Program-made: the position numbers and the translations under genes
Part shown: positions 1 to 64,000 of the stretch, in pieces
Position numbering within the stretch: the stretch's first letter is position 1
Layout: every line of letters starts with the position of its first letter
Notes under the pieces: generated by a model
Databases searched by the model: none
Told to the model about the DNA's origin: nothing
The model's input: only the letters and a program-made list of their open reading frames with translations
Assembly: GCF_902832845.1 (NCBI RefSeq)
Contig: NZ_CADFDB010000001.1
Location: forward strand, 868,001 to 932,000
Direction: 5' to 3'
Origin: Burkholderia metallica
Lineage (GTDB): Bacteria; Pseudomonadota; Gammaproteobacteria; Burkholderiales; Burkholderiaceae
DNA length: 64,000 bases

Positions 1-66
1 GCCGATGCCGCCGGCGCCGCCTGTGACGAGCGCGGTGCGGCCTTCGAGGGGAGCGGAGGGGCGCAT
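1..66 (-). CDS. Short-chain dehydrogenase/reductase, N-terminus only
   Basis: Only the first 22 codons lie in the window; the gene runs off the left edge. The ATG at 66-64 is followed by a leucine-rich start and the glycine-rich sequence TGGAGGIG, the nucleotide-binding TGxxxGxG motif that opens the Rossmann fold of short-chain dehydrogenases. It starts 3 bases after the stop of the SnoaL-like gene, so the two are probably co-transcribed and translationally linked. Substrate cannot be told from this fragment. Confidence 0.8.
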   Translation of the reverse strand, partial: MRPSAPLEGRTALVTGGAGGIG

Positions 67-69
67 CGG

Positions 70-486
70 TCAGCCCTCCAGCGGCAGGTCTTGCGCCCAG
101 TCGACGTGCAGCGTGCGCGCCGCGAAGCGCCACGTGCCGCCGTCGAACGTGCAGCGGTCGCGATAGCGCAGCCCCCAGTCGAGCTTGCGTTTCACGCCGT
201 CGCGCACGTAGACGTGGCAGGCAACGCCGTAGGTCTCGACGTCGGCTTCGCCGCCGTCCAGCGTGACGAGCTGGTTGTGCACGTGGTGCTGGGTCGCGTC
301 ATAGCGCTCGATCACGCGCATGCCGGCGACGATCGCGTCGCGGTCGTCGAAGCGGAAGCCGGGGCCGGCTAGCGTGGCGTCGTCGGTGAAGAGCGCGGTG
401 AGTCGCGGCCAGTCGCGCCGGTCGACGGCTTGCGCATAGCGGCACGCGAGGTCGTACAGCGCGTGGCGGGGATTGGAATCGGTCAT
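70..486 (-). CDS. SnoaL-like / nuclear transport factor 2 family protein
   Basis: A 138-residue protein of the small alpha+beta barrel (NTF2/SnoaL) type. It opens with an aromatic-rich helix (DLACRYAQAVDRRDW) followed by the typical LTALFTDDATL segment, then alternating strands to a WRFAARTLHVDW end. In this superfamily the cone-shaped fold binds a small hydrophobic substrate and acts as an isomerase, dehydratase or small dioxygenase subunit. The ATG at 486 is preferred over the longer open frame because GGGAG stands just upstream and the extra N-terminus is low-complexity. It precedes an SDR gene by 3 bases, suggesting a short degradative operon. The substrate is unknown. Confidence 0.75.
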   Translation of the reverse strand: MTDSNPRHALYDLACRYAQAVDRRDWPRLTALFTDDATLAGPGFRFDDRDAIVAGMRVIERYDATQHHVHNQLVTLDGGEADVETYGVACHVYVRDGVKRKLDWGLRYRDRCTFDGGTWRFAARTLHVDWAQDLPLEG

Positions 487-944
487 GGGGGCTCCCGTGG
501 AAGAACGGAACGTGTCGGCCGCGCGACGCGGGCCGACGCGGCGGCATTGCAGCGTCGACGCGCAGGTTCGCACCGGGCCGTCCGCGATTCATCATCCATA
601 CGGAGCAGGGCGAGGGTCGGGGAAAACACCGGGGCGCCCGCCGCGCATCACGTGAAGGCGCACGGATGCTGCGGTGCGGCAGCCCGCGTGCGCCCCGCGC
701 CTGATGATCGGCACGGCAGGCCGCGACAGGCGCGTGGCGTCCCGCGTTGCTTCAACGAGCGCGACGGCTTTACTTGCCATGGTGCGATGCATCAGGCCAC
801 CCGCGCGGCGCTCAGCGTTTGCCCCTAGTCGAAACGGACGATGGCCGGCGGCCCGGTGCTGGCTACCGTGCAGTCATCCGGCGCCGCATGCGATGCGCGC
901 CGGACACGAACCGCACCAGCGGGCAACCGGAGGGGACGACGATC
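487..944. other. Gene-free spacer between divergent genes
   Basis: 458 bases separate the minus-strand SnoaL-like gene from the plus-strand small exported protein. It is GC-rich with overlapping open frames in several phases, none with a ribosome site plus protein-like composition. The promoters of both genes must lie here, but no convincing -35/-10 pair is visible. Confidence 0.5.
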
Positions 945-1154
945 ATGAGACTGACGACTCGCAAACTGTGCGTATTGGCGATGGGCACGTTCGCTGCGAT
1001 GGCGATGGCGCGATACGGCGCCGATCGGGTCCCGTCGCCGCCGTATGCGGCCGGCATCCTGCAATGCCGCTCGGTCGATGCGAACGGCCTGCCGGCCGGC
1101 TGCGTGCCGATCGATCCGTCGCACTTCGGTTTCGCCGCGCTGCGCGGCATGTGA
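945..1154 (+). CDS. Small putative exported protein, 69 residues
   Basis: The ATG at 945 follows a strong Shine-Dalgarno stretch (GGAGGGGACG) at a good distance, which is the main reason to call a gene. The product starts MRLTTRKLCVLAMGTF, basic then hydrophobic, and so has an export signal or a single membrane anchor; the remainder is short, with two cysteines about 12 residues apart (LQC and AGC) that could form a disulfide outside the cytoplasm. No family is recognised. It stands alone, with no cotranscribed neighbour. Confidence 0.55.
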   Translation: MRLTTRKLCVLAMGTFAAMAMARYGADRVPSPPYAAGILQCRSVDANGLPAGCVPIDPSHFGFAALRGM

Positions 1155-1472
1155 CGCCGGGGGGGCCGCGCGCCGCATGGTCGACCGTCGTTGCAATGCG
1201 ACGGTGTACGAACGGTTTTCGCCATTGCCACGGCGTGTTCGTCGCGCGCCGGGCGGGTGGCGCTGCCGATACGGCTTCACGACGTTTCATCGCCGTTCGG
1301 CTTCGACCGCCGAAGCGACGGCGCGCGGTTTCCGAATACGCACCGTCGCACGCATACGGCGGCAGCGCGGCAACACAACGACGTCCGCGTCAGGCCGCTT
1401 GCTCTTGCAAGACCTAAGCCCTCGCCACATCCGCCGCTTCCCACTCATTTCCTACACGCTGATCCATTCCTC
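1155..1472 (+). other. Spacer upstream of the flavoprotein gene
   Basis: About 318 bases without a supported gene. The open frame of the flavoprotein extends back through it, but that extension is arginine-rich and unlike the family, so it is not coding. No clear promoter or operator was seen. Confidence 0.4.
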
Positions 1473-2969
1473 ATGTCATCCGACCATTCCCCGACTCACC
1501 CCCTGAATACCCGCGACGTGCATCGCTGGGATGCCGAACACGATGTCGTGATCGTCGGCTTCGGCGCGGCCGGCGCGTGCGCGGCGATCGAAGCGGCGAG
1601 CGCCGGCGCCGATACGCTGATCGTCGAGCGCGCGTCGAGCTACGGCGGCACGAGCGCACTGTCGGGCGGCGAGATCTACCTCGGCGGCAGCGGCGGCACG
1701 CCCGCGCAGCGGCAGGCCGGCTTCACCGACGACACCGAGGATCTGTACCGCTATCTGATGCTGGCCGGCGGCCGCGATGCCGACGAAGCGAAGGTGCGCC
1801 TCTACGCGAACGAAAGCCTCGCGCACCACGACTGGCTCGTCGCGCAGGGCCTCACGTACAAGAACACGTTCATCGCCGAGCGGATCGTCGAACCGGAAAC
1901 CGACGATTGCCTGATCTGGTCGGGCAGCGAGGAAGCGTGGCCGTTCAGCGACGCGGCGAAACCGTGCCCGCGCGGGCATACGCCGCAATGGCCGGGTTGG
2001 GGCGGCGGACAGATGCTGATGCGCGTGCTGGCCGATCGCGTGGCGGCGCTCGGCGTGGCGACGCGCTACGACACGCGCGCGCTCGCACTGATCGTCGACG
2101 ACGACGGTGCGGTGCGCGGCGTCGTGCTGCGCGCGTATGGCGAGACGGCGTTCGTGCGGGCGCGCCGGGCGGTGATCCTGTGCGCCGGCGGCTTCGCGAT
2201 GAACCGCGACATGGTGCGTCGGCATGCGCCGCAATTCCTGCGCTCGGACGAACCGATCGGCAGCCCCGGCGACGACGGCTCGGGCATCCTGCTCGGCCAG
2301 AGCGCGGGCGGCGCGGCGATCCACATGGATCAGGGCTTCGTCAGCCTGCCGTTCTATGCACCGGAATCGTTGATCAAGGGCATCTTCGTGAACGCGCGCG
2401 GGCAGCGCTTCATCAACGAGGACGGCTATCACGGCCGCACCGGCCATCACGCGTTCCATCAGCCCGACGATCGCATCTACCTGCTCGTCGACCACGCGAC
2501 CTACCAGGAGCCGCCTGCGATCGCGCGAATCGGCATCGCGGCGGCCGGCGACACGTGGGAGGAAGTCGAACGCGACCTGGGCATGCCGGCCGGCACGCTC
2601 ACCGCGACCGTCGACGTCTACAACCGCCACGCGGCCGAAGGCGTCGATCCGCTGTTCCACAAGGCGAAGAAATGGCTGCAGCCGCTGATCGAGCCGCCGT
2701 TCGTCGCGCTCGACTGCCGGATCGACTACGCGTTCTATCCGCACTTCACGCTCGGCGGGCTCGACACGCTGCCGACCGGGCAGGTGGTCGATGCGCGGCG
2801 CGCACCGGTGCCGGGGCTCTATGCCGCCGGCCGCACGACCTGCGGGTTGCCGCGCTGGGGCGCGGGATACAGCTCGGGGCTGTCGCTCGCCGATGCGACG
2901 TTCTTCGGCCGGCAGGCCGGCCGTCATGCCGCGCAGACGGGGTGCGGCGCGCTGCGCGACGCCGCGTAG
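1473..2969 (+). CDS. FAD-dependent oxidoreductase (fumarate reductase / 3-ketosteroid dehydrogenase type)
   Basis: A 498-residue flavoprotein of the FAD_binding_2 family, which includes fumarate reductase flavoproteins and 3-ketosteroid delta-1-dehydrogenases. Near residue 25 is the dinucleotide-binding motif VVIVGFGAAGACAA, followed by the LIVERA strand end and an SGGEIYLGGSGG loop. The C-terminus has the second FAD segment (GLYAAGRTTCGLPRWGAGY then SSGLSLADATFFGRQAG). A central segment with R/E/H residues (RGQRFINEDGYHGRTGHHAF) is typical of the substrate cap. The start at 1473 was chosen because the family fold begins about 20 residues later and the upstream frame is not protein-like; no strong ribosome site is seen. 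Stand-alone gene followed by a terminator. The substrate is not deducible; steroid-like enones or fumarate analogues are possible. Confidence 0.85.
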   Translation: MSSDHSPTHPLNTRDVHRWDAEHDVVIVGFGAAGACAAIEAASAGADTLIVERASSYGGTSALSGGEIYLGGSGGTPAQRQAGFTDDTEDLYRYLMLAGGRDADEAKVRLYANESLAHHDWLVAQGLTYKNTFIAERIVEPETDDCLIWSGSEEAWPFSDAAKPCPRGHTPQWPGWGGGQMLMRVLADRVAALGVATRYDTRALALIVDDDGAVRGVVLRAYGETAFVRARRAVILCAGGFAMNRDMVRRHAPQFLRSDEPIGSPGDDGSGILLGQSAGGAAIHMDQGFVSLPFYAPESLIKGIFVNARGQRFINEDGYHGRTGHHAFHQPDDRIYLLVDHATYQEPPAIARIGIAAAGDTWEEVERDLGMPAGTLTATVDVYNRHAAEGVDPLFHKAKKWLQPLIEPPFVALDCRIDYAFYPHFTLGGLDTLPTGQVVDARRAPVPGLYAAGRTTCGLPRWGAGYSSGLSLADATFFGRQAGRHAAQTGCGALRDAA

Positions 2970-2989
2970 CGTTGGCCGGCTGGAAACGA

Positions 2990-3026
2990 ACGACGCCCCG
3001 GGCAACGGCATGCACCGGGGCGTCGT
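2990..3026. terminator. Bidirectional hairpin terminator
   Basis: A 12-bp perfect inverted repeat (ACGACGCCCCGG and its complement) around a 13-base loop, flanked by GAAACG on the left and CGTTTC on the right, so a short T run follows the stem in both directions. It lies between the converging flavoprotein and phosphatase genes. Confidence 0.75.
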
Positions 3027-3068
3027 CGTTTCAGGCGGCCGGCGGCGGGTCAGCCGGGCGGCCCGCCG

Positions 3069-4733
3069 TCAGCCGAGGTCGAGCGCATTCGTCAGATCGC
3101 CCGGCGGCGTCGCGCCGCGCGCGGCGAACGCGTTGTCGCGCCGGACCACGCCGTCGAGCGGCGCGAGTCCGTGCACGCGGCTGATGAAGCGCAGGATCGA
3201 GTTCGTGTCGTACAGCGTGTGATCGACGAAACCCTTTTTCGCGAACGGCGAGATGATCAGCGCCGGAATCCGCGAGCCCGGCCCCCAGCGGTCGCCCTCC
3301 GGCGGCGCGACGTGGTCCCACCAGCCGCCGTTTTCGTCGTGCGTCATCACGATCACGGTGTTCTCCCACTGCGGCCCGCGCCGGATATGGTCGATCACGG
3401 TCGCGATGTGACGGTCGCCCGATTCGATGTCCGCGTAGCCCGCGTGCATGTTCAGGTTGCCCTGCGGCTTGTAGAACGCGACGGCCGGCAGGCGGCCCGC
3501 GTCGATGTCGGCGATGAAGCGGTTGGTCGACGGATCGTCGCCGAGCCCCGCGTCGCGCAGATGCTTGCTGCGCGCCTCGGTGCCGGGCGCGTAGTTCACG
3601 AAGTAGTTGAACGGCTGGTGGTGATACTGGAAATCGGGCACGGTGCCCGTGTCGCGATGCTCGAGCGCGTATTGCCACGCGCCGCTGTACCACGCCCAGT
3701 CGACGTGCTTCTCCGACAGGCGGTCGCCGATCGTCGCGTAGCCCTGCGGCGGCATCACGCGATGGTCGGCCGGGTCCGCGTACGCGGCGTTGCCCGGATC
3801 GGGCGGCGGCACGTAGCTCGGCTGATACGGCGGCGCCATCGTGTTCACGCCGTAGCCGTCCGGCGTCAGCGGGCCGTCGGCCGCGAACTTCGGCGGACCG
3901 TCGAGCGCGGACGCCGGCGAATCCTTCGCGAGCTTCAGGCGCGTGCCGGCCGGATCGTCGCCTTCGACCTGCGACAGCAGTTTCGCCGCATGCGGATGCT
4001 TGTGGGCGTCCGGATACAGCGGCGGCTGCGCGGAGATGAGGAACATGTGGTTCATCCACGAGCCGCCGAAGGCCGCCATGAAGAAGTTGTCGCACAGCGT
4101 GTATTGCCGCGCGAGATTCCACAGTCGCAGCGTGTCGGCCGAATTGCGGTAGTGGCCCATCACGAGGCCGCCCGAATCGGCCCATGCGGCGAACTGGTTG
4201 TTGCGGCCGGCCGCGATCTGCATCTGGTTCTGGTAGAAGCGGTGCCACAGGTCGCGCGTGATCACGCCGTTCGGCAGCGGCTGGCCCTGCGCGTCGGCGA
4301 TCCGGAACGGTGCGTTCGGCAGCTTGTCGATGTCGCGCTCGGCGATCGCGTAGCGCTTGCCGCCCACTTCCTGCGCCTGCGGCACGAGCCCGCCCCAGAT
4401 CTTCGGCAGCACGGGCAGCGGCGTCTTGCCGTCGCGATCGAGCTGTTGCGCGTGTTCGGGCCGGACCTCGCCGAGCGGATGCTGCACGCCGGGGAAATCG
4501 CCGTACAGGTTCGAGAAGCTGCGGTTTTCCGCATAGATCACGACGATGTGCCGCACCCGCTCGCGCAACGCTGCGTCGATGCGCAGGTCGGCGGCCGAAC
4601 GCGGCGCATGGCCGGCAGTGGTTTCGCAGCCGCCGAGCGCGACGCCCGCACCGAGCGCGGCGAGGCCGCCGAGTACGCGGCGGCGGTCGGGATCGGCGGG
4701 CAGGTCGTCGGGGCGATCGGGGGTGTCGGTCAC
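3069..4733 (-). CDS. acpA: Tat-exported acid phosphatase / phosphoesterase (AcpA type)
   Basis: A 554-residue member of the phosphoesterase family that contains Francisella/Burkholderia AcpA acid phosphatases and bacterial phospholipases C. Residues 17-36 hold a twin-arginine signal (DRRRVLGGLAALGAG) ending in LGGC, so it may be a Tat lipoprotein anchored at Cys36. Then come the family hallmarks: VIYAENRSFSNLYGDF near residue 66, MTHDENGGWWDHV (metal/catalytic segment) and SPFAKKGFVDHTLYD. It should release phosphate from organic phosphoesters in the periplasm. The start is a GTG at 4733 with GAGGAG eight bases upstream; the in-frame extension beyond it is not signal-peptide-like. A Pho-box-like site lies 117 bases upstream, on the opposite strand orientation. 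Confidence 0.85.
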   Translation of the reverse strand: MTDTPDRPDDLPADPDRRRVLGGLAALGAGVALGGCETTAGHAPRSAADLRIDAALRERVRHIVVIYAENRSFSNLYGDFPGVQHPLGEVRPEHAQQLDRDGKTPLPVLPKIWGGLVPQAQEVGGKRYAIAERDIDKLPNAPFRIADAQGQPLPNGVITRDLWHRFYQNQMQIAAGRNNQFAAWADSGGLVMGHYRNSADTLRLWNLARQYTLCDNFFMAAFGGSWMNHMFLISAQPPLYPDAHKHPHAAKLLSQVEGDDPAGTRLKLAKDSPASALDGPPKFAADGPLTPDGYGVNTMAPPYQPSYVPPPDPGNAAYADPADHRVMPPQGYATIGDRLSEKHVDWAWYSGAWQYALEHRDTGTVPDFQYHHQPFNYFVNYAPGTEARSKHLRDAGLGDDPSTNRFIADIDAGRLPAVAFYKPQGNLNMHAGYADIESGDRHIATVIDHIRRGPQWENTVIVMTHDENGGWWDHVAPPEGDRWGPGSRIPALIISPFAKKGFVDHTLYDTNSILRFISRVHGLAPLDGVVRRDNAFAARGATPPGDLTNALDLG

Positions 4734-5197
4734 GTCGTGGGGCTCCTCGAATGGGCGGGTGGGCGGCGTCGCTCGGGCTGCCGCGATGCGTGATGCAATG
4801 CATGACGCAATGCAACGCCTGGGGGCCGCGCGGCAGGCGCGTGATTTCTTTGTCACACAAATGTCACGAGCGCGACTATAACGCGCCGGGCGCCGCGAGT
4901 GAAAGCCGTTTGTCGGACGAATCGCCGCGCGCGGCGGGCGGTGCGCGACGCCCTTGCGCGAACTAGACTGAATTCAGGGGCGGCGCGTCGCGGCGTGCCG
5001 CCCGGGCGACGATCGCCCCGCGGCGCCGGCCGACGGCGTCGCCGCGGCATCGTCGACACGACGAGCGACACCACACAGCGAGGCGACGATGGCAACGATG
5101 CGTGCCGTTTTCGCATGGCCGCCGGGGCCGCGCGCCGGTTGCGCGTGCGCGCCCGCGTGAGCGCACGCCGCGCAGCGCATCCGTCCGGCCCGATGCC
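4734..5197. other. Divergent promoter region, phosphatase / FtsH-like
   Basis: 464 bases between divergently transcribed genes. It holds the Pho-box-like promoter at 4850-4882 and a short reading frame of 23 codons (5089-5160) with its own GAGG site just before the protease gene. Other long open frames are arginine-rich and were not accepted. Confidence 0.5.
4850..4882 (+). promoter_or_regulatory. Pho box with adjacent -10 (PhoB-type promoter)
   Basis: TTGTCACACAAATGTCAC at 4850-4867 has the exact architecture of a PhoB box: two 7-base direct repeats with the TGTCA core separated by a 4-base A-rich spacer. Nine bases later, TATAAC (4877-4882) fits a -10 element, the arrangement seen in classical PhoB-dependent promoters, where the box replaces the -35. 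The promoter reads rightward to the FtsH-like gene; the acid phosphatase on the other strand is an obvious alternative target of bound PhoB. Confidence 0.6.
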
Positions 5198-7168
5198 ATG
5201 GACAGGAAATTCGACTACCCGGGATTGCTGATCGCGGCGGGCTTCTTCGTGCTGTTCGCCGCGCAGTTGCTGATGCTGCGCCCGTCGTCGGCGTCGATCG
5301 CGTACAGCGATTTCCACCGGCTCGTCGCCGCGCGGCTCGTCGACGATCTCGAGATCGCCCCCGCGACGATCTCCGGCACGCTGAAGATGCCGCAGGCCGG
5401 CACGATGCTGCCGGCGTCCGAAGCCGCGGCGGTGCAGCAGGGCGGTGCGCCGTGGCACTTCACGACCAATCGCGTGAGCGACGACCATCTCACCGACACG
5501 CTGACCGCCGCCGGCATCCGCTATCACGGCGCACCCGATACGAGCTGGGTCGCGTCGCTGGCATCGTGGCTGCTGCCGCTCGTGCTGTTCGTGTTCATCT
5601 GGAACATGATGCTGCGCAAGCGCGGCGGGCTGCAGGATTTCACCGGGATGGGCAAGAGCCGCGCGCGCGTGTACGTGCAGCAGGAAACCGGCATCACGTT
5701 CGACGACATCGCGGGCATCGACGAAGCGAAGGCCGAGCTGCAGCAGCTCGTCGCATTCCTGCGCAACCCCGACCGCTACCAGCGGCTCGGCGGCAAGATC
5801 CCGAAGGGCGTGCTCGTGGTCGGCGCGCCGGGCACCGGCAAGACGCTGCTCGCGCGTGCGGTGGCCGGCGAGGCGGCCGTGCCGTTCTTCTCGATCAGCG
5901 GCTCGGCGTTCGTCGAGATGTTCGTCGGTGTGGGCGCGGCGCGCGTGCGCGACCTGTTCGAGCAGGCGCAGCAGAAGGCGCCGTGCATCGTGTTCGTCGA
6001 CGAACTCGACGCGCTCGGCAAGGTGCGCGGCGTCGGCCCGATGTCGGGCAACGACGAACGCGAGCAGACGCTCAACCAGTTGCTCGTCGAGATGGACGGC
6101 TTCCAGGCCGGCTCCGGCGTGATCATCATGGCCGCGACGAACCGGCCGGAGATACTCGATCCCGCACTGCTGCGCCCGGGCCGCTTCGATCGCCACATCG
6201 CGATCGACCGGCCCGACGTGAACGGCCGCAGGCAGATCCTCGGCGTGCACGTGAAGCGCGTGAAGCTCGCGGCCGACGTCGATCTCGGCGAGCTCGCGTC
6301 GCGCACGCCGGGCTTCGTCGGCGCGGATCTCGCGAACGTCGTCAACGAGGCCGCGCTGCATGCGGCCGAACTCGGCAAGCCGGCGATCGGCATGGCCGAT
6401 TTCGACGAGGCGATCGACCGCGCGCTGACGGGCCTCGAGCGCAAGAGCCGCGTCATGAACGCACAGGAGAAGCTGACCATCGCGTATCACGAAGCGGGCC
6501 ACGCGCTCGTCGCCGAAAGCCGTAAGCATTGCGACCCGGTGAAGAAGGTGTCGATCATTCCGCGCGGCGTGGCTGCGCTCGGCTATACGCAGCAGGTGCC
6601 GACCGAGGATCGCTACGTGCTGCGCAGGAGCGAGCTGCTCGACCGGATCGATGCGCTGCTCGGCGGGCGCGTGGCCGAAGAGCTGGTGTTCGGCGACGTG
6701 TCGACGGGCGCGCAGAACGATCTCGAACGCGCGACGGCGATGGCGCGCCACATGGTCATGCAGTACGGGATGAGCGAGAAGATCGGGCTCGCGACGTTCG
6801 ACGACGGCGATGCGCACGCGGGCCTGCCCGGCGCATGGCATGCGGGCGACAGGCGCTGCAGCGAACACACCGCGCGGATGATCGACGACGAAGTGCACAC
6901 CCTGCTCGCCAATGCGCACGCGCGGGTCGCGGCGACGCTCGGCGAACGCCGCGATGCGCTCGAACGGATCGCGCGCCGGCTGCTGCAATGCGAGGTGCTC
7001 GAACGCGACGCGCTGCAGGCGCTGATCGACGGGCGTGTCGAAGCGCAGCCGGCAACGGTGCCGGACGACGCAGCCGGTGCACGCGGCGGCGCGATCGAAA
7101 AGGAGCAGGGGCGGGCGGCCGCGCGCGATTTCGTCGCGTACGGGCCGCCGCGCGAACCCGATCGTTGA
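5198..7168 (+). CDS. ftsH: FtsH-family membrane AAA+ zinc metalloprotease (extra copy)
   Basis: 656 residues with all FtsH parts in order: membrane segment about 9-27, periplasmic region to about 115, second membrane segment about 120-139, AAA+ module with Walker A GAPGTGKT (209-216), pore loop [10 protein letters not shown] (238-247) and Walker [12 protein letters not shown] (264-274), then the zinc protease with HEAGH (431-435) and Asp508 in STGAQNDLE as third zinc ligand. FtsH degrades membrane and some cytosolic proteins using ATP. The sequence differs from the housekeeping protein (for example DELDALG instead of the usual DEIDAVG) and there is no rlmE/folP neighbour, so it is probably a secondary, condition-specific copy. 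The start is ATG 5198; the ribosome site is weak, and translation may depend on the short upstream frame at 5089-5160. Confidence 0.9.
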
Positions 7169-7208
7169 AGAGGCGGTTCAACCCGCGAGCGGCACGCGAA
7201 GATGCGAC

Positions 7209-7230
7209 GACGCACGCGTGAGCGTGCGTC
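7209..7230. terminator. Hairpin between convergent ftsH-like and otsA genes
   Basis: A perfect 9-bp inverted repeat (GACGCACGC and complement) with a 4-base loop GTGA, in the 69-base gap between two convergent stop codons. There is no T run, so it may act as an mRNA 3' end protector or weak terminator for both genes. Confidence 0.5.
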
Positions 7231-7237
7231 AGGTGGG

Positions 7238-8644
7238 TCAGGATTCGGCCGCGGCCGCGACTTCGGCCGCTTCGGTGAGCGCGTCGAGAAAGCGCGTGCG
7301 CCACCAGTGCACGTCGGTCTTGCGTACGATCGCCATCAGCGCCGCGTGACGCTGGCGGCGTTCTTTGAGCGGCATCGCGAGCGCGCGCTGGATCGCCTGC
7401 GCGGTGCCTTGCGTGTCGTACGGATTGACGAGCAGCGCCGGCTTCAACTGCTCGGCCGCACCGGCGAAACGCGACAGCACGAGCACGCCCGGATCGGCGG
7501 CGTCCTGCGCGGCGAGAAATTCCTTCGCGACGAGGTTCATCCCGTCGCGCAGCGGCGTGACGAGCGCGACGCGGCTTGCGCGATAGAGGCCCGGCAGGCG
7601 CTTGCGCGCGACGGTGCGGTGGATGTAGCGCATCGGCATCCATTCGAGTTCGCCGTAGTCGCCGTTGATCGCGCCGCACAGGCTGTCCATCTCGCGTCGC
7701 AGGTCGTCGTACGCGCCGAGATCCTCGCGGCTCGGCGCGGCGATCTGGATCAGCGTCGCGCGGTTGCGGTTTTCCGGGTATTGCTCGAGCAGCTGGCGGA
7801 ATGCGTGCACGCGCTGCGGCAGCCCCTTCGTGTAGTCGAGGCGGTCGACGCCGACCAGCAACTGCCGGCGCGAATATTCGTCGCGCATCCGCTCGAACAT
7901 GTCGAGGCCGTCGCGATCGCGCGCGAGCGATTCGAACTCGTCGACGTTGATGCCGATCGGAAACGCGCCGGCCGACAGCGTGCGGCCGAACGCGCGCATG
8001 CGGCCGTCGGGCAGCCGCGCGGCGCCGGCTTCCGCTTCGACATAATGCTCGAAGTGGAGCAGATCCGATTCGGTCTGGAAGCCGACGAGGTCGTACGCGA
8101 ACAGCGAGCGCATCAGCCATTCGTGTTCCGGGATCGCGGCCATGATCGGCGGCGGCGGCATCGGGATGTGCAGGAAGAAGCCGATCGGATTCGTGCAGCC
8201 CATCGCGCGCAATTCGGCGGCGAGCGGAATCAACTGGTAGTCGTGAACCCAGATCGTGTCGTCGGGCCGCAGCAGCGTGCGCAGCTTGCGCGCGAACAGC
8301 TGGTTCACGCGCCGGTAGCCGTCGGCGAAGCGGCGGTCGAACTGCGCGAGATCGAGCCGGTAGTGAAACACCGGCCACAGTACGTTGTTCGAATAGCCGA
8401 GGTAGTACGCGTCGTAATCCTGCGGATCGAGATCGATCGTCGCGAGCTGGATGCCGCCGACGTTCTGGATCTGCACGTCGTCGCCGTGCGCGGGCTGATC
8501 GTCGCCGCCGCGTAGCCTGCCGCTCCAGCCGAACCAGACGCCGCCGGATTCCTGCAGGCTGTCTTTCACGGCGACGGCGAGCCCGCCGGCCGCGGCTTTA
8601 CGGGGATCTGCAATGCGATTGGATACGACGACGAGGCGGCTCAC
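7238..8644 (-). CDS. otsA: Trehalose-6-phosphate synthase (GT20)
   Basis: A 468-residue protein matching OtsA over its full usual length. It joins glucose from UDP-glucose to glucose-6-phosphate to make trehalose-6-phosphate, the first step of osmoprotectant trehalose synthesis in the cytosol. The N-terminus has the family VVSNRIA strand and the AAGGLAVAVKD loop that contacts the acceptor; further on are WVHDYQLIPLAAELR, GFFLHIPMPPPPI, VGVDRLDYTKGLPQR and the TPLRDGMNLVAKEF donor-site motif. The start is a GTG at 8644, four bases after AAGGAGAG, a very strong ribosome site. No otsB (phosphatase) gene is adjacent, so the phosphatase must be elsewhere. Confidence 0.95.
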   Translation of the reverse strand: MSRLVVVSNRIADPRKAAAGGLAVAVKDSLQESGGVWFGWSGRLRGGDDQPAHGDDVQIQNVGGIQLATIDLDPQDYDAYYLGYSNNVLWPVFHYRLDLAQFDRRFADGYRRVNQLFARKLRTLLRPDDTIWVHDYQLIPLAAELRAMGCTNPIGFFLHIPMPPPPIMAAIPEHEWLMRSLFAYDLVGFQTESDLLHFEHYVEAEAGAARLPDGRMRAFGRTLSAGAFPIGINVDEFESLARDRDGLDMFERMRDEYSRRQLLVGVDRLDYTKGLPQRVHAFRQLLEQYPENRNRATLIQIAAPSREDLGAYDDLRREMDSLCGAINGDYGELEWMPMRYIHRTVARKRLPGLYRASRVALVTPLRDGMNLVAKEFLAAQDAADPGVLVLSRFAGAAEQLKPALLVNPYDTQGTAQAIQRALAMPLKERRQRHAALMAIVRKTDVHWWRTRFLDALTEAAEVAAAAES

Positions 8645-9287
8645 CAGCTCTCCTTACGATCGTTGAGGGAATGTTTCGTGCGGCCGTGGCGCGAGAAGCG
8701 GACGCCGCCATCGCAGCGCCGTGCGCGAAGCGATGAGGCCGCAATGCGTTCGGACGGGAGTCAGGGCACGCGATTCGCCGTCCGAGCGGGGTGTGCTTTT
8801 AAAGCATACTCGTCATTCGGTCGTTTTAAAAGTGTGCGTAGATGCGCAATGCGCGTGCGAATGGGCGGCGATACGCCGTGTCGCCGGGGAGACGGCGCGC
8901 GATGCAGGAGCGGGATCGAATCTTGCGCAGCGCTGCGAATGCAGCGTGCGCGAGGCGCCGCGCCGGCGGCCGCATGGCGTGCGAGCGAGCGTTCGTGGCG
9001 ATGCGTATGGGCTGACACTCACACGATGTTGCGTCGGCCGCCTGTCGTCGTTGGCCACCGATTCCGATGCAGTGGCGCCGACGAACGCGCTACACGCACG
9101 CGAGCCGCAAACGCGCGATGCGAACCGGCGAAGCGCGACGTCGTGCATGTGAACGGGTCGCGCCGGACAACGATGCCCGGCCGCACCGTGTCCCGCGCGC
9201 AGTCGCACCGCGCGCCGTGCGCGCAAGCGTGACTCAGGCGCCCCGGTAAAACGCGTGCGCAGGATCGTCGTCGCGTCGCGACACCCG
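8645..9287. other. 643-base gene-free region upstream of otsA
   Basis: It lies between the otsA start and the chemoreceptor stop. An A+T-rich patch at 8796-8832 carries an inverted repeat, CTTTTAAA and TTTAAAAG, whose arms are 21 bases apart; this probably belongs to the otsA promoter. The reading frames here are low-complexity and arginine-rich, with no accepted gene. Confidence 0.45.
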
Positions 9288-10922
9288 TTACACGGCGGCC
9301 GGTTGCCAGCGCGGCGCGGCGGGTTCCTGCGCGTGCAGGCCAGGCGACGTTGCCTGCGAACCGGACGGCATCCGGAACGCGGCGACCGTTTCGGACAGCT
9401 CCCGGCCTTGCGCTTCGAGCGACTTCGACGCGGCCGCGGCCTGCTCGACGAGCGCCGCGTTCTGCTGCGTGGTCTCGTCCATCTGCGTGATCGTCAGGTT
9501 CACCTGGTCGATGCCGCGGCTTTGCTCCGCCGATGCGGCCGCGATCTCGCCCATGATGTCCGTCACGCGCGCGACGGCCTGCGTGACGTCCGACATCGTC
9601 TTGCCGGCTTCGCCGGCGAGCGCCGAGCCGTCGCGGATCGTCTGCACCGAGGCGGAAATCAGTTCCTTGATTTCCTTCGCCGCCGTCGACGAGCGCTGCG
9701 CGAGACTGCGCACTTCGCTCGCGACCACCGCGAAACCGCGGCCCTGTTCGCCCGCGCGCGCCGCTTCGACGGCCGCATTCAGCGCGAGGATGTTGGTCTG
9801 GAATGCGATGCCTTCGATGATGCCGGTGATGTCGGCGATCTTCGACGAGCTGTGGCCGATCTCCGTCATCGTGTCGACCACGCGGCCGACCACCGAGCTG
9901 CCGCGATGCGCGACGTCCGATGCGTTCGCGGCGAGCGTGCTCGCCTGTTGCGCGTTCTCCGCGTTCAGCCGCACCGTCGACGTGAATTCCTCCATCGTCG
10001 CGGCGGTTTCCTGCAGCGACGCGGCCTGTTCCTCGGTGCGCTGGCTCAGGTCGAGGTTGCCCGATGCGATCTCGCTCACCGCATGCGCGATGCTGTTCGA
10101 CGAATCGCGCACGCGGCCGACGATGCCGATCAAGCGCTCGTTCATCGTCCGCAGCGCATCGAGCAGATCGCGCGTCTCGTCGTTGCCGCTCACGTGGATG
10201 TGGCTGCCGAGATCGCCGTTCGCGACCGTGCGCGCGACGTCCACGGCCGTGCCGATCGGCACGGTGATCTTGCGCGTCAGCCACAGGCCGCCGCATCCCG
10301 CGACCACGATCGCGATCAGGCAGATGCCGGCCAGCAGGTTGCGCTCTATCTCGTAGCGGTCCGCGAACTGCTGCGCGATCGCGCGTTCGCGTTCGTGCGT
10401 ATAGGTCGCGTAGGCGTCGGTCGCGCGCACCAGTTGCGCGAGCAACGGGCGGCAGTTGTCGTCGATGTCGGCGGCCGCCTCGTCTTTCTTGCCGGCCTGC
10501 GCGAGCCCGACGATGCGCAGCGCGACGGGCCCGTAGCGGGTTTCGATGCGCACGATGTCGGCCACGAGTTCGCGTGCGCGATCGGAGGTGTCGGTCGCGT
10601 TCGCCATCATGTCCTTGAGTTTCGCGAGGTGGTCCTGCACGTCCTTGTGCGCCTGGTTCACCTCGGCCAGTTCGAGCTCGACATCGGACGGCTTGGTCAC
10701 GAGCACGAGGTTGCGCGCAGCGATCGCGCGCCGGTCGACCGCGGTGCGGATCTGCGCGGACAGCGTCGCGCGCGCATTGATGCCGTTCATGTAGCCGGAG
10801 AATTCGGTGTTCGTATCGGATAGCGCCTTGAGTGCCATGCCCGACACGATCACGACGATCGCGGCAAGCAGGCCGAAGCCGCCAAGGAGTTTTGTTTTGA
10901 TGCTCATTCTGGCGATTTTCAC
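9288..10922 (-). CDS. Methyl-accepting chemotaxis protein
   Basis: A 544-residue transmembrane chemoreceptor. Two membrane segments (about residues 12-33 and 192-212) enclose a helical periplasmic sensor of about 155 residues of the four-helix-bundle type. A HAMP domain follows, then the signalling domain with the highly conserved hairpin tip IAFQTNILALNAAVEAARAG and RSLAQRSSTAAKEIK. It would signal to CheA/CheW; the ligand is unknown. The C-terminus (PAAPRWQPAAV) lacks a CheR-docking pentapeptide of the NWETF kind. The start is a GTG at 10922 with AGAGG upstream; an ATG five codons later (10907) is the alternative. An FNR/Anr-type box 157 bases upstream suggests oxygen-linked expression. Confidence 0.93.
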   Translation of the reverse strand: MKIARMSIKTKLLGGFGLLAAIVVIVSGMALKALSDTNTEFSGYMNGINARATLSAQIRTAVDRRAIAARNLVLVTKPSDVELELAEVNQAHKDVQDHLAKLKDMMANATDTSDRARELVADIVRIETRYGPVALRIVGLAQAGKKDEAAADIDDNCRPLLAQLVRATDAYATYTHERERAIAQQFADRYEIERNLLAGICLIAIVVAGCGGLWLTRKITVPIGTAVDVARTVANGDLGSHIHVSGNDETRDLLDALRTMNERLIGIVGRVRDSSNSIAHAVSEIASGNLDLSQRTEEQAASLQETAATMEEFTSTVRLNAENAQQASTLAANASDVAHRGSSVVGRVVDTMTEIGHSSSKIADITGIIEGIAFQTNILALNAAVEAARAGEQGRGFAVVASEVRSLAQRSSTAAKEIKELISASVQTIRDGSALAGEAGKTMSDVTQAVARVTDIMGEIAAASAEQSRGIDQVNLTITQMDETTQQNAALVEQAAAASKSLEAQGRELSETVAAFRMPSGSQATSPGLHAQEPAAPRWQPAAV

Positions 10923-11078
10923 AGTGTGCCTCTGTGCGTGTGGTTGGCGAATCGAGTTTATTGTTCGAACCGATACAGGCTCGTGCCGGAATTAACGGGT
11001 ATATCGGATCAATCTTTACCCATTGAAAACCCTGATATTAGTTTTTTTAGCGATGGAAGCCTTGCCGGACGGACGTTC

Positions 11079-11092
11079 TTGATTTAGATCAA
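11079..11092. promoter_or_regulatory. FNR/Anr box upstream of chemoreceptor
   Basis: TTGATTTAGATCAA is a perfect match to the TTGAT-N4-ATCAA consensus bound by FNR/Anr/CRP-superfamily oxygen sensors. The candidate -10 (TAATAT, 11040-11035) would put the start near 11028 and the box near -57, a class-I-like distance. This suggests the receptor is induced when oxygen is low. Confidence 0.6.
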
Positions 11093-11339
11093 AAATCGCC
11101 GCAGCGCCCGTGATTCAAAGGTTTATATGTGGAATTGGGAACCTCTTTTCATGGGTGAAACAGAAGCAATGCTTTTGCTAATAATCGTATGATGAATCTG
11201 TTTCGATTTACGGATGAATAACCGGATTATTTTGAGAATTGAGAGGAAGGGGAGTCGGGACGCAGGTTTGGCCTGCACCGCGCGATTGGCGGGATAGACC
11301 GATAAATACGGATTCGCGGCGCAGGGGGCGCCGGAAAGC

Positions 11340-11363
11340 GGCCCGCGGCGGGCGCCGCGGGCC
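11340..11363 (-). terminator. Hairpin after the TonB receptor gene
   Basis: A perfect 9-bp inverted repeat, GGCCCGCGG with complement and a 6-base loop, begins 9 bases after the receptor stop codon. Read on the minus strand it is followed by GCTTTCC, only a weak T run. Confidence 0.5.
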
Positions 11364-11372
11364 GTGGGAGGG

Positions 11373-13451
11373 TCAGAACGTGGTGCGCAATCCGGCCATC
11401 ACGCTGCGGCCGCCTTGTGGCGCGAAGCCGCGCACGACCGACGTCGCATAGCGGATGTCCTGGTTCGTCAGGTTGTCGCCGCGCAGGTACGTGAGCCAGT
11501 GCGTCGCGCCGACGCGGAACTTGTAGGTCAGCATCACGCCGAGCGACGTGTAGCCGTCCGTCGAGAAGTCGTTGTCGGGCACGCGATGCTGCGACCACGC
11601 ATGCGTGACCTGCGCGCGTGCGCCGAACGGGCCGTAGCCGTAGTCGGCCGCGAGCGTCGCACGCAGCGGCGCGATGCGCGGCAGCGGCTGGCCCGTGTCG
11701 ACGTTGCGCGCGTGCGTGTAGTCGGCCGTCAGTTCCAGGTCGACCGTATGGCCGCGCCGCGCGAACGCGCGCCACTTGCCGTCCAGCTCGATGCCGTAGA
11801 ACTCGGCGCGCACGCCGCGATAGATCGCCTCGTTGAGCGCACCGTCGGTGCCGGGCGCGACCGGTTCGTCGTCGCCGTCCACCACGCGGCCCGTGTTGTA
11901 TTCGGTCAGGTAGTTCGAGAAGCGGTTGTAGAACACGCCGACGCTGCCGCGATTCGGGCCGCTCGCATAGCGCAGCGACAGGTCGGTCGACACCGCCTTT
12001 TCCTTCGACGCGTTCGGGTTGCCGATCAGGAACTGGCCGGTCGCATCGTGCGGGCCGTTCGAATACAGCTCGTAGAAGGTCGGCGCGCGTTCGGTGTACG
12101 CGACGTTGGCCGCCACCGACCACACCGGGGTGAGCGAGAACAGCGCGCCGGCCGACAGGCTGCCCGCATTGAATTCCCGCGGCTGCGCGCCCGCGAATTT
12201 CTCGACGCCGGCCGGATCGGGATCGACCTTCACGTGCTCGAAACGGCCGCCGACGCTCAGCTTGAGCGCCGGGACGACCTGCCATTCCTCGAGGCCGAAC
12301 AGCGCGACGCTGTTCGTGCGCGTGGACGGCACGAGCATCTCGTCGCCCAGCGCGGAGAACGTGTTCTGCCCGAACTGCACGCCGATCGCGCCTTCGAACG
12401 GGCCGATCTTGCGATGCGTCGCCTCGATGCGCGCCTCGTAGCCGCGATTGCGGAAGGTGGTCGCGGTTTCGCCGTTGTCGACTTCCTTGTGGCGGTAGTC
12501 GGTGTACGCGAAATCGAACTTCAGCTTCGTGAACGGCCCGCTCAGGTTGCGCACCTCGGACGCGAGCGCGAGACGTTCCTGGCGCATCCGCAGCCGCACG
12601 TCGCTTTCCGCGACGGAACCGTAGTTCGATTCGTAGCCGCTGTAGGACAGTCCCGCGAAGCCGTCCGCCCACGTGTACGACGCGCCGACCGCGCCGCCGT
12701 GCACACGGCCGTCGCTGTTCGGCACGTTGCCTTCCGGCTGCGGCGTGTCGGGGCCGTCGATCGCGCGCTGCGCGCTGCTGCGCGCATAGCCGGGGATGCG
12801 CAGCTTGCTCGTTTCGTGGTCGAACGCGTCGACGTGGAACGCGAAGCGGCCGTTGCCGCCTTCGACCTGCGCGGCGCCCGCGCGCATCGAGTTCGCGCCG
12901 CCGTAGCGCGCGTCGAGCGCACCCGTCACGCCCTGGATCGCTTCGCGCGGAATCCGGTTGTCGATCGTGTTGACGACGCCGCCCACCGCGTTGCCGCCAT
13001 ACAGCAGCGCGGCCGGCCCGCGCACGATCTCGACGCGCTCGATCGACAGCGGGTCCTGCGGCACCGCATGGTCGTACGACAGCGACGATGCATCGTAGGC
13101 CGCGACGCCGTTCTGCAGCAGCCGGATCCGGTCGCCGTCCATCCCGCGGATGATCGGGCGGCCGACCATCGGCCCGTAGGTAGTGGTGGATACGCCGGGC
13201 AGCCCGTTGAGCGTTTCGCCGAGCGAATCGGCCTGGCGGCGCGTCAGCGCATCGCCGGAAAGCTGGACGGTCGGCGCGATCAGTTCGCCGTCGCCGAGCG
13301 GGTTCGCGGTCACGAAGATCGGCGCGAGCGCGGTGGTCGGCGGCGTGCCGGAGGCGGCTGGCGCATCGGTCTGCGCGTGCGCGACGGCGGCGAACAGCAT
13401 CAGCGAAAGGGACGAGAGCGGGCGTAGCGGTAGACGAGGGAGGTCGCGCAT
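11373..13451 (-). CDS. TonB-dependent outer-membrane receptor, ZnuD-like
   Basis: 692 residues: signal peptide of about 26 residues ending AVAHAQ, a plug domain (about 45-165) and a 22-strand-type barrel closing on a terminal phenylalanine (AGLRTTF). The plug carries IIRGMDGDRIRLLQNG, DASSLSYDHAVPQDPLSIE and VEIVRGPAALLYGGNAVGG. The DASSLS-DHAV segment is characteristic of the ZnuD-type zinc/haem receptors rather than siderophore receptors, so zinc uptake energised by TonB is the best guess. No siderophore or metal-permease genes are adjacent. A 17-base palindrome 160 bases upstream (13613-13629) could be a metal-repressor operator. The start is ATG 13451; the ribosome site is weak. Confidence 0.85.
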   Translation of the reverse strand: MRDLPRLPLRPLSSLSLMLFAAVAHAQTDAPAASGTPPTTALAPIFVTANPLGDGELIAPTVQLSGDALTRRQADSLGETLNGLPGVSTTTYGPMVGRPIIRGMDGDRIRLLQNGVAAYDASSLSYDHAVPQDPLSIERVEIVRGPAALLYGGNAVGGVVNTIDNRIPREAIQGVTGALDARYGGANSMRAGAAQVEGGNGRFAFHVDAFDHETSKLRIPGYARSSAQRAIDGPDTPQPEGNVPNSDGRVHGGAVGASYTWADGFAGLSYSGYESNYGSVAESDVRLRMRQERLALASEVRNLSGPFTKLKFDFAYTDYRHKEVDNGETATTFRNRGYEARIEATHRKIGPFEGAIGVQFGQNTFSALGDEMLVPSTRTNSVALFGLEEWQVVPALKLSVGGRFEHVKVDPDPAGVEKFAGAQPREFNAGSLSAGALFSLTPVWSVAANVAYTERAPTFYELYSNGPHDATGQFLIGNPNASKEKAVSTDLSLRYASGPNRGSVGVFYNRFSNYLTEYNTGRVVDGDDEPVAPGTDGALNEAIYRGVRAEFYGIELDGKWRAFARRGHTVDLELTADYTHARNVDTGQPLPRIAPLRATLAADYGYGPFGARAQVTHAWSQHRVPDNDFSTDGYTSLGVMLTYKFRVGATHWLTYLRGDNLTNQDIRYATSVVRGFAPQGGRSVMAGLRTTF

Positions 13452-13612
13452 GGTTGGTGAATCGGTTGGAATCGGATCGGATAACGAGCGATGCGGGTCA
13501 CGGCTGGATACGATATATTGTTGCGTCTGCGACGCGCAGTGACCCGTTGGACCTCGCTCGGCGAGGCTCGACTACCCGAGGTTGAACGGCGTCAGGCGGG
13601 CGAGCACCCGGC

Positions 13613-13629
13613 ATGATATGTTATATCAT
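13613..13629. promoter_or_regulatory. 17-base palindrome between TonB receptor and adhP
   Basis: ATGATATGTTATATCAT has perfect 7-base arms around GTT, in an otherwise GC-rich region, about midway between two divergent genes. The GTTATA core recalls Zur/Fur-superfamily operators, but it does not match a consensus I can quote exactly, so the regulator is uncertain. Confidence 0.45.
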
Positions 13630-13718
13630 TGCAAATTCCAAGCAGCTGGCGGGATTCTGTCAGGTTTCCGTCGGATGGGTGAAATGGCGGCGGCCATCGC
13701 CGTGCATCGTCCCGCGTG

Positions 13719-13759
13719 TTGATACGTATCAACGTCGTTCGATTCCGAATCCGGATACT
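13719..13759 (+). promoter_or_regulatory. Anr/FNR-dependent class II promoter of adhP
   Basis: TTGATACGTATCAA (13719-13732) is a perfect FNR/Anr box, inside the longer 16-base palindrome GTTGATACGTATCAAC. GATACT at 13754-13759 fits a -10; the implied start near 13767 places the box centre at about -41.5, the exact class II geometry. adhP starts 58 bases after the box. Confidence 0.75.
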
Positions 13760-13790
13760 GGATCGCTTACCGACCAGGCAGGAGCGACCC

Positions 13791-14819
13791 ATGACCCAGA
13801 CCATGAAAGCGGCCTTCGTGCACGCATTCGGCGAACCGCTACGCATCGAGGAGGTGCCCGTGCCGATGCCGGGGCCCGGCCAGATTCTCGTCAACATCCA
13901 CGCGTCGGGCGTGTGCCATACCGATCTGCACGCGGCCGACGGCGACTGGCCGGTCAAGCCGTCGCTGCCGTTCATTCCGGGCCATGAAGGCGTGGGCATC
14001 GTCGCGGCGGTCGGCGCGGGCGTCACGCATGTGCGCGAAGGCGATCGCGTGGGCGTGCCCTGGCTCTACACGGCCTGCGGCCATTGCGAGTACTGCCACA
14101 CGGGTTGGGAAACGCTGTGCCACGGCCAGCAGAACACCGGCTATTCGGTGAACGGCAGCTACGCGGAATACGTGCTGGCCGATCCCGACTACGTCGGCCA
14201 TTTGCCCGCGCAGGTTGCGTTCGACGAGATCGCGCCGATCCTGTGCGCGGGCGTCACCGTCTACAAGGGCATTCGCGTGACCGATACGCGCCCGGGCCAG
14301 TGGCTCGCGATTTCCGGTATCGGCGGCCTCGGGCACGTGGCCGTGCAGTACGCGCGCGCGATGGGCCTGCACGTCGCGGCCATCGACATTTCACCCGACA
14401 AGCTCGCGCTGGCGCGGCAGCTCGGCGCACAACTGACGATCGACGCGTCGGTCGACGATCCGGCCAAGGTCATCCAGAAGGAGATCGGCGGCGCGCACGG
14501 CGTGCTCGTCACGGCCGTGTCCCGCAGCGCGTTCGCGCAGGCGCTCGGAATGGTGCGGCGCGGCGGCACGGTGGCGCTGAACGGCTTGCCGCCCGGCGAT
14601 TTCCCCTTGCCGATCTTCTCGACCGTGCTGAACGGCATCACCGTGCGCGGGTCGATCGTCGGTACGCGGCGCGACCTGCAGGAATCGCTCGATTTCGCGG
14701 CCGACGGCCTGGTGCGCGCACATATCCATCGCGACCGGCTCGGCAACATCAACGACGTGTTCGCGAAACTGCGCGCAGGCAAGGTCGACGGCCGCATCGT
14801 GCTGACCGACATGCATTGA
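13791..14819 (+). CDS. adhP: Zinc-dependent alcohol dehydrogenase AdhP
   Basis: A 342-residue medium-chain dehydrogenase that oxidises primary alcohols such as ethanol or propanol with NAD, or runs in reverse to regenerate NAD under oxygen limitation. Catalytic zinc ligands are Cys42 (GVCHTD), His65-Glu66 (PGHEGVG) and Cys152; structural zinc ligands are Cys96, 99, 102 and 110 (CGHCEYCHTGWETLC). The NAD-binding motif GIGGLG is at 176-181 and is followed by Asp199 (AAIDIS), which selects NAD over NADP. ATG 13791 has GGAG eight bases upstream; the longer open frame runs through the promoter and is rejected. The Anr-type promoter upstream predicts low-oxygen induction. Confidence 0.93.
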   Translation: MTQTMKAAFVHAFGEPLRIEEVPVPMPGPGQILVNIHASGVCHTDLHAADGDWPVKPSLPFIPGHEGVGIVAAVGAGVTHVREGDRVGVPWLYTACGHCEYCHTGWETLCHGQQNTGYSVNGSYAEYVLADPDYVGHLPAQVAFDEIAPILCAGVTVYKGIRVTDTRPGQWLAISGIGGLGHVAVQYARAMGLHVAAIDISPDKLALARQLGAQLTIDASVDDPAKVIQKEIGGAHGVLVTAVSRSAFAQALGMVRRGGTVALNGLPPGDFPLPIFSTVLNGITVRGSIVGTRRDLQESLDFAADGLVRAHIHRDRLGNINDVFAKLRAGKVDGRIVLTDMH

Positions 14820-14868
14820 TGCGATGTACGCAGCACGTGCCGTCGACGGCGCGACGGCGTCGCGCTGC

Positions 14869-15300
14869 TTATCGTTCCGCCGGAAACCGCTCCTGCAGCG
14901 CATGCAGCCAGCGCGCGACGACATCGAGTTCGTCGTCGGAAAACCCGTCGCACAGCTTGCCGTTGAGTTCGCGCAGCAGCACGCGCGCACGCTTGAGCGC
15001 CGCATGGCCTTCGTCGGTCAGGTACAACCGCGTCGCGCGGCCGTCGTCCGAGTCGGCGTGACGCGTGATCAGGCCGGCTTTCGCCATCCGGTCGGCGAGC
15101 CCCGTCATCGCGGACGGCGCAAGCTGCAGCGCGGCGCCGACTTCGCCGACCAGCGCGCCGTCCTGTTTCGCGAGGCAGAACAGCGCGCCGGCCTGCGCGG
15201 CGCTCGCGTGCGTGTCGGTCTCCGCCTTGCGGTCGATCCAGCGCTGCACGCGCCGCTGGCCGATGTTCAACAGGAAAAACAGTCGTCGGTCTTCGCTCAA
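14869..15300 (-). CDS. MarR-family transcriptional regulator
   Basis: A 143-residue winged-helix regulator: helical dimer region at both ends and a DNA-binding core VGEVGAALQLAPSAMTGLADRMAKAGLI followed by the wing DSDDGRATRLYLTDEG. It starts at a TTG (15300) that overlaps the TGA stop of the upstream hydrolase gene (TTGA), with GGGAA six bases before; no ATG exists in a suitable place, so translational coupling is likely. MarR proteins usually repress their own operon and release on binding an aromatic or oxidant signal. The two palindromes in front of the hydrolase gene are the natural operator candidates. Confidence 0.88.
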   Translation of the reverse strand: MSEDRRLFFLLNIGQRRVQRWIDRKAETDTHASAAQAGALFCLAKQDGALVGEVGAALQLAPSAMTGLADRMAKAGLITRHADSDDGRATRLYLTDEGHAALKRARVLLRELNGKLCDGFSDDELDVVARWLHALQERFPAER

Positions 15301-16214
15301 GCTGGGTTCCCGGCTGCAATGAAAAGAGAGGGGCGGCCCGCGGCGCGCGGCGTGTCCAGTGCCTGCGCGAGCCAGTCTGCCACGCCGGGCCACAGCACGG
15401 CGCCGGGGCGGCTGCGGAAGAAGCCCATGTGCCCGACCGGGCCGCTGCCCGCCGCATGCGGATCGATCTGGCGGCGCTCGACCGCCGCGCGGGTCAGATA
15501 GCTTACCAGCAGCCCGATCGCGGTCGGGTTCGCCCACGGGTCGTCGTCGAAGCCGAGCGCGAGGATCGGCAACTGCTGTTTCGCGTAGCGCTCGGCCGCG
15601 CCGAGCGTCGGATCGTCGAAGAAATAGTGCGGCAGCGTCGTCCAGCGGCTCCATTCGCGGAACACGCCGGCCGGCATGTCCTCGCCGAGCCCGAGCCGCT
15701 TGCCGGGCACGTAGCCGAGCAGCGCCGCCATCAATGGGCCGAGGACGCGCAGGATCAGCCGCACCTTCACGCGTTCGGCCGCCTGCATGATCAGCCGCGT
15801 GCTGCCCGCGTGCGCGGCGACGAGCACGGCCGCGCGCAGGTACGGCGTGGCGGCGGACAGCCCGATCGCATGTCCGCCGACGCTATGGCCGACCGCCAGC
15901 AGCGGCAAACCTTCGTACGCCTGCCGCGCCCACGCAGTCGCGCCGCCCACGTCGAGTTCCATCCAGTCGCGCATGCGGGCCTTCAGCGCGCTCAGGCGCG
16001 CGGGCCGCGACGCGCCGATGCCGCGGTAGTTGTAGGTGAGCGCCGCGAAGCCGCGTTCGGTCAGGAAGCGCGCGAAGCCCGCATACAGCCGCTCCGGCAC
16101 GGCCGTGGCCGGATGGATCAGCACCAGCGCGCGCGGCTCGGCGTCGGGCGACCACAGCGTGCCGTGCAGCACGTAGCCGTCGGCGGCGGAAAACGTGATG
16201 GGTTCAGCGGTCAT
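15297..16214 (-). CDS. Alpha/beta hydrolase
   Basis: 305 residues. It has a serine nucleophile elbow (AVGHSVGGHAIGL, near residue 110), the oxyanion strand ALVLIHPATAVPE, YNYRGIGAS, and a C-terminal His in GHMGFFR; the Asp acid is probably in the LALGFDDDPWA segment. Family members of this type are uncharacterised serine hydrolases of the peptidase-S9-like alpha/beta group, acting on esters or amides. ATG 16214 has GAGGA upstream. It is the first gene of a two-gene operon with a marR regulator (4-base overlap), preceded by paired operators, so it is probably induced by its substrate. The substrate is unknown. Confidence 0.85.
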   Translation of the reverse strand: MTAEPITFSAADGYVLHGTLWSPDAEPRALVLIHPATAVPERLYAGFARFLTERGFAALTYNYRGIGASRPARLSALKARMRDWMELDVGGATAWARQAYEGLPLLAVGHSVGGHAIGLSAATPYLRAAVLVAAHAGSTRLIMQAAERVKVRLILRVLGPLMAALLGYVPGKRLGLGEDMPAGVFREWSRWTTLPHYFFDDPTLGAAERYAKQQLPILALGFDDDPWANPTAIGLLVSYLTRAAVERRQIDPHAAGSGPVGHMGFFRSRPGAVLWPGVADWLAQALDTPRAAGRPSLFIAAGNPA

Positions 16215-16235
16215 GGCCGTCCTCGTCCGGGGAGT

Positions 16236-16283
16236 TATTTCGTATGCGAAATATAGTTCGGGATTTATTTCGTGCGCGAAATA
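16236..16283. promoter_or_regulatory. Paired palindromic operators TATTTC-N6-GAAATA
   Basis: Two 18-base palindromes, TATTTCGTATGCGAAATA (16236-16253) and TATTTCGTGCGCGAAATA (16266-16283), have centres exactly 30 bases apart (about three helix turns), 22 bases upstream of the hydrolase ATG. They are probably bound by the MarR protein of this operon. The same motif recurs at 30378-30395. Confidence 0.7.
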
Positions 16284-16514
16284 TCTGTCGAGGATTCATT
16301 CGAACCGCGTTCCGGCAAGCGCGCCGGACGGCATTCGGCGCCGCCGGTCACGTCATAAAACATTTGCATCTTTGCATAGAAGAATATTGCGTTTGTTTCA
16401 TGATGAAGATCGCCGTATCTTCACCGGTTCCATCCGTTCCGCCGGCCGCCGTGCACGGTGGATCGCGAGTCGCCGCCATCGCGCGGCCGTTTGCCAACTC
16501 TCCGGGAGATCACG
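16284..16514 (+). other. Leader region of the sulfonate-type binding protein
   Basis: Part of the 300-base divergent spacer 16215-16514. An A+T-rich patch contains two TTTGCAT repeats 8 bases apart (16363-16369 and 16371-16377), possibly a regulator site or the promoter. No definite -35/-10 pair or gene. Confidence 0.35.
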
Positions 16515-17480
16515 TTGTCGAGCCGAATCGTCATGGCGCTCTTGCTGGCGCTCGCCGCGCAGCCGGGCATGGCCAAGGACACCGTCACGCTGCGCGTCGG
16601 TGAACAGAACTACTTCAACATCCAGGCGTCGATGGAGGCGTCCGGCGTGCTGAAGGACCTGCCTTACACGATCGAGTGGAAGCATTTCCAGGCCGCCGCG
16701 CCGGTGGCCGAATCGCTGAACGGCAATGCGATCGACGTCGGCTTCCTCGGCGATTCCGCGCTGCTGACGCTGGCCGCGCGAGGTGCGCCGGTGAAGGTGG
16801 TCGCCGTGTCGCGGCAGAGCCTCGACGGCGTCGCGATCCTCGTGCCGAAGGATTCGCCGGTGCGCACCGTGGCCGACCTGCAGGGCAAGACCGTCGCCGT
16901 CTGGCGCGGCGCGTGGAGCCAGCAGCTGGTGCTGCGCGCGCTGGAGCATGCGGGCCTGCGCGCGGATTCGGTCAAGTACGCATACCTGATGCCGATCGAT
17001 GCGACCAACGCGCTCGCGAACGGCTCGGTCGACGCGGTGTCGCTGTGGGAGCCGTTCGTCAGCACGCTCGCGTTGCGGCAGGGCGCGCGGCCCATCACCA
17101 CCGCGCAGGGCTTGATGCCCGCGCTGAGCTTCGTCGCCGCGAACGAGCAGGCCGCAACCGGCAAGCGCGCCGAGATCACGGATTTCCTGAAGCGCGTGGT
17201 AGCCGCGCGCCAGTGGGTCGACAGCCATCCGCGCGAGTACGCGGACCTGTGGGCGAAGCGCGCGAAGCTCGAACCCGATGTCGCGTATCGCTGGCTCGGC
17301 AACGCGAAGCAGCGCGTGGGCCCGGTCGACGAGACAGCCGCGAAGGACGCGCAGAACACGGCCGACTTCCTTCACAAGGCCGGCGTGATTCCGGCCGCGT
17401 ACGACACGTCGAAGCTGCTCGACCGCTCGTATGCGGGCGCGTTCGCGGCGCCTGCGCAGAAGGCGGCCGCCGCGCAGTAA
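16515..17480 (+). CDS. ABC transporter substrate-binding protein, aliphatic sulfonate type
   Basis: A 321-residue periplasmic binding protein of the SsuA/TauA/NMT1 family. The signal peptide is residues 1-20 (SRIVMALLLALAAQPGMA). Family features follow: LRVGEQNYFN, VGFLGDSALLTLAARGAPVKVVAVSR, DLQGKTVAVWRGAW and VDAVSLWEPF. Proteins of this kind deliver sulfonates, taurine or related sulfur/nitrogen compounds to an ABC importer. The start is a TTG at 16515 after GGGAG; the longer ATG frame adds a non-signal extension. It is followed 52 bases later by an LLM monooxygenase, but no permease or ATPase gene is adjacent, so it must share a transporter encoded elsewhere. Confidence 0.85.
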   Translation: MSSRIVMALLLALAAQPGMAKDTVTLRVGEQNYFNIQASMEASGVLKDLPYTIEWKHFQAAAPVAESLNGNAIDVGFLGDSALLTLAARGAPVKVVAVSRQSLDGVAILVPKDSPVRTVADLQGKTVAVWRGAWSQQLVLRALEHAGLRADSVKYAYLMPIDATNALANGSVDAVSLWEPFVSTLALRQGARPITTAQGLMPALSFVAANEQAATGKRAEITDFLKRVVAARQWVDSHPREYADLWAKRAKLEPDVAYRWLGNAKQRVGPVDETAAKDAQNTADFLHKAGVIPAAYDTSKLLDRSYAGAFAAPAQKAAAAQ

Positions 17481-17532
17481 GCGGACCATCCCGACCACGA
17501 ATTCCGATCGAAAACCACGAGGACACCCCGAC

Positions 17533-18627
17533 ATGCCAGTCGACATCATCGGCATGATCACCGCGACGCCCGGCGCGGAGGTCGACGTACCGGGCGGCGC
17601 GGCCGTCCAGCCCGACTACGTGCGCCGTTTCGCGCAGGCGCACGAGGCCGCCGGCTTCGACCAGATCCTGGTCGGCCATTTCAGCAACGCGGCGGACGGT
17701 TTCATCGTTGCATCGTTCGCGGCCGCCGCGACCGAACGCATCCGCATCCTGCTCGCGCACCGGCCCGGGGTGATCGTGCCGTCGGCCGCCGCACGGCAGA
17801 TCGCGACGCTCGACGTATTCAGCGGCGGCCGGCTCGCGCTGAACGTCGTGTCGGGCGGCGACGATACGGACCTGCAGCGCGACGGCGATTTCGTGCCGCA
17901 CGATGCGCGCTACCGCCGCACCGGCGAATATCTCGACGTGCTCAAGCGGATCTGGCAGGCCGACGCACCGGTCGACCACGACGGCGCGTTCTACCGGCTG
18001 CGCGGCGCGTCGCCGCTCGTGAAGGGCGTGCAGCGGCCGCACGTGCCGATCTATTTCGGCGGGTCGTCGCCGGCCGCGCTCGCGGTCGCGGGCGAGCACG
18101 CCGATGTCTACATGACGTGGGGCGAGCCGCTCGCGTCGGTGCGCGAGCAGATCGCACGCGTGCGCGCGGCCGCCGCCCCATTCGGGCGTGCGCCGCGCAT
18201 CAGCGTGTCGTTCCGGCCGATCGTTGCCGACACCGAGGCGGCCGCATGGGAGAAGGCCGAGGCGATCCGCGCGCGCGTGCGCGCGGCACGGCTCGCGAAC
18301 GGCCAGCCGATCGCCGGCCATGCGCCGCAGAATGCGGGTTCGCAACGGCTGATGGCGGCCGCCGCGCAGGGCGACGTGCTCGACGAGCGGCTGTGGATGG
18401 GCGTCGCGAACCTGACCGGCGCGCGCTGGAATTCGACCGCGCTGGTCGGCACGCCGGAACAGGTTGCGCGCGCGCTCGGCGCGTATTACCGGTTGGGCGT
18501 GTCGACGTTCCTGATTCGCGGGTTTGATCCGCTGGACGATGCACTCGATTACGGGCGTGCGCTGATTCCGGCGATTCATGCGCAGGTGGCCGAGCTTGAC
18601 CGGTCTCACGCGGCGGTGACGGCGTAG
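17533..18627 (+). CDS. LLM-class flavin-dependent monooxygenase (SsuD-like)
   Basis: A 364-residue bacterial-luciferase-like TIM-barrel protein. FMNH2-dependent members cleave carbon-sulfur bonds of sulfonates. Seen are FDQILVGHFSNAADGFIVASFAAA, ILLAHRPGVIVPSAAARQIATLDVFSGGRLALNVVSGG (the region that binds the flavin phosphate), and YRRTGEYLDVLKRIW. ATG 17533 has GAGGA about 8 bases upstream. It is coupled to a sulfonate-type binding protein, supporting a role in desulfonation for sulfur supply. It needs a separate flavin reductase, which is not present here. The exact substrate is unknown. Confidence 0.87.
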   Translation: MPVDIIGMITATPGAEVDVPGGAAVQPDYVRRFAQAHEAAGFDQILVGHFSNAADGFIVASFAAAATERIRILLAHRPGVIVPSAAARQIATLDVFSGGRLALNVVSGGDDTDLQRDGDFVPHDARYRRTGEYLDVLKRIWQADAPVDHDGAFYRLRGASPLVKGVQRPHVPIYFGGSSPAALAVAGEHADVYMTWGEPLASVREQIARVRAAAAPFGRAPRISVSFRPIVADTEAAAWEKAEAIRARVRAARLANGQPIAGHAPQNAGSQRLMAAAAQGDVLDERLWMGVANLTGARWNSTALVGTPEQVARALGAYYRLGVSTFLIRGFDPLDDALDYGRALIPAIHAQVAELDRSHAAVTA

Positions 18628-18660
18628 GCCCGGCGTTCCACCCGACGGTGTCGTTTCACG

Positions 18661-18694
18661 CGCCCCGGCATTGCCGTCATGGAATGCCGGGGCG
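18661..18694. terminator. Hairpin between convergent genes
   Basis: A perfect 12-bp inverted repeat (CGCCCCGGCATT and complement) with a 10-base loop lies between the LLM gene stop and the facing binding-protein stop. No T run follows on either side. Confidence 0.55.
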
Positions 18695-18726
18695 AAGTCG
18701 TGTCGGGCATCGTCCCGGCATCGCTC

Positions 18727-19659
18727 TCAGAACGACGGCAACCCCGGCGGATTGGTTTCCGCGTGCGCGATGGCCTCGCTCTGCAAGCCCCAGCGCGCGA
18801 GCGCCTGCCCATAGCGGCCGCTGCCGATCAGCGCGTTCGTCGCGAGCGTCAGCGCGGGCGCGAGCCCGCTGCCGCGCCGCGTCGCGATCGCCACATCGGC
18901 ATGGGCCGGCCAGCCCGCATTGACGACGCCGACGCGCCGGATCTTGCCGGTGCGCGCCGCCTCGTACGCGAGCGACGCGTTCGGGTTCAGCTCCGCATCG
19001 GCGCGCCCCGACAGCAGCGCGACGCGCGCGGTCGCATCGTCGTCGAAATAGAGCAGCTCGGCCGGCTTCAACCCTTGCGCCACGTTGCGCTTGTTCCATT
19101 CGAGCAGGATGTGCTCCTGGCTCGTGCCCGCGCCCGTGATGATGCGCAGGCCGGCGATGTCCTTCGGCTGCGCGAGCGTCGCGATGGGGCTGCTGGTGCG
19201 CACGTAGAAGCCGTGCAGCCCGAGCCGGTAGGTCGTGAAATCGTATTTTTCCTTGCGCTTCTCGGTCACGCCGACGTTCGAGATCACCGCGTCGTACTTG
19301 CCGGACGTCAGCCCGAGCGGCCAGTCGGCCCACGCGATCGGCACCAGCGCGAGCGTGCGGCCGAGCGCGTCCGCGACGAGCTGCGCATAGTCGGGATCGG
19401 CGCCCACCACGGTGCGCGCGTCGGTCGCGTAGGTCGACACCGGCGGCGCGTGCGGGGAGATCGCGACCGTGAACGCGCCGTCGCGTACCCAGCGGTAGCC
19501 GGCTGCCGCGCGGATCGCCGCGTCGTCGCGTTGCGCGCGAATGCGGCCGGCCTGGCGTGGGTCGAGGTCGGCCGTCGCGGCGGCCGCGCGCGCGGCGTGC
19601 CACGGCAGGCCCGTTGCCGCGATCAATGCGGCGGTCATGAAGCGGCGTCGGTCGGTCAT
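18727..19659 (-). CDS. ABC transporter substrate-binding protein, family 3 (amino-acid type)
   Basis: 310 residues with an export signal containing paired arginines (MTDRRRFMTAALIAATG). The body is a typical family 3 solute-binding protein: AFTVAISPHAPPVSTYATDA, GADPDYAQLVADALGR, YDAVISNVGVTEKRKEKYDF and a NPNASLAYEA segment. It is clearly paralogous to the protein at 24045-24992 (shared STYATDARTV, AWADWPL, DAVISNV-VTE-RK and the NPPGLP C-terminus). It lies 34 bases downstream of the permease-ATPase fusion and is the last gene of the minus-strand cluster. It probably binds a modified amino acid or sulfur compound; having two such proteins parallels TcyJ/TcyK of Bacillus. Confidence 0.9.
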   Translation of the reverse strand: MTDRRRFMTAALIAATGLPWHAARAAAATADLDPRQAGRIRAQRDDAAIRAAAGYRWVRDGAFTVAISPHAPPVSTYATDARTVVGADPDYAQLVADALGRTLALVPIAWADWPLGLTSGKYDAVISNVGVTEKRKEKYDFTTYRLGLHGFYVRTSSPIATLAQPKDIAGLRIITGAGTSQEHILLEWNKRNVAQGLKPAELLYFDDDATARVALLSGRADAELNPNASLAYEAARTGKIRRVGVVNAGWPAHADVAIATRRGSGLAPALTLATNALIGSGRYGQALARWGLQSEAIAHAETNPPGLPSF

Positions 19660-19693
19660 CGCGCGGCCCCTCGCAGGTGTGCAGCGGCGCGCA

Positions 19694-21484
19694 TCACAGC
19701 ACCCGCGACAGGAATGCACGCGTGCGCGGATGCGCGGGCGCGTCGAGCACGACGGCCGGCGGGCCGGCCTCGACGATGCGCCCGCGCTCCATGAACAGCA
19801 CGTTGTCCGCGACTTCGCGCGCGAAGCCGATCTCGTGCGTGACGATCACGAGCGTCGTGCCCGAGCGCGCGAGTTCCTTGATCACGTCGAGCACCTCGTT
19901 GACGAGCTCGGGATCGAGCGCCGACGTCGGTTCGTCGAACAGCAGCACCTTCGGGCGCAACGCGAGCGCCCGCGCGATCGCCACGCGCTGCTGCTGGCCG
20001 CCGGACAACTGGCGCGGATACGCATCGGCCTTGTCCGCGAGACCGACGCGCGCGAGCAGCGCGCGGGCGATGCGTTCGGCCGCGTCGCGCGTGACGCCGC
20101 CGACGGCGACCGGCGCTTCGACCAGATTCTCGAGCACCGTCAGGTGCGGGAACAGGTTGAAGTTCTGGAACACCATCCCGACGGCGGTGCGCCGCGTCAG
20201 GACGTCGCGCTCCGGCAGCTCGTGGAGCACGTCGCCGTCGCGGCGATAGCCGATCAGTTCGCCGTCGATGTCGATGAAGCCGTCGTCGACGCGTTCGAGA
20301 TGGTTGATCGTGCGCAGCAGCGTCGACTTGCCCGAGCCCGACGGCCCGACGATCACGGTCACGCTGCCGCGCGGGGCGACGAACGACACGTTGTCGAGCA
20401 CGCGCTGCATGCCGAACTGTTTCGATACGTGATGCACGGCCACTTCGCCGCCGGCGCGCAGCGCGACCGCGGTCGCGGCGTCGCCGTCGCGATGAGCGGC
20501 CGCGACCGGGGCCGCGCGACGGGCGGCAATGCGCCGCCACAGCTTGCCGACGCGCGCGAGCGCGAACGTGACGACGGACGGCGGCGGGTTGCGCAGCGCG
20601 CCGCGCGCGTAGTGCCGCTCGACCTGCACCTGAATGGTCGACAGCACGGTCAGGATGATCAGGTACCAGACGGTCGCGACCATCAGCAGCGGGATCACTT
20701 CGAGATTGCGGCGATAGATCACCTGTACCGTATAGAACAGCTCGGGCATCGCGAGCACGTAGACCATCGACGTGCCCTTGGCGAGCATGATCAGGTCGTT
20801 GAACGCGGTCGGCAGGATCGCGCGCATCGCCTGCGGCAGCACGATCCGCGTGGTCTGGCGGCCGCGCGGCAGCCCGAGCGCGGCGGCCGCTTCGAGCTGG
20901 CCCTGGTCGACCGCGAGAATGCCGCCGCGGATCACCTCCGCGGAAAACGCCGCGTGGTGCAGCGTGAGGCCGAGTACGGCCGCGCAGAACGGGCTGATCA
21001 GGTCGGTGGTCGGCGCGTCGAACCACACGATGTCGGTGAACGGCACGCCGAGCCGCACATGCTCGTACAGGTAGCCGAGATTGTTCAGGATCAGCAGCAG
21101 CACGATCAGCGGAATCGAACGGAACAGCCACACGAAGGTCCACGCGCTGGCCGACAGCAGCCGCGAACGCGACAGCCGCGCCAGCGCGACGAACGCGCCG
21201 AGCACGAGGCCGAACACCGCGCCGAGCAGCGTCAGCACCAGCGTGCGCGCGAGCCCCGACAGCACCGGCGGCGACAGGAACCATTCGGCGAACACCGGCC
21301 AGCCCCATTGCGGGTTGCCGAGAATCGAATGCAGGACGATCGCGATTAGCGCAACGGCGAGCACGGTGCCGGCCGTGCGCGACCGGTGGCGCGCGGGCAC
21401 GATCCGCAAACGCGTGCCGGCGTCGCGCGCGCCGGGAGAAGAGAGCGGCGGCAGCGCGCCGCCGAGGTGGGTCGTATCGCTCAT
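19694..21484 (-). CDS. Amino-acid ABC transporter permease-ATPase fusion
   Basis: 596 residues that join two usually separate subunits. The N-terminal half (about 35-300) is a polar amino-acid-type permease with five or so membrane helices and the coupling segment EVIRGGILAVDQGQLEAAAALGL. After a linker, the C-terminal half (about 345-596) is the ATPase: Walker A GPSGSGKST, Q-loop MVFQNFNLFPH, signature [19 protein letters not shown], Walker B VLLFDEPTSALD and switch VTHEIGFA. The homodimer alone would form the whole membrane and motor part of the importer. ATG 21484 was chosen because the permease begins shortly after. It sits between binding-protein and monooxygenase genes, so it presumably imports their substrate. 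Confidence 0.92.
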   Translation of the reverse strand: MSDTTHLGGALPPLSSPGARDAGTRLRIVPARHRSRTAGTVLAVALIAIVLHSILGNPQWGWPVFAEWFLSPPVLSGLARTLVLTLLGAVFGLVLGAFVALARLSRSRLLSASAWTFVWLFRSIPLIVLLLILNNLGYLYEHVRLGVPFTDIVWFDAPTTDLISPFCAAVLGLTLHHAAFSAEVIRGGILAVDQGQLEAAAALGLPRGRQTTRIVLPQAMRAILPTAFNDLIMLAKGTSMVYVLAMPELFYTVQVIYRRNLEVIPLLMVATVWYLIILTVLSTIQVQVERHYARGALRNPPPSVVTFALARVGKLWRRIAARRAAPVAAAHRDGDAATAVALRAGGEVAVHHVSKQFGMQRVLDNVSFVAPRGSVTVIVGPSGSGKSTLLRTINHLERVDDGFIDIDGELIGYRRDGDVLHELPERDVLTRRTAVGMVFQNFNLFPHLTVLENLVEAPVAVGGVTRDAAERIARALLARVGLADKADAYPRQLSGGQQQRVAIARALALRPKVLLFDEPTSALDPELVNEVLDVIKELARSGTTLVIVTHEIGFAREVADNVLFMERGRIVEAGPPAVVLDAPAHPRTRAFLSRVL

Positions 21485-21557
21485 ATCGGTGGAAATCCTC
21501 GAATCGGTCGGGCGGGCGCGCCGCGCACGGGCGGCGCGGCGGCGGGTGTCGGGCGTC

Positions 21558-22910
21558 TCAGGCGTGCGCTTCGGCCGCGGTGGCCGGTGCAACCCCGGGC
21601 GCCGCGTGGCGGCTGGTCTTGCGCGGCAGCCCGAGGTGGTCGCGCAGCGTCGCGCCGGGCAGGTCGCGGCTGTAGCGGCCGCGCGCCTCGAGTATCGGGA
21701 TCACGAGTTCGACGAAATCGTCGACACCCTGCGCCTGCACCGCGAAGCCGAGGATGAAACCGTCGCCGGCGCCGGCGTCGTGCCAGCGGATCAGCTCGTC
21801 GGCGACGTGTTCGGCCGTGCCGATGAAATTCGGGCGCGGCGTGGCGACCGCGAGCGCCGTCTCGCGCAGCGACAGCCCTTTCCGTTTCGCGTCGGCCTTG
21901 ATCCGGTCGGTGGTCGAACGAAAGCTGTTGCGGCCGAGCTCGCCGAGTTCCGGGAACGGCGCGTCGAGCGCGTACTGCGTGAAATCGTGGTGATCGAAAT
22001 AGCGGCCGAGGTACGCGAGCGCCTCGTCGATCGTCAGCAGGTCGCGGATCGCCTGGTATTTGTCCTCGGCCTCCTGGGCCGTGCGGCCGACGATCGGTCC
22101 GATACCGGGGAAGATCTTCACGTCGCCGGGTTGCCGGCCGTGCTCGACCGCACTTTGCTTCACGCGCCGCGTGAACGCGGCCGTTTCGTCGAGCGACGGC
22201 GAATGCGTGAACACGGCGTCCGCATACTTGCCCGCGAGCCCGATCCCGGTGTCGGACGAACCGGCCTGGAAGATCACCGGCTGCCCCTGCGGCGAGCGCT
22301 GGATGTTCAGCGGCCCCGCGACCTGGAAGAAGCGGCCGTGGTGATCGAGCGTATGCAGCTTGTCGCGATCGAAGAAGCGGCCGCTCGCGCGGTCGCGCAC
22401 GAATGCGTCGTCGTCCCAGCTGTCCCACAGGCCCTGCACGACGTCGAGGTATTCGTCGGCAATCTCGTAGCGCAATTCGTGGTCGGGATGCGCCTTGCCG
22501 AAATTCTTCGCGGTGCCTTCGAGCGGCGTCGTCACGACGTTCCAGCCCGCGCGCCCGCCGCTGATCACGTCGAGCGACGCGAGCTGGCGTGCGACGGTGA
22601 ACGGCTCGCTGTACGACGTCGAGATCGTGCCGGCCAGCCCGATCTTCTTCGTCGCGACCGCGAGCGCCGACAGCACGGTCAGCGGCTCGAAGCGGTTCAG
22701 GAAGTGGGGGATCGACTTCTCGTTGATGTAGAGGCCGTCGGCGACGAACGCGAACGCGATGCCGGCGGCTTCCGCCTTGCGTGCGATGCCGATCGCGAAG
22801 TCGAGGTTGATGCTCGCGTCCGGCGGGTTGCTCGGGTGCCGCCATGCGTTCATGTGGCTGCCTGCGCCCTGGAGCATCAGGCCGAAGGGGATCGATCGTC
22901 GGGTCGTCAT
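21558..22910 (-). CDS. LLM monooxygenase, NtaA/SnaA/DszA family (YtnJ/CmoJ-like)
   Basis: A 450-residue FMNH2-dependent monooxygenase. Family signatures: [20 protein letters not shown] at the start, [48 protein letters not shown], and [19 protein letters not shown]. Relatives cleave C-S or C-N bonds in nitrilotriacetate, dibenzothiophene sulfone and, in Bacillus YtnJ/CmoJ, N-acetylated S-alkylcysteines. It is flanked by a second LLM enzyme of another subfamily (7-base gap), transporter genes and an acetyltransferase, the same assortment as the ytm operon. The flavin reductase partner is not in the window. Confidence 0.88.
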
Positions 22911-22917
22911 GGGAGCG

Positions 22918-23967
22918 TCACGCGTTCTGGTCGGGGGAAAGGGAGCGGTCGGCCGCGACGGCCGCCTGCCAAGATGTGGCCGACTGCGCGCCGCCGAGCC
23001 ATTCGGCCGACGCGAGCCGCGCCGCGTAGTCGGTCACCGGCGAATCGATCACGAATGCGTCGACGTCGAGCCGCCGGCTCAGCGCGTCGAGCGCGCGGTG
23101 CACGCGCTCGGGCGTGTCGGCCAGCACGGTCGGGCGCAGTTCGTCGATCCGGTAGTCGGATGCGCCGCTTTGTCGCGCGAATTCGGCGGCGGCCTGCGCG
23201 CTCGCGAGATTGAAGCTCTGGCCGCCCGCGAACTGCAGCTTGAAGATCTTCAGCGGCCCGATCAGTTGCTCGGCCGCGTCGCGCGTCGGCGCGGCCACCG
23301 CGTACAGCGCGACCAGCGGTTTCGTACCGCCCGCGCTGCGGTACGCGTCGAGCGAACGTTCGAGGTTCGCGTCGTCGCCGTTGAAATGCCCTGCGTAGCA
23401 GAAGCGCCAGCCGTTGCGCGCGGCGAGCGCGCCGCTGTCCGGCGAGCCGCCGAGCAGGATGCGTTCGGGCGCCTGCGGCGGCACCGGCATCGCGACGGCG
23501 CCGGCGAGCGGATGATCTTCGGCGACGCCCCAGCCGAGGAACGCGTCGAGTTCCGCGAGCTGGCCCGCGAAATCCGGCTTGCGCGCCTTGTCGTGGAACC
23601 ACTGCAGCGCGCGCGTGGTCAGCGGCAGCCCGCCGGGTGCCTTACCGACGCCGAGGTCGACGCGGCCCGGCGCGAGCGCGGCCAGCACCTTGAACGTCTC
23701 GGCGACCTTGAACGGGCTGTAGTGCTGCAGCATCACGCCGCCCGAGCCGACGCGGATGCGCGACGTGTGCGCGAGCAGGTGCGCGACGACGATCTCCGGC
23801 GCCGAGCTTGCGAAGCCCGGCGCGCCATGATGCTCGGCGACCCAGAAGCGTTCGTAGCCGAGCTGTTCGGCGCGTTGCGCGAGCGTCGTGGTGAAGCGCA
23901 GCGCGTCGGCGGCGCTCGCGCCGTCGGCAATCGGACTCTTGTCCAGCAGCGATAGCGAGTAAGACAT
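22918..23967 (-). CDS. LLM oxidoreductase, MsnO8 group (YtmO/CmoO-like)
   Basis: A 349-residue luciferase-like protein of the single-component-like MsnO8 group: [19 protein letters not shown] at the N-terminus, [56 protein letters not shown] and [16 protein letters not shown]. The gene is upstream of and nearly touching the NtaA/SnaA-type monooxygenase, so the two probably act on the same compound. In Bacillus the equivalent pair YtmO-YtnJ works on alkylated cysteines. ATG 23967 is the only good start; the open frame continues backward through the next gene only by chance. Confidence 0.87.
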
Positions 23968-24044
23968 GGTGAGCGGCGTTCCTGCGGGAGCGTGAAATGA
24001 GCGTGAAGTGAACGTGACAGGGCGTGACGATGGGCGCGCGGCGC

Positions 24045-24992
24045 TCAGCTCTTCGGCAAGCCCGGCGGATTCGTGCGCGACCGGTCGATCGCCTCGGAGG
24101 CGAGGTTCCAGCGGTCGAGCACCTGCTGGTAGCGGCCGCTCCTGATCAGTCCGTTCAGCGCGACGGTGAGCGGATCGGCGAGCCCGCTGCCGCGACGCGT
24201 CGCGATCGCGATGTCGGCCGTGCGCGGCCAGCCGCCGCTGATCGCGCCGACGAGCCGGGTCTTGCCTTGCTGCGCGCTCTGGTACGCGAGCACCGAGTTC
24301 ACGCTGAACACGGCGTCCGCGCGGCCGGACTGCACGGCGACGATGCGCATCGCCTGGTCGTCGTAATACTGGATCTGCACGGGTTTCAGCCCGTGCGCGA
24401 TGTTCTCGCGATCCCACGCGAGCAGGATCTTTTCCTGGTTGGTGCCGGCGTCGGTCACGACGCGCAGCCCCGCGACGTCCTTCGGCTCGCGGATCGCCTG
24501 GATCTTGCTGTCGTTGCGCACGTAGAAGCCGACCTGGTCCTTGCGGTAGGACGAGAAATCGAACTTCTGCTTGCGTTCCTCGGTGACGGTGACGTTCGAG
24601 ATCACCGCGTCGACTTTTCCGGATTCGAGCGCGAGTGGCCAGTCGGCCCACGCGAGCGCGACGATCTTCAGCTTGCGCCCGAGGCTGTCGGACACGAGCT
24701 GGCCGATGTCGGCGTCGAAGCCGATCACCGTGCGCGCGTCGGTCGCATACGTGCTGATCGGCGGCAGGCTCGGCGCGATGCCGATCGTCAGCGTGCCGGG
24801 TTCGGCGAACCTGAACGACGCGGGCACCGCGCGCTCGACGGCCGCATCGGCCGCGCCGCGCGGGCGGCCGAGCTGTTCGGGGCTCAGGTCGAACGTGGCC
24901 GCGGCGGCGGCCGCGGCGAACGCGCTCAGGCCGATCAACGCGGTGGCCAGCGTGCGCGCGGCACGGGAGGAAAGCGGTACGGCTCGTGGCAT
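24045..24992 (-). CDS. ABC transporter substrate-binding protein, family 3 (second paralogue)
   Basis: 315 residues with a signal peptide ending in an alanine run (AFAAAAAAATF). Family 3 features: GIAPSLPPISTYATDARTV, GFDADIGQLVSDSLGRKLK, VDAVISNVTVTEERKQKFDF, VVTDAGTNQEKILLAW. It is about half identical by eye to the product of 18727-19659 and ends with the same NPPGLP. AGGACG precedes ATG 24992. Second gene of the cluster after the acetyltransferase, it should share the permease-ATPase fusion downstream. Two binding proteins may broaden the range of amino-acid-like substrates. Confidence 0.9.
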   Translation of the reverse strand: MPRAVPLSSRAARTLATALIGLSAFAAAAAAATFDLSPEQLGRPRGAADAAVERAVPASFRFAEPGTLTIGIAPSLPPISTYATDARTVIGFDADIGQLVSDSLGRKLKIVALAWADWPLALESGKVDAVISNVTVTEERKQKFDFSSYRKDQVGFYVRNDSKIQAIREPKDVAGLRVVTDAGTNQEKILLAWDRENIAHGLKPVQIQYYDDQAMRIVAVQSGRADAVFSVNSVLAYQSAQQGKTRLVGAISGGWPRTADIAIATRRGSGLADPLTVALNGLIRSGRYQQVLDRWNLASEAIDRSRTNPPGLPKS

Positions 24993-25048
24993 GAAAACGT
25001 CCTGTGATGGCAAGCGAAGAGAGGGAAGCGTCAGCGGTGCGGGCGCGG

Positions 25049-25615
25049 TCAGCGCGGCAGCGCCGGTTCGGGCGCGGGCGCCCACAGGTCGGCCAGCGTC
25101 GACGTGCGCAACGGGTCGACGAGATCCTTGCCGAAGCGCAGGTGGAAATACGCTTCGGGGGCGATCGACGCATCGAACAGCCGCGTATAGCCGGTGCGGT
25201 CGTACAGCGCCCACGCTTCGGGCTGGCGAAAGCCGGTGGTCAGGTAGACGCGCCGATAGCCTTGCTGCACGGCGCGCTGTTCGAGCGCGTCGACGATCAC
25301 GCGTGCGAGGCCCTGGCGGCGCAGGTCCGCGCGGGTCCAGATGCGTTTGAGCTCGGCAGTGTGCGCGTCGTAGCGCTTGAACGCGCCGCCGCCGATCGTC
25401 TCGCCGTCGCGCAGCAGCAGCACGAACGCGCCTTCGGGCGGCGCGAACAGTTCGGCCGGATAGCGTGCGAGTTCATCGCGCGCGGACGCGCGGCTGTCGG
25501 GGCGATACGCGTTGTAGCGGGTCGCATACTCGTCTATCAGCGCGTCGATCAGCGGCTGCGCGCGGACGTCGAGCGGCGACGTGTCGATGATGCGGTCGGT
25601 CGTGGCCATGGGCAT
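25049..25615 (-). CDS. GNAT-family N-acetyltransferase
   Basis: A 188-residue acetyltransferase. The acetyl-CoA binding motif A is RIWTRADLRRQGLARVIVDALEQRA (Q/R-x-x-G-x-G/A pattern), preceded by the GGGAFKRYDAHTAELKR strands and followed by VYLTTGFRQPEAWALYDRTGY. It opens the minus-strand cluster of transporters and LLM monooxygenases. In the Bacillus ytm/yxe pathways the first step is N-acetylation of the alkylated cysteine, so this enzyme is the probable acetylating step here. ATG 25615 is chosen; ATG 25609, two codons in, is equally possible, since neither has a clear ribosome site. Confidence 0.8.
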   Translation of the reverse strand: MPMATTDRIIDTSPLDVRAQPLIDALIDEYATRYNAYRPDSRASARDELARYPAELFAPPEGAFVLLLRDGETIGGGAFKRYDAHTAELKRIWTRADLRRQGLARVIVDALEQRAVQQGYRRVYLTTGFRQPEAWALYDRTGYTRLFDASIAPEAYFHLRFGKDLVDPLRTSTLADLWAPAPEPALPR

Positions 25616-26035
25616 CGCGAAGGGCGCGCGATGCGGACGTTCCTGGCGGGGTGCGGGCACGCGGCCCGTCCGGTCTGTTCCGCTATCGCGACGGAGTTGT
25701 CGTGATGACGGTGGCCGGCGCGCATCCCGTTGCTGCGATGCCGATGGCGGGCCGCCGTCGTTTCGAACACGTTAGCGGCGCGGCCGGCAAAGACGAACGA
25801 AGCAATTTCGATAAGGATTTCGCGGGCGGCGTCAGAAGGCTTGCAGCGGGCGTGGGGTGGGGTAGCATCCGGTGTCGCCGATACGCTCGAGACGGCGACG
25901 AAGTCGTTCGGGCGAAGGGGAGCACGGCGCGTGTGCGCGGCTGACCGGTATCGGCCGGGATTCGCGCGCACGTGCTGTTCCGTTGCGATCGCATCGCGCC
26001 AGACGACACTTTTTCGACGATTCCGGAGTGGGTAT
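25616..26035. other. Spacer between two divergent acetyltransferase genes
   Basis: 420 bases without an accepted gene. It should contain the promoter of the organosulfur cluster (leftward) and of the rightward GNAT gene. No repeat, palindrome or canonical promoter stands out. Confidence 0.4.
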
Positions 26036-26494
26036 ATGCCGTTGATCTTGCGCCGGGCAACGCCGGCCGACGCCGCGGAGTTGGGCGACCTGTATCTGCG
26101 ATCCCGCAACACGATGGCATCGTATGCACCGCTCGCGCACACGGAACCGGAAGTCCGCGACTGGGTCGCCAACATCCTGATTCCGTCGGGTGGCGTGATC
26201 GTCGCCGTCGACAACGATCGGTTGGTCGGCATGGCCGCATACTCCGTCACCGATCGCGTGACATGGCTCGACCAGTTGTACGTGTGTCCCGAGTCGACGC
26301 GGCGCGGGATCGGCACTTGGCTGCTGGAGGCGGTGAAGTCGCAGACCGATGGCACGCTCCAGCTTTACACGTTCCAGATGAATCGTGCTGCCGCCGCGTT
26401 CTACGAAAAGCAGGGATTCATTGCGGTCGCGTACAGCGATGGAAGCAGAAACGAGGAACGCTGTCCCGATGTTCTGTATGCGTTGATGCGGTAA
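26036..26494 (+). CDS. GNAT-family N-acetyltransferase
   Basis: A 152-residue compact acetyltransferase covering the whole GNAT fold: LRRATPADAAELGDLYL, GVIVAVDNDRLVGMAAYSV, WLDQLYVCPESTRRGIGTWLLEAV (acetyl-CoA pyrophosphate loop R-R-G-I-G) and TFQMNRAAAAFYEKQGF, where the tyrosine is the usual general acid. ATG 26036 has GGAGTGG seven bases before. It stands alone between divergent and convergent neighbours. The substrate is not predictable; it might be an amino acid or antibiotic. Confidence 0.85.
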   Translation: MPLILRRATPADAAELGDLYLRSRNTMASYAPLAHTEPEVRDWVANILIPSGGVIVAVDNDRLVGMAAYSVTDRVTWLDQLYVCPESTRRGIGTWLLEAVKSQTDGTLQLYTFQMNRAAAAFYEKQGFIAVAYSDGSRNEERCPDVLYALMR

Positions 26495-26606
26495 CCGGGG
26501 GCGACGCGGACCGTTTAGCGGATGGCCGGTTATCGGCTCTCGCGACAGCGTCGACGTGGGGCGTGGCCGACGCTCCCCGGTCGCGACTTCTCCCCAGTCA
26601 CACGCA

Positions 26607-27641
26607 TCACTCGATGACACGCGGCGGCGTCGACAACTCCGCCAGCTGAAACAGGCAATCTCCGCGCCGAACCTGCGCGGGCACGCGCTTGCACACCACT
26701 TCGCCGTCGCCCTTGAACCGGTGCAGCACCGGTTCGCGCAGCGGCGTATCGGGGAAATGCACCCACGCGGCCGGCTGTCCGGCCGTCACCTGGTCGCCGA
26801 GTTCGACGAGCGGCTCGTACAGCCCTTGCTCGTACGCATAGACGAAGTGACGCTCGCCGTCGACGCGCATGAAGCGCGTGACGGTCGGCGGCGCATCGGG
26901 CACCAGCGCGCCGCGCAGCAGCCCGATATGACCGAGGTAGTGCAGCAGCCCGTGGCGGCCCATCCGGATCAGCGACGGGTCGGCCATGCCGGCGCCGCCG
27001 AGCTCGGTCACGATCGAAATCGCGCCCTGCCGCCGCGCGGCCGACGCCGAGTGCACGGGGTTCGGCGCATGCAGCAGCGCATTGTGCAACCCGAACGCGA
27101 CCAGCAGCCCGTTGAGCTTCGCGGCTTCGTCGTCGTCGAGCGGATCGATCGCGAGCATGTTGCCGCCCTGGTACAGCAGCGAGCTGCCGCCCGAATGCAG
27201 GTCGACCAGATACTGCGCGCGCGACAGCAGCATGTGCTCGATGTAGTGGGCGATCATCTGCGTCGGCGTGCCGGCCGGGTCGCCGGGGAAGCTGCGGTTC
27301 AGGTTGCCTTCGTCGAGCGGCGACACGCGCAGGCCCGCGTCCGCCGCCGGGAAATTCGCCATCGGCAGCAGGATCAGCTGGCCGCTGACCATGTCGGGCT
27401 CGATCTCGCGCATCAGTTGCGACACGATGATCTGGCCTTCGTACTCGTCGCCGTGGTTGCCGGCCATCACGAGCGCGACCGGGCCGTCGCCGTTGCGGAT
27501 CGACGCGATCGGGATCGGCAGCCAGCCGTACGCCGAGCGATGCACGGAATGCGGCAGCCGCAGGTAGCCGGCGTGCTTGCCTTGCGCGTCGAGATCGATT
27601 TCGCAGTGGATGGGATTACGGGGTGAGGAAGAGGCGGTCAT
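26607..27641 (-). CDS. Zinc deacylase, succinylglutamate desuccinylase/aspartoacylase family
   Basis: 344 residues of the AstE/AspA family of carboxypeptidase-like zinc amidohydrolases. Zinc ligands are visible as GNHGDEYEGQ (H-x-x-E) and the later LVDLHSGG histidine; ELGGAGMADP supplies the catalytic glutamate. The C-terminal third is a beta domain (QVTAGQPAAWVHFPDT). Relatives remove N-acyl groups from amino acids, for example N-acetyl-diaminobutyrate in ectoine breakdown (DoeB). It is not adjacent to ectoine genes. It lies 1 kb from the acetyltransferase that starts the organosulfur cluster, so it might supply a deacetylase for that route. ATG 27641 is chosen as the first in-frame start of the conserved region. 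Confidence 0.83.
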   Translation of the reverse strand: MTASSSPRNPIHCEIDLDAQGKHAGYLRLPHSVHRSAYGWLPIPIASIRNGDGPVALVMAGNHGDEYEGQIIVSQLMREIEPDMVSGQLILLPMANFPAADAGLRVSPLDEGNLNRSFPGDPAGTPTQMIAHYIEHMLLSRAQYLVDLHSGGSSLLYQGGNMLAIDPLDDDEAAKLNGLLVAFGLHNALLHAPNPVHSASAARRQGAISIVTELGGAGMADPSLIRMGRHGLLHYLGHIGLLRGALVPDAPPTVTRFMRVDGERHFVYAYEQGLYEPLVELGDQVTAGQPAAWVHFPDTPLREPVLHRFKGDGEVVCKRVPAQVRRGDCLFQLAELSTPPRVIE

Positions 27642-27907
27642 GGCGGCGTCGTTCGATGAACGGAATCTGCCATCTTATCGGGAAACGACCGCCGCGCGCC
27701 GCGCCGGGCGCGCGCCATGCCGAATGCGGTGGCGAACTGCGATCGACCGGCAAGCCCATCGATGCGTGCGGACGCGTTGCAACGTCGATACGTGGAACCC
27801 TTGCGATGTTGCAGCGGTGAACGCATGCGGGCACGTCGGCCGGCCGCATTCGAGCGTGATGTTTCGCGCCGGCCCCCGCCGCGAGAAGGCCGGCGCGCGC
27901 AACCGGC

Positions 27908-28183
27908 TTACCGGCCCGATGTTTCAGCTTCGAGACGACCTTCTTCCCACAGTGCCCAGAAACGGCTGCCGGCGCGATACGGATTCGCGCGGCGCGCGTG
28001 GTGATCGGCGATGCCCTGGCGAAATGCGCCGTACAGCGTCAGCGGCGGATTGTCGACGCATCGGGCTTCGCGTGCGGCCGGCATCCGGCGTTCCGACACG
28101 AGCCGGCGGATCAGCGATGCGCCGTCGATCACGTCGAGTTCGTCGATGGTTTCGCTGCGGCTGAGGACTTCGACGGTATTCAT
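27908..28183 (-). CDS. Small protein with RMF/CrpP-like C-terminal motif
   Basis: 91 residues, ATG 28183 with a clear GGGAGA site eight bases upstream. The N-terminal half is acidic and unremarkable. The C-terminal half reads as G-A-F-x-x-G-x(8)-A-N-P-Y-x-x-G-S-x-x-x-x-W-x-x-G (TLYGAFRQGIADHH then NPYRAGSRFWALWEEGR), which resembles the ribosome modulation factor/CrpP fold. That similarity is by eye only. RMF proteins pair ribosomes in stationary phase; CrpP-type proteins have disputed roles. Alone on its transcript between a deacylase and a diguanylate cyclase. Confidence 0.65.
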   Translation of the reverse strand: MNTVEVLSRSETIDELDVIDGASLIRRLVSERRMPAAREARCVDNPPLTLYGAFRQGIADHHARRANPYRAGSRFWALWEEGRLEAETSGR

Positions 28184-28442
28184 GCTGGGTCTCCCTGACA
28201 ACCTGTTTCCGTGACAGGGAGCAATAAGAGTGCCAGGCTCGAAAAGCCTCGCGCTGCGTCGATCGTGCCGGCTTCTGCGGCCAACGTGACGCGTGGCGAG
28301 CGGCGATGTTACGGAACACGTCACGTGACACGCGAACGCGCGGCGCCACGCGCGGCCGCGCAAAGCGTTTCGGAATTGCATCGTCGGCAGGTGGCGGACG
28401 CGGGGGAAAGCGCGCGACGTCGCGGGCCTGCGTGCGGCCGGT

Positions 28443-29993
28443 TCAGCTCGCGGTGGCCGGCGCGACGCGGCGGCTGCCGCTCGAATAGAACCGGTAAATC
28501 CCCTTGCCGGCCGACTTCGCTTCATACAGCGCGCTGTCGGCCTGCCGGATCAGTTCGTCGGCGGAACCGTGGCCGTCGTCGAGCGCGATGCCGATGCTGA
28601 TTCCGAGGCTCACGGTCTCGCCGATCGACAGCCTGTACGGTGCCGAGATCTGCCGGATGATGCGCGTGGCGAGGAGCGAGCACGCGTGCATCGTCGTGTC
28701 GTCGAGCGCGACGACGAACTCGTCGCCGCCGATTCGCGCCGCGAGCTCGCCGGGCGGCAGCGTCTTGCCGAGCCGCTCCGCGACCTGCGTGAGCACGTCG
28801 TCGCCGGCCTGGTGGCCGAACCGGTCGTTGATCGCCTTGAAGCCGTCGAGGTCGAGATACATGACGGCGAGCGCGGGGCCCGGCATGCGCGGCCGGCGCG
28901 CGAGCATCCGCTTGAGCCCGGCATGCAGTTCGTGGCGGTTCGGCAAGCCCGTCAGCGCGTCGTGCCGCGCGAGATGCCGGATGTGCTGTTCGGTCCGGCG
29001 GCGCGCGGTGACGTCCTCGACGATGATCACCGCGTTGCCGTCCGGCACGCGGTGGCGGGTCAGTTCGAGCTGGCGGCCGTCGGCGAGCGCGACGTCGAGC
29101 GGCGCGGGTTCGTCGCAGGCCAGCCACAGCTCGCACTGCGCGGCGAGCTGCGTGCCGCCGGGATCGGTCGCGTCGTTCGCGCCGAGCGTCGCGACGACGG
29201 CGGGCAGCGGCGTATCGAGCATGATTTCGCGCGGCGAGCCGAACAGTTGCGCGGTGCGCCGGTTCGCGACGATCACGCGGCGCTCGCCGTCGATCATGCA
29301 CAGGCCGTGCGGCATGTAGGTGAGCGCGGCGTCGAAACGCGCGACGAGTTCGGCGTTGCGCTGGCGCGCGGCGATCAGCGCGACGAGCACACGATAGTGG
29401 CGCTGGACGACCGTGCGCATCGCGGCAAGATAGATCGCGAGCGGCGGCAGCAGCAGCCATGCGCCCGAGCGCTGGGCCAGCAGCGCACCGACACCGATCG
29501 GCAGCACGCCGAGCGTGACCTGCATCATCGCGAGTCGCGGCAGCGCCGCATTGCGCGACGCGATCCCGCCGAACACGCCGCCCGCGACCATCACCGACAG
29601 CGTGCCGAGTTCGACGTCGACGGCCTGCACGCAGCCCATCACGCCGAGGCCGAGCACGAGGCACGCAACGAGCGACACGGGCGCGTAGCGCATCGCCCAG
29701 TATTCGGCGCGGTCGTTGCCGGCGTTGCGCTGAACCGTGTACGCGCGCGCGATTGACAGCCGCGCGACGAGCAGGCAGACGTCGGCGATCAGCCATGCCA
29801 CGCACCAGAGTTGCTGCAGCCGGAGCAGCGCGACGGCCGCGACGAAGCCGCTCGCGAGCCCGGACAGCGCCATCGGGCGGACGTCCTCGAACAGGGTGAC
29901 GAGCATCGACGGACGCAGCGCGTCCGTCACACGGTGGTTGCCGGAGGGAGGAGTGGCGAGAACGGAGTGCAGGAGAGACGCCCTGACTGCCAT
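28443..29993 (-). CDS. Membrane-bound diguanylate cyclase (PAS-GGDEF)
   Basis: 516 residues. About six hydrophobic helices occupy residues 40-205, then a PAS-like sensor (about 230-335, FDAALTYMPHGLCMIDGERRVIVANRRTAQLFG begins it), then a GGDEF domain (about 345-505) with DALTGLPNRHELHAGL, YLDLDGFKAINDRFGH and an intact GGDEF at 422-426. It should make cyclic-di-GMP from two GTP at the inner membrane. The RxxD inhibitory site that normally precedes the motif by five residues is absent (PPGE there), so product feedback is probably lost. ATG 29993 is preceded by GAGG. Stand-alone gene. Confidence 0.9.
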   Translation of the reverse strand: MAVRASLLHSVLATPPSGNHRVTDALRPSMLVTLFEDVRPMALSGLASGFVAAVALLRLQQLWCVAWLIADVCLLVARLSIARAYTVQRNAGNDRAEYWAMRYAPVSLVACLVLGLGVMGCVQAVDVELGTLSVMVAGGVFGGIASRNAALPRLAMMQVTLGVLPIGVGALLAQRSGAWLLLPPLAIYLAAMRTVVQRHYRVLVALIAARQRNAELVARFDAALTYMPHGLCMIDGERRVIVANRRTAQLFGSPREIMLDTPLPAVVATLGANDATDPGGTQLAAQCELWLACDEPAPLDVALADGRQLELTRHRVPDGNAVIIVEDVTARRRTEQHIRHLARHDALTGLPNRHELHAGLKRMLARRPRMPGPALAVMYLDLDGFKAINDRFGHQAGDDVLTQVAERLGKTLPPGELAARIGGDEFVVALDDTTMHACSLLATRIIRQISAPYRLSIGETVSLGISIGIALDDGHGSADELIRQADSALYEAKSAGKGIYRFYSSGSRRVAPATAS

Positions 29994-30493
29994 GGTTGTT
30001 GACCTCGACACGATGTCGCGCGATGACGCGATGGCTGGCGGCTTCGCACGGCACGTGGCGAAGGCCCGGCCAGACCGGATGCGCACGACATTACCATGAA
30101 ACACAAGCGGCGCGGCGCCGTGCGCGACGCCGGCCACTAGTCGTAAACCACGCCCGTGGAAGTCTTGCGCATTCGTCGGCGCGGAGGCAGCATCCTTGCG
30201 AACGGCATGCGGTGCGGGGGCCGGCAGGAGACAGGTCGCCGTGGGCACGGTGCGGACCCATCGGTTGCGGCCGACACGATCGAAACGGCTGCAACGGAGG
30301 GGCGCGACGCGCTCGAATCGCTTCGTGCGACCGGCCGTCGCAGCCCGGCTGAATACCGTTATAAGAGATTCAATAAGTATTTCATGCGAGAAATACTATA
30401 GGCGATATATCAAAAACAATGCCAGAATGCGCGCCGCTCCGAACGTCGCGACACCCGATCGCCGTCCGAGCCGCATCAGGAGGTTCTCCCCCA
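29994..30493. other. 500-base divergent spacer, cyclase / aldehyde oxidase operon
   Basis: It contains the palindromic operator 30376-30397 in an A+T-rich patch, which probably includes the promoter of the dehydrogenase operon. The rest is GC-rich without a gene. Confidence 0.45.
30376..30397. promoter_or_regulatory. Palindromic operator before the dehydrogenase operon
   Basis: AGTATTTC-ATGCGA-GAAATACT: 8-base perfect arms around 6 bases, 97 bases upstream of the first ATG of the operon. Its core TATTTC-N6-GAAATA is the same as the two operators at 16236-16283, so the same or a related MarR/TetR-like repressor may bind both. Confidence 0.65.
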
Positions 30494-33370
30494 ATGAAAA
30501 ACCACGGCCTGTCACGGCGGGGTTTTCTGAAAGCCAGCGTGCTGGCGGGCGTCGCAGTGTATGTCGCGCCGCTGGGCAGCCGCGCATTCGCGGCGCTCTT
30601 CGAAGAAAAACTCCTCACCCCCGTCAAATGGGATAGCGTCACCGGCATCCCCCAGTTCCGCATCGACGGCATCGCGAAGGTCACGGGCTCGAAAGTATTC
30701 GCCCGCGACGTGCGCGCCGCCGACATGCCGCACTGGCCGCAGCAGCAGTCGCATGCGCTGATCCTGCGCGTCACGCAGGCCGACCGCACGTACGAAGGCT
30801 TCGACCTGTCGCTGCTCGGCGACGACCTGAAGCCGGACCGCGTGGTCACGGCCGACGATCTCGCGCGCGACGGCGTCGCGTTCCCGACGTTCTACGGCGA
30901 CGACATGCTGCTGCCCGCCGGCAAGACGCCCGCGTATCTCGGCCATGCGGTCGCGATCCTCATCTACCACGATTTCGCGCGCTTCCGCTTCGCGAAGAAC
31001 GCGCTGAAATTCCGCGACGACGTGATCCGCTACGGCGCGGTCACGGGCCCGCTCGAGCGCGATCCGTGGGGCACGTTCCGCTACGTGCGCGTGGGCGGCA
31101 AGACGGCCTACGACGACGACGTCTATTCGAGCCTGAAGGATGCGCCGATCTTCCCGAGCATGATGCGCAAGCACCTGCCGGTGTGGCCGGACGGCAAGGA
31201 GCACGGCAAGCTCGACGAACAGGGCATGTTCCTGGCCGGACAGATCGCGAACGAGCTCGACCATCCGTCGGCCGACTGGCTCGTGTTCGACCGCGAGTAC
31301 AACACGCAGTCGGTCGACACGGCCGCGCTCGAACCCGACAACGCGAACTGCTGGTACGACACCGCGACGCAGTCGCTGCACCTCGTCGTGCCGACCCAGT
31401 CGCCGCTCGAAGTGGCGGAGAATGCGGCCGCGATGGTCGCGAAAACCCGCTTCCCGGTGAAGAAGCTGTTCGTGCATCCGTGCTACACGGTCGGCTACGG
31501 TTCGAAGGATCACTTCAACGTGCCGTTCTACGGCCTCGTGTGCGCGTTGTACGCGGACGGCCGCCCGGTGCGTTTCGCGAACGACCGCTACGAGCAGTTC
31601 CAGACGTCGCTCAAGCGTCACGCGTTCAAGATGCACTACCGGATCGCGGTCGATCGCAACACGGGCCTGCTGCAGTCGTTCAAGGGCGACTTCGAGGCGA
31701 ACGGCGGCGGACGCTCGAACTTCTCGCCGTCGGTCGCGATGGTCGGCGCGACGGCTGCGCAGTCGATCTACTACTTCCCGAAGAGCGACCTGGCCGCGGT
31801 CGCGATCGCGTCGCGCGCGATCGACGCCGGTTCCGCGCGCGGCTACGGCACGCTGCAGAGCATGGCGGCGACCGAGATGGCGGTGGACGAAATCGCCGCG
31901 CAGCTGAACATCGATCCGATCGATTTCCGTCTGCGCAACGCGCTGCGCTCGGGGATGAAGAACACGCAGGGTGCGATTCCCGCCGGCGCGCTGCGCGTCG
32001 ACGAAGTGCTCGAGCGCGCGAAGCAGCATCCGCTGTGGACGCATCGCGTCGCGCGCAAGGCCGAATACGAGGCCGCGAACCCGGGCAAGCGCTACGGCGT
32101 CGGCTTCGCGTGCGTGCAGAAGGATTTCGGCACGGGCGCGGAAGCGTCGTTCGCGAAGGTCGAATTCGACGAGAACGGCAAGGTGTCGCTGCAGCATACG
32201 GCGGCCGAGATCGGTACCGGGATGTCGACGTCGCAGGCCGTCGCGGTCGCGAAATGGCTCGGCCGTCCGGCCACCGACGTGCGCGTGGCCGTGACCGAAT
32301 GGCCGGACCTGCCGGTCGAGACGAGCGGCGATCCGTATCTCATGTCGCAGGCCGACCAGGATCGCCTGAGCGCGAACCCGCGCTGGTCGCCGGGCTATGC
32401 GTCGCCGTCGAGCGCGACGAACTCCGCGTACTACTTCACGCACAGCACGCGCGAAGCCGCGCGCGCGGTGTTCCGCTACGGCCTGTGGCCGGCCGCGATG
32501 TCGATCTGGACGCGCGGACTCGGCGGCGGCCAGGCGGCGCCGTACACGATCCGCATCGAGGACGCGCGCTGGGTCGACGGCAAGCTGACCGCCGACGGCC
32601 TCGAGCCGCTGTCGTTCGAACAGCTCGCGAAGCAGGCGCATGCGCTCGGCCTGCCGACCGGCGCCGTCGTGCACGTGTTCAACCGCTGGCAGTGGGCCGA
32701 CGCCGAGTTCGACGTGGGCGGCACGGTCGAACGCCTGCCGATCGACGGGCTGTCGCTGCGGGTCGGCGCGCCGAAGACGGGCGACAACGGCCCGATGCCC
32801 GGCACCGCCGCACCGGCCGGCGCAACCGCGATGCATGGAACGCTGGCGCCGACCGCGAACGGCTACCGCGTGCTGGACCGCAAGCGCGTGTTCATTCCGC
32901 CGACGAGCCGCAACAACGCGGCCGTCACGTACTACACGGCAGTCGGCACGCTGGTCGAACTGGCCGTGCACGAAGCGACCGGCAAGGTCGAGCTGCTCAC
33001 GCACCACTCGATCATGGAATGCGGCAACCAGATTTCGCCGCAGCTCGTGTCGGGCCAGTTGCAGGGTGGTCTCGCGATGGGTATCGGCCATGCGCTGCAC
33101 GAATACCTGCCGCTGTATGAAGACGGCCCCGGCAACGGCACGTGGAACTTCAACCGTTACCAGCTGCCGCGCGCGTCCGACGTCGCCGTCTGGACGCAGA
33201 CGGGCGACGTGTTGCCGCCGCTGTCCGAGACCGATCCGCCGAAGGGCGTCGCCGAAGTGGTGATGATTCCCGTCGTCGGCGCGATCGTGAACGGCATCGC
33301 GCACGCGATCGGCCATCGTTTCACCGACCTGCCGGTGACCCCGCAAAAGATTCAGGAGGTGCTCGCATGA
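30494..33370 (+). CDS. Molybdopterin-binding aldehyde/xanthine dehydrogenase large subunit
   Basis: A 958-residue molybdoenzyme of the xanthine oxidase family, closest in layout to isoquinoline 1-oxidoreductase/periplasmic aldehyde oxidase large subunits. It has a twin-arginine signal (LSRRGFLKASVLAGVAVYV), so it is exported folded with its molybdenum cofactor. Family segments seen include FRIDGIAKVTGSKVFARDV, GYGSKDHFNVPFYG, SARGYGTLQSMAATEMAVDEIA (cofactor-binding region), AEIGTGMSTSQAVAVA and the C-terminal MECGNQISPQLVSGQLQGGLAMGIGHAL with the glutamate near the active site region. AGGAGG precedes ATG 30494 by 10 bases. It overlaps the 2Fe-2S gene by ATGA. It likely oxidises aldehydes or N-heterocycles in the periplasm. 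Confidence 0.9.
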   Translation: MKNHGLSRRGFLKASVLAGVAVYVAPLGSRAFAALFEEKLLTPVKWDSVTGIPQFRIDGIAKVTGSKVFARDVRAADMPHWPQQQSHALILRVTQADRTYEGFDLSLLGDDLKPDRVVTADDLARDGVAFPTFYGDDMLLPAGKTPAYLGHAVAILIYHDFARFRFAKNALKFRDDVIRYGAVTGPLERDPWGTFRYVRVGGKTAYDDDVYSSLKDAPIFPSMMRKHLPVWPDGKEHGKLDEQGMFLAGQIANELDHPSADWLVFDREYNTQSVDTAALEPDNANCWYDTATQSLHLVVPTQSPLEVAENAAAMVAKTRFPVKKLFVHPCYTVGYGSKDHFNVPFYGLVCALYADGRPVRFANDRYEQFQTSLKRHAFKMHYRIAVDRNTGLLQSFKGDFEANGGGRSNFSPSVAMVGATAAQSIYYFPKSDLAAVAIASRAIDAGSARGYGTLQSMAATEMAVDEIAAQLNIDPIDFRLRNALRSGMKNTQGAIPAGALRVDEVLERAKQHPLWTHRVARKAEYEAANPGKRYGVGFACVQKDFGTGAEASFAKVEFDENGKVSLQHTAAEIGTGMSTSQAVAVAKWLGRPATDVRVAVTEWPDLPVETSGDPYLMSQADQDRLSANPRWSPGYASPSSATNSAYYFTHSTREAARAVFRYGLWPAAMSIWTRGLGGGQAAPYTIRIEDARWVDGKLTADGLEPLSFEQLAKQAHALGLPTGAVVHVFNRWQWADAEFDVGGTVERLPIDGLSLRVGAPKTGDNGPMPGTAAPAGATAMHGTLAPTANGYRVLDRKRVFIPPTSRNNAAVTYYTAVGTLVELAVHEATGKVELLTHHSIMECGNQISPQLVSGQLQGGLAMGIGHALHEYLPLYEDGPGNGTWNFNRYQLPRASDVAVWTQTGDVLPPLSETDPPKGVAEVVMIPVVGAIVNGIAHAIGHRFTDLPVTPQKIQEVLA

Positions 33371-34062
33371 CGACCGCCCAACCCGCGGCTTCGGCCGCGA
33401 GCGCCAGCGCCACTGCGACCGGCGCTTCCGCGCCGAGCGTGGCTTCGGCCGCACCGGCATCGGCCCCGGCAGTGCCGGCCCCGGCTGCGGCCGCCGTCGA
33501 GCGTCCGCTCGTGCGGTTCCAGTCGAAACCGCTGTCGATCAATATCAACGGCAAGTCCGTCGGCCCGATGCAGGTGCCGGAAGGGCTGATGATGATCGAG
33601 TTCCTGCACGAGTACGCGGGCCTCACCGGTTCGCGGCTCGGCTGCGGGCAGGGCATCTGCCATGCGTGCGTCGTGATCGTCGACAAGCCGGACGGCACGA
33701 GCGAGGAAATGCGCACGTGCATCACCGGCGCGCATTTCTTCCACGGCCGCTCGATCCGCACGATCGAAGGCCACGCGAAACGCAACGAAGCGGGCGAAGT
33801 GGTCGAGCTGTCGCCGATCCAGCAGAAGTTCCTCGATCATTTCAGCTTCCAGTGCGGCTATTGCACGCCGGGCTTCGTCAACGCGGCCACCGTGCTGATC
33901 GAACGCCTGAAGCGCGAGCCGGTCGCGAAGGCCGACGTCGAGCGCACGATTACCGAGGCGCTCGATGCGCATCTTTGCCGCTGCACGGGCTATGTCCGCT
34001 ACTACGAAGCCGTCAAGGACGTGGTACTGACGACCCCGGGACTCGTGAAGGACGCCGCATGA
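33367..34062 (+). CDS. 2Fe-2S subunit of the molybdenum dehydrogenase
   Basis: 231 residues. A long Ala/Ser/Pro-rich N-terminus (about 45 residues, a flexible tail rather than a signal) precedes the ferredoxin domain with ligands in CGQGICHAC and the following cysteine (RTC), then the helical domain with the second cluster, CGYC and CRCTG. It passes electrons from molybdenum to the cytochrome c subunit. It starts inside the stop codon of the large subunit (ATGA) and its own stop overlaps the next start the same way, so the three subunits are made in fixed ratio. The Ala-rich tail is longer than usual for the family. Confidence 0.93.
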   Translation: MTTAQPAASAASASATATGASAPSVASAAPASAPAVPAPAAAAVERPLVRFQSKPLSININGKSVGPMQVPEGLMMIEFLHEYAGLTGSRLGCGQGICHACVVIVDKPDGTSEEMRTCITGAHFFHGRSIRTIEGHAKRNEAGEVVELSPIQQKFLDHFSFQCGYCTPGFVNAATVLIERLKREPVAKADVERTITEALDAHLCRCTGYVRYYEAVKDVVLTTPGLVKDAA

Positions 34063-35318
34063 AACGCACATTCGCTCACCGTGTCGCGCGCGCCGCGGGT
34101 CTGCCCGCGATCGCCGCGGCCTGCGCGCTGCTGCTCGCTGCGTGCGGCGGCCATGACGCACCGGCGTCGAACGCGGCGTCCGGCGCGCCCGGCGCCGACT
34201 CGATCGCACGCGGCCGCTATCTCGTCAAGGCTGCCGACTGCGCAGCGTGCCACACCGCGAAGGACGGCGCGCCGTTCGCCGGCGGCGCACCGCTCGAATC
34301 GCCGTTCGGCACGTTCTACGGCTCGAACATCACGCCCGACAAGGATCACGGGATCGGCAGCTGGAGCGCGGACGACTTCTACGCCGCGCTGCACGACGGC
34401 AAGGCGCCGGGCAAGCGCCTGTATCCGTCGATGCCGTACACGTCGTACCGTCAGCTCACGCGCGCCGATTCCGACGCGATGTACGCGTACCTGAAGACCG
34501 TCAGGCCGGTCGCGCAGGCAAACCGCGAGCACGAACTGAAGTTCCCGTACAACCTGCGCTTCGGGATGGTCTTCTGGGACATGGTGTTCCTGAAGGACAG
34601 CCTGCCCGACGCCTCGACGGGCCAGTCCGCCGACTGGCAACGCGGCCGCTATCTGGCGGGCGCGCTCGGCCACTGCGCGGAATGCCATACGCCTCGCGCG
34701 TTCACCGGCCAGCTCGACAGCGCGAAACCGTTCGCGGGCGCGGCGCTCGGCCGCGTGGCCGCGCCGGACATCACGCCGGCAGGTCTTGCCGCGCGCGGCT
34801 GGACGGGCGCGGACCTGCAGACGTTCTTCGGCGTCGGCATCGCGCCGCAAGGCTCGGCGTTCGGCGAGATGTATCCGGTCGTGCACCTGAGCACGCAGTA
34901 CATGACGAAGGACGACCTGCGCGCGCTGTCGGTGTACCTGCTCGGCGACACGCCGCCCGCGCCGCAACCGGTGAAGCCGGTGTCGGCCGACGCCGCGCAG
35001 CTCGCGGCCGGCCGCTCGGTGTATCTCGCGGTCTGCGCGGGCTGCCACGGCTTCAACGGCGAAGGCAAGCCGCACGTCGCGGTGCCGATGAACGGCAACT
35101 CGACGGTGCGCCAGGGCGACCCGCGCAACCTGCTGGTCGCGATGCTCGACGGCATCGGCGAGCAGAAGTTCGCCGGTTTCGAGAACCTGCAGCCGATGCC
35201 CGGTTTCGCGCACACGCTGAGCGACGACGAACTCGCGCAGCTCGCGAACTACCTGCGTGCGACGTGGGGCGGCCAGCCCGCGAGCGTCACGGCGGCCGAC
35301 GTGAAGGCGATGCGTTAA
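34059..35318 (+). CDS. Tri-haem cytochrome c, electron-accepting subunit
   Basis: 419 residues with three haem-binding sites: CAACH (61-65), CAECH (about 210) and CAGCH (about 330). The signal peptide ends in LLLAAC (Cys29), a lipobox, so it is anchored as a lipoprotein at the membrane. Conserved SMPYTSYRQLT and GSAFGEMYPVV segments match the cytochrome subunits of alcohol, gluconate and aldehyde dehydrogenases. It would take electrons from the 2Fe-2S subunit to quinone or oxidase. It overlaps the previous gene by ATGA and is last in the operon. Confidence 0.93.
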   Translation: MKRTFAHRVARAAGLPAIAAACALLLAACGGHDAPASNAASGAPGADSIARGRYLVKAADCAACHTAKDGAPFAGGAPLESPFGTFYGSNITPDKDHGIGSWSADDFYAALHDGKAPGKRLYPSMPYTSYRQLTRADSDAMYAYLKTVRPVAQANREHELKFPYNLRFGMVFWDMVFLKDSLPDASTGQSADWQRGRYLAGALGHCAECHTPRAFTGQLDSAKPFAGAALGRVAAPDITPAGLAARGWTGADLQTFFGVGIAPQGSAFGEMYPVVHLSTQYMTKDDLRALSVYLLGDTPPAPQPVKPVSADAAQLAAGRSVYLAVCAGCHGFNGEGKPHVAVPMNGNSTVRQGDPRNLLVAMLDGIGEQKFAGFENLQPMPGFAHTLSDDELAQLANYLRATWGGQPASVTAADVKAMR

Positions 35319-35403
35319 GCCGTGCCGAGGGGCGGGGCGTCGCGTGCGATCCAGCCGGTTTCCGGCGCGCGCGGCGCCTCGCCCGATTTTTTGCGGCGGC
35401 CCT

Positions 35404-35568
35404 TCAGTAGCCGCTGCCGCCTGCGCCTCCGCTGCCGCCCGAGCCGCCACCGCCATACCGGCTCATGCCCGGCCCCTGCGCGGGGCCGCTCCCCGACGAC
35501 GTACATCCCGCCGACAGCACGAGCACCAGCGCGGCGATCAGCGCCGCGGCCAACGTTGCCGATTTCAT
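35404..35568 (-). CDS. Small Gly/Ser-rich lipoprotein, 54 residues
   Basis: ATG 35568 with an excellent ribosome site (AAGGAGG, about six bases before). The product is a signal peptide MKSATLAAALIAALVLVLSAGC with lipobox LSAGC, followed by a 33-residue tail of glycine, serine and proline ending in Tyr. Small lipoproteins like this are common in Burkholderia and have no assigned role. It faces the cytochrome gene convergently. Confidence 0.75.
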   Translation of the reverse strand: MKSATLAAALIAALVLVLSAGCTSSGSGPAQGPGMSRYGGGGSGGSGGAGGSGY

Positions 35569-35848
35569 GTTCCGCCTCCTTGCGACGCGCAGGCCGCGGG
35601 AAAGGCCGGTTCGCGTGAACCGTGCGCCTGCGCGCTGACGAAACGTTTCGGGCGGGGCGTTTATTCCATGTTGGTTGCGGGTCGTCGAATGCGACGGGGA
35701 CGGATCGGAGGGGCGCACGGCGCCCGAATCGTCACCTGGGCTTCACCGGCGAAACGTACATGAACCAGACGCGCGGACGGCGCCGCACGTCACAGGCGGC
35801 GCGCGGCGGGTGTCGCCCCACGCGAGCCGCCTGCACGATGGCTTGCGA

Positions 35849-36340
35849 TCAACGATAGACGAGATCGGCGCGGCGGTTCTGCGCCCAGGATTCCTCGTCG
35901 TGGCCGAGCGCGACCGGCTTTTCCTTGCCGAGACTGACGGCTTCGAGTTGCGTGGCCTGCACGCCGAGCGTTTCGAGCGCGCTCATCACGGCTTGAGAGC
36001 GGCGTTGGCCGAGCGCGAGGTTGTATTCGGACGTGCCGCGTTCGTCGGTGTTGCCCTGGATGAGCACGTGCCGTGCCGGATGGCTGCGCAGGTAATCGGC
36101 ATGCGCCTGCAGCAGCGACTGGTATTCGGGCTTGACGGAGTACTGATCGAAATCGAAGTAGATGCTGCGCTTCGCGAGCGGGCTGTTCGGATTATTGAGG
36201 TCGTCGGCCGTCACCGTTGCGACGGCTTCGCTCGAGGGGGCCGGCGCCATGCCGGCATTCTCGGGCGTCTTGGCCGCGTGATGGCACCCGGCCAGCAGCA
36301 CGACGGTTGCGAGGGCCGCAATTCGGTTCATTTTGCTCAT
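35849..36340 (-). CDS. Pal/OmpA-family peptidoglycan-binding lipoprotein
   Basis: 163 residues: signal peptide with lipobox LLAGC, a short linker, and an OmpA C-terminal domain (about 55-160) with IYFDFDQYSVKPEY, the peptidoglycan-binding pattern IQGNTDERGTSEYNLALGQRRSQAV and a terminal NRRADLVYR. It anchors the outer membrane to the cell wall. It resembles Pal of the Tol-Pal system, but no tol genes or ybgF are adjacent, so this is probably an extra copy. ATG 36340 has AGGAGA upstream. A candidate promoter is at 36521-36549. Confidence 0.88.
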   Translation of the reverse strand: MSKMNRIAALATVVLLAGCHHAAKTPENAGMAPAPSSEAVATVTADDLNNPNSPLAKRSIYFDFDQYSVKPEYQSLLQAHADYLRSHPARHVLIQGNTDERGTSEYNLALGQRRSQAVMSALETLGVQATQLEAVSLGKEKPVALGHDEESWAQNRRADLVYR

Positions 36341-36747
36341 CGTTCGTCTCCTGCGGTTGACTGCGTTGAACGCGCGGGGCGTGCGATCGGCACGTCCGTA
36401 TCCGGCCGCAACGGCGCGAAAGATCCGGTACGCACGACGTGAATCGTGTTCGTAAGCCGGTGGTGCGCCATATGAAAGAGTGTTGCGACCGGAGCGCCGA
36501 ATCACGGCGCCGCTGCAAACAGATTAGGAAAAATGTCACAGCGTGACCAGTTTCTCCGCATTTATTTGCGCCGATGCGACACCCCGGGCCGCATTCCTGC
36601 CGTCTTGCCGGGTGCCGCCATGGCGCCAGGGCCGCACACGGGCACGGCCCCGGCGGCGGGAGGCAGGACGATCGAGCCGTGCCCGAACGCAAGCCGCACG
36701 CGGTCGGCGCAACGGCGTAGCGCTGCGTCGCGGCGCGCGGCGGATCG
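36341..36747. other. Spacer upstream of the Pal-like gene, containing porin 3' end
   Basis: 407 bases. A possible promoter of the Pal-like gene (36549-36521, minus strand) and, nearer the porin stop, a GGGCCG/CGGCCC hairpin with a 10-base loop (36629-36650) that may end the porin transcript. No gene. Confidence 0.4.
36521..36549 (-). promoter_or_regulatory. Candidate sigma-70 promoter of the Pal-like gene
   Basis: On the minus strand TGGTCA (36549-36544) and TAATCT (36526-36521) are spaced by exactly 17 bases within an A+T-rich patch. Each hexamer is only a partial match, and the leader would be about 170 bases. Confidence 0.3.
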
Positions 36748-37944
36748 TCAGAACTTGTGCCGCAGCCCCAATGCGACGACGACCTGGTTGCTGTTCGCCG
36801 ACGGCGTCAGCGTCCACACGGTCGCGTTGAACGCGGGGTTGCCGTTGCCGCCGCTCACGCTCTGGTACACGCCTTCGAGATACGCATCGGTGCGCTTCGA
36901 CAGCGCATAGTCGGCCTGCGCGACGACCTGGTTCCACTTCGGGCGCGTCTGGCCGGTGCGCGTATCGAAGCGGCCCATCGTGTACGTGTAGGCAGCCGCG
37001 ACGCTCAACGCCCGCGTGACGAAGAAGCGCCCGTCGACCGAGAAGTTGTCGAACACCAGCGATTCGCCCTTCAGCGGCGCGATGCCGCCGCCCTGGAGCA
37101 CGCCCGTCACGCCGTCGGTGGCCGAGTGCGACCACGCGGCGCCGACCGAATGCGGCCCGAACGCATAACGGCCGGCCATCGCCCAGATCTGCTGGTTGCC
37201 GCCCGTGATCGTCGCCGAGCCGTCCACCGTGCTGAGTGCGCCGTTCGGGTTCGGCACGTTGCGGTCGCGGCTGATCTTCAGGTAGCCGGCGCCGAGCTTC
37301 AGCGGCCCGTTCGCGTACGACACGCCCGCGCTCCACGCCGCGTTGTTGGCGAACTGGCCGGCCGTGTTCGAGAAGCCGTACATCGCGCCGAACGTCAGCC
37401 CGCGATACGTCGGGCTCGTGTACTTCACCGCGTGGTTGATCCGGAGGTTGCGGTTCGAATCGTCGTTGTCGTACGGATGCACCGCGAGGTTGCCGCCCCA
37501 GCCGGGGCCGGACGCGCCGAGCGGCGTCACGAAATCGAGGATCAGGTCGTACTGGCGGCCGAACGTGATCGTGCCGGCCGTCTTCGAACTCAGCCCGATC
37601 CATGCCTGGCGGCCGAACATGTCGACGCCTTTCTGCGACAGCGCGCCGGTGGTGCCCGAAAACCCGTTTTCGAGCGTGAAGACCGCGGCCGTCCCGCCGC
37701 CGAGATCCTCGCGGCCGCGCAGCCCCCAGCGCGACGCGTTCAGCGCGCCGCTCGTCATCGCGACGGCGCCGCTGCCCGGCGAGCCGGCACCGTGCGTGCG
37801 CTGGTGGGACGCATAGGTGATAGACGTGTCGATCAGGCCGTACAGCGTCACGCTGCTTTGTGCGTGTGCGCTGGCCGCCGCAAGGGCGGTCAGGCAGGTG
37901 GCAATGGCGGTCCCCGCGAGTCGAGTGCTGGCGTGCTGGTTCAT
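36748..37944 (-). CDS. Gram-negative general porin
   Basis: 398 residues: signal peptide ending ASAHAQ, mature start SSVTLYGLIDTSITY (the classic SVTLYG of beta-proteobacterial porins), 16-strand barrel repeats such as SRWGLRGREDLGGGTAAVFTLENGF, the NGALSTVDGSATITG loop, and the C-terminal RHKF ending in phenylalanine needed for BAM insertion. It forms a trimeric diffusion channel in the outer membrane. ATG 37944 was used; an ATG five codons upstream (37959) is equally possible because neither has a strong ribosome site. Monocistronic. Confidence 0.93.
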   Translation of the reverse strand: MNQHASTRLAGTAIATCLTALAAASAHAQSSVTLYGLIDTSITYASHQRTHGAGSPGSGAVAMTSGALNASRWGLRGREDLGGGTAAVFTLENGFSGTTGALSQKGVDMFGRQAWIGLSSKTAGTITFGRQYDLILDFVTPLGASGPGWGGNLAVHPYDNDDSNRNLRINHAVKYTSPTYRGLTFGAMYGFSNTAGQFANNAAWSAGVSYANGPLKLGAGYLKISRDRNVPNPNGALSTVDGSATITGGNQQIWAMAGRYAFGPHSVGAAWSHSATDGVTGVLQGGGIAPLKGESLVFDNFSVDGRFFVTRALSVAAAYTYTMGRFDTRTGQTRPKWNQVVAQADYALSKRTDAYLEGVYQSVSGGNGNPAFNATVWTLTPSANSNQVVVALGLRHKF

Positions 37945-38545
37945 CTTGTAGGAATGCATAGGAGTTTTTATCGTTTTCCCGGCCCGGTGGCGGGCGGGTC
38001 GAGCGGCCATTATTGGAGATCGGGCGACGCGCGATTAAGGCGTTGCACAGGAAAGGTCCTCTGCGAAATCGCGCGGAATCGCGGCGAGGCGGACGCGGGT
38101 CGAGGTTCAGGCAGCGGCGCGGCGGCCGGCCGTCGACGGGCTCGGGCACGCGTGGCGACTCCGAGCCCATGGCCGACACGATCCGGTATTGCGATGCGAT
38201 GGTGCACGTGCCGGCGCTGTGGCACGACGTCGAGAATGATCAACCTGTTGTGCCGCGATGCCGTGCTGGTTCGACGGTATTCGACGTGTTCGACGCGGGG
38301 GCGGGCAGGGCGATCTCATCTCCGAGTCGCAGCCTTTTGGTCGCGACGAGCATGTGACGTTCGCTGCCGATCGCGCGATACCGCTCCCGCAGCCCTGTTT
38401 CGGGCCGTTAATCGGAGCAGTGGTGCCGCGGTTTGCGCCTCCGGACGCAGCCGCGCATCGATGCAAACAACGCGCGGCGGCAACAGCAGGATGCACGTAT
38501 GTGCCGAGGTGCGGGGCCGGCGCCTGAAACCCGGCCCCGCGCCCG
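37945..38545. other. 601-base region without a supported gene
   Basis: It lies between the porin start and the binding-protein stop. It holds the porin promoter (unresolved) and the terminator at 38511-38540. A 37-codon frame on the minus strand (38353-38240) has protein-like composition but no ribosome site and is not called. Confidence 0.4.
38511..38540 (-). terminator. Hairpin after the guanidine-locus binding-protein gene
   Basis: A perfect 10-bp inverted repeat GCGGGGCCGG with its complement and a 10-base loop, five bases past the stop codon of the binding-protein gene. No T run follows. Confidence 0.55.
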
Positions 38546-39568
38546 TCAATGCGGCGTCACCAGACGCGGATCGATATACGCGTCGACGTCCTGCGACTGC
38601 TTGTACACGCCGTTGCGCACGTTGAACGCATTCGCGTTGCGCGTCGAGCCGTAGATCGAATCGAGCCCGTCGCCCTTGCGGAACGCGCGCTTCGCGGCAG
38701 CCTCGTCGAGCAGGTGCGTGCCTTTCAGCAGCGGCAGGTATTGTTCCGGCGCGAGGCCGACGCGCGCCGACATGATCCGCACCGCGTCCGCCTGCGTCTT
38801 CGGGTCTCCGATGTACGCGACGCAGCGATACCAGACCTTGATTACCTTGGCCCAGTCGGCGCGGCGCGCGGCGAGGCTGGCGGGCGCGACCGTGATCGCG
38901 TCGTAGATCAGCCCCGGCGCATCCGCCGACGTGAAGATCGCGCGTGCGCCCGGCGCGCGCTTCAGCGCCTCGCCCGCATTCGGCTGCCAGGCCGCCACCG
39001 CGGCGATGTCGGTCGACGAACCGAGCACCTGCGGCAGTTCGTTGGTTTTCGCGTTCACGAGCGTCACGTCGCCGTCCTTCAGCCCGTGCTTCTGCAGCGC
39101 GGTTTCGAGCAGCAGATGATCGACGAGGCCGAGTTCGACGCCGACCTTCTTGCCCTTCAGCGCCTCGACGCTGCGCAGCGGCGGCTTCGCGACGATCATG
39201 TCGTTGCCGGCGGAGTAGTCGGTGAGCAGGATCATCACGTTCTTCGCGCCTGCCGCGCCCGTCACGAGCGCGTCGCCGTTCGTCGCCGCGACGGCGTCGA
39301 GCTTGCCCGCGGAAAACGCGTCGAGCGATGCCGAGTAATCGAACCATTCGAAATCGACGTCGACGCCGGCCTCCTTGAACCAGCCCTTGTCGAGCGCGAC
39401 CTGGAACGCGACCCAGCCGGGCCAGTCGCTGTAGCCGATCTTGAGCGGCGCTGCCGCGTGCGCGGCGGGTGTCGTGAGCAGCGTGGCGGCCGTGGCGGCC
39501 GCTCCCAATGCGTGGCGGACGGAACGGCGGGACAGCAGGCGGCGCAGCGCCGGGGCGGGACGGGTCAT
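38546..39568 (-). CDS. Substrate-binding protein of the guanidine-locus ABC transporter
   Basis: 340 residues, NMT1/SsuA-like periplasmic binding protein. Signal peptide about 1-38 (RRSVRHALGAAATAATLLTTPAAHA), then LKIGYSDWPGWVAFQVALDKGWFKEAGVDVDFEWF, DAVAATNGDAL and GKKVGVELGLVDHLL. It is the type linked to urea carboxylase/UAAP gene clusters. Its leader carries a guanidine-I riboswitch and sigma-54 promoter, so guanidine (or a close derivative) is the probable ligand. ATG 39568 has CTGGAG upstream; an in-frame ATG 44 codons earlier (39700), right after the aptamer, is discussed separately. Its permease and ATPase partners are on the opposite strand at 47583-49511. Confidence 0.88.
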   Translation of the reverse strand: MTRPAPALRRLLSRRSVRHALGAAATAATLLTTPAAHAAAPLKIGYSDWPGWVAFQVALDKGWFKEAGVDVDFEWFDYSASLDAFSAGKLDAVAATNGDALVTGAAGAKNVMILLTDYSAGNDMIVAKPPLRSVEALKGKKVGVELGLVDHLLLETALQKHGLKDGDVTLVNAKTNELPQVLGSSTDIAAVAAWQPNAGEALKRAPGARAIFTSADAPGLIYDAITVAPASLAARRADWAKVIKVWYRCVAYIGDPKTQADAVRIMSARVGLAPEQYLPLLKGTHLLDEAAAKRAFRKGDGLDSIYGSTRNANAFNVRNGVYKQSQDVDAYIDPRLVTPH

Positions 39569-39704
39569 CGTTTTCTCCAGGAGACCGGGATCGGGATCGT
39601 CGATACGGACCATGCCAGTGCACGGTCCGGCCGCGTGGCCGGTTCCTGCGGATGCGGAACGAACGAAGCGGCCACGGAGAGGCGCGACGGCCGTTGCCAT
39701 CGCC

Positions 39705-39832
39705 AATCTCCCGGGCTTTTGTCCCGCCGTGTAGCGTGTGCGCGTCCGGTCTCGCGACCGGACGAATCCGCGCCGGGCTGCTCTCGGACCAGACGTTCGA
39801 TGAACCGGAACCCTAGCACCCCTAAGATGCGA
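39705..39832 (-). ncRNA. Guanidine-I (ykkC) riboswitch, leftward
   Basis: Read on the minus strand it contains the three conserved blocks of the guanidine-I aptamer in order: CTAGGGTTCCGG (39816-39805), GGTCCGAGAGC (39790-39780) and CGGCGGGACAAAAGCCCGG plus GAGA (ending 39707). These match the ykkC consensus blocks. The aptamer binds guanidinium and turns expression on. It lies 137 bases before the binding-protein ATG. After it come a CCGGCC/GGCCGG hairpin and no obvious U-run terminator, so control may be on translation. Confidence 0.93.
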
Positions 39833-39860
39833 CGCCGCCGCACCTCTCGGCGTCATGTCG

Positions 39861-39876
39861 AGCGAGAAGCGTGCCA
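39861..39876 (-). promoter_or_regulatory. Sigma-54 promoter, leftward transcript
   Basis: TGGCACGCTTCTCGCT on the minus strand fits the sigma-54 -24/-12 consensus TGGCACG-N4-TTGC with one mismatch and the required GG-N10-GC spacing. The predicted start (39850) gives a transcript beginning CCGAGAGGTGCG, 18 bases before the riboswitch. Confidence 0.75.
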
Positions 39877-40089
39877 ACGGCACGCTGCGGGCGGCCTCAG
39901 CGGCGGCGCGATGCGCGCTGCAGTTCGATGAAGCGGGCGGAGAAGAGCGCGCTCAGCACGCGCCGGAGCAGGTCGAGCTTGTTCATGAGGTGGGCCGTAG
40001 CGAGTGAAGGTGCATGCATCCAGCAATGCGCATGCCATCGACGATCGCGCGGTGCGGGCGGACGCGACGCGCACTGCGTCGGTGCGGGG

Positions 40090-40106
40090 GCGCGTTTGCA
40101 TGGTGC
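40090..40106. promoter_or_regulatory. Possible NtrC enhancer site
   Basis: GCGCGTTTGCATGGTGC has a perfect right half (ATGGTGC) of the NtrC dyad GCACY-N5-RTGGTGC and a partial left half. It is about 134 bases before the rightward start site and about 250 before the leftward one, suitable for an enhancer serving both sigma-54 promoters. Confidence 0.4.
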
Positions 40107-40205
40107 GCGGCACGCCCGCCGCGAGGGCAGCCACCCGCATCCGGTGCAGTGCCTGTCGATGCGCGCATGCCGGAAAGCCGCGTGGCGCGGCGATTCCGCC
40201 ACCGC

Positions 40206-40221
40206 TGGCACGCAACTCGCT
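40206..40221 (+). promoter_or_regulatory. Sigma-54 promoter, rightward transcript
   Basis: TGGCACGCAACTCGCT matches the sigma-54 consensus with one mismatch and correct GG-N10-GC spacing. It differs from the leftward promoter at only two spacer bases. The predicted start 40232 gives CCGAGAGGTGCG as the first transcribed bases, identical to the leftward transcript. Confidence 0.75.
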
Positions 40222-40259
40222 TATTCGATGCCCGAGAGGTGCGAAGCAATTTGCATCAT

Positions 40260-40395
40260 CTTCAGGATCGCTAGGGTTCCGGTCGTGCGGCGTTCGCGCC
40301 GCGCGATGGCTGGTCCGAGAGCAATCCGGTCTTGTCCTTCTCCTCGAGTCGAGGAAACGGCGAGGCTCCACGGAGGGATAAAAGCCCGGGAGGTC
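40260..40395 (+). ncRNA. Guanidine-I (ykkC) riboswitch, rightward
   Basis: It contains the conserved aptamer blocks CTAGGGTTCCGG (40271-40282), GGTCCGAGAGC (40312-40322) and CGGAGGGATAAAAGCCCGG plus GAGG (40371-40393), in the order and spacing of the ykkC class I guanidine riboswitch. It precedes the carboxyguanidine deiminase/guanidine carboxylase operon, whose first ATG is at 40452. No terminator hairpin with a U run is visible downstream, so translational control is likely. Confidence 0.95.
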
Positions 40396-40398
40396 GCG

Positions 40399-40512
40399 AT
40401 GTCGTTCGGTCGCCCTCTCACGCCTTTCGTCCAACCGACCACGGAGCCGCCATGTCGCCGAGCCCCCAAGCCGTCCTTGCCCCGCCGCCACACGTCGTGT
40501 GGGAAACGCTGA
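40399..40512 (+). other. Possible 37-codon leader ORF at the riboswitch exit
   Basis: The 3' end of the aptamer, GGGAGG, stands five bases before an ATG (40399) that opens a 37-codon frame ending inside the next gene in another phase. The peptide (starts MSFGRPLTPFV) looks like no family. Translation of it would depend on the aptamer fold, so it may be part of the expression platform rather than a protein gene. Confidence 0.35.
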
Positions 40513-41207
40513 TTCCCGCCGGAACCCATTGGTCCGGCATCCTGCGCCGCGGTCTCGCGCTGCGCGTCGTCGATGTCGACGGCGGCGCCAACCTGTCCGC
40601 CGTGTTTCATCGCCAGGAAGACCCACTCGAACGCTACAACATGGCCGACACGCTGAAGGCGCAGCACACCGCGCATCTCACGCGCGGCCATGCGCTGTAC
40701 ACCGACATGGGGCGCGTGATCGCGTCGATCACGGCCGACACGCTCGGCTGGCACGACCCGCTCGGCGGCGTCGGCGATGCGCGGCTCTTCGCGCACAAGT
40801 ACGGCACCACGTCGTACCAGGCCGATCGCAACGCGATGATCCGCAACGGCCGCGACAGCCTCGTGCTCGAACTGGCGAAGTACGGGCTGTCGGCGCGCGA
40901 CCTCGTCGCGAACGTCAATTTCTTCAGCAAGCTCGACACGCGCGAAGACGGCGCGCTCGACTTCGTCACCGGACATTCGCCGGCCGGCAGCACCGTCGAC
41001 CTGCGCTTTGAAATGAACACGCTGGCGGCATTTTCGACGGCGCCGCATCCGCTCGATCCGCACCCGGACTACGCGCCGAAGGCCGTGAAGCTGATCGCGT
41101 ACCGCGCGTATCCGGCGGACGGCGCGGCACCGGAAGACGACCCGTGCCGCCGCGCGTGCGCCGAGAACGTGCGCGGCTTCGCCAACACCGATCGCCTGTT
41201 TGCGTAA
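40452..41207 (+). CDS. Urea-amidolyase-associated protein UAAP1; carboxyguanidine deiminase subunit
   Basis: A 251-residue DUF1989 (UAAP1) protein. Seen: [66 protein letters not shown]. Paired DUF1989 proteins next to a 'urea' carboxylase have been shown in other bacteria to form the carboxyguanidine deiminase CgdAB, which converts carboxyguanidine to allophanate and ammonia. The riboswitch immediately upstream supports that role here rather than a urea role. ATG 40452 has GGAG six bases before. It lies 11 bases before its partner subunit. The gene is first in a seven-gene operon. Confidence 0.9.
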
Positions 41208-41218
41208 GGAGCCGAGCC

Positions 41219-41875
41219 ATGCCGATCATCGAAAGCCGCCTCGACCCGCGCGATGCGATCCACGACACGATTCTGAACGCGGGCGAACCGTGGCTGCACG
41301 ACCTGAAGCGCGGGCAGGTGTTCCGCATCCTCGACCTCGAAGGGAATCAGGCCGTCGACACGCTGTTCTACCGGTCCGACGACCCCGAGGAGCGTTACAG
41401 CGCGCAGGACACGATCCGCGCGCAGCGCAACCTGTACCTGAGCGCGGGCAGCGTGCTGCTGTCGAGCCGGGGCAACCCGATGGCGACGATCGTCGCCGAT
41501 ACCTGCGGCCGTCACGACACGCTCGGCGGCGCGTGCGCGGCCGAGAGCAACACCGTGCGCTATGCGCTCGACAAGCGGCACATGCACAACTGCCGCGACA
41601 GCTTCCTCAACGCGATCGCGCACTGCACGTGCGGCGCGGGCGCGCGGCTCACCAAGCGCGACCTCGTCGGCAACGTCAACTTCTTCATGAACGTGCCGGT
41701 CACGCCGCTCGGCGGGCTGACCTTCGAGGACGGCATTTCCGCACCGGGCAAGTACGTCGAGATGCGCACGGAGATGGACGTCACGGTGCTGATCTCGAAC
41801 TGCCCGCAGCTGAACAACCCGTGCAACGGGTACAACCCGACGCCGGTGCGCCTCACGATCTGGGAGGGCGAATGA
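41219..41875 (+). CDS. Urea-amidolyase-associated protein UAAP2; carboxyguanidine deiminase subunit
   Basis: A 218-residue DUF1989 (UAAP2) protein, paralogous to the preceding gene product: [79 protein letters not shown]. Conserved His, Asp and Cys residues in RHDTLGGAC and HNCRDSF could bind a metal or the substrate. It should act with UAAP1 on carboxyguanidine. AAGGAG precedes ATG 41219 by 8 bases. Its stop codon overlaps the start of a 45-residue ORF (ATGA). Confidence 0.9.
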
Positions 41876-42009
41876 ACACGTTCCACGCTCGCTTGCTTTG
41901 CACGGAGCTGGCGTACGCGCTCAAGCGCGACGCCGGACCGACGACACGTTCGCGGCCCTCCACGGGGGCGATTGCCTGCACCGGGGCAGCCCGTCGGGAG
42001 GCAGCATGA
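41872..42009 (+). CDS. 45-residue ORF coupled to both neighbours
   Basis: The ATG (41872) overlaps the UAAP2 stop (ATGA) with GGGAGG five bases upstream, and the TGA (42007-42009) overlaps the carboxylase ATG (ATGA). The frame exactly fills the gap between two genes. The product is basic (starts [20 protein letters not shown]-terminal half rich in Ser, Thr, Arg, Ala) with two cysteines and no known motif. It could be a small accessory protein or a frame kept open to carry ribosomes to the carboxylase start by termination-reinitiation. Confidence 0.5.
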
Positions 42010-45000
42010 GATTCGACAAAGTCCTCGTCGCGAACCGCGGCGAAATCGCCTGCCGCGTGATCCGCACGCTGAAGCGGCTCGGGATCGCGTCGGTCGCGAT
42101 CTACTCCGACGCCGACCGCGACGCGCGCCATGTGGCGCTCGCCGACGAAGCCGTGCGCGTCGGCCCCGCGCCGGCGGCCGACAGCTACCTGAACGTCGCG
42201 GCGATTCTCGCCGCCGCGCGCGAGACGGGCGCGCAAGCCGTGCACCCCGGCTACGGCTTCCTGTCCGAGCACGCCGGTTTCGCCGACGCGTGCGAAGCCG
42301 CGGGCCTGCGCTTCATCGGGCCGCGCGGCGACCAGATGCGCGCGTTCGGGCTCAAGCACACCGCGCGCGAACTCGCCGCCGCGCAGGGCGTCGCGCTGCT
42401 GCCGGGTACGGGCCTGCTCGACGATGCGCGGACGGCACGCGCCGAAGCCGATGCGATCGGCTATCCGGTGATGCTGAAAAGCACCGCGGGCGGCGGCGGG
42501 ATCGGCATGTCCCTGTGCCGCGACGCCGCGCAGCTCGAAGCGGCGTTCGATTCCGTCGTGCGGCTCGGCACAGCGAATTTCGCGCATGCGGGCGTGTATC
42601 TCGAGAAATTCGTCGAGCACGCGCGCCACATCGAAGTGCAGATCTTCGGCGACGGCCGCGGCGGTGCGATCGCGCTCGGCGAACGCGATTGCTCGGTCCA
42701 GCGCCGCAACCAGAAAGTGATCGAGGAAACCCCCGCGCCGGGCCTGACCGACGAAGAGCGCGCCGCGCTGCACGCGAGCGCGGTGCGGCTCGCCCGCGCG
42801 GTGCGCTATGCGTCGGCCGGCACGGTCGAATTCGTGTTCGACGCCACGACGCGCCAGTTCTATTTCCTCGAGGTGAACACGCGGCTGCAGGTCGAGCATT
42901 GCGTGACCGAAGCAGTGACGGGCATCGATCTCGTGGAATGGATGATCCTGCAGGCGGAGGGCGATCTGCCGCCGCTCGACACGCTCGCCGTTGCACCGCG
43001 CGGCGCGAGCATCCAGGTGCGGATCTATGCCGAGGACCCGCACAAGCAGTTCCTGCCGAGCGCGGGGCTGCTGACGCACGTCGCGTTTCCGGACGACGTG
43101 CGCGTCGACGGATGGATCGACGCGGGCACCGAGATCAGCGCGTACTACGATCCGCTGCTCGCGAAGCTGATCGTGCATGGCGATACGCGTCGCGACGCGC
43201 TGGCCGCGCTGCGGCGCGCACTGGCGCGCACCGAGCTGTACGGCATCGAGACCAACCTCGACTATCTGCGCGCGATTGCCGGGTCGGACACGTTCGCGCG
43301 CGGCGCATCGACGACGGCCTTCCTGTCGCGCTTCGCGTTCGCGCCGCACACGATCGACGTACTCGACGGCGGCGTGCAGACCACCGTGCAGCAGGCGCCG
43401 GGGCGCGTCGGCTACTGGAACGTCGGCGTGCCGCCGTCCGGGCCGATGGACGATCGCGCGTTCGCGCTCGCGAACGCGCTGCTCGGCAATGCGCGCGACG
43501 CGGCCGGGCTGGAGTTCACGATGGTCGGCGCGACGCTGCGCTTCAACGCCGAGACGCTCTTCGTGCTCGGCGGCGCACCGCTCGCGGCATCGCTCGACGG
43601 CGCACCGGCACCGTTCTGGCAGGTGCTGCGCGCGGGGCCCGGCGCGGTGCTGAAGCTGGGCGGCGTGACGGGCGCCGGCGTGCGTGCGTGCCTGGCCGTG
43701 AAAGGCGGGCTGCAGGTGCCCGACTATCTCGGCAGCAAGGCGACCTTCACGCTCGGCCAGTTCGGCGGCCATGCCGGGCGTGCGCTGCGCAAGGGCGACG
43801 TGCTGCATCTGGACGCGCAAGCCGGGCGCGGCGAACCGGGCGCAGCGCTGGCCGCGGCCGACATTCCCGCTCTCACGCACGCGTGGACCCTCGGCGTGCT
43901 CGACGGCCCGCACGGTGCGCCGGATTTCTTCACGCCGGACGACATCGCGATGCTGTACCGCACGCAGTGGACGGTCCATTACAACTCGAGCCGCACCGGT
44001 ATCCGGCTGATCGGCCCGAAGCCGCAATGGGCGCGCCCGGACGGCGGCGAGGCCGGCCTGCATCCGTCGAACATCCACGACAACGCGTATGCGATCGGCG
44101 CGGTCGATTTCACCGGCGACATGCCGGTGATCCTGGGCCCGGACGGCCCGAGCCTCGGCGGCTTCGTGTGTCCGGTGACGGTCGTGCAGGACGAGTTGTG
44201 GAAGCTCGGGCAATTGCGGCCCGGCGATACCGTGCAGTTCGTGCGCGCCCGCGTGTCGGCCGGGCCGGCCACCGGCGCGGTTGCGCGCGCGGCACCGGGC
44301 AGCGCGCCGGACGCGCCGGACGATTGCGTGCTGCATCGCGACCCGTCGGCCGGCGGCGGCATCGGCGTGGTCTACCGGCGCTCGGGCGACCGGAACGTGC
44401 TGGTGGAATACGGCCCGCTCGTGCTCGACCTGAACCTGCGTTTTCGCGTGCATGCGCTGATGTGCTGGCTCGATGCGCACCGTCTGCCCGGCATGCTCGA
44501 CCTGACGCCGGGCATTCGTTCGCTCCAGGTGCAGTTCGATGCGCGGACGCTGCCGCTCGACACCCTGCTCGCGCATCTGCAGGCAGCCGAACGCGTATTG
44601 CCGGACGTCGCCGATATGCGCGTGCCGAACCGCATCGTGCATCTGCCGCTGTCGTGGGACGATCCGTCGACGCGTGTCGCGATCGAGCGCTACATGCAGT
44701 CGGTACGGCCCGATGCGCCGTGGTGCCCGAGCAATATCGAGTTCATCCGGCGGATCAACGGCCTGGCCGGCATCGACGACGTGAAGCGCATCGTGTTCGA
44801 CGCCCGCTATCTGGTGATGGGGCTCGGCGACGTGTACCTCGGTGCGCCCGTCGCGACGCCGATCGATCCGCGCCACCGGCTCGTCACCACGAAGTACAAC
44901 CCCGCGCGCACGTGGACGCCGGAGAACGCGGTCGGCATCGGCGGCGCGTATCTGTGCGTGTACGGGATGGAGGGGCCCGGCGGGTACCAGTTCGTCGGCC

Positions 45001-45605
45001 GCACCGTCCAGATGTGGAATCGTCACCGGACCACGCGGGAGTTCGAAGCCGGCAAGCCGTGGCTGCTGCGCTTTTTCGACGAGATTCGCTTCTACGAGGT
45101 CAGCGAGGCGGAACTGGCGGACCTGCGCGCGGATTTCGTCGCGGGGCGCGCCGGGCTGAAGATCGAGGAATCGGTGTTCGATCTCGGCGAATACAACCGT
45201 TTCCTGCGCGACGAGGCGGATTCGATCGCCGCATTCAAGGCGTCGCAGCAGGCGGCTTTCGACGCGGAGCGCGAACGGTGGCGGGCGGCCGGGCATGCCG
45301 AATACGTCGGCGACGCGGCACAAGGCGATGCGGAAGCCGCGCGGGAGGCCGGCGTGCTCGCCGATACGCAGCGCGCGATTGCCGCGGACGTGTCGGGCAG
45401 CGTGTGGAAGGTGCTGGTCGAAGCCGGCGAGCGCGTGACCGAGGGGCAGGTCGTCGCGATCGTCGAGTCGATGAAGATGGAGGTCGCGGTGACGGCGACG
45501 GAAGACGGCACGATCGAGACGATCGATTGCGCGCCGGGCGCGGCGGTGGTCGCCGGCCAGCGGCTGATGGTGATGCAGGCGGGCGCCGCCGAGGAGGTCG
45601 CATGA
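42006..45605 (+). CDS. uca: Biotin-dependent guanidine (urea) carboxylase
   Basis: 1199 residues with the whole urea-carboxylase layout: biotin carboxylase domain (about 1-450; FDKVLVANRGEIACRVIRTL, STAGGGGIGM ATP loop, FLEVNTRLQVEHCVTE), KipA- and KipI-like central domains (about 460-1030) that form the carboxyltransferase, and the C-terminal biotin carrier with VESMKMEVAV, biotin on Lys1157. It uses ATP and bicarbonate to carboxylate its substrate. Classical annotation is urea carboxylase; the guanidine-I riboswitch and CgdAB-type partners point to guanidine as the main substrate. GGGAGG precedes ATG 42006. It overlaps the next gene by ATGA. Confidence 0.93.
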   Translation: MRFDKVLVANRGEIACRVIRTLKRLGIASVAIYSDADRDARHVALADEAVRVGPAPAADSYLNVAAILAAARETGAQAVHPGYGFLSEHAGFADACEAAGLRFIGPRGDQMRAFGLKHTARELAAAQGVALLPGTGLLDDARTARAEADAIGYPVMLKSTAGGGGIGMSLCRDAAQLEAAFDSVVRLGTANFAHAGVYLEKFVEHARHIEVQIFGDGRGGAIALGERDCSVQRRNQKVIEETPAPGLTDEERAALHASAVRLARAVRYASAGTVEFVFDATTRQFYFLEVNTRLQVEHCVTEAVTGIDLVEWMILQAEGDLPPLDTLAVAPRGASIQVRIYAEDPHKQFLPSAGLLTHVAFPDDVRVDGWIDAGTEISAYYDPLLAKLIVHGDTRRDALAALRRALARTELYGIETNLDYLRAIAGSDTFARGASTTAFLSRFAFAPHTIDVLDGGVQTTVQQAPGRVGYWNVGVPPSGPMDDRAFALANALLGNARDAAGLEFTMVGATLRFNAETLFVLGGAPLAASLDGAPAPFWQVLRAGPGAVLKLGGVTGAGVRACLAVKGGLQVPDYLGSKATFTLGQFGGHAGRALRKGDVLHLDAQAGRGEPGAALAAADIPALTHAWTLGVLDGPHGAPDFFTPDDIAMLYRTQWTVHYNSSRTGIRLIGPKPQWARPDGGEAGLHPSNIHDNAYAIGAVDFTGDMPVILGPDGPSLGGFVCPVTVVQDELWKLGQLRPGDTVQFVRARVSAGPATGAVARAAPGSAPDAPDDCVLHRDPSAGGGIGVVYRRSGDRNVLVEYGPLVLDLNLRFRVHALMCWLDAHRLPGMLDLTPGIRSLQVQFDARTLPLDTLLAHLQAAERVLPDVADMRVPNRIVHLPLSWDDPSTRVAIERYMQSVRPDAPWCPSNIEFIRRINGLAGIDDVKRIVFDARYLVMGLGDVYLGAPVATPIDPRHRLVTTKYNPARTWTPENAVGIGGAYLCVYGMEGPGGYQFVGRTVQMWNRHRTTREFEAGKPWLLRFFDEIRFYEVSEAELADLRADFVAGRAGLKIEESVFDLGEYNRFLRDEADSIAAFKASQQAAFDAERERWRAAGHAEYVGDAAQGDAEAAREAGVLADTQRAIAADVSGSVWKVLVEAGERVTEGQVVAIVESMKMEVAVTATEDGTIETIDCAPGAAVVAGQRLMVMQAGAAEEVA

Positions 45606-47518
45606 GCACGACGGAACGTTCGATCGTGCCCGGTGTGCGCTCGATCGCCGCGCTGCGGGCGCGCTATGCGGCGGGCGACCTGACGCCGCATGCGCTCGTC
45701 GACGCGATCGCCGCGCATTTTGCCGCGGGCGATCCGCATCATGCGTGGATCAGGCCGCTGACGCAGGCCGAGATGACGGCCCATGCCAACGCGCTGGCCG
45801 GGCGCGACCCCGCGTCGTTGCCGCTGTACGGCGTGCCGTTCGCGATCAAGGACAACATCGACCTCGCCGGCATCCCGACGACGGCAGCGTGCCCGGCCTA
45901 CGCGTACACGCCGGCACGCAGCGCGCCCGTCGTCGAACGGCTGATCGCGGCCGGCGCGATCCCGATCGGCAAGACCAACCTCGACCAGTTCGCGACCGGG
46001 TTGTCGGGCCAGCGCTCGCCTTATGGCGCGTGCCGCAATGCGCTCGATCCGCGCCAGGCGTCGGGCGGTTCGAGCTCCGGATCGGCGGTGGCCGTGGCGC
46101 TCGGTGTCGCGTCGTTTTCCCTGGGCACCGACACGGCCGGTTCCGGGCGCGTGCCGGCTGCGTTCCACGGGCTCGTCGGGCTCAAGCCTACCAAGGGCGT
46201 GTTGAGCACGCTCGGCGTCGTGCCGGCCTGCCGGTCGCTCGATTGCGTGTCGGTGTTCGCGCATTCGGCGGCCGACGCGCGCGCGGTGTTCGCCGCCGCG
46301 CACGGCGTGACCGACGGCGATCCGTACGGGCGCGCATGGCAGCCGCTGCTGGGCGCGGACGGCCTTCGCGCGCAACCGGCGCGACCGTTCGACCAGTTGC
46401 GCTTCGGCACGCCGCGCGTCGATCAGCTGCAATTCTTCGGCGACGAATCGTATGGCGCGGCATGGCGCGCCGCGCTCGCGCGCCTGCGCACAACCGGCGC
46501 GCGGATCGTCGAGATCGATTTCAGCCCGTTCCTGGCCGCCGCGCGGCTGCTTTACGAAGGCCCCTGGGTTGCCGAACGGCTCGCCGCGATCGGTGCGTTC
46601 GCCGCGCGGGAGCCCGACGCGTTGCACCCGGTGATCCGCGAGATCGTCGGCGGCGCGTCGCGCTTCAGCGCGGCCGATGCGTTCGCCGCGTTCGACACGC
46701 TCGCGACGCTGCGTGTCGAGGCCGGCCGTGCTTGGGACGGACTGGACGCGATCGTCATGCCGACGTCGCCGACGACGGCGACCGTCGACGAACTCGAAGC
46801 CGACCCGATCGGCGTCAATTCGCGTTTCGGTTACTACACGAACTTCGTCAACCTGCTCGACCTGTCGGCGATCGCGGTGCCCGCCGGCCGCTGCGAAACC
46901 GGGCGGCATGTGGGGTTGCCGTTCGGCATCACGTTCGTCGGGCGTGCGCACGACGACGCGCGGCTGCTCGATCTTGCGCAGGCGTGGTGCGACGCGGGCG
47001 AACGCGACAGCGGCGAGGAGGGCGGCTTGCGGGCGGAAGTCGCAGGCGACGCGGGTGCAACGACGGCACCGGCGCTCGCCGCGTCATCCGGCGTCGTGCG
47101 CGTGGCGGTCGTCGGCGCGCATCTGCAAGGCGAACCGTTGAACTGGCAGCTCACGCAGCGAGGCGCGCGTTTCGTCGCCGCGACGACGACGGCGAGCGCC
47201 TATCGTCTCTACGCGCTCGCCGCGGCGGCATCCGGCGGCGTCGCCAAGCCGGGCCTCGTGCGTGTGCCGGACGGCGGCGCATCGATCGCGGTCGAGATCT
47301 GGGAGATGCCGGTGGACGCATACGGCAGCTTCGTCGCGGGCATTGCCGACCCGCTCGGCATCGGCACGCTGACGCTCGCGGACGGCGCTCGCGTGCAGGG
47401 TTTCCTGTGCGAAAGCGCGGCGCTCGACGGCGCGCGGGACATCACGCACTTCGGCGGCTGGCGTGCGTACCGCGCGAGCGCCGCGCGTGACGAGCGAGCC
47501 GCACGCGCATCGCAATGA
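45602..47518 (+). CDS. atzF: Allophanate hydrolase
   Basis: 638 residues. The amidase-signature domain (about 10-465) has the catalytic triad Lys83 (AIKDN), cis-Ser157 (GGSSSGSAVA) and nucleophile Ser181 (TDTAGSGRVPAA). A C-terminal AtzF-type domain (about 500-615) carries EIWEMPVDAYGSFVAGI, which completes hydrolysis of allophanate to ammonia and CO2. It is the last enzymatic step of the guanidine route; the product of the carboxylase plus deiminase is its substrate. It starts inside the carboxylase stop codon (ATGA), so the two are made together. Confidence 0.95.
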   Translation: MSTTERSIVPGVRSIAALRARYAAGDLTPHALVDAIAAHFAAGDPHHAWIRPLTQAEMTAHANALAGRDPASLPLYGVPFAIKDNIDLAGIPTTAACPAYAYTPARSAPVVERLIAAGAIPIGKTNLDQFATGLSGQRSPYGACRNALDPRQASGGSSSGSAVAVALGVASFSLGTDTAGSGRVPAAFHGLVGLKPTKGVLSTLGVVPACRSLDCVSVFAHSAADARAVFAAAHGVTDGDPYGRAWQPLLGADGLRAQPARPFDQLRFGTPRVDQLQFFGDESYGAAWRAALARLRTTGARIVEIDFSPFLAAARLLYEGPWVAERLAAIGAFAAREPDALHPVIREIVGGASRFSAADAFAAFDTLATLRVEAGRAWDGLDAIVMPTSPTTATVDELEADPIGVNSRFGYYTNFVNLLDLSAIAVPAGRCETGRHVGLPFGITFVGRAHDDARLLDLAQAWCDAGERDSGEEGGLRAEVAGDAGATTAPALAASSGVVRVAVVGAHLQGEPLNWQLTQRGARFVAATTTASAYRLYALAAAASGGVAKPGLVRVPDGGASIAVEIWEMPVDAYGSFVAGIADPLGIGTLTLADGARVQGFLCESAALDGARDITHFGGWRAYRASAARDERAARASQ

Positions 47519-47522
47519 ACGT

Positions 47523-47557
47523 CCGGTCGCGCGGCGCTCCGGCGTCCGCGCGACCGG
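47523..47557 (+). repeat. Intercistronic hairpin before the permease gene
   Basis: A perfect 10-bp inverted repeat CCGGTCGCGC with complement and a 15-base loop, 4 bases after the allophanate hydrolase stop. It could be a partial terminator or an RNA-processing/stabilising element that lowers transporter expression relative to the enzymes. Confidence 0.5.
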
Positions 47558-47582
47558 CACCTGAAACGATACGGAGATTTTC

Positions 47583-48557
47583 ATGCCAACGACCCGCAAC
47601 ACGACCGAATGGCTTGCCGTGCGCCGCGAGCTGACGACCCGCGGCAAATGGACGCTCGGCGTGGCGTCCTTCCTGCTGCCGTTCGCCGTCTGGTGCCTGA
47701 TCAGTTACGTGCCGTTCATCTGGCATCCGCAAATGCGCATCACGAACCCGGGCAGCGTCGACTATTTCCAGACCGGCATGCAGATCGACCGCGACGTGTT
47801 CGACGACGAACTCGCCCATGCGCGTGCGACGCACGCGGCCGTGCCCGAAGGCGTGCGTGCGAACCCGGTTTACCTGCCCGCGCCGCACCAGGTGCTGCGC
47901 GCGTTCTACACCGCGTTCACGACCGCGCCGGCATCGCGCGACGGCGTCTGGCTGCACGAGAGCCTGTGGCACAGCATCCGGATCATCTTCTGGGGCTTCG
48001 TGATCTCGTCCGCGATCGGCGTGCCGCTCGGCATCGTGTGCGGCACCTTCAGCGTGCTCGCGCGGCTGCAGGAGCCGTTCCTGGAGTTCTTCCGCTACCT
48101 GCCCGCACCGGCGTTCGGCGCGCTGATGGTCGCGATCCTCGGCATCTACGATGCGCCGAAGGTCGCGATCATCGTGATCGGCACGCTGTTCCAGCAGGTG
48201 CTGATCGTCGCGAACACGACGCGCAAGCTCGAATACGGGCTGTTCGAGGCCGCGATGACGCTCGGCACGAAGAAGCTGAAGCTGCTCACGCACGTCGTGA
48301 TCCCCGGCGTGCTGCCGGACCTGTATCGCGACCAGCGCATCCTGCTCGGCTGGGCGTGGACCTACCTGATCGTCGCCGAACTCGTCGGCACGAGCTCGGG
48401 CATCACGTGGTACATCAGCCAGCAGGCGCGCTACCAGCATTTCGACAACGTGTATGCGGCGATCCTGATGATCGGGATCATCGGCCTCGGCACCGACATC
48501 GTGCTCGGGCTGCTCGGCCGCCGGCTGTTTCCGTGGGACCGCACGCTCAAAGCGTGA
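47583..48557 (+). CDS. ABC transporter permease of the guanidine locus
   Basis: 324 residues, SsuC/TauC-like inner-membrane permease. There is one N-terminal helix (WTLGVASFLLPFAVWCLISYV), a periplasmic segment of about 85 residues that is longer than usual, and then five helices with the coupling motif KLEYGLFEAAMTLGTKKLKLLTHVVIPGVLP (EAA loop). It pairs with the ATPase 46 bases downstream and the binding protein encoded across the riboswitch region at 38546-39568. ATG 47583 has GGAG upstream. Confidence 0.92.
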   Translation: MPTTRNTTEWLAVRRELTTRGKWTLGVASFLLPFAVWCLISYVPFIWHPQMRITNPGSVDYFQTGMQIDRDVFDDELAHARATHAAVPEGVRANPVYLPAPHQVLRAFYTAFTTAPASRDGVWLHESLWHSIRIIFWGFVISSAIGVPLGIVCGTFSVLARLQEPFLEFFRYLPAPAFGALMVAILGIYDAPKVAIIVIGTLFQQVLIVANTTRKLEYGLFEAAMTLGTKKLKLLTHVVIPGVLPDLYRDQRILLGWAWTYLIVAELVGTSSGITWYISQQARYQHFDNVYAAILMIGIIGLGTDIVLGLLGRRLFPWDRTLKA

Positions 48558-48602
48558 CGCCCGTTGCCGCACTCCCATCGACCGATTTCCGCAGAGGCCA
48601 TC

Positions 48603-49511
48603 ATGCAGAACCCGCAAGCCGTTCCCGATTACCTGATGCAGTCCGACGCGGTGCGCGAGCGCTTCGCGCGCATGAAAACCCGCGACGTGATCCTCGACGT
48701 GCGTCATGTCGGCAAGCGTTTCGCGACACCGCAGGGCGAGTGCGTCGCACTCGATGACATCAGTTTCCGTACGTACCGGCGCGAATTCGTGTGCGTGATC
48801 GGCCCGTCCGGTTGCGGCAAGTCGACGCTGATCCGCATCCTCGCGGGCCTCGACGCGCAGACGAGCGGCGAGGTGCTGCTCGACGGCAAGCCGGTCCAGG
48901 GGCCGGGCGCCGATCGCGGGATGGTGTTCCAGGGCTATACGCTGTTTCCGTGGCTCACCGTGAAGAAGAACGTGATGTTCGGCCTGCGGATGAACGGCAG
49001 CAGCAGCGGCCAGGCCGAGCGCGAAGCGCTGCAGTGGCTCGATCTCGTCGGGCTGACGCGGTTCGCGGATGTCTATCCGCACCAGTTGTCGGGCGGGATG
49101 AAGCAGCGCGTGGCGATTGCCCGCGCGCTCGCGAACCGCCCGCGCATCCTGCTGATGGACGAGCCGTTCGGCGCACTCGACGCGCAGACGCGCGCGCGGA
49201 TGCAGACGCACCTGCTCGACATCTGGCGCAACATCGACGTGACGATCCTGTTCATCACGCACGATCTCGACGAGGCGATCTTTCTGGCGGACCGGATTCT
49301 CGTGCTGAAGGCGAACCCGGGCGCGGTGCAGGAACTGATCGAAGTGCCCGTGCCACGGCCGCGCGACTATGCGCAGGTCAATACGCCCGAGTTCATCGCG
49401 ACGAAGGCGCGGCTCGAGGCGCTGATCCATCCGAAGGAGGCGGTGGCGCTGGACGACGGTGTGAGGCCGCACATGATCCGCATGACGGACGTGTCGGACA
49501 ACGTCGAATGA
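48603..49511 (+). CDS. ABC transporter ATP-binding protein of the guanidine locus
   Basis: 302 residues of the SsuB/TauB/NrtD type. Walker [14 protein letters not shown]-loop [12 protein letters not shown], signature [19 protein letters not shown], Walker [13 protein letters not shown] and switch [12 protein letters not shown]. An N-terminal extension of about 40 residues precedes the ATPase core. It powers import through the permease just upstream and closes the operon. ATG 48603 has AGAGG seven bases before; the longer frame has no ribosome site. Confidence 0.94.
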
Positions 49512-49605
49512 ATGAGACGTGAACGGAAATGGCAGGACGGCTGTAACGAATCCGACTGCAAACGGAATCGATACAATGCGTTTTTAAGGCCCCGGCTTCC
49601 ATTCC

Positions 49606-50385
49606 ATGCTCGCCCTCAAACTTGTTCTCGTTCCGATTTTCTTGCTGCTCGTTTCGATGTCCGGCAAGTGGTGGGGCCCAAAGGTAGCAGGGTGGCTGGC
49701 GGGGTTTCCGGTGGTAGCCGGCCCCATCCTCTTTCTTCTCGCGCTCGAGAAGGGCCCGGACTTTGCCGCACAGGCTGCCGTTCTGTCGGTGTCGGCCATC
49801 TGCGCTTCGGAAGTTTTTAATTTTGCCTATGCGTGGGTGTGCAAGCGTCATGCATGGCCGACCGCATTGATGGCTGGATTGGTTGCGTGGTTTGTCACGG
49901 CGTCCGGGCTATCCATGCTTCCTGTCAGTATCGCGTGGGCCACGGGCGTCGCTGCCTGTGCGGTGATGTTCGGCCAACGCTTCTTGCCTCGAAGTGACGT
50001 GGTGCCCGCCGGTCTGCCGCTGCACTATCGAGACTTGGCTTTGCGCATGGCCGCCGGTGCAATTCTGACGCTGACCGTCACCTGCCTGTCGAGTGCGGTG
50101 GGGGCGAAGTGGAGCGGCCTGCTTGCCGTATTCCCGTTGCTCGGCATCGTATTGTCGGTATCGTCGCAACGCGCGCATGGCCCCGAGTTCGTCGTTTCGT
50201 TGCTTCGGGGAATGGTCTTGGGACGTTTTTCTTTCGCCGCATTTTGCCTGTCCCTCGCCGTACTGCTGCCACGGCAAGGCATCGCTATCGGATTTGCCGG
50301 GGCCCTTGCTCTGTCGATGTTCGTTCAGTGGGGCACGCGAGTGATGGCGACTTTGGGCCCGGCCGTCCCCAATCTGCCAAGGTAA
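49606..50385 (+). CDS. Membrane protein with internal duplication, unknown function
   Basis: A 259-residue integral membrane protein with about eight hydrophobic helices. The two halves are related: KWWGPKVAGWLAGFP with a later KGPDF near residues 20-55, and GAKWSGLLAVFPLL with a later HGPEF near 165-200, so it arose by duplication, probably in inverted topology as in many transporters. No named family is recognised. Base composition is less GC-rich than its neighbours. A TACAAT -10-like hexamer lies about 35 bases upstream of ATG 49606. A transport or envelope role is possible. Confidence 0.7.
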   Translation: MLALKLVLVPIFLLLVSMSGKWWGPKVAGWLAGFPVVAGPILFLLALEKGPDFAAQAAVLSVSAICASEVFNFAYAWVCKRHAWPTALMAGLVAWFVTASGLSMLPVSIAWATGVAACAVMFGQRFLPRSDVVPAGLPLHYRDLALRMAAGAILTLTVTCLSSAVGAKWSGLLAVFPLLGIVLSVSSQRAHGPEFVVSLLRGMVLGRFSFAAFCLSLAVLLPRQGIAIGFAGALALSMFVQWGTRVMATLGPAVPNLPR

Positions 50386-50472
50386 CGCCCGAAGCCGCGC
50401 ATGCGCACCGCATGCCGCTGCTGCGCCGAGAAAAACACAGCGCGGCATGGCTTGACGCGGCCGAGGAGGGCG

Positions 50473-51945
50473 TCAGTCGATCCCGCCCTGGCACACGTAT
50501 TTGATCGACAGGTAATCGTCGAGGCCGTAGCGCGAGCCTTCGCGGCCGTAGCCCGATTCCTTCACGCCGCCGAACGGCGCGGCCTCGCTCGCGAGTGCGC
50601 CCTCGTTGATACCGACGATGCCGGTTTCGAGCCGCGCCGACACGCGCGCGATGCGGCGCACGTCCTGCGTGTAGAAATACGCGGCGAGCCCGAACGGCGT
50701 GTCGTTCGCCGCGTTGACCGCGTCTTCCTCGGTCTCGAACGGAAATAGCGCGGCGACCGGCCCGAAGGTTTCCTCGCAGGTCAGCTGCATGTCGGCGGTG
50801 GCGTCGGCGAGCACCGTCGGCGCGTAGTAGTTCGGCCCGAGTTCGGGCAGGCGCTTGCCGCCCGTGAGGACGCGTGCGCCGCGCTCGATGGCGTCACCGA
50901 CGTGGCGAGCGATCTTGTCGACCGCGCGCGCGTTGATCATCGGGCCGATCTGCGCGGCCGGGTCGGTTGCCGGCGCGACCTTCAGCGCGGCCACGCGCGC
51001 GGCGAGCTTCGCGGCGAACGCATCGTAGACGCCGGCCTGCACGTACACGCGATTCGGCGACACGCAGGTCTGCCCGCCGTTGCGGAACTTGGCGGCCATC
51101 AGCCCGTCGACCGCCGCGTCGAGCTCGGCATCGTCGAACACGATGAACGGCGCATTGCCGCCGAGTTCCAGCGACAGCTTCTTCAGCGTCGCGGCCGATT
51201 CGCGTGCGAGCAGCTTGCCGACGGGCGTCGATCCGGTGAACGTGATCTTGCGCACGCGGCCGTCGGCGAGCCAGTCGGCCACGGCCTGCACACCGCGTTC
51301 GCGCGACGCGGCGATCAGGTTCAGCACGCCGGGCGGTACGCCGGCTTCCTGCGCGAGAAAGGCGAGCGCGAGCGCGGTGAGCGGCGTGTCCTCCGCCGGC
51401 TTCGCGACGACCGTGCAGCCGGCTGCGAGCGCGGGCGCGATCTTGCGCGCGATCATCGCGAGCGGGAAATTCCACGGCGTGATCGCGGCGACGATGCCGA
51501 TCGGCTCCTTGACCGCGCTCAGCCGCTTGCCGCGCTGCTGCTGCGGAATCAGGTCGCCGTAGGTGCGCGTCGCTTCTTCCGCGAACCACAGCACGTAGGA
51601 CGCGCCGTATGCGACTTCACCGCGCGCTTCGGCGAGCGGCTTGCCCTGTTCGCGCGACATCAGCTTCGCGAGATCGTCGGTGTGCGCGACGATCGCCGCG
51701 TGCCACGCACGCAGGATCGCGGCGCGTTCGCGAGCGGGCGTCGCGCGCCATGCCGGCAGTGCGCGTGCGGCCGCGTCGGTGGCGGCGCGCGCGTCGGCGG
51801 CACCGCTGTCGGGGGCGTGCGCGAAGGTCTCGAGCGTCGCCGGATCGGCGACGGCGAAGCGGGCGCCGTCGAGCGCATCGCGCCACGTGCCGTCGATCAG
51901 GTTGGCGGTGCGCAGCAGTTCGGTACGGGACAGTGTAAGCGGCAT
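50473..51945 (-). CDS. gabD: Succinate-semialdehyde dehydrogenase
   Basis: A 490-residue aldehyde dehydrogenase of the GabD group: ITPWNFPLAMIARKIAPALAAGC, ITFTGSTPVGKLL, LELGGNAPFIVFDDADLD-type segment with catalytic Glu, and RNGGQTCVSPNRVYV with the catalytic Cys. It oxidises succinate semialdehyde to succinate with NAD(P). It is third in a minus-strand operon after a class III aminotransferase and an Lrp regulator, which fits breakdown of 4-aminobutyrate or a related omega-amino acid. AAGGAC precedes ATG 51945. Confidence 0.9.
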   Translation of the reverse strand: MPLTLSRTELLRTANLIDGTWRDALDGARFAVADPATLETFAHAPDSGAADARAATDAAARALPAWRATPARERAAILRAWHAAIVAHTDDLAKLMSREQGKPLAEARGEVAYGASYVLWFAEEATRTYGDLIPQQQRGKRLSAVKEPIGIVAAITPWNFPLAMIARKIAPALAAGCTVVAKPAEDTPLTALALAFLAQEAGVPPGVLNLIAASRERGVQAVADWLADGRVRKITFTGSTPVGKLLARESAATLKKLSLELGGNAPFIVFDDAELDAAVDGLMAAKFRNGGQTCVSPNRVYVQAGVYDAFAAKLAARVAALKVAPATDPAAQIGPMINARAVDKIARHVGDAIERGARVLTGGKRLPELGPNYYAPTVLADATADMQLTCEETFGPVAALFPFETEEDAVNAANDTPFGLAAYFYTQDVRRIARVSARLETGIVGINEGALASEAAPFGGVKESGYGREGSRYGLDDYLSIKYVCQGGID

Positions 51946-52044
51946 GACAGGTCCTTGGATGAAGCGGCTCGGCGGCGGCGCGGGCGTACGGCTACCCCGC
52001 GCGGCCAGCCTGCTGCCGCGTTCGAGAGTGCCGCACGCCGTGCG

Positions 52045-52536
52045 TCAGTGCCGTTCGCCGAACAGCGATTCGAGCGGGTAGTGCCGTTTGACGAACGGCG
52101 ATTTGATGATCACGTAACTGAAATACTTCTCGATGCCGATGTTCTGCTCGAGCAGCCCTTCGACGATCGTCTGGTAATGGCTCACGCTGCGCGTGATGAA
52201 CTTCAGCAGGTAGTCGTAGCCGCCGCTCGCCAGGTGGCACTCGACGATCTCGTCGACGTTGCGGATCGCCGCGACGAAGCGGTCGAAATCCTCGCGGCGG
52301 TGGTCGGCGAGCGTGACCTCGGTGAACACGACCTGCACGTCGCCGAGCTTCTCGAGCTGGATGTGCGCGCCGTAGCCGCCGATGTAGCCGGCCTTCTCGA
52401 GCCGCTTCACACGGATCAGGCACGGGCTGGGCGACAGCCCGACCGCATCGGCCAGTTCGACGTTGGTCATGCGGCCGCGTTTTTGCAACTGGGAGAGGAT
52501 GCGCAGGTCGATGCGATCCAGCTTGCTGTCCGTCAT
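52045..52536 (-). CDS. Lrp/AsnC-family transcriptional regulator
   Basis: 163 residues: N-terminal helix-turn-helix (LDRIDLRILSQLQKRGRMTNVELADAVGLSPSPCLIRVKRLEKAGYI) and a C-terminal RAM ligand-binding domain with ASGGYDYLLKFITRSV. Its place between the aminotransferase and dehydrogenase genes, same strand, with gaps of 84 and 99 bases, implies it senses the amino acid these enzymes degrade and controls the operon. ATG 52536 is chosen as the family start; the ribosome site is weak. Confidence 0.92.
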   Translation of the reverse strand: MTDSKLDRIDLRILSQLQKRGRMTNVELADAVGLSPSPCLIRVKRLEKAGYIGGYGAHIQLEKLGDVQVVFTEVTLADHRREDFDRFVAAIRNVDEIVECHLASGGYDYLLKFITRSVSHYQTIVEGLLEQNIGIEKYFSYVIIKSPFVKRHYPLESLFGERH

Positions 52537-52620
52537 GTTCGCGTGAGAGGGAAAAATGGAATGTCCGGTTACTTTAGAGTCGATCGATAGCCGCCACAAG
52601 CCCGGCTTTCCCTTGGGCCG

Positions 52621-54021
52621 TCACGCCGGCTGCGCGTGCGCGGCGTCGAGCGCGCGCTGCACGCCCGGGTCGGCCAGCACGTCGTCGAGCGTCTTGCGCA
52701 CGCGTTCGAACATCAGGTCGAACTCGCCGGCCGTGAAGCTCAGCGCCGGCGCGAAACCGAGCACGCCGTCGCCGAACGCGCGAAACACCACGCCGTTCGC
52801 GTACGCGGCGGCCGCGATCTTGTCCGGTACGTTCAGCGCCGGGTCGAAGCGCGTCTTGCGCGCCTTGTCGGACACCAGTTCGAGCGCGCCGAGCAGGCCG
52901 ACCGACCGTGCGTCGCCGACGAGCGGATGCGCGCGCAGCGCATCGAGCCCCGCCGCGAAGCGCGGCGCCATCGCCTGGCCGTTCGCGAGCAGCCCGCCTT
53001 CGTGATAGAGCTTCAGCACTTCGAGGCCGATCGCCGCGCTGACCGGGTGCGCGGAATACGTATGCCCGTGACCGACCGCGGCCGATTCCGCGCGGCTGCC
53101 CGCGATGCCTTCGTAGATTTCGTCGGACATCAGCACTGCGCCCATCGGCGCATAGCCGGCGGTCAAGCCCTTCGCGACGGTCATCAGATCCGGATCGACC
53201 TGCTCGGTCTCGCACGCGAACAGCGGGCCCGTGCGGCCGAAGCCGGTGATCACCTCGTCGGCGACGAACAGGATGCCGAGGCGCCGGCAGGCGTCGCGCA
53301 TCGCCTTCAGCCAGCCGCGCGGCGGCACGATCACGCCGCCGGAACCCTGCACGGGCTCGCAGAAGAACGCGGCGACGTTGTCCGCGCCGAGTTCCGCGAC
53401 CTTTGCTTCGAGCGCGGCGACCGACGCGGCGATCAGCGCTTGCGGATCGTCGCCGAGCGGGTGGCGATACGGATAGGGGGACGGAATATGATGCTGGTCC
53501 GCGCGCGGCAGGTCGAAGTGGCGATGGAACGCGGGCAGCGCGGTGAGGCCGGCGCCGATCGACGACGAACCGTGATAGCCGCGTTCGAGCGCGATCATGT
53601 GCTTTTTCGACGGGCGGCCGGTCGCGTTGAAATAGTGCGTGATGAAGCGGATCGCGGAATCGACCGCATCCGACCCGCCGAGCGTGAAGTACACGCGGTT
53701 CAGCGACGGCGGTGCGAGCGAAGCGAGCCGTTCGGCGAGTTCGATCGCCGGCTGCGAACCGAAATGGAAATAGCCGGTCGCGTAGGGCAGCTTCTCCATT
53801 TGCTCGGCGGCGGCCTTCACGACGCTGTCGCGGCCGTAGCCGACGTTCACGCACCACAGGCCCGAGAACGCGTCGAGCAGCGTATGGCCGTCGGCGTCGC
53901 GCAGGAACACGCCGTCCGCGGATTCGAGCACCGTGACGCCGCGCGCCTCGTGTGCGCGGTAGTTGACGACGGGGTGGATCAGGTGTTGGCGATCGGCTTC
54001 GATCAGCGCGGCTTGGTTCAT
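52621..54021 (-). CDS. Class III omega-aminotransferase (GABA/beta-alanine:pyruvate type)
   Basis: A 466-residue PLP enzyme. Conserved features: LDAFSGLWCVNVGYGR, YFTLGGSDAVDSAIRF, HGSSSIGAGLT, ILFVADEVITGFGRTG with the PLP-pairing Asp, LMTVAKGLTAGYAPMGAVL with the PLP lysine, and HTYSAHPVSAAIGLEVLK. Members transfer the amino group of GABA, putrescine or beta-alanine to pyruvate. First gene of the operon with Lrp and succinate-semialdehyde dehydrogenase; GABA is the simplest substrate. The start is ATG 54021. Confidence 0.9.
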   Translation of the reverse strand: MNQAALIEADRQHLIHPVVNYRAHEARGVTVLESADGVFLRDADGHTLLDAFSGLWCVNVGYGRDSVVKAAAEQMEKLPYATGYFHFGSQPAIELAERLASLAPPSLNRVYFTLGGSDAVDSAIRFITHYFNATGRPSKKHMIALERGYHGSSSIGAGLTALPAFHRHFDLPRADQHHIPSPYPYRHPLGDDPQALIAASVAALEAKVAELGADNVAAFFCEPVQGSGGVIVPPRGWLKAMRDACRRLGILFVADEVITGFGRTGPLFACETEQVDPDLMTVAKGLTAGYAPMGAVLMSDEIYEGIAGSRAESAAVGHGHTYSAHPVSAAIGLEVLKLYHEGGLLANGQAMAPRFAAGLDALRAHPLVGDARSVGLLGALELVSDKARKTRFDPALNVPDKIAAAAYANGVVFRAFGDGVLGFAPALSFTAGEFDLMFERVRKTLDDVLADPGVQRALDAAHAQPA

Positions 54022-54182
54022 GGCGGGGCGGGACTCTCGTCGGTTGTCAGCGGTGAGTTCATGCTACCGGGCGAGAAATCCGCATGCGTCTTCAATTTGC
54101 CGCCTGAAACGTATGGTCGCGGCGTTTGCACGGGGCGCTTCGGCATTTTCTGCTGCGCGCCCCGCCGGGCCTCGCGAACGCG

Positions 54183-55109
54183 TCAGTAGCCGCGCGCGCG
54201 ATCGACGACGCCGATCATCGGCTGTCCTGCCCGATGACGCGCGAGGTTCTCGAGCACGGCGTCGACCGCCGTGTCGGGCCGCGTCGCGCTCGCGATGTGC
54301 GGCGTGATGCGAATGCGCGGATGCGTCCAGAACGGGTGGCCGGCCGGCAACGGTTCGGGGTCCGTCACATCGAGGATCGCGCTGTCGAGCCTGCCGCGCT
54401 CGAGCGCGGCGAGCAGCGCGGCCGCATCGAGCTGCGGGCCGCGCCCGACTTGCACGAGCGATGCGCCGGCCGGCAGCGCATCGAACACGCGCGCGCCGAG
54501 CAGGCCGCGCGTGCTGTCGGTGAGCGGCAGCAGGCAGATCAGGATGTCGGTGCGGGCCAGGAACGCATCGAGCGCCGCATCGCCCGCGTAGCAGTCGATG
54601 CCGTCGAGCGTGCGCGGCGTGCGGCTCCAGCCGGCGCACGGAAAACCGAAACGCCGCAGCGTGTCGAGCACGGCCTGCCCGAGCGTACCGAGCCCGAGCA
54701 CGCCGACGCGCCGCGACGCGGCCGCGCGAACCGGCTTTTCACGCCACACTTGTGCGCGCTGTTGCGCCGCATAGTCGAACAGGTCGCGATGGATGGTCAG
54801 CACCGCCTGCGTCACGTACTCGACCATCCCCTCGACGATGCCCGGCTCGATCATCCGCACGACAGGGATATGCGCGGGCACCCGCGACAGGTCGAACTGA
54901 TCGATGCCGGCGCCGACCGAGAACACGACCTCGAGATTCGGGAGCAGCGCGGCCGGGTCGTCCGGTGGCTGCCACGCGGCGAGGTAGCGCACTGCGTGCG
55001 GGTCGCCGACGTCCGGCCAGATCCGGAACGCGAGGTCGGGCGCGCGCTGGGCGAAGCGCTGCGCCCATTGCGCGCCGCGCACCGGGTCGGCCTTGTACAG
55101 GAAGCTCAT
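54183..55109 (-). CDS. ghrA: Glyoxylate/hydroxypyruvate reductase A
   Basis: A 308-residue D-2-hydroxyacid dehydrogenase of the GhrA group. N-terminal LEVVFSVGAGIDQFD, then the NAD(P) Rossmann motif GVLGLGTLGQAVLDTL with GWSRTPR (arginine after the second strand favours NADPH), LVQVGRGPQLD with catalytic Arg, and ITPHIASATRPD with catalytic His. It reduces glyoxylate and hydroxypyruvate. It follows the tandem acetyltransferase gene by 10 bases; GAGG lies eight bases before ATG 55109. Confidence 0.92.
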   Translation of the reverse strand: MSFLYKADPVRGAQWAQRFAQRAPDLAFRIWPDVGDPHAVRYLAAWQPPDDPAALLPNLEVVFSVGAGIDQFDLSRVPAHIPVVRMIEPGIVEGMVEYVTQAVLTIHRDLFDYAAQQRAQVWREKPVRAAASRRVGVLGLGTLGQAVLDTLRRFGFPCAGWSRTPRTLDGIDCYAGDAALDAFLARTDILICLLPLTDSTRGLLGARVFDALPAGASLVQVGRGPQLDAAALLAALERGRLDSAILDVTDPEPLPAGHPFWTHPRIRITPHIASATRPDTAVDAVLENLARHRAGQPMIGVVDRARGY

Positions 55110-55119
55110 CGTGCGTGCC

Positions 55120-55980
55120 TCAGCCGAGCGCCTGGCTGACGATCGCGAACGTGCGCAGCGCGGGATCGCGTGCGGGCGCCGCGCCGCGCGCCATCGCGAC
55201 GACGGTATCGACGCGCGGCAGGCCGAGCCCCTGCAGCCAGTCCGACAGCCCGCTGTCGCCCGGCACGTCGAGGCGCACGAACATGCCTTCGTGCAGGGCG
55301 AGCCAGTGGCTGATCAGCGCCTGCGCACGCAGTGCGTCCGGGGCGACGACCGGGCCGATCACATGGCCGCGGCCGAAGCGGCGAAACAGCGCGAAGCCGA
55401 GCAGTTCGCCGTCGCGATCGAGCGCAATCCCGTTCGCGACGTCGAGCAGCGCATCGATCACCGGATCGCGCGGATAACCGGCCGCGCGCGACGCGAGCGC
55501 GGCGAGCCGCGGGCCGTCGTTGGTGCCGAGCGGCCGAAGGCGCTCGCCGGGCGGCAGCGAAATCAGCGGCGGCTGGAATGCGGCGCCCTGGTGCTGATCG
55601 ATCGTATCGATCGCATTGAATCCGAATTTGACGTACAGCGGTTCGCCCGCCGGCGTCGCATGCAGAAAGATGGTCCGCGTGCCGAGGCTGTCGACCACGC
55701 GGGCGAGCAGTTCGCGGCCGATGCCGCGGCCCTGGTGCTGGGGCGACACGATGACCATGCCGAGCGACGCGTGTGTTTCGCCGAAGCGCCATCCCAGCGC
55801 GGTACCGACGACGCCGGTTTCGTCCTCGGCGACGAAGCCGCTGCCGAGCTGGAACACGAAGCGCCAGTCGTCGAGCCGGTGCGGCCACTTGACTGCCTCC
55901 GACAGCCGATGCGCGGCGGGCAGGTCGGTTTCGGCGAACGGGCGATAGATAAGCCTGCGGGGAGAATTGAGGTCGGACAC
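55120..55980 (-). CDS. Tandem GNAT acetyltransferase
   Basis: 286 residues with two GNAT modules. The first (about 8-145) has the full acetyl-CoA site, LGMVIVSPQHQGRGIGRELLARVVDSLG; the second (about 165-286) lacks the RGxG loop and resembles the C-terminal accessory domain of these enzymes (YPRDPVIDALLDVANGIALDRDGELLGFALFRRFG). The start is a GTG at 55980 with GGAGT six bases before. It is the promoter-proximal gene of a two-gene operon with ghrA. The substrate is unknown. Confidence 0.83.
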   Translation of the reverse strand: MSDLNSPRRLIYRPFAETDLPAAHRLSEAVKWPHRLDDWRFVFQLGSGFVAEDETGVVGTALGWRFGETHASLGMVIVSPQHQGRGIGRELLARVVDSLGTRTIFLHATPAGEPLYVKFGFNAIDTIDQHQGAAFQPPLISLPPGERLRPLGTNDGPRLAALASRAAGYPRDPVIDALLDVANGIALDRDGELLGFALFRRFGRGHVIGPVVAPDALRAQALISHWLALHEGMFVRLDVPGDSGLSDWLQGLGLPRVDTVVAMARGAAPARDPALRTFAIVSQALG

Positions 55981-56445
55981 GCCGGACTCCGGATGGGTGG
56001 AAATGACGCTGCCACTGTGCCAGCGGCGACGCGGTGCGGATAGGACGATTCGCTTGTTTTCCGGGTTCGGACGGCAGCCGGGCAAGATCGATGCAAACCC
56101 GCTCGATCGGCGCGGACGAACGCGCATATCGTGCCGGCGCGCGGCGCCGATCCGGCAACTCCTGCTGTGGGAATGCCACTACGATGAAGTCACGGTGTCG
56201 CTGCCGCTTGCAGACGAGCCGCATCGGCCGGCAGCCTGCCCGGGTTTTCGCGAGGCTTGCCGGCCGGGCCGGCCGCACCAGCCGGATCGTGCCGCACATC
56301 GTGCTGCATCGGCCGGGCAACTCGCGGCGATTGTGCGTTTCGCGCGGCGCCGAACGATGCGCGAACGCCTTTTTGCCCTGATTCAATATCGTCAAACCCA
56401 GCCCGTCCCCGGCCCGCCGGGGCTTCACACCGACAGGACGTCACC
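55981..56445. other. 465-base divergent spacer
   Basis: Between the GNAT start (leftward) and the HAD gene (rightward). The HAD open frame extends into it without a ribosome site. No palindrome, repeat or promoter could be assigned with confidence. Confidence 0.4.
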
Positions 56446-57114
56446 ATGATCCAATTTGAACCGAAGTTCATCACGTTCGACTGCTACGGCACGCTGACCC
56501 GCTTCCAGATGGCCGAGCTGGCACGCGAGATTTACGCGGACCGGCTGTCGCCGGCCGCGATGGAGGACTTCGTGCGCGCGTTCGCCGCATATCGGCTCGA
56601 CGAGGTGCTCGGCGCGTGGAAGCCGTACCGCGACGTCCTCGTCAACGCGATCCGTCGCACCTGCGCGCGGGTCGGCGTGACGTTCGACGAAGCCGAGGCC
56701 GAGCGTTTCTATCATGCGGTTCCGACCTGGGGCCCGCATCCGGACGTGCCGGCCGGCCTGTCGCGACTCGCGAAGAAGTACAAGCTGGTGATCCTGTCGA
56801 ACGCAATGGACGAACAGATCATGAGCAACGTCGACAAGCTCGGCGCGCCGTTCCATGCGGTGTTCACCGCGCAGCAGGCGCAGTCGTACAAGCCGCGGAT
56901 GCAGGGTTTCGAATACATGTTCGGCAAGCTCGGCTGCAAGCCCGAAGACGTGCTGCACGTGTCGTCGAGCCTGCGCTACGACCTGATGACGGCCGAGGAT
57001 CTCGGCATCAAGCACAAGGCGTTCGTCAATCGCGGTCACGAGCCCGGCACGCCGTTCTACAACTATTACGAAGTGTCGGACATCGGCCAGCTCGCGACGC
57101 AGCTCGGGCTGTAA
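56446..57114 (+). CDS. HAD-superfamily hydrolase, haloacid dehalogenase type II
   Basis: 222 residues. Motif I FITFDCYGTLT with nucleophile Asp12, motif II LVILSNAMDEQI, motif III Lys in AQSYKPRMQGFEYM, and motif IV VSSSLRYDLMTAEDLGIKHKAFVNRG. Length and motifs fit (S)-2-haloacid dehalogenase type II, which hydrolyses 2-halo-alkanoates; the active-site Arg/Asn set cannot be checked by eye, so a general phosphatase is possible. AGGACG precedes ATG 56446. It lies upstream of an amine/peptide transporter operon but is separated from it by 928 bases. Confidence 0.87.
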   Translation: MIQFEPKFITFDCYGTLTRFQMAELAREIYADRLSPAAMEDFVRAFAAYRLDEVLGAWKPYRDVLVNAIRRTCARVGVTFDEAEAERFYHAVPTWGPHPDVPAGLSRLAKKYKLVILSNAMDEQIMSNVDKLGAPFHAVFTAQQAQSYKPRMQGFEYMFGKLGCKPEDVLHVSSSLRYDLMTAEDLGIKHKAFVNRGHEPGTPFYNYYEVSDIGQLATQLGL

Positions 57115-58042
57115 CGCACCTGCGTCGGCTTGCGTGGCGGGCCGCGTAGTCGTTGCATACGCTGCGCGGCGCGCCGATTTCCGGCCGTCGCTACGCAATC
57201 GTCGTTCTTCTGGCGAAGGCCGAGCATCCGGTCGGTTCGCATCGCACGATGCTGGCAGGCGGCCCGCTCGGGCGGGAGCAGGCTCGGGCCGTGCCGTCGC
57301 CGCTCGACGCGAACGCGACGAGTGCCTGCTACCCGGTGCCGGCCCGACGGTCTTGCGCCGTTTGCAGGCCACCGGTGCATCACGTCACCTCCGTCACGCC
57401 ACGCCGGAACGCTTCCCGTGTGCGCGCCAGCATGCCGGTGCCGGGTCGCCGCACGGAATCACATGCTCGACGGCTCGGCCCGCGTGCGCGCCCGGTTTCC
57501 GGTCACGCCGGCCGCCTTCCGGTCCTCACCCAAAGCCGCTTCGATCGCGCGGCAATCTTCCGATTTTTCACGCCCGGGTTCGGTCGCGACCGTCCTCCGC
57601 CGACGCATGCCGATGCGACGGCCGGCCGCGGCATTTCGCTCGTTTCGGCCGCCGCGGGCGCGCGGGCGCGCTTTCGACACAAATGTGCAGTTTGCGCGAG
57701 CCAAACGCGCTCCGGATGCCGAACGGGCAATTTTGTCGGTGCAATCTGCGGCGCGCGTCGCTTTACGATTTCCTTCATCGGCACGGCAAGCGCAGTTGCG
57801 GCGACACGGCGTCCGCCAAACGGCGATCCGCGCGGTACGCAGCGAATCATGCTGCGCGGGCGGCCCAAAACGGTCGATTCGTATCGTGCGGGCGGCCCGA
57901 ATCGCGACAAACCGCATTTTGGCGGTGCTTAAATGAATTGCATGCGCACGACGTTGCACCCGCGACCAGCACGCGGATGCGGCGAAATTGAAGAACCACG
58001 CTGGACCCCGTGACCCACTTTCTACAGTCAGGAGCAGTTCGG
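57115..58042 (+). other. 928-base gene-free region upstream of the transporter operon
   Basis: The longest non-coding stretch in the window. All three rightward frames stay open for about 780 bases, a typical GC artefact, and none has a ribosome site. It contains the motif TTTTGGCGGTGCTTAAATGA (57917-57936) and a related half at 57727-57745, so it is probably a long control region or leader. Confidence 0.45.
57914..57938 (+). promoter_or_regulatory. Shared upstream motif, copy 1
   Basis: GCATTTTGGCGGTGCTTAAA followed by TGAAT aligns with the sequence at 63605-63631 over about 24 bases with four or five differences (core TTTTG-N-CGGTG-N-TTAAATGA). It ends 104 bases before the transporter operon ATG. 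It is likely a common regulator or promoter element of the two amine-catabolism transcripts. Confidence 0.5.
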
Positions 58043-59629
58043 ATGAGCGACGATATCGACAACGGCGGCGGCAACAACGGCTTCACGCGCCGCGACATGA
58101 TGCGGGTCATGGCGGCGAGCGGCATGATGGCAGCCGGCGCCGGCGGGCTGCTGGTCAATCCGCGGACGGCCTTCGCCGCACCCGCCCCGAAGCGCGGCGG
58201 CAAGATCCGGGTTGCGAACGAATCGAGCTCGACGGCCGACACGCTCGACCCGGCCAAGGGCTCGACGGGCGCCGACTACATCCGCTTCTTCATGTTCTAC
58301 AGCGGCCTCACGCAGCTGGATCAAAGCCTCACGCCGCAGATGAACCTGGCCGAGTCGCTGCATACGACCGACGCGAAGACGTGGGTCATCAAGCTGCGCA
58401 AGGGCGTCACGTTCCACGACGGGAAGCCGGTCACGCCGGCCGACGTGGTGTTTTCGCTGATGCGTCACAAGAATCCGGCCACCGCGTCGAAGGTCAAGAC
58501 GCTCGCCGACCAGTTCGCGGACGCGAAGGCGAGCGGCCCGGACGAAGTCACGCTCACGCTCGTCAGCGCGAACGCCGATCTGCCGGTGATCCTCGCGACG
58601 CCGCAGCTGGTGATCTGCAAGGACGGCACGACCGACTTCGCGACCGGCGTCGGCTGCGGCCCGTACAAGCTGAAGTCGTTCAAGCCGGGCGTGTCGACCG
58701 TCGGCGTGCGCAACGACAGCTACTTCAAGCCGGGCATGCCGTATCTCGACGAGATCGAACTGATCGGCATCACCGACAGCGCCGCGCGCCTGAACGCGCT
58801 GCTGTCGGGCGACGTGCACCTGATCAACGCGATCGACCCGCGCTCGACGCAGCGGGTCGCGTCCACGCCCGGCTACGCGCTGAAGGAAACCAAGTCGGGG
58901 CTCTATACCGATCTGATCATGCGCAGCGAAAACCCGATCACCGCGAATCCGGATTTCGTCGAAGGCATGAAATACCTGTTCGATCGCGAGCAGATCCGCT
59001 CGGCGGTGTTCCGCGGCTACGCGGTGATCGGCAACGACCAGCCGATCCCGCCCGGACATCGCTACTTCAACGCGGCGCTGCCGCAGCGGCCGCACGATCC
59101 GGACAAGGCGAAGTTCCTGTTCCAGAAGGCCGGCGCGCTCGGCACCGCGCTGCCGCCGATCTATGCGACGTCGGATGCGAACGGCTCGATCGAGATGGCC
59201 GTGCTGCTGCAGCAGGCCGGCCAGAAAATCGGCCTCAACCTGCAGGTGAACCGCGTGTCGGCCGACGGCTACTGGTCGAACCACTGGATGAAGCATCCGC
59301 TCGGCTTCGGCAACATCAACCCGCGCTCGAGCGCCGACGTGCTGTTCACGCAGTTCTTCAAATCCGATGCACCGTGGAACGAGTCGGGCTGGAAGAACGC
59401 GAAGTTCGACCAGTTGCTGCTCGCCGCGCGCTCGGAGACCGACGATGCGAAGCGCAAGCAGATGTATGGCGACATGCAGACGATCGTCTCGCAGCAGGGC
59501 AGGGTCGGCATTCCGGCGTTCATCAGCTTCCTGGACGGCTACGACAAGCGCGTCGGCGGCCTGGGTTCGATTCCGACCGGCGGGATGATGGGCTTCATGT
59601 TCGCCGAGCACGTGTGGTGGAACGCTTGA
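58043..59629 (+). CDS. Peptide/amine ABC transporter substrate-binding protein (family 5)
   Basis: 528 residues. A twin-arginine signal (FTRRDMMRVMAASGMMAAGAG) is unusual for this family and means the protein may be exported folded. Family 5 features: LRKGVTFHDGKPVTPADVVFSLMRHK, GPYKLKSFKPG, YLDEIELIGITDSAARLNALLSGDVHL and MKYLFDREQIRSAVF. It delivers peptides, opines or modified amines to the importer encoded downstream. ATG 58043 has AGGAG eight bases before; the GTG frame 11 codons earlier is not needed. The first gene of a four-gene transporter operon. Confidence 0.9.
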   Translation: MSDDIDNGGGNNGFTRRDMMRVMAASGMMAAGAGGLLVNPRTAFAAPAPKRGGKIRVANESSSTADTLDPAKGSTGADYIRFFMFYSGLTQLDQSLTPQMNLAESLHTTDAKTWVIKLRKGVTFHDGKPVTPADVVFSLMRHKNPATASKVKTLADQFADAKASGPDEVTLTLVSANADLPVILATPQLVICKDGTTDFATGVGCGPYKLKSFKPGVSTVGVRNDSYFKPGMPYLDEIELIGITDSAARLNALLSGDVHLINAIDPRSTQRVASTPGYALKETKSGLYTDLIMRSENPITANPDFVEGMKYLFDREQIRSAVFRGYAVIGNDQPIPPGHRYFNAALPQRPHDPDKAKFLFQKAGALGTALPPIYATSDANGSIEMAVLLQQAGQKIGLNLQVNRVSADGYWSNHWMKHPLGFGNINPRSSADVLFTQFFKSDAPWNESGWKNAKFDQLLLAARSETDDAKRKQMYGDMQTIVSQQGRVGIPAFISFLDGYDKRVGGLGSIPTGGMMGFMFAEHVWWNA

Positions 59630-59649
59630 CGCCATCGCGTGCCGATGCC

Positions 59650-59685
59650 GCGCAGCCGGGGCGGTGGCCCGCACCGGCTGTGCGC
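59650..59685 (+). repeat. Intercistronic hairpin after the binding-protein gene
   Basis: GCGCAGCCGG pairs with CCGGCTGTGCGC (one 2-base bulge) across a 14-base loop, between binding-protein stop and permease start. Such hairpins commonly stabilise the binding-protein part of the message so it is made in excess. Confidence 0.45.
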
Positions 59686-59708
59686 GACCTTTCCCGGAGT
59701 GCCGCTTC

Positions 59709-60662
59709 ATGAATCGAATCCTGCTTGGAATGATCGGCCGGCGCATCGCGGTCACCGCGCTGACGCTGCTGATCGTGTCCGCGATCATCTTCACGATCAC
59801 GAACCTGCTGCCGGGCGACGCCGCCCAGGCCGCGCTCGGCCAGTCGGCGACGCCCGAGACGGTTGCCGCGCTGCGCCAGCAGTTCGGCCTCGACATGCCG
59901 GCGCACGTGCGCTACCTGCACTGGCTCACGGGCTTGCTGCACGGCGATTTCGGCCGTTCGCTGTCAGGCGACATGCCGGTGTCGGAGATGATCGGTGGGC
60001 GTCTGCCGAAGTCGCTCGCGCTCGCGGCGATCACGACCGCTGTGTCGGTGCCGATCGCGCTGCTGCTCGGGATACTCGCAGCGGTCAAGCGCGAGTCGGT
60101 GGTCGACCGCGCGATCAGCCTCGGCACGCTGTCGCTCGTCGCGACGCCGGAATTCCTGATCGCAACCGTCGCGGTGCTCGTATTCGCGGTGAAGCTGCGC
60201 TGGCTGTCCGCGCTGTCGTACAGCGGGCCGATCGAAAGCTTTCACGATTTCCTGCGCGCCTATGCGATGCCGGTGCTCACGCTGTGCGCGGTCGTGATCG
60301 CGCAGATGGCGCGGATGACGCGCGCCGCGGTGATCGAGCAGCTGAGCGCATCGTATGTCGAGATGGCCGTGCTCAAGGGCGCGAGCCCCGCGCGCGTCGT
60401 GCTGCGTCATGCGCTGCCGAACGCGATCGGGCCGATCGCCAATGCGGTCGCATTGAGCCTGTCGTATCTGCTCGGCGGCGTGATCGTCGTCGAGACGATC
60501 TTCAACTATCCGGGCCTCGCGAGCCTGATGGTCGATGCCGTCGGCAACCGCGATTTCCCGCTGGTTCAGGCCTGCACGCTGATCTTCTGCGTCGCTTACC
60601 TGACGCTCGTGCTGTTTGCCGACCTGTGCTCGATCGTGTCGAACCCGAGACTGCGGACCTGA
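59709..60662 (+). CDS. ABC transporter permease (DppB type)
   Basis: 317 residues with about six membrane helices. N-terminal IGRRIAVTALTLLIVSAIIFTITNLLPGD and LRQQFGLDMPAHVRYLHWL are classical for DppB/OppB, as is the coupling loop YVEMAVLKGASPARVVLRHALPNAIGP. It forms the membrane channel with the next permease. GGAG lies nine bases upstream of ATG 59709. Confidence 0.93.
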   Translation: MNRILLGMIGRRIAVTALTLLIVSAIIFTITNLLPGDAAQAALGQSATPETVAALRQQFGLDMPAHVRYLHWLTGLLHGDFGRSLSGDMPVSEMIGGRLPKSLALAAITTAVSVPIALLLGILAAVKRESVVDRAISLGTLSLVATPEFLIATVAVLVFAVKLRWLSALSYSGPIESFHDFLRAYAMPVLTLCAVVIAQMARMTRAAVIEQLSASYVEMAVLKGASPARVVLRHALPNAIGPIANAVALSLSYLLGGVIVVETIFNYPGLASLMVDAVGNRDFPLVQACTLIFCVAYLTLVLFADLCSIVSNPRLRT

Positions 60663-60692
60663 GCGCCCCGTATTCCTTCCGAGATGCCCCCC

Positions 60693-61652
60693 ATGCACCC
60701 GACCGAAACCGTACAACGTAGCAGTGCGCTGCCGCCGTCAGGCGATCCGCAACCCCCGTGGGACGGCGCAACGCCGCCCACCGCGCCGGCCCCCGACCAG
60801 CCACGCAAGCGGCGCGGCGCCCGCATGGCGCTGACGACGGGCGGCCGCATCGGTCTGGCGATGGTCGCGCTGATGCTGTTCATCGCCGTGTTTGCGCCGC
60901 TGCTCGCGCCGCACGACGTCGGCGCGATCGTCACGCAGGACGTGTTCGCGCCGTTCGGCGCGAAGCTGCCGTTCGGCTCGGACTTCCTCGGCCGCGACAT
61001 GCTGAGCCGGATCCTGTACGGCACGCGGCTGACCGTGCTGCTCGCGCTCGCGGCGGTGCTGCTCGCGGCGCTGACCGGCACGACGCTCGGGCTGCTCGCG
61101 ACCGTGTCGGGCCGCGCGGTCGACGAAACGATGAGCCGGCTGCTCGATGCGCTCACGTCGATTCCGTCGAAGATGTTCGCGCTGATGTTCGTCGCCGCGT
61201 TCGGCTCGTCGCTGCCGCTGCTGGTCCTCACCGCCGCGGTGAGCTACATGCCGGGCTCGTACCGGATCGCGCGTGCGCTGGCCGTCAACATCAGCACGCT
61301 CGAATTCGTGCAGGTCGCGCGCGCACGCGGCGAGAGCGCGCTGTACATCGCCTGTGTCGAGATGCTGCCGAACATGATTCACCCGATGCTCGCCGATACC
61401 GGGCTGCGTTTCACGTTCGTCGTGCTGCTGCTGAGCGGCCTGAGCTTTCTCGGGCTCGGCGTGCAGCCGCCGTATGCGGACCTCGGCTCGCTCGTGCGCG
61501 AGAACATCGCGAGTCTCGGCGACGGCTCGGCCGTCGCGATCATGCCCGCGGTCGCGATCGCGATCCTGACGGTGGGCGTCAACCTGTTGATCGACGGCCT
61601 GCCGCATCGCGGCCGCCGCAAGGGCGCGGCCGCGGCTGCGGGAGAACACTGA
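60693..61652 (+). CDS. ABC transporter permease (DppC type)
   Basis: 319 residues. A Pro-rich cytoplasmic N-terminus of about 45 residues, then LAMVALMLFIAVFAPLLAPHDV, FGSDFLGRDMLSRILYGTR (DppC signature), the coupling loop YRIARALAVNISTLEFVQVARARGES and helices to the C-terminus. ATG 60693 is used; ATG 60684, three codons upstream, is an alternative with a similarly weak ribosome site. Its stop overlaps the next start (TGATG). Confidence 0.92.
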   Translation: MHPTETVQRSSALPPSGDPQPPWDGATPPTAPAPDQPRKRRGARMALTTGGRIGLAMVALMLFIAVFAPLLAPHDVGAIVTQDVFAPFGAKLPFGSDFLGRDMLSRILYGTRLTVLLALAAVLLAALTGTTLGLLATVSGRAVDETMSRLLDALTSIPSKMFALMFVAAFGSSLPLLVLTAAVSYMPGSYRIARALAVNISTLEFVQVARARGESALYIACVEMLPNMIHPMLADTGLRFTFVVLLLSGLSFLGLGVQPPYADLGSLVRENIASLGDGSAVAIMPAVAIAILTVGVNLLIDGLPHRGRRKGAAAAAGEH

Positions 61653-63496
61653 TGCGAGATGAATCGACTCCGCTCGTCGAGGTGCGCGGTCTGCGCGTGG
61701 TCGGCGGTCGTCCGGGCGGCGCGGAAACCACGATCGTTCACGACATCGACTTCGACATCGCGCGCGGCGAGGTGCTCGCGCTGATCGGCGAATCGGGCTC
61801 CGGCAAGACGACGATCGCGCTGTCGCTGATGGGCCATGCCCGTACCGGCTGCCGGATCGCCGGCGGCTCGGTGAAGCTCGGCGGCACGGACGTGTGCGCG
61901 CTGTCCGCGCAGGCGCTGACCGCCTTGCGCGGCCGCAAGGTCGCGTATATCGCACAGAGCGCGGCTGCCGCGTTCAACCCGTCGCGTACGATCCTCGACC
62001 AGGTGATCGAGAGCGCGCTGATCCACCGGACGATGACGAAGCGCGCTGCGCAGGCGAAGGCGGTCGAGCTGTTCCGCGCGCTCGCGCTGCCCGACCCGGA
62101 GACGATCGGCAGGCGCTATCCGCACCAGGTGTCGGGCGGCCAACTGCAGCGGCTGATGGCCGCGATGGCGCTGATCACCGATCCGGAGTTGGTGATTCTC
62201 GACGAGCCGACCACGGCGCTCGACGTGACCACCCAGATCGACGTGTTGCAGGCGTTCAAGAACGTGATCCGGCGCTACGGGATGAGCGCGGTGTACGTGT
62301 CGCACGATCTGGCGGTGGTCGCACAGATGGCCGACCGGATCGTCGTGCTGAGCGACGGCGTGATCCGCGAGGCGGGCGCGACCGAACAGATCCTGCACGC
62401 GCCGACGCACCCGTATACGCAGAGCCTGATCGCGGCGGTGACCCCGGCCGATGCCGAACGCGATGCGAAATCCGCGCCGGCCGAGCCGCTGCCGTTGCTC
62501 GACGTGCGCGGCGCGATCGCCGGCTACGGCGGCCGGACCGCGAAAGGCTGGCCCGCGAAGCTGATCCTCCACGAAGTGGACCTGCGCATCGGGCGCGGGC
62601 AAACGGTTGGCGTGATCGGCGAATCGGGCTCCGGCAAGACGACGCTCGCGAAGGTGATCGCGGGGCTCGTGCCCGCGACGGCCGGCCAGATCCTGCTCGA
62701 CGGCGAGCCGCTCGCGCTCGACATCGGCAAGCGCTCCAAGGAGCAGCATCGCCGCGTGCAGATCGTGTTCCAGAATGCGGATACCGCGCTCAATCCCGTC
62801 CATACCGTCGAGCGCACGCTGGCGCGGCCGCTCGCGTTCTATCACGGCATCAAGGGCGCGCGTGCGCGGCAGCGCGTCGCGGAACTGCTCGAACTCGTGC
62901 GGCTGCCGCCGGCGGTGGCCGCGCGTCGCACCGGCGAACTGTCGGGCGGCCAGAAGCAGCGCGTGAACCTCGCGCGTGCGCTCGCGGCCGAGCCGGACCT
63001 GATCCTGTGCGACGAGGTGACGTCGGCCCTCGACACCGTGGTCGGCGCGGCGATCATGGACCTGCTGCGCGACCTGCAGGCGAAGCTCGGCGTGTCGTAC
63101 GTGTTCATTACGCACGATATCGCGAAGGTACGCGCGATCAGCGACGACATCGTCGTGCTGTATGCGGGCCGCCGCGTCGAAACCGGCAGCCGCGACGCGC
63201 TGTGCGCACCGCCTTATCACCCGTATTCGCATCTGCTCGTGTCGTCCGCGCCGGAGTTGCGCGCTGGCTGGCTCGACGACGCGGCCGAGCGCTGCCACCG
63301 TCCGCTGGTGCCGATCGGCGAACGCGAGAACGAGCCTGAGCTGTGTCCGTTCCTGTCGCGCTGCGCGATGCGCGTGGACGGCGTGTGCAACCGGACGGCC
63401 CCGTCGCTGCGCACGCTCGGGAACGGCGCGCAGGTGCTGTGCCATCGCAGCGAGGAGGATCTCGCACGCTTCCAGGCGGAGCCGGTGCATCCGTAG
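61652..63496 (+). CDS. Fused double ATP-binding protein (DppD-DppF type)
   Basis: 614 residues with two complete ATPase halves. First: Walker [15 protein letters not shown], signature [15 protein letters not shown], Walker [17 protein letters not shown]. Second (from about 275): [42 protein letters not shown]. The C-terminus has the cysteine-containing oligopeptide motif ([15 protein letters not shown]) that may hold an iron-sulfur cluster. Signature 1 ends LMAAMAL rather than the usual IAIALAL, and Walker B 2 ends CDEVTSA. It drives the DppBC-type permease pair; fusion of the two ATPases is known in this family. Confidence 0.94.
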
Positions 63497-63604
63497 CGCG
63501 CGCTGCGCGCGTTCGGCGCGGATGCCGGCCCTCCGCATAGTCTGCTGCGGCGGTCGCGAAAAAAGGCGGATTGTGCGCGCGCCGCACGCGAATACGCGGC
63601 AACT

Positions 63605-63631
63605 GCGCTTTTTGACGGTGATTAAATGATT
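63605..63631 (+). promoter_or_regulatory. Shared upstream motif, copy 2
   Basis: GCGCTTTTTGACGGTGATTA followed by AATGATT is the counterpart of the motif at 57914-57938. It ends 42 bases before the flavoprotein ATG. TTGACG within it could serve as a -35 element, but no good -10 follows at 17 bases, which favours a regulator site. Confidence 0.5.
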
Positions 63632-63672
63632 CTCGATGAACGGCCGTCACCGGCATGCAAACGAAGGATCCG

Positions 63673-64000
63673 ATGAAACTCGAATCGTACTGGCTGGATA
63701 CCCGTCCCGCGTTTCGCGCCGGCAGCGAAGGGCCCGTCGAAGGGCGCGCGGACGTGGTCGTGATCGGCGGCGGCTTCACCGGATTGTCGGCGGCGCTCGC
63801 GCTCGCGCAGCGCGGCGTATCGGTGGTCGTGCTCGAGGCCGCCGAAGTGGCCGGTGAAGCGTCGGGCCGCAATGGTGGGCAGTGCAACACCGGCGTCGCC
63901 CAGGACTTTGCGTCACTTGCCGCGCGCATCGGCATCGAGCCCGCGAAGCGGTTCTATCGTGCGTACGAAAGCGCGGTGAAGAGTGTCGAGACGATCGTCA
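63673..64000 (+). CDS. FAD-dependent amine oxidoreductase (DAO family), N-terminus
   Basis: The first 109 codons, running off the right edge. The FAD-binding motif VVVIGGGFTGLSAALALAQRG and the LEAAEVAGEASGRNGGQC loop are those of DAO-family oxidases such as the gamma-glutamylputrescine oxidase PuuB. It starts at 63673 with AAGGA just upstream. It follows a peptide/amine transporter operon and shares an upstream motif with it, so it probably oxidises the imported compound. It may hand its product to the aminotransferase-dehydrogenase pathway at 50.4-54 kb. Confidence 0.88.
   Translation, partial: MKLESYWLDTRPAFRAGSEGPVEGRADVVVIGGGFTGLSAALALAQRGVSVVVLEAAEVAGEASGRNGGQCNTGVAQDFASLAARIGIEPAKRFYRAYESAVKSVETIV

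Follow-up and report, generated by a model that had tools for sequence, protein, structure and literature searches.

A probable bidirectional control region combining NtrC/sigma-54 promoters and Guanidine-I riboswitches for guanidine nitrogen assimilation in Burkholderia

The 64-kb window analyzed here (the whole stretch of DNA under study) contains what is very probably a bidirectional control region by which a cepacia-complex-type Burkholderia governs its assimilation of guanidine nitrogen, with NtrC/sigma-54 promoters and riboswitches arranged in series as an AND gate. Under nitrogen shortage, NtrC would bind between the divergent promoters and activate sigma-54 RNA polymerase at them, and each riboswitch transcript would carry a conserved 5' hairpin followed by a Guanidine-I aptamer. 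If guanidine is absent, the aptamer 3' segment, AAAAGCCCGGGAG, would pair downstream to form a terminator-like hairpin and transcription would stop; if it is present, the aptamer would hold AAAAGCCCGGGAG and transcription would go on, in the left arm towards a gene for a periplasmic binding protein. A third sigma-54 promoter, without a riboswitch, would direct the synthesis of a 29-residue microprotein responding to nitrogen starvation alone. Dual control by sigma-54 and guanidine in both directions had been proposed in an earlier note on this DNA, and it fits the sequence evidence. Its nitrogen half also agrees with published ntrC data for the syntenic genes of B. cenocepacia H111 (PMC5491218), and its guanidine half is argued for by the covariance model, the catabolic genes and the residues of the carboxylase.

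Both strands had been read as carrying ykkC/Guanidine-I RNAs, and an Infernal search with RF00442 confirmed this. One aptamer precedes the catabolic arm (40260..40394, + strand, 73.9 bits) and the other precedes the substrate-binding-protein arm (39706..39827, - strand, 73.4 bits), both above the gathering score of 63 bits. They are the only gathering-level cmscan matches in the window, and the only RF00442 matches at E <= 0.001 in the whole 7.55 Mb genome. Across the genus, 32 of 65 genomes have RF00442, with two matches each, and the other 33 have none. Both arms would be expected to respond to guanidine. A permissive Rfam scan of 39560-40470 returned the two Guanidine-I RNAs and six matches far below their own cut-offs, and the possibility that the leader hairpin described below is a further known riboswitch was rejected. 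Divergent Guanidine-I pairs are found outside the family too, and also in a Herbaspirillum MAG (loci L083, L086, L091, L094, L124, L132 and L177).

The left arm leads to a gene for an NMT1-type ABC substrate-binding protein (38546..39568, - strand; PF09084 and PF13379, with TIGR03427 below its cut-off), which among the named loci listed is nearest to that of Burkholderia lata R-18110 (98% identity). The right arm, all on the + strand, codes for UAAP1 (40452..41207), UAAP2 (41219..41875), a guanidine carboxylase with the public name urea carboxylase (42006..45605; TIGR02712) and, by family match, allophanate hydrolase (45605..47518), an ABC transporter permease (47583..48557) and an ABC transporter ATPase (48603..49511). 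The importer is split over the two divergent units, with the binding protein on the left and the permease and ATPase on the right. UAAP1 and UAAP2 are two paired DUF1989 proteins within the operon (PF09347, and TIGR03425/TIGR03424 above cut-offs), a family we take to be the same as COG3665, and by family they would be the carboxyguanidine deiminase subunits CgdA/CgdB. A short ORF (window 41873-42009) overlaps the UAAP2 stop codon and fills the gap before the carboxylase gene; in loci L062, L063 and L070, a small ORF at a similar place gives a weak microprotein-like match (E 0.12 to 0.37). Guanidine carboxylases have Asp at the position of K. lactis residue 1584, and Asp at position 1330 separates them from urea carboxylase (PMC11410670). 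Alignment of the window protein to the K. lactis urea amidolyase 5i8i (chain numbering as printed) places N1330 opposite D701 and D1584 opposite D942, giving Asp at both positions. Because the locus has two Guanidine-I RNAs and both of these residues, guanidine is a likelier substrate than urea, despite the public urea annotation.

The TGGCACG-N4-TCGC promoter that had been noticed ahead of each riboswitch was borne out. That of the catabolic arm is TGGCACGCAACTCGCT (40206..40221, + strand, predicted +1 at 40232) and that of the substrate-binding-protein arm is TGGCACGCTTCTCGCT (39861..39876, - strand, predicted +1 at 39850), both recognized by pattern match and genus conservation. The sigma-54 consensus is TGGCAYR-N4-TTGCW with GG-N10-GC, and both sites are exact at GG and GC and have the exact GG-N10-GC spacing, with TCGC replacing TTGC as the -12 element; a promoter pattern with TTGC at -12 gives no match in the 64-kb window. 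From the first base of the promoter to the CTAGGGTTCCG block is 65 nt in the catabolic arm and 60 nt in the other, and these distances are unchanged in 31/31 Burkholderia genomes examined (30 fetched loci plus that of the window), while the adjacent sequence drifts. The pattern TGGCAYGNNNNTYGCT occurs at 10 places in the whole genome, three of them in this locus, with 3 for a reversed-pattern control, and so the riboswitch promoters are not due to chance. In B. cenocepacia, mutation and deletion showed that a TCGC-type sigma-54 site at berA, TGGCACGTAAATCGCT, is required (PMC5552954). Transcription would start at 40232 and 39850 in the two arms and, for the third promoter, at 40011. Elsewhere in the genome there is a 16-mer identical to the validated berA site (G000 C1:1163108-1163123), and there are two rpoN-type genes (PF04552; G000 C4:136305 and C2:200190).

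The combination of a sigma-54 promoter with a Guanidine-I RNA, which the earlier note had presented as a feature of this locus, is not peculiar to it, and is the rule in the Pseudomonadota sample assembled here. Promoters were scored at 12 informative positions, with at least 10 matched, GG and GC exact, and the site within 120 nt upstream. By this measure, with consensus and threshold fixed after part of the data was known, a site lies upstream of 223 of 241 distinct Guanidine-I regions, the related species among which are not independent. The same sequences gave 2/241 when reverse complemented, 5 in windows 300-420 nt upstream, and a mean of 7.45 over 20 order-1 resamples. At 11 of 12 positions there are 210 sites, compared with 0 (reverse complement), 1.1 (resamples) and 2 (far upstream). 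At 9 of 12 the observed number is still 223, but reverse complements now give 28 of 241 and far-upstream windows 46 of 241, mostly from the GC-rich genus, so that a 9-of-12 match means little. The view that the matches are a generic feature of GC-rich upstream DNA was rejected at 10 or 11 of 12, but not at 9 of 12. The 241 regions cover 31 of the 32 genus genomes with RF00442 (none for G008) and a fetched subset of the scan matches; regions were dropped if they had no recognizable CTAGGG/GGYCCGAGAG pair or less than 120 nt upstream.

By group, sites are present in 62/62 genus arms, 52/52 regions from other genera of the family, 62/74 from other families of the order, 42/45 from other orders of the class and 5/8 from other Pseudomonadota. 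The distance from promoter to aptamer varies from 31 to 104 nt over these groups, so the sigma-54 site is not simply part of the RNA motif. In L128, L129 and five non-Gammaproteobacterial loci, the promoter is 31-38 nt before the aptamer block, and the predicted transcripts of all these loci would start at or near the aptamer, without a leader hairpin. Eleven of the 18 misses belong to one family (f16), in which rpoN is present in all 10 genomes with matches and the promoter in 0/11 Guanidine-I RNAs. Sigma-54 is therefore not obligatory for this RNA class, and a lack of sigma-54 was rejected as the cause of the missing promoters in f16. Among 25 genomes tested for rpoN, only G1244 is without it, and its riboswitch is also without a promoter. 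Nor was a missing promoter borne out as a mark of efflux operons, the first ORF in f16 being mostly of amino-acid-permease type, a call made from the start of the ORF sequence that Pfam confirms for L082 and for one of the two L094 arms; its counterpart on the opposite L094 arm is a biotin-carboxylase-type protein. The f16 RNAs without the promoter are at L082, L092, L094, L098, L101, L107, L108, L136, L305 and L308, and mostly precede an amino-acid-permease-like ORF, not an ABC binding protein.

Between the divergent promoters is a dyad, GCACTGCGTCGGTGC (40071..40085), with the form GCAC-N7-GTGC, which we take to be the NtrC consensus, and we regard it as a putative NtrC enhancer. Its center lies 154 bp before the predicted start of the right arm and 67 bp before that of the third promoter. 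A second, degenerate site, GCGTTTGCATGGTGC (40092..40106), is weak, with partly conserved columns, and lies 21 bp from the first, center to center. Exact GCAC-N7-GTGC half sites are present in only 23 of 31 genus loci. As the pattern occurs at 43 places genome-wide compared with 30 for a reversed control, the reading as an NtrC site is suggestive only. NtrC may bind at the locus.

Published expression data bear on the nitrogen half of the model. In an ntrC mutant of B. cenocepacia H111 shifted to nitrogen limitation, zero reads were recorded for I35_7283 (urea carboxylase-related ABC transporter, periplasmic protein) and I35_7285 (urea carboxylase-related aminomethyltransferase), and log2 changes of -6.0 and -4.7 for I35_7286 (urea carboxylase) and I35_7282 (cyclic-nucleotide phosphodiesterase), respectively (PMC5491218). 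Of the top 150 NtrC-regulated genes in that strain, 95% are also sigma-54 regulated, a figure not stated gene by gene, and the authors class I35_7283-7286 as urea genes (PMC5491218); the word "guanidine" was absent from the text of the paper on a word search. The corresponding locus of B. cenocepacia NCTC13227 (L146) reads carboxylase, UAAP2, UAAP1, riboswitch with promoter, promoter with riboswitch, and binding protein, followed by a calcineurin-like phosphoesterase (PF00149), and the genome has one urea-carboxylase-family gene over the cut-off. Because of this synteny, I35_7282-7286 are taken to be the genes of this locus and, with gene equivalence resting on synteny, both arms of the syntenic B. 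cenocepacia locus have been shown elsewhere to need NtrC. That the H111 genes were read in the nitrogen-limited wild type, in a study whose searched text never mentions guanidine, means either leakage or internal guanidine.

Each riboswitch transcript is predicted to begin with a hairpin, located at 40234..40262 (+ strand; GAGAGGUGCG..., from +3) in the catabolic arm and at 39824..39846 (- strand, paired from +5) in the other, both recognized from predicted folding and conservation. In the 62 genus leaders the first paired base is at +3 or +5 (31 each), and all 62 have a fold z below -1.5 relative to shuffles; outside the genus the share is lower, at 0.56 for 52 family leaders, 0.69 for 61 order leaders and 0.30 for 37 class leaders. 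A GAG starts at +2 to +5 in 48/48 distinct GAGAGG-type leaders (at +3 in 31). Position 7 of the motif is paired in all 48 (U-A 26, A-U 12, C-G 6, G-C 4) and position 10 shows five pair types, with 2/48 unpaired, counts that lean towards pairing since the partners are taken from each leader's own predicted fold. On these models, the conserved leader begins at the predicted +1, and its stem varies with pairing kept. Its role could, at a guess, be protection of the 5' end.

On both arms the aptamer 3' segment, AAAAGCCCGGGAG, is able to pair just downstream. The predicted terminator-like hairpin of the right arm (40384..40423, + strand) has its 5' strand overlapping this segment, is formed by GGGAGG/CCUCUC plus GCGA/UCGC pairing, and is followed by a weak U tract, CCUUUCGU. 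That of the left arm (39671..39716, - strand) also overlaps the aptamer 3' segment, has GGGAG/CUCUC-type plus GCGAUGGC/GCCGUCGC pairing, and a degenerate U tract, CGCUUCGUUCG. Predicted energies are -17.0 and -28.6 kcal/mol for 60- and 70-nt stretches. The right-arm hairpin hardly varies among the 30 genus loci extracted, and a T run comes right after it in L008 (seven), L010 and L012; L003 has one (six) after the left hairpin. The consensus fold of a longer right-hand alignment, and some single folds, give other pairings that reach into coding sequence. From the predicted folds, we infer a terminator that competes with the aptamer.

The two promoters of the earlier note were confirmed, and it had missed a third, as well as a microprotein and the 5' and terminator-like hairpins described above. 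The third sigma-54 promoter, TGGCATGCGCATTGCT (40022..40037, - strand, predicted +1 at 40011), follows the same promoter pattern and has a counterpart in 31/31 genus loci. An unannotated ORF for a 29 aa microprotein, MNKLDLLRRVLSALFSARFIELQRASRRR (39897..39986, - strand), opens roughly 25 nt downstream of this predicted start. Its ATG is the same in 30 of 31 genus loci (L003 differs), and a comparison of 23 codons in 30 sequences gives a pN/pS of 0.25 for the reading frame, as opposed to 1.66 and 2.08 for the two shifted ones. Relatives are found in Paraburkholderia, Trinickia and others; RFIELQ is invariant in 14 chosen aligned sequences, and the motif reads RFMELQ, RFVELQ or RFIELK, or diverges further, in other members. 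Within the 120 nt before the ORF, a promoter-like site matching at least 10 of 12 positions is present in 47/47 loci, of which a few share one genome, and in 0/47 reverse-complement controls, two start-less rows and three with E > 0.1 having been dropped. No riboswitch lies between the third promoter and the small ORF, so the microprotein should answer to nitrogen alone; the third-promoter transcript could run on into the left riboswitch. No clear ribosome-binding site was found before the ATG, where the sequence is pyrimidine-rich, and the ORF is probably translated. A search of NCBIfam with a relative gave no family, Pfam gave only a sub-threshold 14.1-bit match to the window ORF, and for two relatives the PLSDB tables, which by design do not cover every gene, show none at this position.

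A microprotein profile run against 249 family genomes gave 22 matches below 1e-5 (six weaker ones, 5e-4 to 0.01, were left uncounted). These comprise 18/18 genus genomes with the riboswitch pair, 0/13 genus genomes without it, and four others, each of which, by coordinate comparison, has a Guanidine-I RNA no more than about 450 bases away. Paraburkholderia of the tropica/bannensis type (e.g., L180, L186, L193 and L199) have a single riboswitch and a single operon that ends in the importer genes, and the microprotein gene is divergent in these too. No microprotein was found in L181 and L198, which are similar to the L180 type, nor in L154, L156, L177 and L203, all of which have the divergent pair. 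We infer that the microprotein was already part of the divergent unit when the second riboswitch and the binding protein arrived.

Several other explanations were weighed against this reading. The sigma-54 matches might be fortuitous, with sigma-70 or another promoter driving both arms and only guanidine mattering. The -12 element is indeed TCGC and not the textbook TTGC, the starts of both arms are predicted positions, and the f16 riboswitches manage without such a promoter, but it is hard to see a chance match occurring in 223/241 regions against 2/241 in the control, keeping its 60 and 65 nt spacing while sequence drifts, and coinciding at its predicted +1 with the onset of leader conservation. 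The published NtrC dependence of the syntenic genes (PMC5491218) and the working TCGC site in B. cenocepacia (PMC5552954) point the same way, and we consider this explanation very improbable. To a similar degree we doubt that the locus serves urea and not guanidine, as given in the public annotation and PMC5491218. The carboxylase does match NCBIfam urea carboxylase TIGR02712 at 1825 bits, NCBIfam supplies the names UAAP1 and UAAP2, and the binding protein matches TIGR03427 below the cut-off; however, the locus has two Guanidine-I riboswitches, the carboxylase has Asp at both positions given in PMC11410670, at the first of which the K. lactis urea amidolyase has Asn, and a separate urease and urea importer are listed for H111 (PMC5491218).

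More weight is due to the possibility, unlikely as it seems to us, that the riboswitches act on translation or via Rho and not by intrinsic termination. The U tracts are weak after both hairpins in this genome, which is GC-rich, and 57 and 137 nt separate the aptamer ends from the start codons. Intrinsic termination is favored by the near invariance of the right hairpin, with its 5' strand in the aptamer, across 30 genus loci, by the T runs directly after the hairpin in L008, L010 and L012 and, on the left arm, in L003, and by the report that this class permits transcription only with guanidine (PMC11410670). It is rather improbable that the 29-codon ORF is untranslated and owes its conservation to a leader RNA or DNA element. 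Pyrimidines before the ATG in place of a clear ribosome-binding site, and the comparison of just 23 codons from related species, would allow for it; against it are the low in-frame pN/pS (0.25, with 1.66 and 2.08 in the other frames, 30 sequences), an amino-acid motif kept where flanking residues differ, and the similarly spaced promoter-like site before the ORF in 47/47 loci.

The earlier note knew of no description of the arrangement, and no account joining sigma-54/NtrC with Guanidine-I was found in the literature searched, outside of which most subscription papers lie. Paired ykkC RNAs as such are not new, since Herbaspirillum seropedicae has two ykkC leaders, upstream of the adjacent genes HSERO_RS22365 and HSERO_RS22370, which are tabulated only (PMC7011215); a word search of that text for "RpoN" and "NtrC" found neither. 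A sigma-54 prediction for COG3665 is also in print (PMC12316311), in a text where the word "guanidine" was not found by searching. Guanidine-I operons have been published for Vreelandella boliviensis and enterobacteria (PMC12508155, PMC12186494), and are alike in having the RNA before genes for an ABC importer, carboxyguanidine deiminase, guanidine carboxylase and allophanate hydrolase. The V. boliviensis operon has one Guanidine-I RNA and an internal Guanidine-II RNA (PMC12508155), whereas the present locus has two divergent Guanidine-I RNAs, both preceded by a sigma-54 promoter of their own, and the microprotein unit between them. The NtrC/sigma-54 regulon of H111 includes the syntenic genes of both arms, filed under urea use (PMC5491218).

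The logic resembles that of the Klebsiella nas operon, where an NtrC/sigma-54 promoter is followed by leader attenuation that NasR relieves with nitrate, so that general nitrogen shortage is sensed at the promoter and the specific substrate at the leader; there, however, the leader is read by an antiterminator protein, and here by a riboswitch, doubled and bidirectional. What seems new is the joining of Guanidine-I with NtrC/sigma-54, its unexpected generality, and the microprotein. Guanidine riboswitches in Pseudomonadota would gain a physiological place, with guanidine being drawn on for nitrogen only once better sources run short, and the locus offers a testable example of a general signal at the promoter and a specific signal at the RNA, in series. 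Published urea genes are recast as likely guanidine genes, and an unannotated microprotein is tied to the guanidine pathway. A wider proposal, which we advance tentatively and judge to fall a little short of an even chance, is that serial NtrC/sigma-54 and Guanidine-I control is the general logic for ABC-importer guanidine assimilation in Pseudomonadota, and that the divergent unit, even with one riboswitch, encodes a new microprotein family, induced by nitrogen starvation independently of guanidine, that primes or tunes the uptake or catabolism of guanidine ahead of its arrival.

In many Paraburkholderia, an insert of ~3 kb separates the microprotein gene from the second riboswitch. It is of similar length in most of L158-L173 and absent in L170. 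In L172 (6919-8919, minus strand), it codes for a 2OG-Fe(II) dioxygenase (PF14226, PF03171) and a xylose-isomerase-like TIM barrel protein (PF01261), and inserts of this type might be related to the methylguanidine demethylase genes described in PMC12508155.
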